Below, one piece after another: positions 1-41,631 of a stretch of 41,631 nt of DNA; position 1 is the first letter of the stretch; every line of letters starts with the position of its first letter. The notes beneath the pieces are model-generated. The model worked only from the letters and a program-made list of their open reading frames with translations. It did not search any database and was not told the DNA's origin. This DNA comes from a virus: IMG/VR virus record IMGVR_UViG_3300047469_000108, positions 1 to 41,631 of that record. One strand, 5' to 3'. The position numbers and the translations under genes are program-made.

Positions 1-104
1 CAAAGAGCTTGCTCACCACCATTGCTACCTACGGACTAGAGCCTCTGGTGCTCTGAAACGGATTCAGCCATCCTCCCCGCCGACAATCTCACCGAGTTTT
101 TTGT

Positions 105-213
105 GCAGGCACAAAAAAGCCGATCTAGATGATCGGCTTAAGTGTCTGATTTTAATCAGAAATTATGGTCGGGACGGAGTGATTCGAACACTCGACCCCT
201 AGCACCCCATGCT
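105..213 (-). repeat. Left attachment site: 3' fragment of tRNA-Pro(GGG) plus its terminator
   Basis: Read on the minus strand, 213 to 166 gives the 3' half of a tRNA: anticodon loop ATGGGGT (anticodon GGG), T arm with TTCGAAT loop, acceptor strand and CCA. Similarity to a tRNA stops in the 5' side of the anticodon stem, so this is a displaced fragment and not a gene. Bases 105-171 recur with four substitutions or fewer at 41565-41631. This is the usual footprint of integration into the 3' end of a tRNA gene. Bases left of about 166 are probably host DNA. Confidence 0.88.
113..139 (-). terminator. tRNA-Pro terminator, left copy
   Basis: A 9-bp stem (AAGCCGATC paired with GATCGGCTT, loop 126-130) is followed on the minus strand by a run of U. 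It lies about 27 nt past the CCA end of the tRNA fragment, so it is the original terminator of the tRNA gene. A second copy lies at 41573-41599. Confidence 0.8.
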
Positions 214-328
214 GGGGACTGTAGCGACCTAAGCAATTGTTTCATAAGGTAAACGTCCCTTTTTCAAGGTAGCAAAACATCCGTTTTTTTGTGCTTATGC
301 AAACGGAAACACGGGGCTTCCAGAGGAG

Positions 329-338
329 GTTTTGCGCA
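329..338 (+). promoter_or_regulatory. Possible integrase arm-type site, left arm
   Basis: GTTTTGCGCA here is identical to the core of the three tandem 11-bp repeats next to the integrase gene at 41535-41567. It lies on the phage side of the left attachment site, where a left-arm integrase site is expected. The match is 10 bases and no binding data exist. Confidence 0.45.
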
Positions 339-426
339 CAACAGGAGCAATACCTACCCTATCCAGATTTACCAAGTGGCGTGGTAAGTTTGCGGTTCAC
401 AGAAATCCCAACTCAAGGATCGAACC

Positions 427-672
427 ATGCTGAATGACAAAGTGAAGCTCAACCCTGGGGAAGAGCTAAAACACGAGAGCTCTCGTTCAAAGGGTTTCAT
501 GGCGGAGGAAGACATCAATGAATACTCCGTAGTAAACGCTGACGGACAGGTTGTCGGGAAGGTGACGCACACTGATCACACGGCAGTGCGAGGTTTCAGA
601 AGAACTCAGACGGTGCGCCAGACTGACGTTAACGGAAAGATTATTGTCGACGAACACTGGGAAGGCGCATAG
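427..672 (+). CDS. Conserved hypothetical protein, prophage-end accessory gene
   Basis: An 81-residue protein with ATG start preceded by AAGGA at a 7-nt spacing. It is hydrophilic and shows no signal peptide or membrane segment. The sequence looks like a small soluble protein with a central beta-rich part (VVNADGQVVGKVTH near residues 36-49). It lies between the left attachment site and the lysis genes, facing the late operon, and is followed by a 10-bp inverted repeat that could end its transcript. I have an impression of similar small proteins in Pseudomonas genomes but cannot name a family. Its isolated position and opposite strand suggest a moron expressed in the lysogen. Confidence 0.6.
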   Translation: MLNDKVKLNPGEELKHESSRSKGFMAEEDINEYSVVNADGQVVGKVTHTDHTAVRGFRRTQTVRQTDVNGKIIVDEHWEGA

Positions 673-683
673 CAAGACTTCTA

Positions 684-720
684 TTGCGTGCCGAGCATTG
701 CCTTTTAATCCGGCACGCAA
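684..720 (+). terminator. Possible terminator after the 427-672 gene
   Basis: A perfect 10-bp inverted repeat (TTGCGTGCCG and CGGCACGCAA) with a 17-nt loop starts 11 nt after the stop codon. It lacks a clear U run, so a role in ending or protecting the mRNA is inferred from position. The rest of 673-986 holds nothing I can support. Confidence 0.4.
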
Positions 721-986
721 GCCCACCACCATGTCAAGGTGACCCCGAGACCTGCGCAACCTATTGATCTGCATAGGAAATATATAGATTTTCCCCGCGT
801 TAAAAATCGCCACATCACCCTATAAGAATCAAGAACTTAGCGTTGTATATTCCTACAGTGGTAACCCTCCTCCGGCGTCCTGCCGACTTAATCTTCCTAT
901 AAAAACCTACAGCTCGTCGCCTCACCCTAGCCCACCCATCAGCCCTCGATTACTGTACATCCAAACAGTACTAGCAAGGCGCACCC

Positions 987-1358
987 GTGGATCCCCTCTA
1001 TATAGAAGACACCGACGATTGGCTCGGCTGCCCGACGCCGCTCGAAACCTGCCAGCACCAACTCAGGATGTACGAAAGCGAGTTTGAGGAGCTGAACCTT
1101 CAATTGCGCAAGCAAAGAGAGCAGATTTTCAATCTGGTTGAGATGCACGCTTCCGCCGCAACGGAGCGGGATTCACTTCGGACACAATTGACGGCCGCGA
1201 AAAAAGCGGTTGTCGAAGCAAACCGTCGGGCGACTGGTGCAGAAACCAAGAGCGCTTGGGAGTTGATGGCGAAGACAAAGCACATCAGCGAGCTGACAAC
1301 CAGGCTCGAAGCCGCTACGGGCATCAGCGTGCGCACGGGCCAGCCATTAGACAGGTAG
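987..1358 (+). CDS. Hypothetical coiled-coil protein
   Basis: A 123-residue protein with a GTG start and AAGG 7 nt upstream; an internal ATG at residue 27 is an alternative start. From about residue 25 the sequence is rich in E, K, R, L and A with heptad spacing, which predicts a long alpha-helical coiled coil. There is no membrane segment or known catalytic motif. It faces the late operon across a 170-bp gap and could be a lysogen-expressed accessory gene. Function unknown. Codon use looks coherent over its whole length, but the weak start lowers confidence. Confidence 0.5.
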   Translation: MDPLYIEDTDDWLGCPTPLETCQHQLRMYESEFEELNLQLRKQREQIFNLVEMHASAATERDSLRTQLTAAKKAVVEANRRATGAETKSAWELMAKTKHISELTTRLEAATGISVRTGQPLDR

Positions 1359-1472
1359 CTTTGATGGTCAATCCGACATCCAATACATCACCGAAACAAC
1401 TATTACCACCCAAGCAAGCGTGAGTAGGAACGACAGGCCAGCCAGTTGCTTGTTCATAGACCATTATCAATT

Positions 1473-1509
1473 TGGTGAATGTGCATGATGCAGCATGACT
1501 AATTCACCA
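1473..1509 (-). terminator. Hairpin just past the end of the late operon
   Basis: TGGTGAAT at 1473-1480 pairs perfectly with ATTCACCA at 1502-1509 around a 21-nt loop. It lies 21 nt beyond the stop of Rz, the last late gene. It has no U run, so it is a possible rather than clear terminator. Nothing else is visible in 1359-1529. Confidence 0.35.
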
Positions 1510-1529
1510 GCAATACTAGACCAACGTCA

Positions 1530-2039
1530 TCATCGGGCGAGCTCTCGAATGTACGCCTGACAAGCTTGAAGCGCGATCAATCCTCGGTCGCCTTCGTCGG
1601 TGATGGTGATAATTCGTTGAGCATGCGCCGGGTCAAGTCGGGCTCGTACGGCTGCATGATCCACGTCGCTGGCACCGGTGGCGAATGGCACGTTGCAGCT
1701 CTTGGCAACGTCGGTAGCATCGAGGAGGACTGACAGGCGCACATCAGCAGTGGCAAGGCGATCGCGCAGGCGATCTTGATCACGTTGGGCATCGCTCATT
1801 TTCCTGAAGTGTGTTTGTTCGCTATTCGCCAGCCTTTGCTCGAGCGCGAGACGTTTGTCCTGCTCGACCTGCTGCGCAGCGGCGGCAGCCAGCGTCAGTT
1901 GGTTGAGGGTTTCGGCGTGCAGGCGGGCTTGCTCAGCCAACTGATTTCCGTAGCGCCAGTCTTGCAACTGCCAAGTGCTGCCGGCGCTGACCAACACTAG
2001 CGCCAGCGCACCGACTGCTCTCCACGGTGCGGCGATCAC
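1530..2039 (-). CDS. Rz: Rz-like inner-membrane spanin
   Basis: A 169-residue protein starting at GTG, overlapping the endolysin stop (GTGA). Residues about 8-22 form a hydrophobic N-terminal anchor (ALALVLVSAG region), followed by a charged, glutamine- and leucine-rich helical region typical of the periplasmic coiled coil of i-spanins. In lambda-type phages Rz pairs with the outer-membrane lipoprotein Rz1 to fuse the two membranes in the last step of lysis. The embedded Rz1 frame confirms the assignment. It is the last gene of the late operon. Confidence 0.9.
   Translation of the reverse strand: MIAAPWRAVGALALVLVSAGSTWQLQDWRYGNQLAEQARLHAETLNQLTLAAAAAQQVEQDKRLALEQRLANSEQTHFRKMSDAQRDQDRLRDRLATADVRLSVLLDATDVAKSCNVPFATGASDVDHAAVRARLDPAHAQRIITITDEGDRGLIALQACQAYIRELAR
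1577..1792 (-). CDS. Rz1: Rz1-like outer-membrane spanin lipoprotein
   Basis: A 71-residue protein encoded entirely inside Rz in another frame, as in lambda. The N-terminus is a lipoprotein signal (MPNVIKIACAIALPLLMCAC) whose likely acylated cysteine is residue 20. The mature part has several prolines (residues 26-44), as usual for Rz1. It would be anchored in the outer membrane and bind the C-terminus of Rz to complete the spanin complex. Frame, position and lipobox agree, so confidence is high despite the short length. Confidence 0.85.
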   Translation of the reverse strand: MPNVIKIACAIALPLLMCACQSSSMLPTLPRAATCHSPPVPATWIMQPYEPDLTRRMLNELSPSPTKATED

Positions 2040-2458
2040 GGCACATCCTTGAAGAAGACGTGGCCGCCCAGTTTCAGGGTCTGCTTTGCCTTCAGCGACC
2101 AGGCCGGCGCCTTGATGCTGGAAGCGTAATAGTGCGTGGCGCCGCCGGTGGGATCCGTTACCTTGCCGTCGATCACTTGGTCAGCAGCGATGCGCGCTTG
2201 GGCCAGTTCGCGAAACGGGATCTGCTTCACGCCGATCAGGAACTGATAGTTCGGGTCAGTCTTGTTCCAGCAGCTGAACTGGTACGGTTTCTGGCACACG
2301 CCCGCATACCCCTCCCCCCACCACGACTTCTCCTTTCCATCAAACACGCGGTTTCGAACTGTCCAGGCCACGGCGATCTGGCCAGCCAGACTTTCGCCGC
2401 GCGCCTCACCCCACAACGTTCGGGCGAGGATGTCGCGATCTTTTTCGGTTGCATTCAT
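2036..2458 (-). CDS. Endolysin, SleB-type cell-wall hydrolase
   Basis: A 140-residue protein of the Hydrolase_2 (SleB/CwlJ) family, which cuts peptidoglycan glycan strands. The signature TLWGEARGE at residues 14-22 contains the expected catalytic Glu18, and the later WW-G-G-Y-C-Q-K-Q-FSCW pattern matches the family. There is no signal peptide, so it needs the holin for release. The start is the ATG at 2458, with GGAGA 8 nt upstream; a longer frame upstream has no good ribosome site and runs into a terminator-like hairpin. Rz overlaps its stop codon. The holin lies over 22 kb away at the other end of the operon. Confidence 0.9.
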   Translation of the reverse strand: MNATEKDRDILARTLWGEARGESLAGQIAVAWTVRNRVFDGKEKSWWGEGYAGVCQKPYQFSCWNKTDPNYQFLIGVKQIPFRELAQARIAADQVIDGKVTDPTGGATHYYASSIKAPAWSLKAKQTLKLGGHVFFKDVP

Positions 2459-2473
2459 CACTTGTCTCCAGGC

Positions 2474-2498
2474 AAAAAAAACCCGCACGTTGGCGGGT
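2474..2498 (-). terminator. Terminator-like hairpin before the endolysin gene
   Basis: A 6-bp ACCCGC/GCGGGT stem with a 6-nt loop is followed on the minus strand by eight U. It ends 22 nt before the endolysin start, separating tail and lysis genes. In a Q-controlled operon it could be read through late and block early leakage of lysis genes. Confidence 0.65.
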
Positions 2499-2523
2499 GG
2501 TTGTAGTGCTGTGTCATGTCAGA

Positions 2524-2883
2524 TCAAATCGACACCGAGGACTGGGGGTCGGCCACGATAAACGGAATGGCTGGCTCAACCGGCCATACCGGATCGGTGT
2601 ACCAAGTTGCTTGCACCGTGACCTTACCAAGCAAGAACTTGTAGGTTTTCCACGCTTTCAGGCTTCCCAATAGATCGGTCTGCTCGGCCAAGTCCCCGTC
2701 CGTAGCCTCACCGACCTCAATACCGAAGCCAATCGTGTCGATGCGATCCTGAATTCGAATTATTTGTCCCACAGCCTTTACATTGCGGGCAGACAGCTCA
2801 GCTTTCGCATCGGCCAATTGAGAAACTTGCGCGGCGGCCTCTTTCATCCCTCGCGTGATGAGTTGCGACCAATCAATGTTCAT
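2524..2883 (-). CDS. Putative tail fibre assembly chaperone
   Basis: A 119-residue protein beginning MNIDWSQLITRGMK, a start pattern common to small proteins that follow the fibre gene in Pseudomonas phages. The first half is alpha-helical (residues 5-45), the second half contains aromatic and proline-rich segments. It overlaps the previous gene by 11 bp, so it is translationally coupled to the fibre module. Chaperones of this position fold or attach the fibre. Assignment rests mainly on position and start pattern; no motif proves it. Confidence 0.6.
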   Translation of the reverse strand: MNIDWSQLITRGMKEAAAQVSQLADAKAELSARNVKAVGQIIRIQDRIDTIGFGIEVGEATDGDLAEQTDLLGSLKAWKTYKFLLGKVTVQATWYTDPVWPVEPAIPFIVADPQSSVSI

Positions 2884-3208
2884 TGGGAATCTCCATCGAA
2901 AGCGTGGGCTCTGGCAAGGGCTGAGGCATCGGAACTTCACCGTCCTGTACGTCCAGCAGCGGCTCGGGGAAAGCTTGCTCCTGACTATAATTCGCAGGAA
3001 TTGGCAACCTCAAAGTAATCACCAGGCCGCCAGCGGTATGCTCTACGTCAGCGAGGAACCACGGAGACAAAATCGCCCGAGCGGGCAAAACATCGCCCTC
3101 ACTCATTCTCGAAAAGTCGAAGGCTTCGCCATTAATCGTAAGCGCGGATCCAGATTTGGAGAGGGCTAGCGAATCATCGCTGCGTACCGGGGAAAAAATA
3201 ATCTTCAT
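2873..3208 (-). CDS. Tail fibre module protein of unknown function
   Basis: A 111-residue protein starting at ATG 3208, which shares an ATGA overlap with the fibre stop codon and has GGAAGG upstream. Residues 1-75 look like a compact beta-rich domain (KIIFSPVRSDDSLALS start). The C-terminal third is rich in proline (VPMPQPLPEPTL). It sits between fibre and fibre chaperone, an arrangement often seen in Pseudomonas prophages, where it is annotated only as a tail protein. It may be a second assembly factor or a fibre-associated structural protein. Confidence 0.65.
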   Translation of the reverse strand: MKIIFSPVRSDDSLALSKSGSALTINGEAFDFSRMSEGDVLPARAILSPWFLADVEHTAGGLVITLRLPIPANYSQEQAFPEPLLDVQDGEVPMPQPLPEPTLSMEIPNEH

Positions 3209-4263
3209 AGGAACCACCTTCCAACAGCTAAAACTCTAACGCCCGAGATGTTTTGAGCAGTCGCGCCATTACGAAAAATCCATGTGACCGTAGAGTTGTT
3301 TACCGGGGTCAATGAGGTGAAGCCGTAATGGTCATTGCTGGTAGCGGCGGCACCAGAAATCATTGGCGTGAATGTCGAGTTTATGAATGTCGCAGGTAGG
3401 GAAATGTTTCCTCCGGTAATACCTCCACCACCTACTGCAACCGTTGACGGTGCGGATTCACAAATCATCAGCCCCCCGGCAAATTTGGTGTAACGACCAT
3501 TCGCGTTACTTCCGTATTCGATAATCGCGCCCGCTCCACTCATGTCAGACGTGACCGTGCCAAGGATGCTGTTCTGGCGGTAATCCATGCGCCACGGGCC
3601 AAACCCGCCGGAACCGTATTGATCCCGCTGGAAGGTTTTCAGCGTTCCGCCACCGGCCACGCCGTCGACAACATGGAAGGTTTGATGAGCGCCCTGATTT
3701 CCCTCAGCAGATACCGTATCGAGCAAGCCGAAGGAAAAGCCGGTTGGCTTGGTACCGCCCGTTGCTGAGCTGACAAAACAACGTCCTTTGGGAACAGCTG
3801 CCACCGAATCGATGTTTCCCGAGAAGAACCGGGCATCTCCGAGAATGCCGCCAGCACCGACCGGCAGTGCGCCAATGGCAGCCACCACTTCTGCGCCTGT
3901 GTTCGCAGCAACCCCCGTACCACCTTTCGAGAGCGGCAGCACGTCGTAGTTACCAGTGGTACCGAGCGCCGCCATTTTGGAGCCGTAACTGTTTACCCAG
4001 CTGCGCACCTGATCGGCCAGCCCCTTCTGGTAACCCTGAATAGGCGTTATAGCGTAACCAGCACCGGAGACAGTCGGGCCGATATAGGGTGGGATGATTG
4101 AGATGACCGTGTCGCTTGCAACGTTTCCGAGTTCGTACTGACGCCCGTCCGGCCCGATAAACGCATCACCGATGCGCGTGTTCGCGGCGAATGCAGTATT
4201 TACACCCGTCACGACATTCGAATTTTGGGCGACAGAAATCGTGCCCTGTCTATGCCATGGCAT
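3205..4263 (-). CDS. Side tail fibre, probable receptor-binding protein
   Basis: A 352-residue protein with GGGAG 6 nt before the ATG. The N-terminal 80 residues (GTISVAQNSNVVTG, DAFIGPDGRQYEL) resemble the virion-attachment domain of phage fibres. Residues about 110-125 carry LPLSKGGTGVAANT, a motif common in short and side tail fibres. The rest is rich in G, S, T and N with beta-strand character, and ends in an aromatic RWFL tail typical of fibre tips. It probably trimerises and binds a cell-surface receptor. The two downstream overlapping genes are likely its assembly factors. The tip is likely to vary between relatives. Confidence 0.85.
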   Translation of the reverse strand: MPWHRQGTISVAQNSNVVTGVNTAFAANTRIGDAFIGPDGRQYELGNVASDTVISIIPPYIGPTVSGAGYAITPIQGYQKGLADQVRSWVNSYGSKMAALGTTGNYDVLPLSKGGTGVAANTGAEVVAAIGALPVGAGGILGDARFFSGNIDSVAAVPKGRCFVSSATGGTKPTGFSFGLLDTVSAEGNQGAHQTFHVVDGVAGGGTLKTFQRDQYGSGGFGPWRMDYRQNSILGTVTSDMSGAGAIIEYGSNANGRYTKFAGGLMICESAPSTVAVGGGGITGGNISLPATFINSTFTPMISGAAATSNDHYGFTSLTPVNNSTVTWIFRNGATAQNISGVRVLAVGRWFL

Positions 4264-4282
4264 TATTTTCTCCCATTAGTTA

Positions 4283-4948
4283 TCAAGCTGATATTTTTGC
4301 GAAAACCGCAGGCAACGAAAACGCGTATGGATTATTTAGAGCGCGGGTGGTGAACCAGAGCTGGGATAGCGAAAAGTCATAAACAATACCACCAATACGC
4401 CCTATGTTATCGCCGGACAATAACCGCATACCTCCACTATTTACTAATAGGTACTCATCAACAGAAGAACTGAAAGGAGATGAATACCAGTTCGTGACGA
4501 ACCCCTGAGCATCTGTAGTTGATCTTACATAAGTCCAGTTTTGATAGAACCGTGTAAATATTGCGGAGGGCATTCCGCTGTCAAAGATCAATTTGCTCGT
4601 GCCATCCCAGAGCCTCAGACCGAAACTGGCCGTGGGCGAAGGGGAAAAGCTCCCGATGAAGTATTTCCCAGCCGGGTTATAGTTCGTAGGCCCAATTATA
4701 TTCATCCCCGTCCAGTTTCCCGGCGTGCCCAAAAGACCGCAGCCTATATTGACAAGCGCCCCATTATTATCTGGACGAAGGAACATAAGCGGTGGCTCTT
4801 GAGTTGTTATCGCGGGACTAAACGTTACACGGGCCACTCCTGAAACACCCCCATATCTGCCAGACTGCATAACACATAGTCGGGAAAACTCAGAGTCAAT
4901 TGAAACTATACCGGCATCGTTGACAGCGGAAAATCCAAAGCCTGCCAT
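4283..4948 (-). CDS. Tail tip accessory protein, unknown
   Basis: A 221-residue protein whose ATG at 4948 overlaps the preceding stop codon by one base (TAATG). It begins MAGFGFSAVNDAG and is rich in G, S, N and aromatic residues, with beta-strand character throughout; no catalytic motif is visible. Its place between the J/short-protein pair and the side fibre suggests a minor tail-tip or fibre-network protein. AT content looks higher than in the tail genes around it, which would fit recent exchange in a host-range region. Family not recognised. Confidence 0.65.
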   Translation of the reverse strand: MAGFGFSAVNDAGIVSIDSEFSRLCVMQSGRYGGVSGVARVTFSPAITTQEPPLMFLRPDNNGALVNIGCGLLGTPGNWTGMNIIGPTNYNPAGKYFIGSFSPSPTASFGLRLWDGTSKLIFDSGMPSAIFTRFYQNWTYVRSTTDAQGFVTNWYSSPFSSSVDEYLLVNSGGMRLLSGDNIGRIGGIVYDFSLSQLWFTTRALNNPYAFSLPAVFAKISA

Positions 4949-5268
4949 TAATACCACCTCATCACTACGAGCCTCATTGTGCTATTAGAAACCATCGAAG
5001 CTGCATATCCGTTTATGAAGTTTCTAACGTATATAACACCGTCTGAAACTTCTGTTTCGAGTTGGCGATCAGAATCTGCTGAAGGGCCAATTGGGAGTAC
5101 CACAGCCGTTGTGTTGCCTGGATTACAACCAGGCAACAAAAATTGCTGAGTTGATTTTCCTTGCCCTGCAAAAGACACAACGGCCGACAGCACTATTCGC
5201 CAAGTGGCTGTGTCAGTGTTGAACTGTAAAACGCCATCAGCACCCCACATCCGTACGCCGTAACTCAT
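4948..5268 (-). CDS. Small tail protein downstream of J
   Basis: A 106-residue protein whose ATG overlaps the J stop codon (ATGA). It starts MSYGVRMWGADGVLQFNTDTATW, a pattern seen in small proteins after J in several siphoviruses; residues 8-70 look like a beta-sandwich. Coupled translation with J and with the next gene points to a structural or assembly role at the tail tip. It may belong to a DUF described only from phage tails, but I cannot confirm which. It shows no cleavage or membrane signal. Confidence 0.65.
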   Translation of the reverse strand: MSYGVRMWGADGVLQFNTDTATWRIVLSAVVSFAGQGKSTQQFLLPGCNPGNTTAVVLPIGPSADSDRQLETEVSDGVIYVRNFINGYAASMVSNSTMRLVVMRWY

Positions 5269-8200
5269 GCGTCCAAGTCCCCCAATTGAACCCGTTTGAC
5301 GCCGTTCTGGTCGTAGACCTTGATGGCGCGGTTGGTCATGGTCAGCCTGCCACCTCCCGGCGCCGGGCCGTTAAACTCCAGGTTTCCTGCCTTATCCAAT
5401 CGCCACCCCTGAGAACCTGCAACGTAATTATCAGATTGCAGGTACTGACCGATTTTCAGCATCGTGATACTGCCGTCCTGGATGAACGCAGAGTTCATGA
5501 ACACCTGGCCGCCTTGTACCGCGAACGGAACCGAGATGGCTCCGCCGGCAATGGTGTTCACGATGGCGAAACGATCCGCGCTGACCAAGAATTGGCTTTG
5601 CAGCCCAGCACCGGTATTTTCGATGCCAAGCCCAATACCCGCCGCGACGTACTGACCACCAGCGGTGACCTGCATCTTCACCGACCACATGGTCGACAGT
5701 TTTCCATCCGAGGACGCCTGCGCTTGACTTACCGTCTGCACCGCGGCCGACGCGTTATCGGCAGTGGCCTGTGCGGTGTCTATCCGAGTTGAAAGCGCGC
5801 CGTCCGCATTGGATCGGACTGTCGACTCGGACTGAATCGCAGCCTGATTACTGCCAACCGAAGCGGTCAATGTCGCAATCTGCTGCGCGGTCGACTCCTG
5901 GTTGGTCGCTACAGTCGTTTCAACAATGGCAATCTTCGATTCATTATTTCCAACCCGCGAATCCATCGTTGTGATGCGCTGAGTCTGCGCAAAGTCCCGC
6001 TCAGCCGTCGTCTTCACTTCTTGTGCAAAGCTGGCAGTCGAGTCCCAGCCTTTTAACGCATCGGCCAGCTCCCCTTCCCCATCGTCATCACGGGACGAGG
6101 CTTTCAGCGCTTGAAGCTGAGTTGCAGTCGCTGTGGTTTTCCCGTCGATGGTGACAATGTCGGCGGTGTTTTTGGTGATCTGCGCGGCCAAAGCATTTGC
6201 CGTTCTGATCGACTGACCGCTGTTAACCCAGTAGGTCGGATTCGGCGGAGCATTTGAACCGTTGGCTGCCGCAGGCACATCAGCAATCGCTGTCCAAAGG
6301 TTATCCCCTACCCGCACGGTGTTGTCCCTGACATATGCATCTGTAGGAACATAAGCCAGAGCGTCCACCAAGTTGTCTATTTCGACCTGGAGTTCACCTA
6401 TGCGCTGATTTACAGAGCCGGGCCCATCACCGTCGATCAAGTCAATGCGATCACTCAGGTGCTGACCAAGTTCGGTCTCGGTGATCTGCTCTTTGATGAG
6501 TTCGAGGATCGGCCCAGCCTCGGAACTCCCTTGCCCCATCACACCGTTGCCAGTGGGAAACCATGGCCCAACATTCCCGGTGCGATCGACCAGTCTCGCC
6601 CAGAAGAAAAACGTCGCCCCCGCCAGCAGACTCTGCATGCTGTAGTCGCTCTGCGGGTAAGCCAGGTCAGCCAGCTTGGTGGCGTTGTCCCGAGACGGCG
6701 ACGGTGCGTACCAAATTTCGGTACGTTGCGTGTCTTCAGCGCCAGCGGGAAATCCCCATTTGAGACCAATACCAAACAGCAATGACTCAGTCGTTAAATG
6801 GGTGACGGCCGGCGGGAGACCAGTTTTGCCCTTTAGCTCTGTCAGCAAAGAATTGGTGGGAATCGATGAGACATTCATGGCGCTGACCGCGCGAACACGG
6901 GCGAGATACTGACCCGAGTAGATTCCTCGCACGTCCGCCACCAGCTCACCTGTGCGCGGAATCTTGATCCACTCACGGGCGCCCCAGCGCCATTCGACGT
7001 CATACGCCACAGCGTTTGGTGCAGCATCCCAAGCAATCGACATAACGGTGATTGCGATACCCTGCTCAACCACCACGTTCTGGCTAATCAAGACTCGTGC
7101 CGGTGCGTCCTGGCTGCCGATGGGGATACCGGTAATTGGTCGCGTGTCCACGACCGCGCCATTATCGATCGCACCAAACTTGCTAGGGTCGTGCTGGATT
7201 ACCTCAAGCTGGTACTGGTGCCACTCTGGCCGGGTTACGTTTCGGACATAAAACTGCATCAGTTTCAGGTCTTCGTAGTCAAGGATCCAACCGCACTCAG
7301 CCTGCGGCATCTCGCTAAAGTCCGCCATCAAGGTGACCTTGCGACCGGTAACCGACTTCACCACACGCCCCTCTGATTTGCCGCTGGGCAGGTTGACCAT
7401 CAGTCGAGCGCCAACCGGTACAACGGTGTCACGATCAAGCGTCACCACGCGGCCAGCCGCCGCAGCGATCCGACCACCGTTGTTCCGACCAACCAGCATA
7501 GGGTCGGCCACAGCAATGACCTGGCCAGGCTTGGGAATGTCGCCATCCAAGCCAACACGAAACACTCCACCCTGGGTCTGCAACTTCTCCGTTAGCGCAG
7601 CCCACTGCCCAGCGCGCTGCGCCTGGCCAAGGGATGTGCATCCAATCGCACCAATGGTGGTATCGCGGACGATACCGCCCAATTCAACCATGGCTTCATC
7701 GTCGAACACTGGCTCTTTGTCGGTTTCGAAATCCTGATCCGGGTTATCCCAAGACACCATGTAAAGCGTGTGACGGTCACGCGCCCGGGTGCCTTCGTAC
7801 TTGATGGCTCCGTTGTTCAGGATCTGCGTTTGGTTGTAGGTGTACACCGGGTCGCCCGGCATATCAGCATTGACCACAATCTGGCTGCCGTCCCAGTAGG
7901 CCAAGCCGTGGAAGATCGAGGCCAAGTCTTGAAGCACAGCATAGGCTTCAGCTTGTTTCTGGAAATACAGGTTGCAGGTGAAGCGCGGTTCCTGACCGCC
8001 CTTACCGTCCGGCACCATCTGATCGCAATACTGAGCAATGCGATAGAGCGACCACCGATCAACCATTGTCGCGTCGATACGATCGCCAAGGCCGTAGTAT
8101 GGGTGCAGCACCAAGTCGTAAAAGATCCATGCCGGATTGTTGGTGTAAGCCTCTTTAAAGGTGCCGTCCCAGATGCCGTTGCTTGTGCCGGTGCCGGACG

Positions 8201-9038
8201 TTGTATAGGTGCGCGTCTCAGGGTTGTAGTTGGTCGGTACGCGGATGATGCGGCCGCGCATCAGCACCGCAATCTTTGCAATATCGCCACCGAATGTCTG
8301 GGCGTCGTACTCGAGACAGCTGACAGCGGTGAGCGGGTACTCTTGATCGCTGTCGACTACTTCGGCGACGGCCTTGACGATCATCTGGTCAACGACCAGG
8401 TCTGAGTTTGCATTAGGGGTCAAGCGGCGGATGCGAATAGTCCAACGGTTGCCGGCGGGTAATTCAATACGATGCGCTCGCTCATACTCCGTGATGTTCT
8501 TGCGATCAACGGACGACACCAGCACCTCGAGATAGGGGCCGTTGTCGGTGGAGACGTCTATGGCGTAATCGATGCGCACGCCGTTGATGTTGCCGGAGGC
8601 ATCCTGGCTACGAAGGGTTGGCCAGCTCAGGCGGACGCGGAAAGCATCGATCATTGAGTTGGTGATGGTGTGCAACCAAGGGGTGCCGTAGACAAGCTCT
8701 TTCTTGACGTCGATCTCATTACTAGACTCTTGAATCCCTTCAAGGCGCGTCTGATTCAGCTCACCAGAACGGAACTGCCACTTCACGGTTGGATAATTGA
8801 TGGTGCCGTCTGGAGCCTTGACGGGAGTTCCGTTGAGCTTGACCGAACGCAAGTCATCGACCGGCCCAACGATAGGGCCCCAGCTCCACAGATAGGTGAT
8901 ACGCGCGGTAGAAATGGACGGCACACTATTGGAGGCGATGCTCGGTTGCTTCTGCTTGGACTGCCCACCTTTGCTGCCAGCTACGGCCCGACGCTTACGA
9001 GGTGCTGCGCGGCGTGATTTCTTTTCTACTGCGCTCAT
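5265..9038 (-). CDS. J: Central tail tip protein J (host specificity)
   Basis: A 1257-residue homologue of lambda gpJ. The start is ATG 9038 with GGAGGG just upstream. The basic N-terminus (KKSRRAAPRKRR) and the conserved block around residues 45-330 (LNGTPVKAPDG, SMIDAFRVRLSWPTL, WIFYDLVLHPYYGLG) match the J core that closes the tail tube. About residues 640-830 look like fibronectin type III repeats. Residues 900-1110 form a long helical, Q/A/T-rich stalk, and the end (DKAGNLEFNGPAPGG) resembles the central fibre tip. It ends the tail, contacts the receptor and probably triggers DNA release. Confidence 0.95.
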   Translation of the reverse strand: MSAVEKKSRRAAPRKRRAVAGSKGGQSKQKQPSIASNSVPSISTARITYLWSWGPIVGPVDDLRSVKLNGTPVKAPDGTINYPTVKWQFRSGELNQTRLEGIQESSNEIDVKKELVYGTPWLHTITNSMIDAFRVRLSWPTLRSQDASGNINGVRIDYAIDVSTDNGPYLEVLVSSVDRKNITEYERAHRIELPAGNRWTIRIRRLTPNANSDLVVDQMIVKAVAEVVDSDQEYPLTAVSCLEYDAQTFGGDIAKIAVLMRGRIIRVPTNYNPETRTYTTSGTGTSNGIWDGTFKEAYTNNPAWIFYDLVLHPYYGLGDRIDATMVDRWSLYRIAQYCDQMVPDGKGGQEPRFTCNLYFQKQAEAYAVLQDLASIFHGLAYWDGSQIVVNADMPGDPVYTYNQTQILNNGAIKYEGTRARDRHTLYMVSWDNPDQDFETDKEPVFDDEAMVELGGIVRDTTIGAIGCTSLGQAQRAGQWAALTEKLQTQGGVFRVGLDGDIPKPGQVIAVADPMLVGRNNGGRIAAAAGRVVTLDRDTVVPVGARLMVNLPSGKSEGRVVKSVTGRKVTLMADFSEMPQAECGWILDYEDLKLMQFYVRNVTRPEWHQYQLEVIQHDPSKFGAIDNGAVVDTRPITGIPIGSQDAPARVLISQNVVVEQGIAITVMSIAWDAAPNAVAYDVEWRWGAREWIKIPRTGELVADVRGIYSGQYLARVRAVSAMNVSSIPTNSLLTELKGKTGLPPAVTHLTTESLLFGIGLKWGFPAGAEDTQRTEIWYAPSPSRDNATKLADLAYPQSDYSMQSLLAGATFFFWARLVDRTGNVGPWFPTGNGVMGQGSSEAGPILELIKEQITETELGQHLSDRIDLIDGDGPGSVNQRIGELQVEIDNLVDALAYVPTDAYVRDNTVRVGDNLWTAIADVPAAANGSNAPPNPTYWVNSGQSIRTANALAAQITKNTADIVTIDGKTTATATQLQALKASSRDDDGEGELADALKGWDSTASFAQEVKTTAERDFAQTQRITTMDSRVGNNESKIAIVETTVATNQESTAQQIATLTASVGSNQAAIQSESTVRSNADGALSTRIDTAQATADNASAAVQTVSQAQASSDGKLSTMWSVKMQVTAGGQYVAAGIGLGIENTGAGLQSQFLVSADRFAIVNTIAGGAISVPFAVQGGQVFMNSAFIQDGSITMLKIGQYLQSDNYVAGSQGWRLDKAGNLEFNGPAPGGGRLTMTNRAIKVYDQNGVKRVQLGDLDA

Positions 9039-9054
9039 GCGCCCTCCAAAATGC

Positions 9055-9075
9055 AAAAACCCGCCGAAGCGGGTT
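9055..9075 (-). terminator. UUCG-tetraloop hairpin before J
   Basis: AACCCGC pairs with GCGGGTT around a UUCG loop and is followed by a run of U on the minus strand. It looks like an intrinsic terminator 19 nt before the J start. The 15009-15030 hairpin is almost identical. Confidence 0.7.
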
Positions 9076-9091
9076 GGTCGTGTTGGCTGAA

Positions 9092-9679
9092 TCAGATGTT
9101 GTCTTGGGTGTAAATCCCGCCAGACTCGACGGCGCCGCCGATCTCGCGCTCGCCATACAGCAGTGGATAGGGATTGCCTTGGGCGATAGTCGTGACCGCT
9201 CCACCGAAGCCGTAGCTTGGGTTGTTGCCATCGTCGTTTTTGCCTTCGGCGCTGGCCTTGGTAGTCGGCGAAAGCATTTGCACAACACCGCCTAAACCAA
9301 CAGCGGCGCCGGCAGCAAGCAGACCCATACCCAAGGTCGACGTGGTACCGCCAGTGAACAGGCCGGCCACGATCAGCACCACGCCCAGCAATGTCTGAAA
9401 CATGCCGGCCTGCTTACTACCCTGGATAATCGGTTGAATACGGATATCCCCTTCGCCGCGGCCCACCAGGTCAAGCTCTTGCTCGCCAAGGTTGCGCTCG
9501 TCGACGAACACAGCGAACACCAGGCCGCGCTCTTCGGCGCTACGCAGGTATTTCTCGAAGCCCGGTTTCATCATGCAAAGCGCGGCCATGGCATCGCGAA
9601 AGCTATAGACGTCCAAGGTGAACTGCTTGCCGAACTTTTTACCCAGCACACCGCCGAGCTTGATGGTGCGCATTGTCAT
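9092..9679 (-). CDS. I: Tail assembly protein I
   Basis: A 195-residue homologue of lambda gpI. It starts at an ATGA overlap with the K stop codon. Residues 1-90 are a ubiquitin-like domain (MRTIKLGGVLGKKFGK, FRDAMAALCMMKPGFEKYL); residues about 95-135 are a glycine/alanine-rich hydrophobic stretch (MFQTLLGVVLIVAGLFTGG). In lambda, gpI acts with L, K and J to build the tail-tip initiator and is not detected in the mature virion. Gene order M-L-K-I-J is intact here. Confidence 0.93.
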   Translation of the reverse strand: MTMRTIKLGGVLGKKFGKQFTLDVYSFRDAMAALCMMKPGFEKYLRSAEERGLVFAVFVDERNLGEQELDLVGRGEGDIRIQPIIQGSKQAGMFQTLLGVVLIVAGLFTGGTTSTLGMGLLAAGAAVGLGGVVQMLSPTTKASAEGKNDDGNNPSYGFGGAVTTIAQGNPYPLLYGEREIGGAVESGGIYTQDNI

Positions 9680-10455
9680 GGTCGGTAGTCCTTGTGTCGC
9701 AGGATCAGCTTTACCCGATTGGCCATTGACCAGCCGTAGATTTCACGGGCTGCTAGCCGACCGGGCATGTGGTGATAAATGAAGGGGCCAGAGCCGCCCA
9801 GTTTCGGCGCCGGCTCGCTGATCAGTGCAGGCTCGTCGCCCAAGTAAATAACGGCATGATTGGGGAAATAACACTCCCGCCCCGGAGTTGGTATTTGTAG
9901 CACCAGCATGTCGCCGCGCCGCGCTTCGTTGACCCGATAGAATCCAGTGGCCTCGAAATTGTCCTCATAGAGGCTTGGGCCGTCCTTCTGCTCCCACCAC
10001 AGGTCGGCCCGCTCGAAGTTCGGTAGCTGCAGGCGAGCCTCCCGCGCGTACCAGTCGCGACATGCTGCCCAGCAATCAAGCAGGCCATGGGAGAAGTCCC
10101 GGCCCAGCAGTGGTGCTTGGAAACCCGACGGGGCGAACCATTCGAGCTCACCCCCGGGCCAGCCAACAATGCCCCAAGGCAGCTCATGCAGCTCGCAGCT
10201 AACGCGATCGGCCATGCTCGGTGTCGGCGCCTTGTCGGGGTGGCTGTGAATAATCGCCAGCACCGCGCCTCGATCTTCAGCGGCAGCCATGTCCTTGTGA
10301 TCGATCTGGAAGTGATCACGCGGCGTGATGGCCAGGTTGCCGCAGGGTACATACTCACGGCCGACAGCGGACTTGATCAGCACGCCACAGGCTTCGGCCG
10401 GGTAAGCCTGTTCGGCGTGCGCGCGGATCTCGTTCTGCAATTTTTGATTGATGCG
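9676..10455 (-). CDS. K: Tail tip peptidase K (JAB/MPN plus NlpC/P60)
   Basis: A 259-residue two-domain protein. Residues 1-95 are a JAMM metalloprotease fold with Glu22, His71-Ser-His73-Pro and Ser81/Asp84 in place. Residues 115-215 are an NlpC/P60 cysteine peptidase with Cys129 (LLDCWAAC) and His201 (NHAVIYLG). Both catalytic centres look intact. The start is ATG 10455, five bases past the L stop codon; upstream codons in this frame overlap L and are unlikely to be used. In lambda the protein joins tail-tip assembly and may cut peptidoglycan during DNA entry. Confidence 0.92.
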   Translation of the reverse strand, partial: RINQKLQNEIRAHAEQAYPAEACGVLIKSAVGREYVPCGNLAITPRDHFQIDHKDMAAAEDRGAVLAIIHSHPDKAPTPSMADRVSCELHELPWGIVGWPGGELEWFAPSGFQAPLLGRDFSHGLLDCWAACRDWYAREARLQLPNFERADLWWEQKDGPSLYEDNFEATGFYRVNEARRGDMLVLQIPTPGRECYFPNHAVIYLGDEPALISEPAPKLGGSGPFIYHHMPGRLAAREIYGWSMANRVKLILRHKDYRP

Positions 10456-10460
10456 CATCG

Positions 10461-11165
10461 CTACCTCGAACTGGCTATCAGGCTCGCGCCCATGGATCCG
10501 CCAAACCGGCGGGTATTCCCCCGCAGCTTGCAGCTGCTCCACCAACCGCCGCAGCGATCAAGCGCAGGGTTATCCGTGGGCATATTCTTCTTGTCGAACA
10601 TCGCAGTGCCGGTATAGGCGCAGGCCTCCTGCCGGTACCCGCCGCGACAGGCCCAGCGGCACAACTTGGTGATCTGCTGCGACGGCAGCATCTGCCCTTC
10701 CATGTCCGTTGGACTCGACAGCGAGAACGTGACGGAGATGCTCGGTAACGCCTCGGTCTTCTGTTCGATAAACCAGAGGTTGGTTTTTGATTGGTCGCTG
10801 GCTTCCGGGTTGCCATCGGGAAAATTCGCGGCGTCCAGAAAGTGGCGGAAGGTCTCGATCACCTTGACCCTAGCCCCGGCCAGGTCGCGAAACTGGAAGC
10901 ACAGAGCGGTGATCGCCCCGCGCACGCCGCCGAGCTCATCGTCCACCTGCAGCGTGGGTGCGGCTGGGCGCCCATCCCCGCGAATGTCGAAGCCTTTTGC
11001 CTCAATCTGGAGCGGCGAATAAAGCTGCCCCTGCCAAATGATGTCGCCCTCTTGGGCATGACCATGGAAACGCCAGAGCAATCCACCCAAGCGCGTAGCG
11101 TCCAGCTCGTACAGCCTGATCTGATTGCCCGGCTCAAGCTTTTGGATATCGGTGTTGTAATTCAT
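10461..11165 (-). CDS. L: Tail tip protein L, predicted iron-sulfur protein
   Basis: A 234-residue homologue of lambda gpL. The N-terminal 160 residues match the minor tail protein L fold (LEPGNQIRLYELDATRLGG). The C-terminal part has cysteines at 169, 173, 182, 205 and 212 (LCRWACRGG, EACAYTG, LDRCGG, SCK); four of these agree with the four-cysteine pattern that binds an iron-sulfur cluster in lambda gpL. Start at ATG 11165 follows a G-rich site and a terminator-like hairpin. The protein contributes to the tail tip hub with I, J, K and M. Confidence 0.92.
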   Translation of the reverse strand: MNYNTDIQKLEPGNQIRLYELDATRLGGLLWRFHGHAQEGDIIWQGQLYSPLQIEAKGFDIRGDGRPAAPTLQVDDELGGVRGAITALCFQFRDLAGARVKVIETFRHFLDAANFPDGNPEASDQSKTNLWFIEQKTEALPSISVTFSLSSPTDMEGQMLPSQQITKLCRWACRGGYRQEACAYTGTAMFDKKNMPTDNPALDRCGGWWSSCKLRGNTRRFGGSMGASLIASSR

Positions 11166-11180
11166 AGGGCCCCGGAAACA

Positions 11181-11203
11181 AGAAACCCCGCACTTGGCGG
11201 GGT
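11181..11203 (-). terminator. Hairpin between M and L
   Basis: ACCCCGC (11185-11191) pairs with GCGGGGT (11197-11203) around a 5-nt loop; the minus strand continues UUUC. It ends 19 nt before the L start. The short U run makes it a weak terminator or an mRNA-processing structure. Confidence 0.55.
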
Positions 11204-11213
11204 CTGGCAAGGG

Positions 11214-11564
11214 TTAGGTTCGAGGGTTGAAAACTTGTTTTGCGGTGAATGTGACGGTGTAGATGTTCATGCCGAGGGCTTTTTTCTTGTAGCCGTTTGT
11301 GCGGTACCACCCTTCGGGCTCCCCGGGCGGCGCGTAACGGAAGGCTTTGTAGCCTTCGTGCCGATCAAGGAATTTCAGCAGTTCAGGTAGTTCTTCACCC
11401 GGCAGATTTTCTCCCGTATGTGTCAGGTTCCAGACTTGGCTTTTGGTGTTGATCCCAATTCCACCAGCCTGAACCATACCGTCACCGAATTCATTCTCCC
11501 AAGTACGCTGGCTGATATCGCCGTCAGCGCCCACCTCAACATCAAAAGTAAATGTCTCGGCCAT
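11214..11564 (-). CDS. M: Minor tail protein M
   Basis: A 116-residue homologue of lambda gpM (phage minor tail family), with the conserved RHEGYKAFRYAPPGEPEGW region near residues 67-85 and VTFTAKQVF near the end. Two adjacent ATG codons overlap the tape-measure stop. The second, at 11564, has the better spacing from GGAGG; the first, at 11567, would add one residue. In lambda gpM binds the tail-tip complex before the tube polymerises. Confidence 0.9.
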   Translation of the reverse strand: MAETFTFDVEVGADGDISQRTWENEFGDGMVQAGGIGINTKSQVWNLTHTGENLPGEELPELLKFLDRHEGYKAFRYAPPGEPEGWYRTNGYKKKALGMNIYTVTFTAKQVFNPRT

Positions 11565-14500
11565 CATCGCCTCCACAGCCGGCCGCCCTGTCGCATCTCT
11601 GTGTCCAGAAATTTGCCGAACTGCGTTTCCAGACCGGCAGACATCGCCTGCCCTTGACGCGCCGCTTCCTGATCACTCATGCCGGGTTGTGCCTGTACAT
11701 TGATTGGCGCATTGAACACGATCTGTGTAGGGCCGCTTGGTGCTGCTTCGATACCGGTTCCAACCATTGACGCGCGCCCGTTGCCAATCGACTCCAAGCT
11801 GCCGACGCCGATCTGGGCCTGCGGCTGTGTGCCGCCCAGGCCGTTGTCGATCCGAGAAAGCATGGCATCCAGCTTCGCGCTGGTTTGAGCAGTGGTGACC
11901 CGCTCGCCCTTTTGCAGAAACCAGCTGCCATCTTCTGGTACAGAGTCGATACCGTCATGAGCCATACCCGCCAGTGCGGTCATTCCAACAGCTGAAGCCA
12001 GCGGGCCAGTTACAGCCATGGCGGTAGCCATAGCAGCCGGTGCTGCGGCTGGGCCGATGATCGGAATCGCTGCCGTGGATGCATAGGCATTGAGTCCCGC
12101 AGTCAGCGACATTGCTGAGGCGTTCGCACCCAATGCACCGGCGGCGCTCGCCTGAGTGGTTTTGCCCACCAGCATCTGAACGCCTTGGTAAATCAACCAC
12201 TGCGCCGCCATATCACCCAGCGCCTTGAGCATCGACTTGGCGAAGTTGCCGAGCATGTCGCCCATGGCGTCACCGGCATCTTCGGCGCCGCTGGCCACGT
12301 CCGAGAAGAATGTGCCCAACCCGCCGGTGGCCTCGCTTAGCGCGGTATTGGTGATATCCATGGCCTGTGCCGAATAATCCCGCGCGGCATCCGCATAGTT
12401 GGCCCACGCCTCGTTGACGCCGTTCATCCAGTTGGTTTGCTGCTCATCAGTCGCAGCGTAGAAGTTCTCCTGTGCCAACAGCCGCTTATTCAGCTCGTCC
12501 TGTAATACCTGAGTCTGTTTGGCATAGAGTTCGGGTGTGAGCTGGTCTGTGTTGAGCTGCTCGTTGAGGGCTGTGACATCGGCGGCGTACTTCTGCCGCA
12601 TCGCGAGATCTGCGCGCATTCGATCGCGAGTCTTGTCGCCCATACCGACGCCAGCCAACTCTTGGTCGAAGCCGTCCTTCGTTGTCTGGGTTGTCAGTGC
12701 TTGGGCATTCTTGAACGCCGTCAGCTTTAGGTCGTCCTCATTGGCCTTCTTCAGCTTGTTCAGGGCGTCGAGCTCGGCGGCCATCCCGAGGAGCTTTTTC
12801 TTCTGCGCCTCACTCAGCTTCCCGAGTTTCCCTTCCTGGAGCTCGAATGACAGCTTCTGAACCTCGGTGGCATCTCTCTGCTTGTCACCGGTGGTGTTGA
12901 TCAGCTCGATCTGGCGCTTGTATCCCTCCTCAGTAGACTCGAAGTCTTTGAGCTGTTTCTTCGCAGCTGACTCTGACTCGCTAGCGTTCTTCTTGGCAGC
13001 CTTAGTTGCAGCATCATCAGCAGCTTTCTGCGCATCTTTGGCCGAGGCCGCCGAGCGGATCGCGACGATCATTCCCTCGGTAAGATCTGTATTCTCTGCA
13101 ATAAACCGATTGGCAGCTTCGAGAGCAGTTTTATCTTGGGCGGCGCCGAGTTGCTTTTGCAGTTGCTCAAGATATTTCTGTCCGACCTGATCGGCTGCCG
13201 CAACAGCAGCATTATTCTTTCCGCGAGCTGCGGTATTGGCGTCAGTCTCGCCGGTCAGTTCCGCCAAAGTTTGCCGCTGTTTATCGAGGATCCCCGTTAG
13301 ATCAGAAACCTTGATCTGCCCGGTTTCAATGGACTGAGCCATTTCTTCGGTCACACCAGGAATCTGCCTAACCTGGTCAGCTACCGCTTTCCAATCTACT
13401 GCCTGACCCTTAGATGAGTCAGAAACGGCCTTGTTGACGATATCCATCGCGGACTGGAATTCAGCAGGAAGCGGAGCAATACCCCCCATAAAACCGGAGG
13501 CGCCTGCCAAACCCGCATTCGTTAAGCTGGCTTGAAACTCGAATGCGATAGAGCCGGCTGCGGCTGAAAGATCTTTTTCTGTATCAGAGATCGAGGCCCG
13601 CAGCTCGCGTAAGGTGACTGATTGAGTCGCTCGATTGAGCTTGTTGAAACGTTCGGTGAGCTTGTCGAGAGGATCATTGAGATCACCCAGCTTTTCTTCA
13701 AGCACGCTAGTGTTGTCGTGAAGCGTAAGAAACGCGGCAGCCGCGCCTATCGCCAAGGCCGCTACACCCATCGGCCCACCCAGCATTCCCACCAGGCCAA
13801 CACCAGCGCGACTCACGCCGACCTGAGCGGCTGCGACGGCGTTAGTTGCGCGAGTCTCAATCAGGCGGGCCTCAGCAAGCTGCAGCGACATCTGGGTCTG
13901 AACGGCAGTGCCGCGCGCGGCGATAGCTTCTTTCTCAGCAAGGAATACCGAGGTCTGAGCTTTCTGTTGTTCGGCCTGCGCCACGAGCAAAACTGCTGAT
14001 GCTTGGGCTTTCCTTGCTGCTACGTCTTTGAAGGCCGAGTACGTAGCAGTCGCTGCAGACGTCGCCGCAAGCGCGCCGTACCGAGCAAGCGCAGCGACAG
14101 CGGCCATGATCGCAACATCGGCAATCGTCTCAAAGTTGTCACCGACTAAACTAATGGCCTTACCTAGAGTGCCGGTGAAATCAGTCGCTTCGTTCAAACG
14201 CCCTACGTAAACGCCGAATGAGTTAGACAGGTTTTGCACTGCATCCCTTACCGCGATGCTCATCCCGTCAGCCAGCTCACCGTTCGCTTTTGAGGCTTTC
14301 TGCAAGCCCTCCGTCAGGGTGTCCAAGCCTAGTTTGCCTTGAGCGCCGAGGCTGCGAATCTCTTCCGAAGATTTGGCCGTAGATTTGGCAAGGGTATCAA
14401 CAACTGTCGGCATAGCGGCGAGAATAGATTGCCAGCCATCAGCCTCCACCTTTCCAGTCTGAAGGGCCTTCGAGTAGGCATCGATAGCGGAACTAGCTTT

Positions 14501-14992
14501 ATCTGCCGAAGCGGAGTTGGTGACCAGAAGGAAGCTGAAACTATCCATCACATCCAGCGCTTGGCTGGTGTTGTATCCCATCGACTTGAGGCTGTCGGAT
14601 GTGCGGATATAAAGCTCTTGCGCTTCGGCCAGTGGGCGGTATGTCCGCTTTGCGGTATCGAGCAAGCGCTGCTGCACCAGATCGTATTCGCCCACGCTAA
14701 CGGTCGCCATGCCGATACGATCTGACATCTGGCCGTATGAGTCGGCCGCTTCAATAATCTTGCCAATACCGGCTGCGCCAATAGCGGCTGCCAGCGCGCC
14801 CTTGATCAGGCCAGAAGCATGTTGTGCACGCTCGCCCACACGATCAAACGCCGAATCTACACGTTCAAGGCTTTTATCAATACGTCCGGAGGTTTGCGCA
14901 ACACTGGAGTCTGCACGCGCCATCTCTTGACGCAACTGGGCAGTGGTCGCCTCAATGCGGACGAGCATCCCCTGTACGTCGGTGTCGGCCAT
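11564..14992 (-). CDS. H: Tape measure protein
   Basis: An 1142-residue protein that sets tail length and is ejected ahead of the DNA. Residues 1-60 are helical and charged (MVRIEATTAQLRQEMARADSS). About 75-300 match the tape-measure core (SYGQMSDRIGMATVSV). Hydrophobic A/G-rich stretches occur near 290-310 and 400-420, and again near 1000-1060. A lysine- and glutamate-rich coiled coil spans about 650-850. The rule of roughly 0.15 nm per residue suggests a tail near 170 nm. The start has GGAGA upstream and a UUCG hairpin 22 nt ahead. Confidence 0.95.
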   Translation of the reverse strand: MADTDVQGMLVRIEATTAQLRQEMARADSSVAQTSGRIDKSLERVDSAFDRVGERAQHASGLIKGALAAAIGAAGIGKIIEAADSYGQMSDRIGMATVSVGEYDLVQQRLLDTAKRTYRPLAEAQELYIRTSDSLKSMGYNTSQALDVMDSFSFLLVTNSASADKASSAIDAYSKALQTGKVEADGWQSILAAMPTVVDTLAKSTAKSSEEIRSLGAQGKLGLDTLTEGLQKASKANGELADGMSIAVRDAVQNLSNSFGVYVGRLNEATDFTGTLGKAISLVGDNFETIADVAIMAAVAALARYGALAATSAATATYSAFKDVAARKAQASAVLLVAQAEQQKAQTSVFLAEKEAIAARGTAVQTQMSLQLAEARLIETRATNAVAAAQVGVSRAGVGLVGMLGGPMGVAALAIGAAAAFLTLHDNTSVLEEKLGDLNDPLDKLTERFNKLNRATQSVTLRELRASISDTEKDLSAAAGSIAFEFQASLTNAGLAGASGFMGGIAPLPAEFQSAMDIVNKAVSDSSKGQAVDWKAVADQVRQIPGVTEEMAQSIETGQIKVSDLTGILDKQRQTLAELTGETDANTAARGKNNAAVAAADQVGQKYLEQLQKQLGAAQDKTALEAANRFIAENTDLTEGMIVAIRSAASAKDAQKAADDAATKAAKKNASESESAAKKQLKDFESTEEGYKRQIELINTTGDKQRDATEVQKLSFELQEGKLGKLSEAQKKKLLGMAAELDALNKLKKANEDDLKLTAFKNAQALTTQTTKDGFDQELAGVGMGDKTRDRMRADLAMRQKYAADVTALNEQLNTDQLTPELYAKQTQVLQDELNKRLLAQENFYAATDEQQTNWMNGVNEAWANYADAARDYSAQAMDITNTALSEATGGLGTFFSDVASGAEDAGDAMGDMLGNFAKSMLKALGDMAAQWLIYQGVQMLVGKTTQASAAGALGANASAMSLTAGLNAYASTAAIPIIGPAAAPAAMATAMAVTGPLASAVGMTALAGMAHDGIDSVPEDGSWFLQKGERVTTAQTSAKLDAMLSRIDNGLGGTQPQAQIGVGSLESIGNGRASMVGTGIEAAPSGPTQIVFNAPINVQAQPGMSDQEAARQGQAMSAGLETQFGKFLDTEMRQGGRLWRR

Positions 14993-15008
14993 GCTTTTCT
15001 CCGGGCAT

Positions 15009-15030
15009 AAAAAAACCCGCCGAAGCGGGT
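15009..15030 (-). terminator. UUCG-tetraloop terminator before the tape measure gene
   Basis: ACCCGC/GCGGGT stem with UUCG loop, then seven U on the minus strand. It ends 22 nt before the tape-measure start and 17 nt after the lipoprotein stop. It would also end a transcript that starts at the lipoprotein gene. Confidence 0.75.
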
Positions 15031-15046
15031 GGTGAAGTTGAAAATA

Positions 15047-15382
15047 TCAGAGACAAAACTTCGTCCAAGCTTGCTCAAATTCGCTTGGAGTCATGCGATC
15101 GTCTTTCTCGAAAACGACCAACTCTTTGCTTGGTGCGATAAACCTCTTGAAACCCACGTATCCGCCAAACGAGTTTTTGGAATTCACCTCGCCGCAAAAC
15201 CCGCGCTGATTACGAAATTCCGCGCTGCGTGGATCTTTCAAAACTGCGGTTACAGACTCTTTGGCCACGCGCTGAAATCTAATTTCCTTCATTTCGGCGG
15301 CATTCTTTGCCTTGTCTGCTTCCGACTGCCCGCACGCTGCCAGCATTAAAAATAACGGAAGTATCACTCTCAGTTTTTGCAT
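15047..15382 (-). CDS. Phage-encoded lipoprotein (moron)
   Basis: A 111-residue protein with a lipoprotein signal peptide: a lysine/arginine N-terminus, a hydrophobic core (VILPLFLMLAACG) and acylated Cys17. The mature part is small, with Cys63 (RGFCGEV) and Cys110 near the end that could form a disulfide, and RSAEFRNQRG near residues 52-61. It lies between GT and the tape-measure gene, where no assembly gene is expected, and is closed by a terminator. Such cargo is often expressed in lysogens; lipoproteins of this kind can block superinfection (as Llp or Cor do), but no homology shows this here. Confidence 0.8.
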   Translation of the reverse strand: MQKLRVILPLFLMLAACGQSEADKAKNAAEMKEIRFQRVAKESVTAVLKDPRSAEFRNQRGFCGEVNSKNSFGGYVGFKRFIAPSKELVVFEKDDRMTPSEFEQAWTKFCL

Positions 15383-15424
15383 TAATCAATCCCTCGTCCT
15401 TTGTCGGCGAAGACTATCAAAATG

Positions 15425-16002
15425 CTACGCTGACCGCTTCCCGGTAAGCGCCTCCCTCAGTTTGTCAGCCACAGTAGAAGGCGACGGCTTACCCTCCTTG
15501 GGTTTCGTCTTGCCGCCGCCGAAAGGGTTGGTCATCTGCGCCCACTCGATCTTGGCGTCCATGGCCAGAAAAAGCTCAGGCATAGGCGTGTGCCAAGCGG
15601 TAGCGGGAGACCAACCCAACCAGCCTGTAGCTACCGCGTAGAGCCGGTCGACATAGCTGCCGTTCTCGACAGCACTCACGCCGCCGGCTTTTCCTTTCCC
15701 GCGTCGGGGCCCTTCGGGTTGTACAGAGCCACCAGGTAGGCGTTCAACTGCACCGACACTTCCAGCACGCCGGTCTGCCACACCTGCTCGGCGACCGCCT
15801 CGGCTGCCTTGCCCTTCAAGCCAGCGCCGCCGGCGATGATCACCGCGCAGCCGTCGACGCTCAGTGCGTTGATTGCCTGGGACGCGCCGCGCAGTCCGCC
15901 GAAGTGCGCCTCGATCGCGCGAACGGCCTCGAGCGTGGGTTTCAGTGTGTAGGTCTCACCATCCAGCACAACGTCGACGGTACCGTAGAGGGTTTTGCTC
16001 AT
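15425..16002 (-). CDS. Tail assembly chaperone GT, made by -1 frameshift
   Basis: Product of a -1 ribosomal frameshift that joins residues 1-103 of G to 89 residues read in the overlapping frame down to 15425, about 192 residues in all. The heptamer GGGAAAG on the minus strand (15700-15694) has the X_XXY_YYZ phase relative to G and is the same slippery sequence used by lambda G/GT. The T part (YVDRLYAVATGWLGWSPATAW, then MPELFLAMDAKIEWAQM) resembles T domains of other siphoviruses. GT recruits tail-tube subunits to the tape measure during assembly and is lost from the virion. Confidence 0.88.
15676..16002 (-). CDS. Tail assembly chaperone G
   Basis: A 108-residue protein, the zero-frame product of the G/GT pair. 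It contains the motif VVLDGETYTLKPTLEAVRAIEAHFG at residues 11-35, typical of gene-transfer-agent/lambda-type tail assembly chaperones. It coats the tape-measure protein before the tube is built. The stop lies 18 nt past the slippery heptamer, so G and GT share the first 103 residues. The start has AAGGA upstream; a UUCG hairpin without a U run precedes it. Confidence 0.9.
   Translation of the reverse strand: MSKTLYGTVDVVLDGETYTLKPTLEAVRAIEAHFGGLRGASQAINALSVDGCAVIIAGGAGLKGKAAEAVAEQVWQTGVLEVSVQLNAYLVALYNPKGPDAGKEKPAA
15694..15700 (-). promoter_or_regulatory. Programmed -1 frameshift slippery site
   Basis: The minus strand reads GGGAAAG, with codons ..G GGA AAG in the G frame. Slipping back by one base enters the long T frame. 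It is identical to the lambda heptamer and sits just before the G stop codon, as in lambda. Confidence 0.9.
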
Positions 16003-16022
16003 GCGTCAGATCCTTGTGAAGC

Positions 16023-16036
16023 GGGGCCGAAGCCCC
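16023..16036 (-). other. UUCG hairpin before the G gene
   Basis: GGGGC pairs with GCCCC around UUCG on the minus strand, ending 20 nt before the G start. No U run follows, so termination is unlikely; it may set mRNA stability or processing between tail tube and chaperone genes, which need very different amounts. Confidence 0.6.
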
Positions 16037-16041
16037 TCAGG

Positions 16042-16542
16042 TTACGGCGCAACGGCGACCGGGAGGATTTCGAGGATGTCGGAGTTGATGCCGATCGTGA
16101 CGTTGCGGCGAACCACGTTGTCAGCGGCGCCAGCAGCGACGGTGTTGTTCATAACCTTGCCGCGCAGGTAGAACGTGGTCGGCAACAGCGCAGGAGTCGC
16201 TTCCGGGTCGCCGTCGTTCAGGGTGATCTTGATGTTGTAGTCGCCCTTGCTGCGATCCTTGTGAGCGATTTTCAGCTTCGCTTGACCCAAGTCGCCGTTG
16301 TCGAGGCCGATAGCCAGAGTAAGGTCACCGGCGTCGGCGGTGCCCTTGTACTTGCGCACGCGGCCATCACGCAGCGAGGTGAAGGTCACAGAGCTGAACG
16401 TGTCACCGAACTCACCCAGGTCTTCCACCTCGCCGATATCGACGTAGGTGTCAGCCTTATAAAGCGCTTCAGTGTCTGCGCCGTTCTTGCTACCGATGCC
16501 GATTCGGCAGCCGGCGGCGGTGTTGAGGTTGTCATCGGCCAT
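16042..16542 (-). CDS. Major tail tube protein
   Basis: A 166-residue protein in the tail-tube position just before G/GT. It begins MADDNLNTAAGCRIGIGSKNG and has the expected beta-rich pattern (DIGEVEDLGEFGDTFSSVTF near 35-54, and LRDGRVRKYKGTADAGDLTL). It ends with a run of beta strands. Hexameric rings of this protein stack to make the non-contractile tube. A strong GGAGG site lies before the start, fitting high expression. The family matches phage tail tube TTP proteins, not lambda gpV by clear sequence identity. Confidence 0.88.
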   Translation of the reverse strand: MADDNLNTAAGCRIGIGSKNGADTEALYKADTYVDIGEVEDLGEFGDTFSSVTFTSLRDGRVRKYKGTADAGDLTLAIGLDNGDLGQAKLKIAHKDRSKGDYNIKITLNDGDPEATPALLPTTFYLRGKVMNNTVAAGAADNVVRRNVTIGINSDILEILPVAVAP

Positions 16543-16571
16543 GGGGGTTCCTCCAAAGGCACATTGGATAA

Positions 16572-16584
16572 AGCCGCGATGCGG
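16572..16584 (-). other. Hairpin before the tail tube gene
   Basis: GCCGC pairs with GCGGC around a 3-nt loop and is followed by UUUAU on the minus strand, 29 nt before the start of the tail tube gene. It is a weak terminator-like structure. Confidence 0.45.
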
Positions 16585-16597
16585 CCGGTGGGTGGAC

Positions 16598-16984
16598 TTA
16601 GTGAGTGGTGATAACGCGAACCGTCATCGATCCTTGATACGTGACGCCGTCAGCATCGCGCTGGGCGTCAGCTTGTTCGACTCTGACCGATACTGCCCGG
16701 CCTACTGCCAGCGGCAAGCGGCGCTCATCCAGCGCGGCAATGACCTCGCCGAGAATGCGCTTTACTTCCGCTTGCCCGTGCGCGTCAGACCAGACCGAAA
16801 GATAGATCAGCCGCTGTTGACGCTTTTTGCCCGCAATGGGCGAAATGTTGGTAGAGATCTCCCGGTCAAACGAGACGTACGGCATGTCCGAATCCATCGG
16901 CGCGCCGTCGTAAACTGGACAAGACACCTCGGCCTCCAGCCTTGCGAACATCGCCTCCTGCAGTGCAACAGATGGATCAGGCAT
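16598..16984 (-). CDS. Tail completion/terminator protein (DUF3168)
   Basis: A 128-residue protein of the DUF3168 type. Residues 1-25 (MPDPSVALQEAMFARLEAEV) match the family N-terminus; RLIYLSVWSDAHGQAEVKRI near residues 58-77 matches its core helix and strand. This family caps the tail tube and joins it to the head, like lambda gpU. ATG 16984 overlaps the preceding gene by 8 bp, which decides the start over upstream codons. Confidence 0.88.
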   Translation of the reverse strand: MPDPSVALQEAMFARLEAEVSCPVYDGAPMDSDMPYVSFDREISTNISPIAGKKRQQRLIYLSVWSDAHGQAEVKRILGEVIAALDERRLPLAVGRAVSVRVEQADAQRDADGVTYQGSMTVRVITTH

Positions 16985-17555
16985 TGGAAGATCCCTCGCT
17001 GGCTTTGCGTAACGTTCTGGCAACCGCTTCGCGAATGTTCGCCAGCACGAACTCTCGATTCACATCCTTCGCCGGTCGAAGCCAAGGATGCGCTGGTCGG
17101 GCCGGGATGTCCGGATACTTGCCGTAGAAAGTGGAACCGTCGGATTTGTTCTTCGTGTCCCGCGCTCGCAGCGCGTTTCGGCGCCCGGACAACTTCGACT
17201 TGTCGCGATTGTTGGTGTGCTCACCCCCTACCGCGTTTTTGTCAGCCCTTCGGTAAAGCGTGCCGCTGTAGCCCTTCGTCCCGTATTCGAGGAAGCGCAG
17301 GTAGAAAAAACGCTGAGTGTCGCGCTTACCTCGAATACCGATTTCGGCATTGAGACCACTCTTCGAAACGAACACCTTCAACGCGGCAGACGCGGCGCCA
17401 GTGTCCTTGGGGATCAGTTGCCTCATTGTGGCCAGGATCTGATCAGCGCTTTCTTTCATAACGCCTACCAGCTCGTTGTCCATCGTCGCGTGAATGTTGC
17501 GCAGTGTCCGTCGCAATTTGAAGTCGCCGGACATCCGCGACCGGCGAGCAGCCAT
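16977..17555 (-). CDS. HK97 gp10-like head-tail joining protein
   Basis: A 192-residue protein of the HK97 gp10 family, which forms part of the neck between connector and tail. The motif LIPKDTGAASAALKV (about residues 48-62) and the YLRFLEYGTKGYSG and PARPAHPWLRPA segments are characteristic. It has a basic N-terminus. It is longer than many family members because of an insertion around residues 100-145 rich in K, R, N and D. It follows the 56-residue gene by three bases. Confidence 0.88.
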   Translation of the reverse strand: MAARRSRMSGDFKLRRTLRNIHATMDNELVGVMKESADQILATMRQLIPKDTGAASAALKVFVSKSGLNAEIGIRGKRDTQRFFYLRFLEYGTKGYSGTLYRRADKNAVGGEHTNNRDKSKLSGRRNALRARDTKNKSDGSTFYGKYPDIPARPAHPWLRPAKDVNREFVLANIREAVARTLRKASEGSSNA

Positions 17556-17558
17556 GAC

Positions 17559-17729
17559 CTACTCCTTGGCCTTCTGAGCCTTGTCAGGTGCAGACGCAAC
17601 TTCTGCAGCTGGTGTTACCAGGCCGCGCTGGACAAGATCGGCGCCGAGCTTCGCGTCAACTTCAAACACTTCACCCTTATCGCGATCGCCAGTGGCGCCA
17701 GACAGGGTGCCCAAAGCAATAACTTTCAT
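17559..17729 (-). CDS. Small connector-region protein (56 aa)
   Basis: A 56-residue protein starting MKVIALGTLSGATGDRDKGE and ending in KAQKAKE. The first 40 residues look like a small beta barrel (VFEVDAKLGADLVQRGLVTP), a pattern seen in tiny proteins of head-tail modules in Pseudomonas phages. It fits with 9 bp and 3 bp spacing between the head closure and gp10-like genes, so it is part of the operon. Function not known; a structural clip or an assembly aid would fit its position. Confidence 0.75.
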   Translation of the reverse strand: MKVIALGTLSGATGDRDKGEVFEVDAKLGADLVQRGLVTPAAEVASAPDKAQKAKE

Positions 17730-17738
17730 GATTCACCT

Positions 17739-18071
17739 CTACGGATTGGGTACGTTCGAACACAGCAGCCGGAGCATCGTGTTCTCGTTGTCGATCAGCG
17801 CGGCGCCGATCAAGTAGGTGATGGTGATGCCTTTCGCTGTGTGCACAAGTCGATTGCCCGCGACAGCGTCAGCGCGAGGACGGATACGGATCTCGGCGGT
17901 CACCACGACTTTCAGCTGTTCCGCAACGGGCGATACGCGCCCCGTCGGCAGCGTGATTTCACACCACGGTTTGCCGATTTCAGCCCACGTGGTATCGAAG
18001 CCACCAGTTTTGTTTTTGGTCAGCACCGGCTTGAACATCGTGCACCGGTGGCGCATTGGGCCTGCTCGCAT
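17739..18071 (-). CDS. Head closure / head-tail adaptor protein
   Basis: A 110-residue protein in the position of SPP1 gp16-like head closure proteins. ATG 18071 overlaps the connector stop (TGATG). It starts MRAGPMRHRCTMFKPV and keeps the pattern of the family: an N-terminal strand with RHRC, a TWAEIGKPWCEIT strand near residues 28-40, and a C-terminal GITITYLIG strand. It would sit below the connector ring to stop DNA leakage and present a site for the tail. Confidence 0.8.
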   Translation of the reverse strand: MRAGPMRHRCTMFKPVLTKNKTGGFDTTWAEIGKPWCEITLPTGRVSPVAEQLKVVVTAEIRIRPRADAVAGNRLVHTAKGITITYLIGAALIDNENTMLRLLCSNVPNP

Positions 18072-18370
18072 CAGAATCGCTTCCTTGGCCAAAGAAGTCG
18101 GTCAACGGCGAGCGGTATCGCCGTTGAAATTGTCCCGATAACTACCGCTTCGCGGTTTGCGTACCAGTGCCCAACGATCAGAAGCACTGCCTGCTCAACG
18201 TCAGGGGTGAACCCCATCTGCTCCGGCCCAATAGGAGCCGTATCGACCAGCTCTCGGTCGCAATGCATGGCAACGTGCGACTTGGCCGCTTCGAGGTAGC
18301 CGGCAATGAGCGTGTCCTCCTCGTCGCCATCCACCCGCAGGTGGAGCTTCACACGCGCCTGGTCGATCAT
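18071..18370 (-). CDS. Head-tail connector, HK97 gp6-like
   Basis: A 99-residue, mostly helical protein with the gp6/gp15 connector pattern: VKLHLRVDGDEEDTLIAGYLEAA at residues 7-29, then VEQAVLLIVGHWYANRE near 58-74. Twelve to thirteen copies form a ring under the portal. It starts directly after the preceding stop codon (TAAATG). Order portal-protease-capsid-connector matches HK97-like phages. Confidence 0.9.
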   Translation of the reverse strand: MIDQARVKLHLRVDGDEEDTLIAGYLEAAKSHVAMHCDRELVDTAPIGPEQMGFTPDVEQAVLLIVGHWYANREAVVIGTISTAIPLAVDRLLWPRKRF

Positions 18371-18559
18371 TTAGGTCGCCTTCCCTTTCTTAATCGCAAC
18401 CGGTTTTTCGTTCGGAGCTTCGAGCGTTTCGACCTCTTCAGCCAAATCCATACTGATCAACGCCTCAGCGATCTCATCGGTCACCGGGCGTTCTTCGAAC
18501 TGGTCGAAGTGCCCAGCGTGATAGTGGGAAAATTGGCGCAGTGCGCGAATAGTCTTCAT
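18371..18559 (-). CDS. Small hypothetical protein after the capsid gene
   Basis: A 62-residue protein starting MKTIRALRQFSHYHAG. The middle (EERPVTDEIAEALISMDLAEEV) is acidic and helical, and the C-terminus is basic (IKKGKAT). It is coupled to the connector gene and preceded by a GNRA-loop hairpin. Short proteins in this position are common between capsid and connector genes in Pseudomonas phages; function unknown. Confidence 0.7.
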   Translation of the reverse strand: MKTIRALRQFSHYHAGHFDQFEERPVTDEIAEALISMDLAEEVETLEAPNEKPVAIKKGKAT

Positions 18560-18568
18560 GCCGTTACC

Positions 18569-18586
18569 GGGGCAGTTGCCTGCCCC
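18569..18586 (-). other. GCAA-loop hairpin between capsid and connector genes
   Basis: GGGGCAG pairs perfectly with CTGCCCC around a GCAA tetraloop on the minus strand, 10 nt after the capsid stop. No U run follows. It could protect the 3' end of the capsid message. Confidence 0.6.
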
Positions 18587-18596
18587 GCACCTGTAG

Positions 18597-19760
18597 TTAT
18601 TCAGCCGGGGTGAAAGTGCCTTTGATGATTGCGGTCGGACGGTAGTGGGTCACCGCCAGGCGCTCTTCACAGAGGATTGTCAGCATGTTCTTCACGAAGT
18701 TGTCGCGATCCTGGTTGCTGATCTCGATGGTCGCGTCCATGCGATCCCAGATCTGCGAGGCCAGATCGAAGCCGCCAACAGTGAAGGTGCCCTGCGCCTG
18801 TGCCTTGGTTGCTACCACCGGCAGCCCCCACATGACTTTGGCCGCAAATGCCGCCGGCCCGCCAAAAATGTATCGACCGTCGGCGTCTTTAAGCAACGCA
18901 ATGGCATGCCAGTCGCGCGGGTTAAGGATCAGGCCGGAAGCCTCGAACTCCGACTCGCTTGTCTGGAAGATGGCGTGAGCGATCTGGTCAGCACGGGTAT
19001 CACCCGTGGCATTGAGTGCAACGTCGTAGGCACTGGCAACCTTGTTCAAACCGATCAGGTTGTCACCAGTACCGTCGCCGTTGAGTAGCTGACCCTCTTC
19101 AACAAGGTCTAGGCCAAAGAGCAAGCGGCCGTTCACGTAGGATTCCAGCATCGGGGCATCATCCATGATCTGGCGCGATGCCTGAATCCAGTGAGCGATG
19201 GTTTTGACGTTGGCGGTTTCCTTGGTGAAAGTCAGTTGCGACTCAGGCTTGAGCGCGCCCTCTGCCACCGGCGCAGCACTGTTGGTGAATACGTTCTCAC
19301 GCACGTACTCAATAGCGTTCGAAGTGGTTCGACCTTGCGCCAGCAGGTCACGGATAGTCAGTCGGCGTAGTCCTGGCATCAGGATGCCGGCGTTCTGTTG
19401 CGGCTGCACCAGCGCGCCAGCAGAGCCCGCACCGGCGCCAAGGGCCTTGCTGAAGCTCTTCACGTCGACTTTGCCCGAGGTGGAACCGTTCCAACCTTTT
19501 TTCAGATCTTCGGCGGCGCGCTCGGCAAACGACTTCTTGGTTTCCGGGTTGTCCAGGGCACCGCCGGCAAGCTTCGATTCAAGGTCGAACAGGCGGGTAC
19601 CGGCGGTTTTCAGTTCATCCTGAACAGTTTGCAGGTCGCCCTGCAGCTTCTTGCTGATCTCGCCGGTAGCGGAGATCTCTTTCTTTTGCTCATCGAACAG
19701 CGCAGTCATGTTGGTTTGCGCGGTTTCGATTGCCTTTTGGATTTGGGCCAATTCGGACAT
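18597..19760 (-). CDS. Major capsid protein, HK97 fold
   Basis: A 387-residue HK97-family capsid protein. Residues 1-85 are a charged helical scaffold-like delta domain (AETAQTNMTALFDEQKKEI region), expected to be removed by the upstream protease. The capsid domain starts near residue 90, with GILMPGLRRLTIRDLLAQG (about 125-143) and LNPRDWHAIALLKDADGRYIFGG (about 285-307). HK97-type autocatalytic crosslinking cannot be judged from sequence alone. Confidence 0.95.
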   Translation of the reverse strand: MSELAQIQKAIETAQTNMTALFDEQKKEISATGEISKKLQGDLQTVQDELKTAGTRLFDLESKLAGGALDNPETKKSFAERAAEDLKKGWNGSTSGKVDVKSFSKALGAGAGSAGALVQPQQNAGILMPGLRRLTIRDLLAQGRTTSNAIEYVRENVFTNSAAPVAEGALKPESQLTFTKETANVKTIAHWIQASRQIMDDAPMLESYVNGRLLFGLDLVEEGQLLNGDGTGDNLIGLNKVASAYDVALNATGDTRADQIAHAIFQTSESEFEASGLILNPRDWHAIALLKDADGRYIFGGPAAFAAKVMWGLPVVATKAQAQGTFTVGGFDLASQIWDRMDATIEISNQDRDNFVKNMLTILCEERLAVTHYRPTAIIKGTFTPAE

Positions 19761-19763
19761 GGT

Positions 19764-20426
19764 TCAATTTCCTACAGATGGGAAGGACTTGATGCGCTCC
19801 AGGAGCGCGGTGATTTCGCCACCTTCGGAATCACTCCGAATTGCGGACTTGAACCGGGCAATAAAGCCCAGCGCTTGCGACTTCGACAAACCAGCCGAAT
19901 CCCTCAACCAGTGTTCTACGTCGCGAATAGTGGTTATCGACTCCATGCTTTTCATGGAATCAATGGTTGCTTGTTCGTTGGCGGGAAAGGTGCAGATGCT
20001 TATCTCGCGCAGCGCTTGCACGTTCTTGAAGGCGCGGCCGGTATCGATGATGGTGTAGTCGTCCTTCATGACCGTAAAGCCTACCGACATGCCTTCAACA
20101 GTCTTGTGCTCCATGGCGGCGCGCAGGTCGTTGGAAGCGGACATACCGGGAGTAAGCTCACCGATGACGATCAGCCCCTTACTGTCTTCTTCCAGGTTCT
20201 GCCACTTGCCTACGGGCATCTCCCACGTTTGATGGTTGAAGAACATCCCGACCTTTCGGCTTTGGCCGATTAGGGCCTTCTTGTAAGCGCCCGGAAGAAT
20301 GATGTCGCCATCCGAATCTACGACATCAAAGACGCTGGCGTACCCCTCGAAAACCCCAGCTTTGCCGTCCGAGGAGAATTTGATTTCGGTGTCGGTAAAC
20401 GCCAGGGTCTTTTGAATATTTGACAT
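19764..20426 (-). CDS. Prohead maturation protease, HK97 type
   Basis: A 220-residue serine protease of the HK97 gp4 (U35) family. The catalytic pair is visible: His65 in MFFNHQ and Ser114 in EGMSVGF. FEGYASVFDVVDSDGDIILPGAY at residues 26-48 is the family N-terminal motif. It cuts the capsid delta domain and then itself. GGAG lies before the start, and a terminator-like hairpin overlaps the end of the portal gene upstream. The C-terminal 60 residues are charged and helical. Confidence 0.95.
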   Translation of the reverse strand: MSNIQKTLAFTDTEIKFSSDGKAGVFEGYASVFDVVDSDGDIILPGAYKKALIGQSRKVGMFFNHQTWEMPVGKWQNLEEDSKGLIVIGELTPGMSASNDLRAAMEHKTVEGMSVGFTVMKDDYTIIDTGRAFKNVQALREISICTFPANEQATIDSMKSMESITTIRDVEHWLRDSAGLSKSQALGFIARFKSAIRSDSEGGEITALLERIKSFPSVGN

Positions 20427-20440
20427 TGGGTAGCTCCAGA

Positions 20441-20469
20441 AAAACTAAACCCCGCTAGGGGCGGGGTTC
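20441..20469 (-). terminator. Terminator-like hairpin overlapping the portal stop
   Basis: AACCCCGC pairs with GCGGGGTT (20449-20456 and 20462-20469) and the minus strand then reads UUUAGUUUUU. The stem encodes the last portal codons. It ends 22 nt before the protease start and could lower portal-to-protease read-through. Confidence 0.65.
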
Positions 20470-21716
20470 GTTTTGCCAAGTTGATCGAGCGGCACGTTCT
20501 GCGCCTGTCGCGTGGCGACATCACCACCAGGAAGCGGCGGTCGATTGTCGATGCGCCTTCCTTCGTTAACGGTCAGAAGGCCCGTATCGACTTTGGTTTT
20601 CATAAAGTTTGCTCGAGCAGTGGAGTCGCCGCTCAACAATGCATCACGATTGTGCTCGGCGTGAATGCGCCCCAAGTCGGCAGGCTTTATAAGCCAACGC
20701 AGAATGCAGCCCTCCCATATCTCAAGGTATGGATCAAGGCCGTACTGAAGAAATCCTAAATTTTGTTGTTCAATACCCGAGCCCCAGCTTGTGGACTTTT
20801 CTACATCGCCCACCAGATGCGGCGGAACACCGAAGAAGCGAGCCAGCTCGCTCACCTGAAACTTTCGAGCAGCCATCGTCTCAGCGTCCTGCGGGCTCAC
20901 GCCGATAGCCTGCGTAGTAAAACCACCCTCCAATATCCACAGCCGCTTCTTTACTGGGCCGCCGGAGATTTCCTTGAAATTTGACTCTACTTGGTTGCGC
21001 TGATCTGTCGTGAGTAGCTTTCCTTCACCCGTCATAAGCAACTGGGGGGATTTCGCACCGTTCGCGTAGAAGTCGCGCTGCTGATCCTCCATCGCAACAG
21101 CAACGCCCGCCGTCTTGGCAGCAAACGCGATCGGGGAAAGACCGACCAGTCCGTTGAACCCGAAACCCTTCAGGTGGAAAATATCGCTCTGCTTGAAATC
21201 GGCGTACTCCGTGTCACGTCGATACCGGTAAATGATCCGCCTGCCCTCCAGACGAACATCCATGTTCACCGACATTAGGGGTACAAGGCTGATTACGTCA
21301 CCAGCACCGTTACGCTCCACCAAGGCGTAAGCGTTTCCGTAATAACAAAGCTGCATCGTCATGGCGACACGGAAGTCAAAAGCTGTCATGAAGTCGTTGG
21401 GCCGATACTTCAGGAGTCGCGCAAGCGGGTTGTCTAACCCTACCTTCTCCCTGTTCTCGCCTTTAGTTTCGAAAACGTCCAAAGGCATACAGGCCGTAAC
21501 GCTCGATATGAGACGCACGCAAGCGAACACCGTCGATATCTGGAGCGATCGCTCATCCGTTACGACCGAGTCACCAACCTCACCGGAGGCGGAAATAGGC
21601 CCTGTCTGAGATCCCTTGTTCGGCGTCGACAACCGACCGCCGACAAAGAAGCTCGCCATGCGCGCCCAGAATGGGCTTCGGGTGCGCAGGTCAATGCTGT
21701 AGTCGGTATCTGCCAT
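20445..21716 (-). CDS. Portal protein, HK97 family
   Basis: A 423-residue HK97 gp3-like portal protein (12-mer DNA gate in the head). Typical segments are LQISTVFACVRLISSVTACMP (about 58-78), GNAYALVERNGAGDVISL (about 131-148), and SELARFFGVPPHLVGDVEKSTSWGSGIEQQ (about 292-321). The start ATG overlaps the terminase stop by one base (TAATG). Length is normal for the family. Confidence 0.95.
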   Translation of the reverse strand: MADTDYSIDLRTRSPFWARMASFFVGGRLSTPNKGSQTGPISASGEVGDSVVTDERSLQISTVFACVRLISSVTACMPLDVFETKGENREKVGLDNPLARLLKYRPNDFMTAFDFRVAMTMQLCYYGNAYALVERNGAGDVISLVPLMSVNMDVRLEGRRIIYRYRRDTEYADFKQSDIFHLKGFGFNGLVGLSPIAFAAKTAGVAVAMEDQQRDFYANGAKSPQLLMTGEGKLLTTDQRNQVESNFKEISGGPVKKRLWILEGGFTTQAIGVSPQDAETMAARKFQVSELARFFGVPPHLVGDVEKSTSWGSGIEQQNLGFLQYGLDPYLEIWEGCILRWLIKPADLGRIHAEHNRDALLSGDSTARANFMKTKVDTGLLTVNEGRRIDNRPPLPGGDVATRQAQNVPLDQLGKTNPAPSGV

Positions 21717-23503
21717 TACATGCTCATCGGTCGATTGAGGAAGTCATCAAGGTTTTGCGTCAAAGCTCGTTGCTCTGCCGCGCCTACAGCCATAGCCATA
21801 GCCACCGCGCCGTCGATCCGGCCGGTTCGTTTTCGCTTCGAAAAGCACCTGTTTTCTTGGGCGTCGGCCTCCATTACGGCGGACGCAACGTTCCACGTCA
21901 GACAAGGATTATCGAGCACCTGAATATTTCCGGTGGCGATGAGGTCTTCAACCAGGTCAATGGAGTGAGTCATCCATAGATTGGATTCTCTTGCCGGTCG
22001 GAAGCCCTGGCCGTGAGCAACCAACTTCAATTCAATGCCTTGATCCTCAAGCTCAATTTCCAGATAGCTCATATGGAACGGATCGAAGGCCACCGCTTGA
22101 ATGTCGTACTTCGCAGCCAGCTCGCCCAAACGCTTCGCAACAAAGGCATAGTTGATTGCTTTACCAGGCGGTGCGTGGATGTGTCCATCCTGAAGCCAGA
22201 TGTCATAAGGCACACCGTCAATCGCAGCGCGATCAAGCAGCGTGTCCTTCGGCGTCCAGAACTCAGCGATAGACTTGCCCTGCTCAGGGAAGTACAGGTT
22301 TAACGCCGTCAGGTCGCGCTTTCCTGAGAGGTCGAGACCTCCATAGCAGACCTGCCCGACCAATTTTTCGGGATCAAACTTCGCGCAGCAAGACAGCCAG
22401 GTGTCGATGTCCACCCACGGGTTCGCAGCGTCCACCCACTGGCAGAAGTTCAGGCGGCGAACAGTACTCGCCTTCGCCGGCATGCCCTTCGCATCGGTGA
22501 CCTGTTCACGCAGATACTTCGGCTGGAACGTGTGGCCCAACGATGGGTTGGCCTTTCCCCAGCACTTCTCGTCTTTGAACGGGTCATCACCCTTGTCCAA
22601 GGAGCATATGAAAGAGAAGAAACCATCGTTGAAGTGGCGGTGCCTCTTCGTCACACCTTTGGCGCCAGCTTCGCAGACATTCACTCCGAGCTGGTGATAG
22701 CTGTAGCAAACCGAATTACGGTCGTGGCCGCTGTTGGTGATCATCAGGATCAGCGCCTGGCGCCGGCCCTTGGTGCCCGCCCGCATGAACTCGACGGTCT
22801 TGTTGTTCTTGTGTTCGTGGACTTCGTCAATCAGAGCACAGTGCGGACGCGGGCCAGACTGGCCGTCGTCGGAACTGATCGGGCGGAAGAACGAGCCAGT
22901 CGCGAGGTAGGCGAGGTTCCAGACCTTTTCATCACGTCCCGACTTCTTGATTTTCTTCATCAGCGATGGCGACTGATCAACCATCGCCACCGCATCGCGG
23001 AACAGGATCATGGCCTGGTCGCGCTTCGTTGCAGCGGCATACACCTCGGCGCGCGGCTCATTGTCAGAGGTCAGGCAATACAGGCCGATGCCCGCCGCCA
23101 GCGGCGACTTGCCCGACCCTTTCCCTGACTCGATATAGCAAGTTCGGAACCGGCGAAAACCATCAGGCGCCATCCAACCAAAGATCGATCCGACGATGAA
23201 GGCCTGCCAAGGCAGAAGAACGAACGGCAGACCTTCGTGTTCGCCACCGTTGAGCTTGAGCACTGTTTTGAAATACCGGATCGCCCGGTTGGCTTTTTCA
23301 AGATTCCAGGTCAGGCCGCGCTTTGGGCCGTCTTCCAAATCGCGCAGATGTCGACCACACGCGTTTCGAATATCGGGACCGGCCAACACCTTGCCGGCAT
23401 AAACTTCTTGAGCCCAAGCCGTTACCGGGTCAACCGCATAGGAAACCTTCTTGACCTCAATTGAAGAACTCGTCTTCCGGGTCTTTGTCTTGAGGTTCGC
23501 CAA
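21716..23503 (-). CDS. Terminase large subunit
   Basis: A 595-residue packaging motor of the HK97-like TerL family. The Walker A motif ESGKGSGKS is at about 125-133 and Walker B ALIDEVHE at about 223-230. The nuclease half starts near YGGLDLSGKRDLTAL and has later acidic residues (AFDPFHMSYLEIELE, RIDGAVAMAMA). The start is uncertain: the frame opens at TTG 23503 inside the small-subunit gene, with no ATG for many codons; residues from about YAVDPVTAWA match the family, so TTG is plausible. Confidence 0.95.
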   Translation of the reverse strand: MANLKTKTRKTSSSIEVKKVSYAVDPVTAWAQEVYAGKVLAGPDIRNACGRHLRDLEDGPKRGLTWNLEKANRAIRYFKTVLKLNGGEHEGLPFVLLPWQAFIVGSIFGWMAPDGFRRFRTCYIESGKGSGKSPLAAGIGLYCLTSDNEPRAEVYAAATKRDQAMILFRDAVAMVDQSPSLMKKIKKSGRDEKVWNLAYLATGSFFRPISSDDGQSGPRPHCALIDEVHEHKNNKTVEFMRAGTKGRRQALILMITNSGHDRNSVCYSYHQLGVNVCEAGAKGVTKRHRHFNDGFFSFICSLDKGDDPFKDEKCWGKANPSLGHTFQPKYLREQVTDAKGMPAKASTVRRLNFCQWVDAANPWVDIDTWLSCCAKFDPEKLVGQVCYGGLDLSGKRDLTALNLYFPEQGKSIAEFWTPKDTLLDRAAIDGVPYDIWLQDGHIHAPPGKAINYAFVAKRLGELAAKYDIQAVAFDPFHMSYLEIELEDQGIELKLVAHGQGFRPARESNLWMTHSIDLVEDLIATGNIQVLDNPCLTWNVASAVMEADAQENRCFSKRKRTGRIDGAVAMAMAVGAAEQRALTQNLDDFLNRPMSM

Positions 23504-23915
23504 TGGCCTGCACCTTGGATCTGGCGGCGGGTGTCATGCCGAAATGGGTAAGGTAAGAGAGCAACCTGCGGTCGGCATCAGCCGCCATCGCGACTGCCGG
23601 GTGCGCTTTTATCAGCCCCGCATCAGTGGAGTAGGTATGGCCCTCCTCGGAAATAACTTTGGTCAAACGGCGAACCTCGGCGGCGACTTCGCAAAGCCGC
23701 TCGAGGGTTTGAAGATCGGCTTCGGTGAGCACGCCCATGGATGTGGCGAGTGGGCAGAATATTTTCCACACCGCCTGTCCATCGGCCGTCATCGTTGAGG
23801 GTGGCGACTGGTAAGATGCAACTGCGAGCTGAGGCTCCCGCTTGTTTTCCCTACTGGCACGCAACGTGCCGGTGACCTTTTTCTGGGTCGTAGGAGCGGG
23901 GGTTCTTCCCTTCAA
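23457..23915 (-). CDS. Terminase small subunit, P27 family
   Basis: A 152-residue P27-family small terminase. It has the basic N-terminus MKGRTPAPTTQKKVTGTL, a helical DNA-recognition core with LTEADLQTLERLCEVAAEVRRL (about 64-85), and the TDAGLIKAHPAVAMAADADRRL segment (about 97-118). The start is TTG with GGAGAG 6 nt upstream. It recognises the packaging site and overlaps the large subunit by 47 bp. An HNH gene upstream is usual for cos phages with this terminase. Confidence 0.93.
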   Translation of the reverse strand: MKGRTPAPTTQKKVTGTLRASRENKREPQLAVASYQSPPSTMTADGQAVWKIFCPLATSMGVLTEADLQTLERLCEVAAEVRRLTKVISEEGHTYSTDAGLIKAHPAVAMAADADRRLLSYLTHFGMTPAARSKVQAIGEPQDKDPEDEFFN

Positions 23916-24052
23916 AAAAACTCTCCAATTCTGGCTTTTTGTGTAAAGAGGGTCGAGGGCGGTACTGTCAGCGCAATTTCCGAACTTTTGACCCTCCCCC
24001 TAGGGGCTGTGACGTGCCACAACAGAGGCGCCGGGACACGTGAAAACCATTC
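23916..24052. other. Non-coding gap, candidate cos region
   Basis: This 137-bp gap between HNH and small terminase has no convincing gene. It contains the perfect palindrome CCCCTAGGGG at 23997-24006 and GC-rich flanks. In HK97-like phages with P27/HNH terminases the cos site lies around here. The exact cut cannot be placed from sequence alone. Confidence 0.4.
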
Positions 24053-24379
24053 TCATTTCCTCAAGTTCTGACGATTCCAGTGATGGTTCGGGTCAATTGG
24101 CAGTCCATTGACGTCGCAGCCGACCACAACGCCCGACTTCTCCTCCCTTTGCTTCGCGCTGTCATGACAGAGCTTGCAGAGGCTTTGCAGGTTTGTCGGG
24201 TCGAAGAACAGCGTCACGTCACCACGATGAGGCTTGATGTGGTCGGCGATGTTCGCGGCAACCACACGCCCCTGCGAGGTGCAGCGGCGGCATAGCGGCT
24301 CGTCCTGCAGTTGCTTCCACCTAAGTCGAAACCAGTCCTTGGTCTTGTAGAGGTGATGCCAAGGCGATGTGTTCGCCAT
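24053..24379 (-). CDS. HNH endonuclease of the packaging module
   Basis: A 108-residue HNH nuclease. It has CRRC (about 30-33), the HNH core DHIKPHRGD (about 46-54), then LQSLCKLCHDSAKQRE (about 64-79), giving two CxxC pairs that bind structural zinc and the catalytic histidines. HNH proteins next to terminase stimulate the specific cos cleavage in HK97-like phages. Coupled to the holin by an ATGA overlap. Confidence 0.93.
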   Translation of the reverse strand: MANTSPWHHLYKTKDWFRLRWKQLQDEPLCRRCTSQGRVVAANIADHIKPHRGDVTLFFDPTNLQSLCKLCHDSAKQREEKSGVVVGCDVNGLPIDPNHHWNRQNLRK

Positions 24380-24702
24380 CAGCCTTCAACCTTCCGAGCT
24401 GCTGCCCTATCGTAGTAACCGCGCACCTTCTCTACGCCAAGGAAGCCGACGGCACCACCGGCGAACGTGGCCATGCTTTGCGGTAAGCCCATCCATTCAA
24501 GGAGTGGCACCAACGACAACGTGACCAGGCCGCATAGCGCACCTTCCAGATACATCTGACGGCGAGTGCCGCCGCCGTACATCACTCGCAGCACAGCGAT
24601 ACCGACCGACAGGCCAGCAGCGTAGAGCTGGGGTTGATGAAGGAGCAGCCAGGCAATCATTGCGGCCCACAGACCGGGATCCTTCTCAGGCATGTTTGGC
24701 AT
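24379..24702 (-). CDS. Holin, lambda-family type
   Basis: A 107-residue membrane protein with three likely hydrophobic segments: about 12-33 (WAAMIAWLLLHQPQLYAAGLSV), 34-45 and 52-90 (LCGLVTLSLVPLLEWMGL, then MATFAGGAVGFLGVEKV). Length and pattern fit the lambda-family holins (Phage_holin_3_1) common in Pseudomonas phages. It would form the membrane lesion that frees the endolysin. A second Met at residue 4 could give a dual start, but regulation by this cannot be shown. It is the first gene of the late operon, far from the endolysin. Confidence 0.85.
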   Translation of the reverse strand: MPNMPEKDPGLWAAMIAWLLLHQPQLYAAGLSVGIAVLRVMYGGGTRRQMYLEGALCGLVTLSLVPLLEWMGLPQSMATFAGGAVGFLGVEKVRGYYDRAAARKVEG

Positions 24703-24790
24703 CTCGATTCCTCCCTTTCGGGGAGTGCATTAGGTTCGGCTCCAGCGGCACTCCCGGCTCGGAGCGATGGGTGTGGTGGAGCCGAAAACG

Positions 24791-24816
24791 AAAAAGCCCC
24801 GGCAAATGCCGAGGCT
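24791..24816 (-). terminator. Late-leader terminator (tR'-like)
   Basis: On the minus strand a 9-bp stem (AGCCUCGGC with GCCGGGGCU, one G-U pair) with AUUU loop is followed by UUUUU. It lies about 400 nt downstream of the predicted late promoter and 88 nt before the holin start, exactly where a Q-dependent antitermination target is expected. Confidence 0.8.
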
Positions 24817-24901
24817 CTGTGAATTTGGACTGCGGTTGCGCGGATTAAAAGCGCACGGGCGGCATGTTATTGTCGGTGCTCAAACCATGCAAAAGGATCA
24901 C

Positions 24902-25138
24902 ATGATGACAACACGGACACAACAAACAGCCGCATTCAAGGTGAAAACCGAATCTGGGAAGGTTTATGACATCGTTGAATTGACGAGCCAGACCTACCAC
25001 GAGTTTTTGAACCCTGCTGATAACGGATGGGCTGACGGAATGAAGCAATACAAAGTGTCAATCGGGGGCAACGCGAACAAGAAAAACGACACCGATTACG
25101 AGATTGTTGCCACCGGCGAAATTGCTGTACGCATCTGA
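24902..25138 (+). CDS. Moron gene in the late leader, unknown function
   Basis: A 78-residue soluble protein (MMTTRTQQTAAFKVKTESGK start) with likely beta structure: FKVKTESGKVYDIVELTSQ at 12-30 and DYEIVATGEIAVRI at the end. AAAGGA lies upstream; the ATG three bases further on is equally possible. It lies on the + strand between the late promoter and late terminator, so it is antisense to the late leader RNA, and it is closed by a 12-bp hairpin. I found no convincing promoter at 24820-24900. The layout is that of a moron expressed in the lysogen. Family not recognised. Confidence 0.7.
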   Translation: MMTTRTQQTAAFKVKTESGKVYDIVELTSQTYHEFLNPADNGWADGMKQYKVSIGGNANKKNDTDYEIVATGEIAVRI

Positions 25139-25160
25139 TTTAACCGTTCCTCAGATACGA

Positions 25161-25188
25161 CAAAGCCCAACTTAACAGTCGGGCTTTG
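25161..25188. terminator. 12-bp hairpin between moron and late promoter
   Basis: CAAAGCCC..ACT (25161-25172) pairs with AGT..GGGCTTTG (25177-25188) around UAAC; the single mismatch is a G-U pair on the minus strand. It lies 22 nt past the moron stop and about 20 nt past the late start site. Neither strand has a strong U run, so it may end the moron message or act as a pause or early terminator for the late promoter. Confidence 0.55.
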
Positions 25189-25215
25189 CTCGCGGAAAAA
25201 CCGCAAAGTAACTGA

Positions 25216-25244
25216 AATCTATAGATCGACCCCGGCCCTGTCAA
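25216..25244 (-). promoter_or_regulatory. Late promoter (pR'-like)
   Basis: A perfect -35 box TTGACA (25244-25239), 17-bp spacer and TAGATT (25221-25216). The -35 box contains the TGA stop codon of Q. Position immediately after Q and before a leader with terminator is that of lambda pR'. Confidence 0.8.
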
Positions 25245-25594
25245 GCGGCCTCGCGACGAAAATCCAAAGCCCCATCGATCCAAGCGATTCCAGCCTTCCA
25301 AAGTTGTCGCGTCTTCTCTTCGCCGAAGCCCATCTTCTTGCCGACGTCGATCAGCGCTTTGTCACGCGCGGTGTAGTACTTCATCAAGACCTGGCCGCAT
25401 TCCGGGTACCGCTTCAGCAAGCGGCCCATCAGGCCATCAATCATCAGTGCATCGTCGTCGGTGATCATCGGCGTGCGCAGCGTGTTCTCGCGGGATGCAC
25501 AGCACGAAACGCCGGAGCCCAGCACAACCCAGCGGCCCCAATGCTCGAGCAGATCCTCGGCGGTACGTTCGGTGAAACTCTTTGTTCTCGCCAT
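25241..25594 (-). CDS. Q: Antitermination protein Q
   Basis: A 117-residue protein of the phage antitermination Q family (PF06530 type, judged from memory): FTERTAEDLLEHWGRWV at residues 7-23, ITDDDALMIDGLMGRLLKRYP near 44-64, and a C-terminal HTH-like segment ALIDVGKKMGFGEEKTRQLWKAGIAWIDGAL. The protein modifies RNA polymerase at the late promoter, which overlaps its own stop codon, so that the late operon is read through its terminators. Last gene of the early right operon; GGGGA lies before the start. Confidence 0.88.
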   Translation of the reverse strand: MARTKSFTERTAEDLLEHWGRWVVLGSGVSCCASRENTLRTPMITDDDALMIDGLMGRLLKRYPECGQVLMKYYTARDKALIDVGKKMGFGEEKTRQLWKAGIAWIDGALDFRREAA

Positions 25595-25596
25595 GA

Positions 25597-25911
25597 TCAG
25601 TCCCCTTTATAGGCCGAGCCACCAGGCCCGCGAGTATTGGTTTGCTGGTAAAGGTCAGCCATGGTCAATGGCTCATGCGGCAACGTTGCGATTTGACGCT
25701 CGTGGCGGATCAGAATGCCGAGCTGAACGATCAGGTCATCCACTGGTAGCGGCTCCAGCGTCTCGGCATGTACCAATCCGGAAGCGTGGCAACCGATGCA
25801 ATCGAGGTGATGAAACACACCCTTGATCACCCCTTTCCCAGCGCAGGACGGGCAGTCAGTCAGAGGAATTTGGCGGCGCACTAAGGCGGGGCCATGCTGC
25901 TTTTTATCCAT
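25597..25911 (-). CDS. Small zinc-finger protein
   Basis: A 104-residue protein with two CxxC-like pairs, DCPSCAGKG (about 19-27) and DCIGCHASG (about 37-45), spaced like a DnaJ-type zinc ribbon. The rest is soluble and helical (LPVDDLIVQLGILIRHERQIA). It lies between the internal recombinase gene and Q with GAGG before the start. Such proteins are frequent in the nin-like region of Pseudomonas phages but their role is unknown; nucleic-acid or protein binding would fit. Confidence 0.75.
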   Translation of the reverse strand: MDKKQHGPALVRRQIPLTDCPSCAGKGVIKGVFHHLDCIGCHASGLVHAETLEPLPVDDLIVQLGILIRHERQIATLPHEPLTMADLYQQTNTRGPGGSAYKGD

Positions 25912-25913
25912 TT

Positions 25914-27194
25914 TTAAACCTCGCCTATGGTTGTTTCTTCAATGGCCTTGCAGGCCTTATGTTCTGTGGCTTGCAGCGGATTAGCGGAATCTTCAAATCT
26001 AACGCCGGTCAATCCGTGAATCGCTGCAAACCCTTTCTGATCTAGATGCGCGTGCCACTGTTCGAGGGCATCACGCTTGCGGCTCATCACGTCCGATTGG
26101 ATGTACACCTTCACGTTGTGGCCCATCGCGTGGTTGATCAGCAGCTCACCGATCAGATGGTCAACGCCGAGATCTGCCCAGCCGGTACGGGCCACCTTGC
26201 GAAGGTCGTGACTCGTCCACTCGCCTTGCCCCAGCCGACGGAACACTGCGCAGCCTTGAGCCTCACCCAGTGCTTTGCCGTTTCGAGCCGGAAACAGGAA
26301 TTGGCCGTCATAGCCTCGACCTTGCTGACCTTCCCGGTACCGAACCAGCAGCGTGCAGACCTGCTCTGTCAGGGGCAGGTGATGCTCGACACCGGTTTTG
26401 GTGTTCTCGGCCGGGATGAACCACTCACGCTCGGCCAGGCTGATGTGCGACCAACGCGCCATGCGGGTTTCGCCGATTCGCGTGCCGTGGCAGAGCATCA
26501 TCAGCGCGAGCATCGAATCCAGCGGTGCACTGGCCATGACCTCGTCCAGTTGATCCAGGAGCCCTTCCAATTGAACGCCGCGCAGCCGGGACGGTTTGAT
26601 GCCGACCTTCGCCTTGGAAAAGTCGTTGAACCTGATCGCCGCCATTGGGTTGGCCGTGATCAAGCCCAACTTGGTCGCCTGACGGAATGCCAGGGCCAGC
26701 AACTGGAACACGGAACGCACGTAGTCGATGGATATCGTTTCCTGCAGCGGCCACATCAGCAGGTTATCGAGTGCGGCCTTGTCCAGGCTGATCAGTGCCA
26801 GATCACCAAGGCGCGGCTTGAGATGGCACTTGATCATCGAGGCGCCGGTGTTCTTGCGCTTGGTCGAGAGGTTGCGGTCGCGCGACATGCGATCGGCGAA
26901 CCAGTCGAGCAGCTCGCCCACGGTGTCCCACTTCGACAGACTCGCGCCTTCGCCAGCGGCCAGGCGCAGACGAATTGACGGCAGCGCCGCGACGACCTGC
27001 TTGTGGGATAGCTCGGGAAACGTGCCGATTGGGTTCCATTTGCGCTTCAGCACCAGGTACCACGAACCGCCGGTGCGGGCCTTGTTGAAGCGTAGGTACA
27101 GGCCTTTGTTTTCGAGGTCGCGAACGTCTTGCACGCTGCCGGCCGCCTGACGCTTGAGTTCGGCTTCGGTGATCTTCACCGCGGCAGTACTCAT
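25914..27194 (-). CDS. Second tyrosine recombinase, in the nin-like region
   Basis: A 426-residue P4-type tyrosine recombinase. All active-site residues are visible: Arg239 (CHGTRIGE), Lys266 (TKTG), His329 and Arg332 (SHDLRK), His355 and Tyr364 (NHAMGHNVKVY). The first 85 residues resemble the arm-binding domain of P4-type integrases and residues 90-185 the core-binding domain. It is coupled by an ATGA overlap to early lytic genes and has no att site beside it. It is unrelated in detail to the integrase at the prophage end. Its job may be in replication or dimer resolution rather than integration; this is inference. Confidence 0.88.
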   Translation of the reverse strand: MSTAAVKITEAELKRQAAGSVQDVRDLENKGLYLRFNKARTGGSWYLVLKRKWNPIGTFPELSHKQVVAALPSIRLRLAAGEGASLSKWDTVGELLDWFADRMSRDRNLSTKRKNTGASMIKCHLKPRLGDLALISLDKAALDNLLMWPLQETISIDYVRSVFQLLALAFRQATKLGLITANPMAAIRFNDFSKAKVGIKPSRLRGVQLEGLLDQLDEVMASAPLDSMLALMMLCHGTRIGETRMARWSHISLAEREWFIPAENTKTGVEHHLPLTEQVCTLLVRYREGQQGRGYDGQFLFPARNGKALGEAQGCAVFRRLGQGEWTSHDLRKVARTGWADLGVDHLIGELLINHAMGHNVKVYIQSDVMSRKRDALEQWHAHLDQKGFAAIHGLTGVRFEDSANPLQATEHKACKAIEETTIGEV

Positions 27195-27565
27195 GGTTTC
27201 GCCTCTGTGCAGAAATCAAACGCCCAGCAACCGCTACCCCAAGTCCAAAATGCCCAAGGCCTTGCAAACGATATCCAGCGGCCGAGGACGTCGCGGAAAC
27301 CGTGTCGACTGCCGCAATGCCCGCACACTCGGCGGTGGGAAAACGAGTTTTCAAACTTGGCGTCAAACGGGCAGTCATGAACCTTCAGGCAATCCACGCA
27401 GATCACGACATTTTGGAACGGGCCGGCCGAGGCCTTCAGTTCGTCCATTTGTCGCAGTAAACGATCAAAGTTCGGAGTTGTGAGACTTGCTGCATCCATG
27501 TTTCGTGGAAATCCAATCCGCTTCAGGGCTTCTGACTGAATGTGCTGATTGTCTACGAGCTTCAT
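27191..27565 (-). CDS. Hypothetical protein with zinc-ribbon-like cysteines
   Basis: A 124-residue protein with ATGA overlaps at both ends, so it is translated with VRR-NUC upstream and the recombinase downstream. The N-terminal 60 residues are helical (NFDRLLRQMDELKAS). CVDC at about 55-58 and CGHCG at about 80-84 may bind zinc. The C-terminus is unusually rich in tryptophan and phenylalanine (FWTWGSGCWAFDF). Family not recognised. Strict coupling suggests a partner of nuclease or recombinase. Confidence 0.7.
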   Translation of the reverse strand: MKLVDNQHIQSEALKRIGFPRNMDAASLTTPNFDRLLRQMDELKASAGPFQNVVICVDCLKVHDCPFDAKFENSFSHRRVCGHCGSRHGFRDVLGRWISFARPWAFWTWGSGCWAFDFCTEAKP

Positions 27566-27993
27566 GCAGCCACCACTGTAGGTGCGAGTTGAAGGTAGGC
27601 GCGGATCTGCTCCATCGCGTCGAAGTGTCCACGGCAAACGATGGCGAGATAGCCCTGATCGTTCAGCTTGCGTAGGCGCTCTTGCTGGTTCGGCGATACC
27701 GCTGCATCGTTCGGCGGCGTCGCCTTGAATTCGATGTACAGGCCGAAGTACCCGCCGCGGGCCATGCTCAACACCAGATCAGGAATGCCGGCCTTCACGC
27801 CTTGAGCTTTGAGCTTGGCTGCGACCGCCTTGACCCGGTGTCCGCCGTTCGGGACGTGGTAGATCAGGTCAAACACCGCCGGGCAGCACAGCTCAAGCTC
27901 ACGCATCAGCGCGGCCTGCTCGAGTCCTTCACGATCGACCGGCTTGGCCCGCCCGGTTCTCGGCTTGAACAGTTTCGGAATGATCGGCTTCAT
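27562..27993 (-). CDS. VRR-NUC domain nuclease
   Basis: A 143-residue standalone VRR-NUC protein of the PD-(D/E)XK superfamily. The signature parts are present: an early Glu (EGLEQAALMRELE), VPNGGHR near 47-53, GIPDLVLSMARGGYFGLYIEFKA near 68-90 with catalytic Asp and E-x-K, and QQERLRKLNDQGYLA near 103-117. Such phage enzymes cut branched DNA including Holliday junctions. Here it occupies the place where other lambdoid phages carry RusA or NinG resolvases. Confidence 0.92.
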   Translation of the reverse strand: MKPIIPKLFKPRTGRAKPVDREGLEQAALMRELELCCPAVFDLIYHVPNGGHRVKAVAAKLKAQGVKAGIPDLVLSMARGGYFGLYIEFKATPPNDAAVSPNQQERLRKLNDQGYLAIVCRGHFDAMEQIRAYLQLAPTVVAA

Positions 27994-28103
27994 CTGCGAT
28001 CACCCCGTGCTTTTCGCTGTGCGCGATGAACCAGACCGCAAATTTCTCGAAGCACCCAGCTGCCAATGAGCAACAGAACGATATAGGACATCGGGTCTAT
28101 CAT
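27990..28103 (-). CDS. 37-aa single-pass membrane protein
   Basis: A 37-residue frame starting ATG 28103 after an AAGGGGG sequence. It has one hydrophobic segment (SYIVLLLIGSWVL, residues 6-18) and a strongly basic C-terminus (RAQRKARGDRR), so the tail should face the cytoplasm. It has ATGA overlaps with both the YbcO-like gene before and the VRR-NUC gene after, which is strong evidence that it is translated. Function unknown. Confidence 0.65.
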   Translation of the reverse strand: MIDPMSYIVLLLIGSWVLREICGLVHRAQRKARGDRR

Positions 28104-28402
28104 GCGGCCCCCTTCACGGTGAGTATTCCAGCCCGGATGAGGGCTTCATGGGTTTCGGCGATGGCGCGGGGCATGTCCTGCCAATCAATCTCGCCGGCGG
28201 CGCGGCCATCGATCACGTCGTGACAGGTTGCGCAGGCATACACCGCAACGGTGTCGAACCCCTTCATGCCCATGCCCTTCTGGCCGCACGGCAGATGCGC
28301 AAGAACGGTGGTTTCCGGGTTGTGATTGCAAATGCCCGGTATACGGACGGTGCACTCTTGGCCGTTGGCCGAGGCGCGGAGTTTCTTTGAGGTCATTCGC
28401 AT
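28100..28402 (-). CDS. ybcO: YbcO-like nuclease (DUF1364)
   Basis: A 100-residue DUF1364 protein related to YbcO of the DLP12 prophage. It has the CTVRIPGICNHNPETTVLAHLP block (about 17-38) and the YACATCHDVIDGR block (about 54-66) with the metal-binding cysteines and histidines of an HNH-like fold. It lies in the nin-like region, where lambda relatives carry recombination nucleases. Two in-frame ATG codons, 28402 and 28396, are possible starts; the second gives an ATGA overlap with the preceding stop. Confidence 0.9.
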   Translation of the reverse strand: MRMTSKKLRASANGQECTVRIPGICNHNPETTVLAHLPCGQKGMGMKGFDTVAVYACATCHDVIDGRAAGEIDWQDMPRAIAETHEALIRAGILTVKGAA

Positions 28403-28602
28403 GCAGGCTTACCCGTGATGACATCGACGACTTCGTAGGTACCTGGCCACATCCACGCGCCGTAGCGCTTCGCCATCGCCGAATCAGCGAACAACGCCAG
28501 CGCATGATCCGGAGGTGAACTCAAGTCGACCTTGAACGAGCAGCAAAACACCGCGAAACGGTAGGTATCGATCTCAGGGACAGCCAGACGCCGATCAGCC
28601 AT
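28393..28602 (-). CDS. Hypothetical early protein (69 aa)
   Basis: A 69-residue protein starting MADRRLAVPEIDTYRFAVF with TTGGAGG 5 nt upstream. It overlaps the P-like gene by 8 bp and the YbcO-like gene by up to 10 bp. CCSFKVDLSSPPDHALALFADSAMAKRYG in the middle suggests a compact alpha/beta fold. The conserved-looking block and strict coupling support a real gene of unknown function. Confidence 0.75.
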   Translation of the reverse strand: MADRRLAVPEIDTYRFAVFCCSFKVDLSSPPDHALALFADSAMAKRYGAWMWPGTYEVVDVITGKPACE

Positions 28603-29278
28603 GCGAACCTCCAAGCGCACTGCGCAGTTTTGCCAAGGCATCCTTTCCGACTTCAGGTGTTACCTTCGCCGCGGCACGAGCTGGTAATGCCTTCGGCATA
28701 GCTTGCAGCGGGAGCCCTGACAGTAAGCGGCGAATGGTGATCGTGTAGTTGCGCTCAAACAGCTTCAGGCTTAGCGCGGTGTCGAGCTTGTTAAGGCTCT
28801 CAAAACCGCACTCTTTGGCCGTATGCCATACCGCGTCATGCGACCACTGACCCTGCCCAGCCATACTCGGGTGAGCGTTGCGGCAGGCTTCCCGGTGCGC
28901 GGTCGCGAGCGGCGGAAGGCCAAGCATTTCGGGAGTTGGTTTGCACCATTCGATAAACTGTCCCGGGCTTGGGATGAAGTCGCCGGACTGCTTTCGCACC
29001 TGTGCCATCCCGAAATCGATCTGGCCCTGAGTACTGATTCCTTCCTCGAGGAATGCCTGGTACCACTGCCGCTTCGACGCCTGATAGGTTTCCTTGTCTG
29101 GCCACGCTTGGCGCCACGCCGAACGGATGGATCGAAGCTCCCCGAACAGGTTGTTGATGGCCGACACCAAAGTGCTACTGGCGTCGCTGACCACAGGTGA
29201 AGCATCCTCGGCGGCGATGAATTCGCCTGACTGAGCTTTTTCCCACAAACCGTTGGCAACCACAGAAACGGCCTTCAT
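28595..29278 (-). CDS. P: Replication protein P-like helicase loader
   Basis: A 227-residue protein of the lambda P family. Residues about 38-140 carry the family pattern (VSAINNLFGELRSIRSAWRQAWPD, then SGDFIPSPGQFIEWCKPTPEMLGLP), followed by a helical C-terminus. It would bring the host DnaB helicase to the phage origin with the O-like protein. ATG 29278 overlaps the O stop codon (ATGA), which rules out a longer upstream frame. Confidence 0.88.
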   Translation of the reverse strand: MKAVSVVANGLWEKAQSGEFIAAEDASPVVSDASSTLVSAINNLFGELRSIRSAWRQAWPDKETYQASKRQWYQAFLEEGISTQGQIDFGMAQVRKQSGDFIPSPGQFIEWCKPTPEMLGLPPLATAHREACRNAHPSMAGQGQWSHDAVWHTAKECGFESLNKLDTALSLKLFERNYTITIRRLLSGLPLQAMPKALPARAAAKVTPEVGKDALAKLRSALGGSHG

Positions 29279-30024
29279 GGTTTCACCCCGCTCTGCCATC
29301 CAGTGTCGTTGTCGTCGAAATCGGTAACGGAGGCATTCTTCGGCTTGAATTGAGCGACGTTGGTCGCCGCTGAGCGGGCCTTGTCGTTGCGCACCCACTT
29401 GACCAGCATCTGCACCCATTCGGCCTGAGTGTTAACCTGCCCGCGGGGTTCGTAGTGCGCAGTGAACGCGCGGCGCACTTCATCGGTGAACATGGTGAGT
29501 TCCACGCCAGAATGGGTGGCATAGGTCTTCAGCAACTTGGCGTCAGGTTGCCAGTCGAGGGTCATTTCGCTTGGCATGCGAGGGTCGACTGGCTCATGCG
29601 CAGAGAGAGGTTCTTTATTCTTCTCTTTCTCTTCTTTAGGTAACGCCCCGCTAACGTTCGCAGCGTTAGTTTTACCGTTACTGGCTTTGTGATTGGCCAC
29701 CCGCTTTGCGGTGAGAAGCCTGTTTTTAGCGGTCTTGCCGTTATGGCGCTCGAAGTGAGGAAGACTGATTACCCCGCCCTCCTCAATCATCCATGCGACA
29801 GACTTCATGTATTCACAGAAACCGGTAACGCCAACCAAGCGGTCGAGTAACTTTTTGCTAACGCTCGGAGCGTTACCATTCTCTGTTTGTTGATCGAACC
29901 AACCCCATACACGCATCAATTTGCCGACAACCGCATCCGGGTCGATATCCGCCAAGTCAGCGATCTGGCAGACCTCAGGTTTGTCCAGGGTGGTGAGTTC
30001 AAACTTGATCCAATCGCCGGCCAT
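29275..30024 (-). CDS. O: Replication initiator, O-like
   Basis: A 249-residue protein in the O position, upstream of P. The N-terminal 105 residues look like a winged-helix replisome-organiser domain (WIKFELTTLDKPEVCQIADLADI start; RLVGVTGFCEYMKSVAWMIEEGG near 64-86). A charged linker (KEEKEKNKE near 130-138) is followed by a C-terminal domain with SEMTLDWQPDAKLLKTYA, which resembles DnaT-like ssDNA-binding domains. ATG 30024 overlaps the preceding stop codon. Palindromic repeats and a purine tract inside the gene form a candidate origin. Confidence 0.82.
   Translation of the reverse strand: MAGDWIKFELTTLDKPEVCQIADLADIDPDAVVGKLMRVWGWFDQQTENGNAPSVSKKLLDRLVGVTGFCEYMKSVAWMIEEGGVISLPHFERHNGKTAKNRLLTAKRVANHKASNGKTNAANVSGALPKEEKEKNKEPLSAHEPVDPRMPSEMTLDWQPDAKLLKTYATHSGVELTMFTDEVRRAFTAHYEPRGQVNTQAEWVQMLVKWVRNDKARSAATNVAQFKPKNASVTDFDDNDTGWQSGVKP
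29606..29875 (-). other. Candidate replication origin inside the O gene
   Basis: Two 17-bp palindromic repeats differ at two positions: TAACGTTCGCAGCGTTA (29652-29668) and TAACGCTCGGAGCGTTA (29859-29875). Further half sites (CGTTA/TAACG) flank the first, and a purine-rich tract follows it on the minus strand (about 29606-29640). Lambda's origin has the same layout inside O: palindromic iterons, then an AT/purine-rich stretch. Only two full repeats are seen here. Confidence 0.5.
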
Positions 30025-30788
30025 TACACGCGCCCCTTCAACTGATACTGCGCCCACAGCCCGGCAACCCACTCGACGCCCTTTGGCGTAAACCGAGCCT
30101 GACTGAAAGCATGACCGTTTGATTCGCTGGTTCCGGTTTTCACTTCGAAACGCCCGGCAGCCTGATGATGCTGATAAGGACTCAAAACGCCCCCGAGGTA
30201 GTACATCACCCGAGAATCGAGAAGCATTTGGCGGAATTGACGCTCGCTGGCATTCAGGAGCTTTGCGACTTGGCGAAAGCCCATCGAGCCTGACGCCTGA
30301 ACGTAGTGATCGACGAATGCAGCCTTAGGGGCGGCAATAGCAAGCGCGTGCTGGGCTGCCTGCTGGAGCTCGAACTGTTCAGCCCAGGCTCGAGCAGCCG
30401 CGGCAGGATTTGAAAAATCGGGTAGCGAAGCGAGGACGCGAGGCCCTTCGAGTTCCTTGAGCTTTTGCAAAACTGAGCGACGAACTGCTTTCGACTCTCG
30501 CATGCCCACGAGCATGCATTGATCGAGGGTCAGGTCATAACTGGCCATGTCGACCCGGCTCTGGGGGTGTGCAACAAATTTGCACTCCCCCAATTCTTCG
30601 CCGAGTTCGTCTTGAACTCGGATGATGAATTGGTCATTCCTGACTTTTGGCTCGCCAGCGTGAGCGCGGGCTTCGTTCACCATGTCGCGCAGATCGATGC
30701 TGGAAACAGTACGCGACACAGTTTCGGAACCATGAAAACATGTCGCGACATTTTCGGGTGTATTGCTGGGGTTGGGTGAACTGTGCAT
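30024..30788 (-). CDS. Rha/KilAC-type antirepressor
   Basis: A 254-residue protein. Residues about 25-115 resemble Rha regulators (VSSIDLRDMVNEARAHAG, DMASYDLTLDQCMLVGM). Residues 140-250 match the KilAC/ANT C-terminal domain (MGFRQVAKLLNASERQFRQMLL, FTPKGVEWVAGLW). Proteins of this type counter the phage repressor or interfere with host functions after infection. A strong hairpin terminator lies in front, so its expression may need antitermination. GGAG precedes the start. Confidence 0.85.
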   Translation of the reverse strand: MHSSPNPSNTPENVATCFHGSETVSRTVSSIDLRDMVNEARAHAGEPKVRNDQFIIRVQDELGEELGECKFVAHPQSRVDMASYDLTLDQCMLVGMRESKAVRRSVLQKLKELEGPRVLASLPDFSNPAAAARAWAEQFELQQAAQHALAIAAPKAAFVDHYVQASGSMGFRQVAKLLNASERQFRQMLLDSRVMYYLGGVLSPYQHHQAAGRFEVKTGTSESNGHAFSQARFTPKGVEWVAGLWAQYQLKGRV

Positions 30789-30820
30789 AATCAGCTCCAG
30801 AACGTTTTACCGCTGTTGAA

Positions 30821-30848
30821 AAAACCGACCTCGTACGTCGGTTTTTTT
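30821..30848. terminator. Bidirectional terminator between CII-like and antirepressor genes
   Basis: A perfect 9-bp stem, AAAACCGAC with GTCGGTTTT, has a 7-nt loop, with T runs on the right and A runs on the left, so it can work in both directions. On the minus strand it stands where lambda has tR1, between cII and O. Confidence 0.8.
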
Positions 30849-30859
30849 GTGTCTTCAAT

Positions 30860-31285
30860 TCAGGCAGCCTTCAGCGACTCTCTGAGAACCTGGAGCGCAT
30901 CAATCGCCTCAAGAATTGCTTTCTCTCCTTGGGCTTTCTCGTGCTGACTGATGTAGTTGTCTGCCGTGGCGTCGAATATCAACCGACCAACGTCGCCACA
31001 CTCGGCAGTGAGATGCCCCAGCGCGATCATTAGTGGTTTTGCAGAAGGTCTTTCTCGAGCGACCAGATCGAATCCGAAGCAGTTAGCCCAGGCTTGTAGA
31101 GGTCGAACATCGGCTGTGAACTTCATGATCCGGTGCAATTCCTGGACATTCATCTTGTGGCTGTCGTAGTCAGGATTTGCCTTCTGCAGCAGCAGGGTTC
31201 GCGAGGTAAAGCTGGCGCCTTCAGTGATCGCGGCTGAGCCGTGCTCTTCAACCACTTCGTAGATAGCTCTCATCAATTCCTGCAT
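30860..31285 (-). CDS. CII-like regulator (Phage_CP76 family)
   Basis: A 141-residue protein matching the phage regulatory CII family (Phage_CP76, PF06892). Residues about 18-65 are the DNA-binding part (TSRTLLLQKANPDYDSHKMNVQELHRIMKFT), and the C-terminal half is helical (GRLIFDATADNYISQHEKAQGE). GAGGTG lies 6 nt before the start. Position after cro and before the terminator equals that of lambda cII, so it probably sets the lysis/lysogeny decision. The family differs from lambda CII and is better known from P2-like phages. Confidence 0.85.
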   Translation of the reverse strand: MQELMRAIYEVVEEHGSAAITEGASFTSRTLLLQKANPDYDSHKMNVQELHRIMKFTADVRPLQAWANCFGFDLVARERPSAKPLMIALGHLTAECGDVGRLIFDATADNYISQHEKAQGEKAILEAIDALQVLRESLKAA

Positions 31286-31355
31286 GTAACACCTCTGCGT
31301 TTATTACGTGGCCTTGAGCCGCTTGGCGGATCAGAATGTCTCTACTAGCTGACGG

Positions 31356-31556
31356 CTATGCCGCGGAACAGTAGAGGTCAGGGCGCAATTCTTGCCGAAG
31401 TACGCCTGTTGCTTTTTCGATCATCACTGCGCGGCAAGCTGGGACGCCTCTGACCTTCCAGTGGGAGATAGTCATAGGGGTCACGCCAAGTAGGTTCGCC
31501 AGTGCTTTTGCTGAGCCGGCGGCAAGAATTGCGCGTTCGAGAGCTGTGATATTCAT
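31356..31556 (-). CDS. cro: Cro-like repressor
   Basis: A 66-residue helix-turn-helix protein, MNITALERAILAAGSAKALA start, with the HTH at about 14-35 (LANLLGVTPMTISHWKVRGVP), close to YdaS/Cro-type regulators. It is divergent from the CI gene with 83 bp between. The start codon lies in GTTTATG, the same sequence that covers the CI start on the other strand. It should bind the shared operators and repress cI and the early promoters. Confidence 0.88.
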   Translation of the reverse strand: MNITALERAILAAGSAKALANLLGVTPMTISHWKVRGVPACRAVMIEKATGVLRQELRPDLYCSAA

Positions 31557-31586
31557 AAACAAACCGCCGATGGCGAGTAAACATTC

Positions 31587-31603
31587 GTCAACGATACGTT
31601 TAT
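31587..31603. promoter_or_regulatory. Repressor operator in the cro-cI gap
   Basis: GTCAACGATACGTTTAT fits GTAAAC-N5-GTTTAC with 10 of 12 half-site bases. It lies centrally between the divergent genes. TTGACG on the minus strand overlaps it and may be part of the cro promoter, though I see no good -10 box at the right distance. Confidence 0.55.
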
Positions 31604-31624
31604 TTAATAAACACCGCAAGCCGA

Positions 31625-31641
31625 GTAAACTTTCTGTTTAT
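31625..31641. promoter_or_regulatory. Repressor operator overlapping the cI start codon
   Basis: GTAAACTTTCTGTTTAT fits the same operator pattern with 11 of 12 half-site bases and covers the first two bases of the cI ATG. Binding here would block cI transcription. No ribosome site precedes the ATG, so cI mRNA may be leaderless, as from lambda pRM. Confidence 0.65.
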
Positions 31642-32377
31642 GGAAAACACACATTCAGGCGATCGCCTCAGACAACTGGCCAACGAGCGAGGCGTACGGC
31701 CTAAGCAGTTGGCTGAAACGCTTGGCATCAGTGCTCAGGTATTGAACAACTGGTTCAATCGCGGCATACCTGCGCCAGCGCTATCGATGGTCACGGCTCT
31801 TTTTTGGGTTGAGCGCAACTGGCTTCAATATGGAGTCGGAGAGGTGGACGCGCCCGGCTCTCCTTGGAAGAAGGGAAAAAGCGTAGAGGGTGACTTTCAT
31901 CCAGACGTTGTGGAGCTGAGCGTTTGGGACGATGAAACACCTCTTGATGAAGATGAGGTCTATGTGCCGTTCCTTAAGGAAGTGGAGCTTTCAGCGGGAC
32001 AAGGAATGACAGCAGTCGAGCCTTCTCACCGGAAAAAAATACGTTTTGGTAAGGTGACTCTGAGACGGCAGAACGTTCAGCCCGACGAAGCGGTTTGCGT
32101 GTCGGTTTCGGGAAATAGCATGGAGCCCGTACTGCCAGACGGGTCAACGGTAGGCATCAATACCGGCGCTACTGCGGTTGTCGACGGAAAGATGTACGCC
32201 ATTAACCATGGTGGACAGTTGCGAGTGAAGACTCTCTACCGATTACCAGGCGGCGGGATTAGGATGAAAAGCTTTAATCGCGAGGATCATCCCGACGAGG
32301 AATACACTGCGGATCAGATGGCCGCTAACGATATTCGCATTCTCGGAAAGGTGTTTTGGTCATCAGCGCTTTGGTGA
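31640..32377 (+). CDS. cI: CI-like prophage repressor
   Basis: A 245-residue LexA/CI-type repressor. Residues 8-60 are an HTH domain (RLRQLANERGVRPKQLAETL, then ISAQVLNNWFNRG). Residues 108-245 are an S24 self-cleaving domain with Ser160 (SGNSMEPVLPDG) and Lys197 (LRVKTLY); the probable cleavage site is Ala119-Gly120. RecA filaments would promote cleavage after DNA damage and induce the phage. An operator overlaps the start codon. A clear terminator follows. Confidence 0.95.
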   Translation: MENTHSGDRLRQLANERGVRPKQLAETLGISAQVLNNWFNRGIPAPALSMVTALFWVERNWLQYGVGEVDAPGSPWKKGKSVEGDFHPDVVELSVWDDETPLDEDEVYVPFLKEVELSAGQGMTAVEPSHRKKIRFGKVTLRRQNVQPDEAVCVSVSGNSMEPVLPDGSTVGINTGATAVVDGKMYAINHGGQLRVKTLYRLPGGGIRMKSFNREDHPDEEYTADQMAANDIRILGKVFWSSALW

Positions 32378-32394
32378 TTTGAACCAAAAAAAAG

Positions 32395-32418
32395 AACCGG
32401 CTCAGGCCGGTTTTTTTT
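32395..32418 (+). terminator. cI terminator
   Basis: AACCGGC pairs with GCCGGTT around TCAG, then a run of T. It lies 18 nt past the cI stop and separates cI from the left early promoter. Confidence 0.85.
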
Positions 32419-32458
32419 CGTCTGTAGAAAATCAATAAACAAAAATAAACAAGATTTG

Positions 32459-32487
32459 TTGACTGTCTTGTAAACACGTTGTTTACT
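32459..32487 (+). promoter_or_regulatory. Left early promoter (pL-like)
   Basis: TTGACT at 32459-32464, a 17-bp spacer and TTTACT at 32482-32487. It drives the rightward + strand operon that ends with the integrase. A perfect operator overlaps its -10 box. Confidence 0.82.
32470..32486. promoter_or_regulatory. Perfect operator in pL
   Basis: GTAAACACGTTGTTTAC has perfect dyad half sites separated by 5 bp and covers the pL spacer and -10 box. It gives the consensus by which the two operators in the cro-cI gap were recognised. Confidence 0.8.
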
Positions 32488-32512
32488 ATGGGCGAGCCAA
32501 ATAAACAGGCCA

Positions 32513-32560
32513 CGCTCTTTAACATTCAGAAATCTTCGCGGATCGATCCCCGGCAACGGG
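32513..32560 (+). promoter_or_regulatory. boxA-like antitermination signal and small hairpin
   Basis: CGCTCTTTAACA at 32513-32524 matches boxA of rRNA and lambdoid nut sites and lies about 20 nt after the predicted start of the pL transcript. CCCG-GCAA-CGGG at 32549-32560 could be a boxB-like hairpin with a GNRA loop. No N-like gene is seen, so host Nus factors alone, or an unrecognised phage protein, would have to act. Confidence 0.55.
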
Positions 32561-32780
32561 CACAGCGCGAAACACAAACTTCGATCCCCATGCCAGCTCT
32601 GGAACTGGCCGGGCTCCCTCATGAGAGCACGCAAAGTTGCACAGCCACCCGATGTGACGCCAGTCGCGGCAGCGGGCAGAGAGAGGACTCCGGCGTCGAT
32701 GTGCAGCGAGAAACGGAAAGCATCACTGAGCAGCCTTCTCGCGAGGGCTGCTTGGGATGACAACCGACAGGTAATCAACC
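32561..32780 (+). other. pL leader without a clear gene
   Basis: This part of the 400-bp gap after cI has no convincing coding frame; one open frame across it has a biased composition and no ribosome site. A strong imperfect hairpin lies at about 32731-32754 (AGCAGCC with GGCTGCT, U-free tail). It is probably untranslated leader. Confidence 0.45.
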
Positions 32781-32942
32781 ATGAAACACGAAGCAGCAAT
32801 TGCTCAGCTCGAAATCCACGCATCTAACTGCGAGAACAACGCAGCGATTCAAGAGCGTGAAGGTCAGTTCGAAGACGCGGCGAATAGCCGTGGCAACGCC
32901 GCCGATTACCGACAGGCAATCGAAGCGCTCCAAGCGGAATAA
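32781..32942 (+). CDS. Small helical early protein (53 aa)
   Basis: A 53-residue acidic, alanine-rich and almost wholly helical protein (MKHEAAIAQLEIHASNCENN start, DAANSRGNAADYRQAIEAL near the end). It is the first gene after the pL leader. Its upstream region has only a weak AGG. Similar short helical proteins begin early operons in Pseudomonas phages; the function is unknown. It could be a small regulator, or host-takeover factor by position, but nothing proves that. Confidence 0.6.
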   Translation: MKHEAAIAQLEIHASNCENNAAIQEREGQFEDAANSRGNAADYRQAIEALQAE

Positions 32943-32991
32943 GCACCACTTCTGCCCATTCAATGAGTGGGCAGCGGGATGCCTGAGTCGA

Positions 32992-33201
32992 TTAGTTGTC
33001 CTCGTTTTCCTGCACCACGCGGCGCTCTTCTGCGAGATCACTTTTGGCTTGATTGAGCAGATCGATCAGATCATCCACTTCGCCTTCATCAAAAATCAGG
33101 ATCAACTCTTCTCGGATCCCCTGATCCTGCTTGATGCAAATGTTTCCAGCATCCGAAATGTAAACCTCTGCGCCGAAACGCGGCTCGATCTTCCCAACCA
33201 T
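32992..33201 (-). CDS. Small protein opposite to the early operon
   Basis: A 69-residue protein, MVGKIEPRFGAEVYISDAG start, with a strand-rich first half (ICIKQDQGIREELILIFDEGEV) and an acidic helical end. It runs against the + strand operon, so the pL transcript is antisense to it. The protein sequence is well balanced and looks like known small Pseudomonas phage hypotheticals, which supports it over chance. Its start lies 11 bp from a divergent small gene. Function unknown. Confidence 0.65.
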   Translation of the reverse strand: MVGKIEPRFGAEVYISDAGNICIKQDQGIREELILIFDEGEVDDLIDLLNQAKSDLAEERRVVQENEDN

Positions 33202-33212
33202 GGAATGCACCT

Positions 33213-33359
33213 ATGCAATTTACCTACGAAGTGAAGGGTGGAATGTACATCTACAAAGGGCCGCGAGGCCATGGCGGAATCGCCTATTCGCTTCAGCAGA
33301 TCAATGATCGCCTCACCAAAGCATATGGCGCCGGCGGCTACGAGCTGACGCAAATCTGA
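33213..33359 (+). CDS. Small early protein (48 aa)
   Basis: A 48-residue protein starting MQFTYEVKGGMYIYKGPRGH, with aromatic strands and a helical LQQINDRLTKAYGAGG segment. It diverges from the 32992-33201 gene. The upstream ribosome site is weak. It is closed by a short stem-loop at 33371-33385, where the non-coding stretch begins. Function unknown. Confidence 0.55.
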   Translation: MQFTYEVKGGMYIYKGPRGHGGIAYSLQQINDRLTKAYGAGGYELTQI

Positions 33360-33421
33360 CAACCAGCGCCACGACAGCCTGTCGTTAACTGCTCAAGCAC
33401 CTGGTACTCCCCAGCATCAGG

Positions 33422-33529
33422 CCGCATCGGAGTGTGATCGGATGAGCTGCCAGCAAACAGCGGGGTGGCCACCTCGACGCCCGGTATAGGGGTCGATTGC
33501 CCAGCCTTCACGATCACACTCCGATGCGG
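33422..33529. repeat. 19-bp perfect inverted repeat, 70-bp loop
   Basis: CCGCATCGGAGTGTGATCG at 33422-33440 is the exact reverse complement of 33511-33529. The loop holds further dyads such as GGTGGCCACC (33465-33474). Possible roles are an RNA stem, a protein site or a scar of a mobile element. Confidence 0.9.
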
Positions 33530-33763
33530 ACGCCAACCCAGCAGACGCTGGACACCTGCAATCAACCGGAGAGTCACATGCTTCTGATCATCCTGATCGG
33601 CGCAGCGCTGGATCATGTGCGGCCAGAACCCCCATGCTCTATCGCGCTGCCAACCGATCCGCAACGTGCACACCGTGAGCGATGGCGATGTACCGCCGGG
33701 GTCGTCGCGTTCTGGTGCTGATCGATCCCGCCAAAAACCGCAACTCACTGCATCGAAAAACAG

Positions 33764-33796
33764 AAAGGCCTTCCTGTCCAGTTGGGCCTTTTTTAT
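33764..33796 (+). terminator. Terminator inside the early operon
   Basis: AAAGGCC pairs with GGCCTTT around a 14-nt loop, followed by a T run. It lies 100 nt before the next gene, so genes downstream of it need antitermination, read-through or another promoter. Confidence 0.7.
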
Positions 33797-33810
33797 TGCC
33801 CGCATTTATC

Positions 33811-33867
33811 CGTCAGCACTCTCCCCTGCGCCCAACGGCAACCTGCAGGCGGCGACGAGTGCTGACG
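33811..33867 (+). repeat. 11-bp inverted repeat before the 33896 gene
   Basis: CGTCAGCACTC (33811-33821) pairs perfectly with GAGTGCTGACG (33857-33867); the 35-nt loop has an inner CCTGC/GCAGG stem. It ends 28 nt before the start codon of the next gene. Confidence 0.8.
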
Positions 33868-33895
33868 AATAAACGCAACCCATCGAGGAATCGCC

Positions 33896-34180
33896 ATGCA
33901 TCCATCAATTCAACAGCGAGTCGACGGGGTTGCGGCCCTGCACGCTCGCTCAACGATCGCCACCGCCGCGTTCTACGCCTTGATCGGCAAGGAGCCACCC
34001 GTGCAAAAGATTCGCTACCAGGTTGTTGCCAAGGGCGAGCGCGCTTACCACATCGTGGAGCTGTCCACCGACAAGGTGCGCGGCTTCCGCTTCAGCTACA
34101 AGGAGGCGGTCAACTTCGCCCAGTCGCTTGAAGCGCGCGCCGATGGCATCAAGACGTCGCTCTCGGGTCAGCAGTCATGA
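33896..34180 (+). CDS. Hypothetical early protein (94 aa)
   Basis: A 94-residue protein with GAGGA 6 nt before its ATG. Residues 1-35 are helical; KIRYQVVAKGERAYHIVELSTDKVRGF at about 38-64 looks like a beta hairpin pair, then a helix with AVNFAQSLEARADGI. It overlaps the next gene by ATGA. It is preceded by a terminator and a large hairpin, so its expression may be conditional. Family not recognised. Confidence 0.72.
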   Translation: MHPSIQQRVDGVAALHARSTIATAAFYALIGKEPPVQKIRYQVVAKGERAYHIVELSTDKVRGFRFSYKEAVNFAQSLEARADGIKTSLSGQQS

Positions 34181-34488
34181 TCGGTGTGCCAATGGCAGAT
34201 CCGCGCGACTCGATCAGCGCCGATCTGAACCGCAAGCTGGATCAGTTCTTCAGCTCCGGCAAAACCGCACAGCAGATCCCGTCCGGTGTCAGTGCCGAAG
34301 TGCCAATGTTCGGTGCCACCCCGCACAGCAAGAAGCTGCGTGCACTGCGTGACAAAGACGCGCCGAAGGTCAAGGCGCTGGCTAAAGCTGGCAAGACAGC
34401 ATCCGCCACCGCGGCCGCGCTCGACATGCGCATCAGCCGCGTGAAGCTGATCGCTCAAGAGAACGGCATCACGTTCGCCGACAAATGA
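34177..34488 (+). CDS. Hypothetical DNA-binding-like protein (103 aa)
   Basis: A 103-residue protein coupled by ATGA to its neighbours on both sides. The first 55 residues are polar (SADLNRKLDQFFSSGKTAQQI). The C-terminal 45 residues (APKVKALAKAGKTASATAAALDMRISRVKLIAQENGI) are a good helix-turn-helix candidate, as in resolvase or transposase-type HTHs. A small regulator or DNA-binding factor is therefore plausible. Family not recognised. Confidence 0.7.
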   Translation: MIGVPMADPRDSISADLNRKLDQFFSSGKTAQQIPSGVSAEVPMFGATPHSKKLRALRDKDAPKVKALAKAGKTASATAAALDMRISRVKLIAQENGITFADK

Positions 34489-34676
34489 AGCGCATCAACA
34501 GCAAGGTGCAGCAGCGCCGCAAACAGACCTGGCTGGACTTGCCGGCCAGCGGAATTGAAGAGGTAGGCCATGGTCGAGGAAAAGGAACTGACGGCGGAAG
34601 CCAAGAAGCAGCGCAAGAAGCGCGAGAAGGCAGCAGCGAAGGACGCTGCATTGGGCGTCGAGAAGTTTACGGTTGA
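34485..34676 (+). CDS. Possible small basic protein overlapping the next gene
   Basis: A 63-residue frame with ATGA coupling to the previous gene. The first 28 residues (MKRINSKVQQRRKQTWLDLP start) look protein-like and basic, but the rest overlaps the 34570 gene in another frame and is low in complexity. It may be a real short coupling frame whose C-terminus is shaped by the overlap. I rate it below the 34570 gene. Confidence 0.35.
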   Translation: MKRINSKVQQRRKQTWLDLPASGIEEVGHGRGKGTDGGSQEAAQEAREGSSEGRCIGRREVYG

Positions 34677-34932
34677 GGTGGCCGGGGTGTTCAAGCCTGA
34701 CCTCAAGCGGGTCATGGCAGCGCACGGCATCAACAACCAGCAGGAGGTTTACCAACTGTTGCTGATGAACCTGATCGCCGCTGACTTCGAAACTCAAGCG
34801 AAGATGCTGCGCTGTGTCACGACTCCTTTTGTTGTTACCGAAAAGGTGTCGCGACTTATTGAGGTGGCCGGAATGAAGTCGCTCGCTGAGGATCCACCGG
34901 AGCCTGAAGACGAAATTGATGTTCCAGAGTAA
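34570..34932 (+). CDS. Hypothetical early protein (120 aa)
   Basis: A 120-residue protein starting MVEEKELTAEAKKQRKKREK with GAGGT before the ATG. Residues 1-30 form a highly charged helix rich in lysine. Residues about 35-85 (FTVEVAGVFKPDLKRVMAAHGI, NQQEVYQLLLMNLIAAD) resemble a ribbon-helix-helix-like fold. The C-terminus is acidic (EDPPEPEDEIDVPE). A DNA-binding or DNA-mimic role is possible but unproven. It converges with the membrane protein gene at 34974. Confidence 0.7.
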   Translation: MVEEKELTAEAKKQRKKREKAAAKDAALGVEKFTVEVAGVFKPDLKRVMAAHGINNQQEVYQLLLMNLIAADFETQAKMLRCVTTPFVVTEKVSRLIEVAGMKSLAEDPPEPEDEIDVPE

Positions 34933-34973
34933 CTCATGCTTGCGCTAGGCACAGCGCCAAGGAGAGGGCTCAT

Positions 34974-35501
34974 TCATGAGCTAAGTTTTATTTCCTGTAC
35001 AAATTTAACCTCAATAGTTGCCCCCAACTCCGTCATCGACTTCAAGCGTTCCATTAGCTCAGCGCGCGATTGTTCTACACGCTCTTCAGCGCTGGCTTGG
35101 TGGGCCTTCAAATCGATACCGCCCAGTCCAGTTTCTTCATTCGCAAACAGCCGCACATAGTCACGGTTCATATCCAACGAAGTATGCAGACTTTCTACCT
35201 CAAAGCATCCTTCATAGAATTCAAGAAGCTGCTTCGAAAGCGCGTCACTCACATAAATAGCCGATGACCTAAAAATCATTCCGTACGGAGCCAGATCTTG
35301 CTGTTTCAGCAGCAAGCCCCTCCCGCTAAGCAGTCTACGAACTTCAAAGAAAGCTCTGTGCAGCTCTTTCTGATACTGGTGAATCGAAATGTTATTTGCT
35401 CGCTTCGCCTGGGAGACCGATCTCCAGGAGAAAAATGCAGCAACGGCCGAAACAACAAATGCAGAACCAGCGATGACGTTCGCCCAAGTTGCAGAATCCA
35501 A
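34974..35501 (-). CDS. Membrane-anchored protein of unknown function
   Basis: A 175-residue protein. The preferred start is TTG 35501, with AAGGAG 6 nt upstream; a longer frame to 35606 overlaps the yejK start. One transmembrane segment lies at residues 6-26 ([21 protein letters not shown]), followed by a charged cytoplasmic region ([20 protein letters not shown]) and a helical domain with [20 protein letters not shown]-terminal coiled coil follows. It runs against the early operon and is divergent from yejK. The layout fits a lysogen-expressed accessory gene such as superinfection exclusion or abortive infection. Homology is not recognised. Confidence 0.7.
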
Positions 35502-35604
35502 TTTCGTCTCCTTGATCCGGCTCCATGCCGGGCCGAACACAAATACCCCACTTCTACGAATCACGCCAGCCGGCGAGGCAGGCGTATGCCCCGAGGAAAT
35601 CTTC

Positions 35605-36612
35605 ATGCCTGTACTCCACAGCGTAATTCACAAGATCGACAAAAAGCCTGACGGCACCCCGGCTGTTTTATTCCTCGGCAGTTCCGAGCAGGTCGAAAGC
35701 CAAGCCCGTGACGATCTGATGAATCAGTTCAACGAAAACTACAACGCCATCAGCGGTAAGGGCTGGGGATTCTTTCACGCCGAATCTGGCGCGTTCCCTC
35801 TCAGCGGCTGGCTCGCCAAGTACTTAGCTGGCGGCTCTGACTTCCTCGATTTCAGCATCATCGCCGTCGAGCACCTGACCCGATTGATGGAGGAATCGAA
35901 CTTGACTACGGGCGGGCACGCCCTCTTTTGTCACTACCGACAAGGTCTCACCGACTATCTGATCATTGCCTTGGTGCAAGAAACGGAAGCGGTGACCATG
36001 ACCGAAGAACTCAGCCTGATGACGGTCAAGCGCTTGGATCTGGATCACATCCGCCTGGCTTCGCGCATCAACATCAGCGAGTGGCAGAGCAATCCGCAAT
36101 CAAAGCAGTACATCTCATTCATCAAGGGCAAACAGGGGCGCAAGCTGAACGACTACTTTCGTGATTTCATCGGATGTCAGGAAGGGATCGACGGGCCCGG
36201 CGAAACTCGGACGCTGCTCAAGGCCTTCAGCGACTTCGTTGAGAGTGAGGATCTGGGCGAAGAATCTGCACGCGAGAAGACCCAAACCCTCGTCAGTTAC
36301 TCGATGGCCCAAGCCAAGCTGGGCGAGCCGATCACCATCGACGAACTGTCGGAGCTTATTAACGAAGATCAGCCAAAAGCCTTCGCCGACTTTATCAAGG
36401 CCGCTGACTACGGACTTTCAGACACCCTGCCGCCGGACAAGAAGACCCTCAACAAATTTCGGCGGTTCACTGGCCGCGCCGAGGGGTTGTCGATCAGCTT
36501 CGAACAGCACCTGCTCGGGTCGAAGATCGAGTTCGACGAAGCCGGCGGCACGCTGACTCTGCGTGGCCTGCCAACCCAACTTACAGAACAGCTCAAGCGA
36601 GCAACTGCCTGA
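35605..36612 (+). CDS. yejK: Nucleoid-associated protein, YejK/NdpA family
   Basis: A 335-residue protein of the YejK (NdpA, 37-kDa nucleoid-associated) family. [20 protein letters not shown] at the start, then [32 protein letters not shown] (about 39-70) and [26 protein letters not shown] (about 167-192) match the family. Host YejK binds nucleoid DNA; a phage copy may protect or compact phage DNA or disturb the host nucleoid. Start ATG 35605 matches the family N-terminus and excludes a 72-codon extension that overlaps the opposite gene. Such copies occur in several Pseudomonas phages. Confidence 0.93.
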
Positions 36613-36615
36613 TCG

Positions 36616-36795
36616 TTACTGGTTAGCCGGATCCTCTTTGTCGGTTTTGAGTTTCACGGAGGCAATCGATATTTCCCCTGCCGACCAACATACCCAGTGT
36701 TCTGCACCGCACCTGGTGCAGATCGCCTCATCTTGGGGGTTGGCAAAGTTGTGACTTATCTCGAGTATTTTTCTGCAGCGTCCGCAAAGCAACAT
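36616..36795 (-). CDS. Small zinc-ribbon protein
   Basis: A 59-residue protein with a very strong ribosome site (AGGAGG, 7 nt before ATG 36795). CGRC (residues 4-7) and CTRCG (residues 26-30) form a Com-like or rubredoxin-like zinc knuckle pair; the C-terminus is lysine- and aspartate-rich. It converges with yejK, with stop codons only 3 bp apart, and runs against the early operon. Small zinc-ribbon proteins in phages often regulate transcription or translation, as Com of Mu does; here this is only an analogy. Confidence 0.75.
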   Translation of the reverse strand: MLLCGRCRKILEISHNFANPQDEAICTRCGAEHWVCWSAGEISIASVKLKTDKEDPANQ

Positions 36796-36851
36796 CTCAA
36801 CCCCTCCTGAATTAGAAACGGTAATTGTAGCCGATCCCCACCTACCACCGC

Positions 36852-36866
36852 CCGGGCATGCCCCGG
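36852..36866 (+). other. Hairpin before the DUF4406 gene
   Basis: CCGGG pairs with CCCGG around a 5-nt loop; GGGCATGCCC is an alternative dyad in the same place. It ends 13 nt before the start codon, just before AGGA. Confidence 0.5.
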
Positions 36867-36879
36867 CATAGGACGCCCC

Positions 36880-37527
36880 ATGCCCACAGAAAACCGTATC
36901 GATTGCCCAGCCCTGCACAAGCGCAGCAACAACTATCCGTTTGGCGATCGCGTGCCCTGCACAGTGCGAATGGTGAAGACGGTCACTGCCGACCCTATGC
37001 CCGGGATCGGCCTTGCCTACATCAAAGGCTCCGTGCCGGTGGCGAATCAAAACGACATCTATCAGGCGTGGACAAACAGCCATGGCGCGGTCGCAGCGGT
37101 CATGCCTGATGGGCGTCACCTTGGGCTGCGCCCGGGAGAGTTCGAGGTTTACACCTGGCACGACCTTGCGCCGGCGCCAGCTGCGTCTGGAGTGACGCTC
37201 GCCGCCGACCGCGCCAAACGCCTGTACTTGGCCGGGCCGATGACCGGCATCGAGGATTACAACTACCCCGCCTTCAATGCCATGGCTGAAAGACTTCGCG
37301 CCGCTGGCTACGACGTTGAGAACCCGGCCGACCACGGCACCGTCGACGGGGCGGACTGGGCCGACTACATGGCCTACGACCTGACCCGCCTTGGCCTGTG
37401 CGGTCAAGTGGCAGTGCTGCCCGGCTGGGAGAACTCGAAAGGCGCCCGGCTCGAAGTGCACATCGCTCGAGAGTTGGGCATGCCGGTGGTGAATGCCCGA
37501 GATCTGGTATCGATGGAGGTTGCATGA
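36880..37527 (+). CDS. DUF4406 protein with extra N-terminal domain
   Basis: A 215-residue protein. The C-terminal half, from about residue 112 (KRLYLAGPMTGIEDYNYPAFNAMA), is a DUF4406 domain related to nucleoside 2-deoxyribosyltransferases, with GWENSKGARLEVHIARELGMPV at about 181-202. The N-terminal 105 residues are a separate unknown domain (NNYPFGDRVPCTVRMVKTVT). The fold suggests work on nucleotides or modified nucleobases, but catalysis is untested. AGGA precedes the start and the next gene is coupled to the stop. Confidence 0.85.
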   Translation: MPTENRIDCPALHKRSNNYPFGDRVPCTVRMVKTVTADPMPGIGLAYIKGSVPVANQNDIYQAWTNSHGAVAAVMPDGRHLGLRPGEFEVYTWHDLAPAPAASGVTLAADRAKRLYLAGPMTGIEDYNYPAFNAMAERLRAAGYDVENPADHGTVDGADWADYMAYDLTRLGLCGQVAVLPGWENSKGARLEVHIARELGMPVVNARDLVSMEVA

Positions 37528-38285
37528 TGAGCGACATACTCAAAACACCAGCGGCGAAGTGGCGGCAGGAAGGCGAAGCTGATCCGCACGGCGACCAGTA
37601 CAACTGCCAGCGGGCGGCGCTGACCCTCGGTGAGCTGACGGACGACGAGTTGGCCAACGGGGTGTTCCTGCATGGCAACGAGCCGCTGAATGTAAACGCG
37701 CTGCTTCGCAAGACACCCGGCTATCACTCGGCGGTTGTCTGGCTCACCGCTGGCAAAGATCGGATCCGCTGGCTGTCCCGGGCGCTCGAGGATTCGAAGG
37801 CTCGCGAACAAGCCCTGCAGCAGCGCCTGAACGCAGCGGATCAGCGGATTGATGAGCTGGAGCGAGACAAGCACCGGCTGGATACGCTGGAATCGAATTG
37901 CTGGGACATCCGCTTCGACAGCAGCCCAAACGGCGACGCCGGCGACAGCAGCCTCAACATCGAGGTCGTCGGCCACTGGATGGATAAGCCGTTCGAGCGC
38001 GTCATCGGCGAGAACTACAGCGAGAACCTTCGCGCCGCCATTGACCAGGCGATGGCAGCTCCGGCCTATCCGCCGGCGCGCCCTGAATATCCTGAGCCAG
38101 AATCTGTAAAGGATGATGACTGGCATATGAACCCGTGCAAGCAAGGTCACCGCGATGTCGGTGCGTCCGGTGGTGTGGCGGCGTGCAACCAGTGCGACGA
38201 GAAGATAGAAGCCGCAACCACGCAGGAGGCTTTCGAGCGCTGGAACGCCACACACCCAGCCATCGAATCAGTCGAAGCCAGATAG
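37524..38285 (+). CDS. Coiled-coil protein with C-terminal zinc-ribbon (Lar-like)
   Basis: A 253-residue protein starting at adjacent ATG codons 37524/37527, coupled to DUF4406, with GGAGG upstream; the second ATG has the better spacing. Residues 1-75 (HGDQYNCQRAALTLGELTDDELANGVF) form a domain seen in several Pseudomonas phage proteins. Residues about 90-125 are a coiled coil. The C-terminal 45 residues (NPCKQGH..ACNQCDEKIEAATTQEAFERWN) have two Cys pairs and the TxxEAxxxWN pattern of Lar-type zinc ribbons. Lar modifies type I restriction; whether this one does is unknown. Confidence 0.8.
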   Translation: MMSDILKTPAAKWRQEGEADPHGDQYNCQRAALTLGELTDDELANGVFLHGNEPLNVNALLRKTPGYHSAVVWLTAGKDRIRWLSRALEDSKAREQALQQRLNAADQRIDELERDKHRLDTLESNCWDIRFDSSPNGDAGDSSLNIEVVGHWMDKPFERVIGENYSENLRAAIDQAMAAPAYPPARPEYPEPESVKDDDWHMNPCKQGHRDVGASGGVAACNQCDEKIEAATTQEAFERWNATHPAIESVEAR

Positions 38286-38302
38286 GAGTACATCTGTACT
38301 CC
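38285..38302 (+). other. Hairpin after the Lar-like gene
   Basis: GGAGTAC pairs perfectly with GTACTCC around ATCT, starting at the stop codon of the previous gene. No T run follows. It may protect the upstream message. Confidence 0.6.
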
Positions 38303-38336
38303 AGCCGCAAATCTACTCCCTCCCCCTTCAAAGTCA

Positions 38337-38350
38337 GCCGCTATAGCGGC
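38337..38350 (+). other. 14-bp palindrome before the 38363 gene
   Basis: GCCGCTATAGCGGC is a perfect palindrome ending just before AAGGA and 12 nt before the start codon. It can form an RNA hairpin next to the ribosome site or bind a dimeric protein. Confidence 0.65.
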
Positions 38351-38362
38351 AAGGACGAAGTC

Positions 38363-38677
38363 ATGCCTGAAGAAAAATTGATTGGCCCCGTCGAAGTTGT
38401 GCGCGATGAAGACGGGTACTGGTATCACCCGAACATTCCGGATTTCGACGAAGACGCCGAAGCATGCAAGGCGTGGCTCGACGCCCAAGGTCTGAAGGTA
38501 ATCGGCTGGCACATGGATTCAGACTTGGAATCCCATCCCTACTGGGAAAACGATTCGGCTCACTGCCTTGGCTGGGAGCCAGAGACGCCTTCAGGCGATG
38601 GCTGGTTCCTGCTCGGCATCTTCGATACGGACGACGGCCCCTATGTGCAGTGGGCTCGCCGCGAGGTGACGCCATGA
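38363..38677 (+). CDS. Hypothetical early protein (104 aa)
   Basis: A 104-residue acidic protein with AAGGA 7 nt before ATG. It starts MPEEKLIGPVEVVRDEDGYW, and has several tryptophans in the middle and end (IGWHMDSDLESHPYWENDSA, GDGWFLLGIFDTDDGPYVQW). The pattern resembles small phage proteins of unknown function that end early operons in Pseudomonas phages. The next gene is coupled by ATGA. Confidence 0.75.
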   Translation: MPEEKLIGPVEVVRDEDGYWYHPNIPDFDEDAEACKAWLDAQGLKVIGWHMDSDLESHPYWENDSAHCLGWEPETPSGDGWFLLGIFDTDDGPYVQWARREVTP

Positions 38678-39240
38678 TCATAGATGACGTGATGACGGAC
38701 AAAATCACCCTGCACGGCCTCGGGTTCGTGCAGGTCCAACTGCAGGGCAATCAGCGCCTGCACGTTTGGCACCCTGAGCTACCCCGCCGGGCGTGCTTTG
38801 AGCATTCGGCGATCCACGACCACCGCTTCAACTTCACCTCCCGCGTGATCGTCGGAACGCAATTCAACCACGAGTTCGAACTCGTCTGCCACGATGCTGG
38901 GGAATTCATGCTCTACCTGCATGAGGGAGCACGGACACCTGGCGGCGGCAGACCATGGACACCAGACGGTCGCGCAGATCTAGTGCATGTCGGGACGCTC
39001 GGAATACCGGCCGGCAACGATTACAACACTCAGGCATATGCGTACCACCGCACCACACCCGGCGGTGACGGCCGCGTAGCGACGATCATGGCCAAGCGAG
39101 GTGAGTACCCGGCGGGCGCTCATTCCACTTGCCGAGTCGGCATTCAGCCAGACACGGACTTCGACCGATTCCAGTGGTCACCAGCGCAGCTCTGGGAAAT
39201 TGTGGCGGATGTGTTGCTCGGCCAGAAGGTGACGCCATGA
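38674..39240 (+). CDS. Hypothetical protein with cupin-like histidines
   Basis: A 188-residue protein starting MIIDDVMTDKITLHGLGFVQ at an ATGA overlap. EHSAIHDHRFNFTSRVIVG (about 44-62) has the H-x-H spacing of cupin metal sites, and a later His in the AYAYHRTTPGG segment could complete it. Strand-rich composition supports a beta barrel. A metal-binding cupin is my best guess, without a named family. ATGA coupling to an 18-codon frame follows. Confidence 0.72.
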   Translation: MIIDDVMTDKITLHGLGFVQVQLQGNQRLHVWHPELPRRACFEHSAIHDHRFNFTSRVIVGTQFNHEFELVCHDAGEFMLYLHEGARTPGGGRPWTPDGRADLVHVGTLGIPAGNDYNTQAYAYHRTTPGGDGRVATIMAKRGEYPAGAHSTCRVGIQPDTDFDRFQWSPAQLWEIVADVLLGQKVTP

Positions 39241-39293
39241 TCTTCGCCCCGCTCTACATGGCCTACCTCATCTACAAGGGGCCGTGGCGATGA
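39237..39293 (+). CDS. 18-codon frame coupling two early genes
   Basis: MIFAPLYMAYLIYKGPWR is a hydrophobic 18-residue frame joined by ATGA overlaps to the gene before and to NinX after. If translated, it would hand ribosomes from the cupin-like gene to ninX, or make a tiny membrane peptide. The double overlap is the only evidence. Confidence 0.4.
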   Translation: MIFAPLYMAYLIYKGPWR

Positions 39294-39616
39294 ACATGAC
39301 CGAAGTAAACACGCAGGAACTGTCGGGCGCGGCGCTGGATTGGGCAACAGGAACGGCGGTGGGTGCATTTGACGGCGAATTCAAGTTCAGGCCGTTCCAT
39401 CCATCCACCGACTGGAGCCAGTGCGGCCCGCTGATCGCCAAAATCAAAATTGGCTTCGGTCCAGTCCGTGGTGGCTGGGTGGCGCACCCACATCGCCCGA
39501 ATGCGCCTACCGAATGGCTCACCGCTGAAGAGCCACTGGTTGCGATCTGCCGCGCCATCGTCGCAGACAAACTCGGCATGGCAGTGAGCGTCCCCGCCGA
39601 ACTCATCCAGCAGTAA
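39290..39616 (+). CDS. ninX: NinX-like protein (DUF2591)
   Basis: A 108-residue protein of the DUF2591/NinX family. TEVNTQELSGAALDWATGTA at about 3-22 and the late VAICRAIVADKLGMAVSVPAEL region are typical. NinX occurs in the nin region of lambdoid phages such as P22, but here it is in the left early operon. Its function is unknown. ATG 39290 shares an ATGA overlap with the 18-codon frame; ATG 39296 is an alternative. Confidence 0.88.
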   Translation: MNMTEVNTQELSGAALDWATGTAVGAFDGEFKFRPFHPSTDWSQCGPLIAKIKIGFGPVRGGWVAHPHRPNAPTEWLTAEEPLVAICRAIVADKLGMAVSVPAELIQQ

Positions 39617-39636
39617 CCCCTCCCCCAACTCAACAG

Positions 39637-39655
39637 CCTGCCGGTGTACGGCGGG
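39637..39655 (+). other. Hairpin before the 39668 gene
   Basis: CCTGCCG pairs with CGGCGGG (one G-U) around a 5-nt loop and ends 12 nt before the GTG start, next to GAGG. The CCCCTCCCCC tract before it resembles one before the 38337 palindrome, as if both belong to one leader type. Confidence 0.55.
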
Positions 39656-39667
39656 CGAGGATCGATC

Positions 39668-40174
39668 GTGTCCGACCAAAACATGGAGTACCAGCTCGAT
39701 GCCGCCGATGTGGAAGCCCTGAAAGGTATGGTTGTTGTCCCGCTCGGCTTCCGCCGCGCTGCAATCGAGCTCTACATGAACAAGCACGGGCTGGACGCCA
39801 CCCTCAATCTTTTCGAGCAGTCGCTAGGAATGGCCAACTCAGTCGCCCAAAACTGCCGTGAGATGTCCGAGATGCTCATGGTCGAGCATTGCGACATGCA
39901 TCCGTACGCCGCTGAAAACATCAATCTCCCGACGATGCTTGGCGCGTGCATGGGGGCTGCCCTCAACCGCAAGTGCCAGCCAGAACCCCGCGGCATGTGC
40001 CATGGGTGCGCCTACCGACTCGGATCAATCGCCAACCAGTGCGAGCCCACCACTATTGATGCAGACCAGATGATCTACGACAGCAAAGGCTTCATGTGCC
40101 ACGCCGACCTCAACGAGCACGGGCAGCCCACCAAGGTTTGCGCCGGGCACGCAAAAGCGTCCACCACCCAATAA
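39668..40174 (+). CDS. Cysteine-rich hypothetical protein
   Basis: A 168-residue protein starting at GTG 39668, with GAGG 8 nt upstream. Residues 1-60 are helical (LDAADVEALKGMVVVPLGF). The second half has many cysteines (CREM, EHCDMH, ACMG, KCQPEPRGMCHGCAYR, QCEP, FMCH, VCAGH), enough to bind zinc or an iron-sulfur cluster. It lies directly before the excision module. No family recognised. Confidence 0.75.
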   Translation: MSDQNMEYQLDAADVEALKGMVVVPLGFRRAAIELYMNKHGLDATLNLFEQSLGMANSVAQNCREMSEMLMVEHCDMHPYAAENINLPTMLGACMGAALNRKCQPEPRGMCHGCAYRLGSIANQCEPTTIDADQMIYDSKGFMCHADLNEHGQPTKVCAGHAKASTTQ

Positions 40175-40183
40175 CCAACTTCT

Positions 40184-40198
40184 GCCGCCACGCGCGGC
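40184..40198 (+). other. Hairpin before the excisionase gene
   Basis: GCCGC pairs with GCGGC around a 5-nt loop and ends 13 nt before the xis start codon, next to GGAG. Confidence 0.55.
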
Positions 40199-40211
40199 AT
40201 GGAGCATCACA

Positions 40212-40424
40212 ATGAGAAAGGAACTGATCAAGATCAGTGAGTTTCAGCGCCGGCGCTGGGGCGAGAACGGCACGCCGCCCTGCTCCCAAGCGATCCGCAA
40301 CTACATCCGAAACGGCCAGGTGCCCGGCGAGCAGATCGGGAAACTCTGGTACGTTGATTGGACTGCGTTCAGTCGATCGGACGGCAACGATCTGGTCGCG
40401 ATGGTATTGAAAGGAGCTGCATGA
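40212..40424 (+). CDS. xis: Excisionase
   Basis: A 70-residue basic protein directly before and overlapping the integrase gene by 4 bp. The pattern LIKISEFQRRRWGENGTPPC.AIRNYIRNGQVPGEQIGKLWYVDWTAF resembles the winged-helix fold of lambda-type excisionases. It would bind and bend the attachment-site arm and drive integrase toward excision. GGAG precedes its ATG. Confidence 0.85.
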   Translation: MRKELIKISEFQRRRWGENGTPPCSQAIRNYIRNGQVPGEQIGKLWYVDWTAFSRSDGNDLVAMVLKGAA

Positions 40425-41536
40425 TGGTCCCACGGCCGCGCAACAAGGCGAACAAGAGCCTCCCGCAGAACCTGTATTTCGATTCGCGGCGCTCGACCTA
40501 TCGCTACCGCCGGCCTACCGACGGTAAGTGGTTCCAATTCGGCGCCGACCGAATCAAAGCGATCGATGCTGCGAAGCAGTTGAATTTGGAATTTATGCGA
40601 GGCGCCGACCTGATCGGCGCGGTGATGGGCAGCACATCCGAATCGTTCGCCGGTTTCATGGATACCTACGAGCGCGACGTGCTGCCACCACGGGAGCTGG
40701 CGAAAGGAACATTGGGCCTGTACGCCGTGCACTTCCGCCGCTTCCGAAAACAATTCGAAGGCAAAGCGATCGACCAGATCACGATCCGCATGATCGCGGA
40801 GATGCTGGACGCCCTCACGCCTCGCACTGCAAACCAGTGCCGCGCACTGCTAATCGACATCTTCAACCACGCAGCGGCCAAGGGCCTGTGCCCGGACAAC
40901 CCGGCGGGCAGCACCATCAACCGAATTGAAAAGAAGCAACGCAAGCGGCACACGGTCGAAGGCCTGAAAGCCATCCGGGAAAAGTCGCCGTTCTGGCTGC
41001 AGAACGCAATTGACCTCGCACTGATCACTGCGCAGCGCCGGACGGACATCTTGAATATGAGGTTCGATGGTGTTCGGGAAGGTTTTTTATATGTGGTGCA
41101 GCAGAAGACGGCGAAAGCCAGCGACGCGGCGTGGATCCGGTTCAAAGTGACCGAAGAACTCCAGGCGGTGATCAGCCGGTGTCGGGATGACATCGTTTCG
41201 CCCTACCTGATTCACCGTCGGCCAGACCGAAAAAAGCAGAAGCAGGCGCAGACGAAAGACCACTGGACTCAGGTCGAAGAACGATATTTGACGCGAGCCT
41301 TCAAAGAGGCCCGGGAAGCGGCGGGATGCTATAAGGGATGGAAAGAGGAGGAAATGCCGGGCTTCCACGAAGTGCGAGCACTGTCGCTGCACCTGTATCA
41401 GAAAGTCGGAAAGGATGGTCAGAAGATCGCCGGCCACGCCAGCGAAACCATGACCAAAAACTACCAGAGGGATCACGCGGAAATCGTCTGGTCGGAGGCA
41501 ATTCCAGACCTGAATATCAGCGAAATTACCGGGTAG
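40421..41536 (+). CDS. int: Lambda-type integrase
   Basis: A 371-residue tyrosine recombinase. Residues 1-58 are a lambda-type arm-binding domain (SLPQNLYFDSRRSTYRYRRP); 70-170 is the core-binding domain. The catalytic set is complete: Arg206, Lys229, His316, Arg319, His339 and Tyr348 (GHASETMTKNY). Starts ATG 40421 and 40424 are adjacent; the second is better spaced from AAGGAG. The stop codon lies in the first of three arm-type repeats. It integrates the phage into tRNA-Pro(GGG). Confidence 0.96.
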   Translation: MMVPRPRNKANKSLPQNLYFDSRRSTYRYRRPTDGKWFQFGADRIKAIDAAKQLNLEFMRGADLIGAVMGSTSESFAGFMDTYERDVLPPRELAKGTLGLYAVHFRRFRKQFEGKAIDQITIRMIAEMLDALTPRTANQCRALLIDIFNHAAAKGLCPDNPAGSTINRIEKKQRKRHTVEGLKAIREKSPFWLQNAIDLALITAQRRTDILNMRFDGVREGFLYVVQQKTAKASDAAWIRFKVTEELQAVISRCRDDIVSPYLIHRRPDRKKQKQAQTKDHWTQVEERYLTRAFKEAREAAGCYKGWKEEEMPGFHEVRALSLHLYQKVGKDGQKIAGHASETMTKNYQRDHAEIVWSEAIPDLNISEITG

Positions 41537-41567
41537 TTTTGCGCAAGTTTTGCGCGAGTTTTGCGCA
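41535..41567 (+). repeat. Three tandem 11-bp repeats, likely integrase arm sites
   Basis: AGTTTTGCGCA, AGTTTTGCGCG, AGTTTTGCGCA in direct tandem, beginning inside the int stop codon. They lie between int and the right attachment site, where arm-type integrase or Xis sites are expected. A core copy lies at 329-338 in the left arm. Confidence 0.75.
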
Positions 41568-41631
41568 GGCACAAAAAAGCCGATCTAGATGATCGGCTTA
41601 AGTGTCTGATTTTACTCAGGAATGATGGTCG
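41565..41631 (-). repeat. Right attachment site, cut by the window end
   Basis: Repeats 105-171 with few changes: terminator, spacer and the first bases of the tRNA 3' end (CCA and discriminator side at 41626-41631). The intact tRNA-Pro(GGG) should continue to the right, with its 3' end and terminator supplied by the phage. Confidence 0.85.
41573..41599 (-). terminator. tRNA-Pro terminator, right (phage-borne) copy
   Basis: The same 9-bp stem AAGCCGATC/GATCGGCTT with a U run on the minus strand. It would end the tRNA-Pro transcript that comes from beyond the window and also shields int from it. Confidence 0.75.

Follow-up and report, generated by a model that had tools for sequence, protein, structure and literature searches.

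A second tyrosine recombinase in the lytic operon of an integrating phage: a probable multimer-resolution enzyme of apparent phage-plasmid descent

We show that a 41,631-nucleotide stretch of Pseudomonas prophage DNA (IMG/VR virus record IMGVR_UViG_3300047469_000108, positions 1 to 41,631; hereafter the window) encodes, besides the integrase of the prophage, a second and intact tyrosine recombinase, and that this enzyme belongs to a distinct family occupying one and the same position across hundreds of phage contigs rather than being a stray island gene. The most likely role of the recombinase is to join and separate copies of the phage genome, not to insert the phage into its host, and the best reading of the data assigns it a build like that of lambda integrase and a job like that of Cre, namely multimer resolution. 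We also report that the 3' end of the recombinase gene (25914-26024) is its most silent-site-conserved DNA, a feature new to this analysis.

Results

The recombinase gene (25914..27194, minus strand) begins with ATG and has 426 codons, and its product matches the Pfam Phage_integrase profile (PF00589) over residues 203-368 with an E-value of 4e-17, in agreement with the initial annotation of a second, complete tyrosine recombinase. The catalytic domain, placed by Pfam and alignments at residues 203-386 (26037..26588, minus strand), carries R239, K266, H329, R332, H355 and Y364, the R-K-H-R-H/W-Y set that defines the superfamily. This active site had been read correctly from the single sequence: all six residues are invariant in 14 diverse relatives (set A1), and across 62 aligned relatives R239, K266, H329, R332 and Y364 are invariant and H355 nearly so. 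Residues 1-85 (26940..27194, minus strand) resemble an arm-DNA-binding domain and are modelled as a beta-sheet with a helix; in the window copy their match to Arm-DNA-bind_3 (E=0.012) does not reach the cut-off, while the best relative scores 3e-5, which lends the earlier label of P4-type weak support. An AlphaFold2 model built from 62 sequences has a mean pLDDT of 84 and a pTM of 0.51, with a disordered C-terminal tail from residue 398 (398-426, pLDDT <50). Foldseek searches with this model returned full-length lambda integrase (1z1b, E=6e-10) first, followed by Tn1549 integrase, Xer enzymes and Cre, and the predicted fold is that of a strand-exchange recombinase; a phmmer search of the PDB with the single protein gave no match.

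The family is widespread, with 517 confirmed loci in IMG/VR; 231 loci came from species-level genomes, of which 80 were kept, all from Pseudomonas. Searches with tblastn found close relatives in the Pseudomonas phages PseuP_224, VW-6S, Solano and Hali, each of which has a separately placed integrase as well, and further relatives in Vibrio, Aliivibrio and Pseudomonas phages with ParA. Full-length plasmid relatives of 33-45% identity were found on records between 17 and 98 kb long, for the most part small circular phage-plasmids, from Pseudomonas, Delftia, Halomonas, Vibrio, Photobacterium, Edwardsiella, Aeromonas and Shewanella; below this set, identity among the plasmid matches drops to ~26%. 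Larger plasmids with a relative are annotated with RepB or the nucleoid-associated protein YejK. We also observed a small ParA/RepA plasmid (17.3 kb) of Vibrio sp. J502 that combines a family recombinase with genes for a tape-measure protein and an S49 peptidase and resembles the satellite-plasmids described in PMC13230959.

Distribution of the family follows lifestyle. When 67 whole records were searched for Phage_integrase (PF00589) and a ParA-type ATPase (PF13614), 26 of the 32 ParA-positive records had no other kind of tyrosine recombinase, whereas 31 of the 35 ParA-negative records had another (Fisher p=5e-9, for records that are interrelated and not randomly sampled). The ParA-bearing phage-plasmids come from Pseudomonas, Delftia, Halomonas, Vibrio and Aeromonas, and the family member is usually their only tyrosine recombinase; the window, in contrast, lacks ParA and has another integrase. 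Exceptions are four ParA-negative records with only this recombinase (G003, G012, G033 and D453), as well as Shewanella W24 and phage X29, which have two recombinases and no ParA. In a maximum-likelihood tree, whose root is unsure owing to long outgroup branches, the integrating Pseudomonas copies all group in a single clade (100/94) surrounded by copies from phage-plasmids and plasmids, and five terminal integrases lie apart from the family. From these sequence relationships we infer that the enzyme is of phage-plasmid origin and was kept when the lineage adopted chromosomal integration. Two records with the family are themselves multimeric: pHN2 is a head-to-tail phage-plasmid dimer of 2 x 41.2 kb (99.97%), real or an assembly artefact, and a second contig (G029) joins two 38 kb phage-plasmids, ~88% identical, as a heterodimer or, again, an assembly artefact.

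A DNA element, delimited by silent-site scans and a consensus, occupies codons 391-426 (25914..26024, minus strand), where the gene ends. Across 66 dereplicated recombinase genes the mean silent-site identity is 0.68, but codons 391-426 reach 0.90-0.995 and the last nine codons 0.995; with 137 genes the element stands at 0.959 against a mean of 0.608, ranking first of 418 windows. Its consensus consists of four GATTS words spaced 8 bp apart in two pairs, together with a near-invariant core, AACCATAGGCGAGGTTTAA (25914..25932, minus strand), of the form AACC-N8-GGTT. In some relatives AACCATAGGCGAGGTTT persists out of frame, the stop codon of the gene falling within or ahead of it, and this, coupled with the disorder of the protein tail, argues that the constraint is on the nucleic acid; no conserved RNA fold was found at the element (-0.32 kcal/mol). 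The element is attached to the recombinase, directly following it in 200 of the 202 occurrences with enough flank, and is present once per locus and genome, a search for a second copy having found none. We consider it, as AACCATAGGCGAGGTT plus GATTS words, a candidate recombination site, a reading confounded by translation signals, since conservation and boundary mapping would also fit the core being the start region of the next gene, with its ribosome-binding site. Conservation of a translation start may be part of the explanation but fails as the whole of it, as the 3' ends of seven other genes in the same operon have silent-site identities of 0.46-0.83, compared with 0.96 here. Monocistronic plasmid copies of the recombinase have no evident counterpart of the candidate site, and a second, phage-plasmid clade has its own conserved AATTAATCATATAAGAGGATTT after the stop, with no mosaic boundary there.

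Such a boundary does exist in the Pseudomonas phages. Flanks were compared in 383 phage pairs whose recombinase genes share at least 90% identity: homology covers the 200 nt upstream in 313 pairs and the downstream stretch in 154. Where downstream homology ends, it mostly does so 1-12 nt past the element, and the first gene downstream is highly variable. So sharp an edge fits a recombination site, with the ribosome-binding site of the next gene as a confounder. The earlier view that nothing lies beside the gene therefore needs qualifying: no gene-specific flanking repeats were seen, but the gene's own 3' end is a conserved element and a mosaic boundary. Without such repeats, and with a stable clade and place, a recent island insertion finds no support either.

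The boundary gives some substance to the initial suggestion of exchange between phages. In this scenario the enzyme would recombine the DNA of co-infecting phages at the conserved 3' site, and hybrids that combine the recombinase half of one phage with the late half of the other would arise when the heterodimers are packaged at cos; the heterodimer of two different phage-plasmids, real or an assembly artefact, would suit this. However, ordinary mosaicism of the nin region also yields sharp boundaries, a second copy of the site is absent, a phage-plasmid clade exists without the boundary, and exchange may be a by-product of resolution. We therefore regard exchange as unlikely to be the main role, if the most credible of the alternatives. 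A self-contained system, in which a lambda-integrase-like recombinase with its own target in its own 3' end fuses and resolves co-infecting genomes and so creates the mosaic junction in Pseudomonas phages, seems similarly unlikely.

Other candidate sites fared less well than the element. The initial annotation had proposed looking for a conserved short dyad in relatives, but no loxP/dif-like site (inverted 9-13 bp arms, 6-8 bp spacer) common to the phages was found beyond terminator, operator, cosB and iteron candidates, and the dyad search left only AACC-N8-GGTT at the gene end, which is not a clear dyad. The sequence GCCTGTCAACTAA-GCCGGG-TTAGTTGACAGGC, a perfect 13-6-13 dyad (14835-14866 in locus L022) with GTTGACA repeats upstream, occurs in 19 loci; it was rejected because it directly precedes the terminase small subunit and is absent from the window, and is probably cosB. 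Dyads of the GGATATCC type in phage-plasmids adjoin parA in PARCL1pr and pPL-38ph, with two copies in the latter, and are probably partition sites, while the upstream TGCACCCC repeats look like origin iterons. A window dyad at 5109-5141 is absent from the relatives compared, a 26-mer conservation scan over +/-10 kb returned terminators and coding starts only, and no integron-like second site flanks the variable genes. Separately, the dyad AAATCCTGTACAATGTACAGGATTT occurs nowhere but next to the recombinase: a V. campbellii and a V. cholerae plasmid (L358 and L363) have a copy on each side of the gene, in direct orientation, and Photobacterium (L359) has one; it may be a recombination site, an operator or a terminator.

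Integration of the prophage itself can be assigned elsewhere. As had been noted, a lambda-type integrase with a lambda-type arm domain, identified by profile, lies at the right end (40358..41536, plus strand), and a repeat search placed a 73-bp direct repeat of 94.5% identity and tRNA-like sequence at 99..171 on the left and at 41559..41631 on the right, adjoining this gene. Because the att repeats adjoin 40358..41536, that gene is the prophage integrase and 25914-27194, which is next to neither attL nor attR, is something else. The latter could still be a spare P4-like integrase, or a module swap, that lets the phage or a phage-plasmid relative integrate at another chromosomal site. Its putative P4-like arm domain and lambda integrase as top fold match would suit such a function, and automated annotation labels the family genes integrases; but the ends of prophages adjoin the other integrase, the family occupies a mid-genome position in the lytic operon, and in complete genomes its members are plasmids. 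We judge this improbable.

The recombinase sits in the window between the replication genes and Q, in an order that runs, all on the minus strand and by profile match unless stated, from an O-like replication initiation protein (29275..30072) through a lambda P-like helicase loader (28595..29419), a YbcO-type nuclease (28100..28402), a VRR-NUC nuclease (27562..27993) and an ORF taken from the ORF list (27191..27637) to the recombinase, phrog_5085 (25597..25911; annotation and neighbour counts) and the antitermination protein Q (25241..25594). The recombinase start codon shares ATGA (27191-27194) with the stop of the upstream ORF, which supports the proposed translational coupling if that ORF is real. 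VRR-NUC is present, as reported, and searches of the window for NinG, RusA and ParA found none. In 111 dereplicated Pseudomonas loci, replication genes (O, P or DnaB) are upstream in 98 and phrog_5085, a small CxxC protein resembling a DnaJ zinc finger, is 3' of the recombinase in 105; Q is downstream in 57, although divergent Q may escape detection, and VRR-NUC is upstream in 38. These counts make the constant context a position after replication and before phrog_5085/Q, and not one always between VRR-NUC and Q, the arrangement that the initial annotation had proposed testing. They also leave the idea of a processing role in place of RusA or NinG without support, the nuclease being no constant neighbour and the fold being one for strand exchange. 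Elsewhere in the window, 35389-36612 (plus strand) encodes an NdpA/YejK nucleoid-associated protein (PF04245) that matches the DS1_1 anti-phage model below threshold; YejK is also close to the recombinase on two Vibrio plasmids.

Position directly after the replication genes, with a constant CxxC partner, would also suit a factor that alters replication topology through recombination between copies during theta replication, either amplifying the genome in the manner of Flp or processing concatemers. Amplification of the Flp type requires a pair of inverted sites, whereas one candidate site copy per genome was seen, and such a function is doubtful. That the gene is a relic, a resolvase inherited from phage-plasmids that does nothing in integrating phages today, is very improbable: its nested clade would fit, but hundreds of divergent copies retain the open frame and the catalytic residues, which implies selection.

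Discussion

We consider it somewhat more probable than all else that the recombinase is a site-specific enzyme of phage-plasmid descent, kept in the lytic operon, that interconverts monomers and multimers of circular phage DNA. Several lines of evidence point to multimer resolution: relatives as distant as about 40% identity retain the catalytic residues; integration falls to a separate integrase, beside att repeats; ParA goes with the family being the only kind of tyrosine recombinase (67 records); relatives occur on circular phage-plasmids and on larger RepB/YejK plasmids; the integrating-phage copies are one clade among phage-plasmid copies; the gene follows replication genes; the fold is nearest to lambda integrase, then Tn1549 integrase, Xer and Cre; and the silent-site-conserved element is always attached to the gene. 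The pHN2 homodimer and the heterodimer contig, both carrying the family, suggest that the substrate occurs, unless they are assembly artefacts. Among the three roles initially guessed, dimer resolution is thus the best supported, both in ParA phage-plasmids, where this is the sole recombinase, and in phages with a dedicated integrase elsewhere, while exchange keeps a place as a possibility and processing does not.

We infer a catalytically active enzyme whose substrate, site and benefit to the phage would be as follows. The ancestral job of the family may have been multimer resolution on phage-plasmids and plasmids. In the window phage, the recombinase would be an early product of the lytic operon, encoded right behind the replication genes, and would act on circular or concatemeric genomes with one site each, recombination between site copies turning multimers into monomers and back without integrating the phage. 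The likeliest site is the element at its own 3' end, with the core at 25914-25932 and possible arm-type words upstream. In the plasmid state of relatives, resolution would supply ParA with monomers to segregate; in integrating phages the same reaction could maintain circular monomers for theta replication or join the genomes of two phages. Some observations speak against resolution. The pHN2 dimer, in a strain with intact genes, suggests inefficient resolution in some cases or a faulty assembly; unlike Cre and Xer, the enzyme apparently contains an arm-binding domain; the candidate site runs into the region where the next gene starts; and the need for resolution in lytic growth of a cos-type phage is not obvious.

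Phage-plasmids have been described as typically without integrases (PMC12977533), and the paper on PseuP_222/224 lists a "site-specific phage integrase" in the PseuP_224 replication cluster without comment (PMC10305613). Our literature search, whose coverage excluded most subscription journals, found no described second recombinase or resolvase of this family. A single recombinase family that marks phage-plasmids of several genera and persists in the lytic operon of integrating relatives connects the two lifestyles in a way that can be tested. It also represents a likely means of multimer resolution in small phage-plasmids and supplies a defined junction for asking whether a phage-coded site-specific enzyme can drive phage mosaicism.

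The family bears parallels with several known systems. Like integron integrases, the recombinase adjoins a variable gene region, but a second site flanking the variable genes is absent. It shares catalytic-domain similarity with XerC/XerD, XerH and XerA, and, on the reading favoured here, multimer resolution as a job, but is a single, phage-borne enzyme with an extra N-terminal domain, and a dif site was not seen. The circular Vibrio phage-plasmid genus TG34/LG49 has a low-copy circular plasmid state with partition genes (PMC13230959); it resembles the Vibrio phages found here with ParA and a family recombinase, K303 being only a putative LG49 member, although that paper does not discuss the recombinase. 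Lambda integrase and P4-type enzymes (Arm-DNA-bind_3) apparently share the three-domain build, with 1z1b the top full-length fold match, yet here the gene is not at the prophage end, has no att site beside it and leaves integration to a second enzyme. Finally, Cre resolves multimers of the phage-plasmid P1 (PMC10879196), and the likeness extends to a tyrosine recombinase on a phage-plasmid beside partition genes and to Cre being among the fold matches. In contrast to Cre/loxP, no loxP-like dyad was found in relatives, the recombinase seems to have an arm-type N-terminal domain, and its family also lives in integrating phages, inside the lytic operon.
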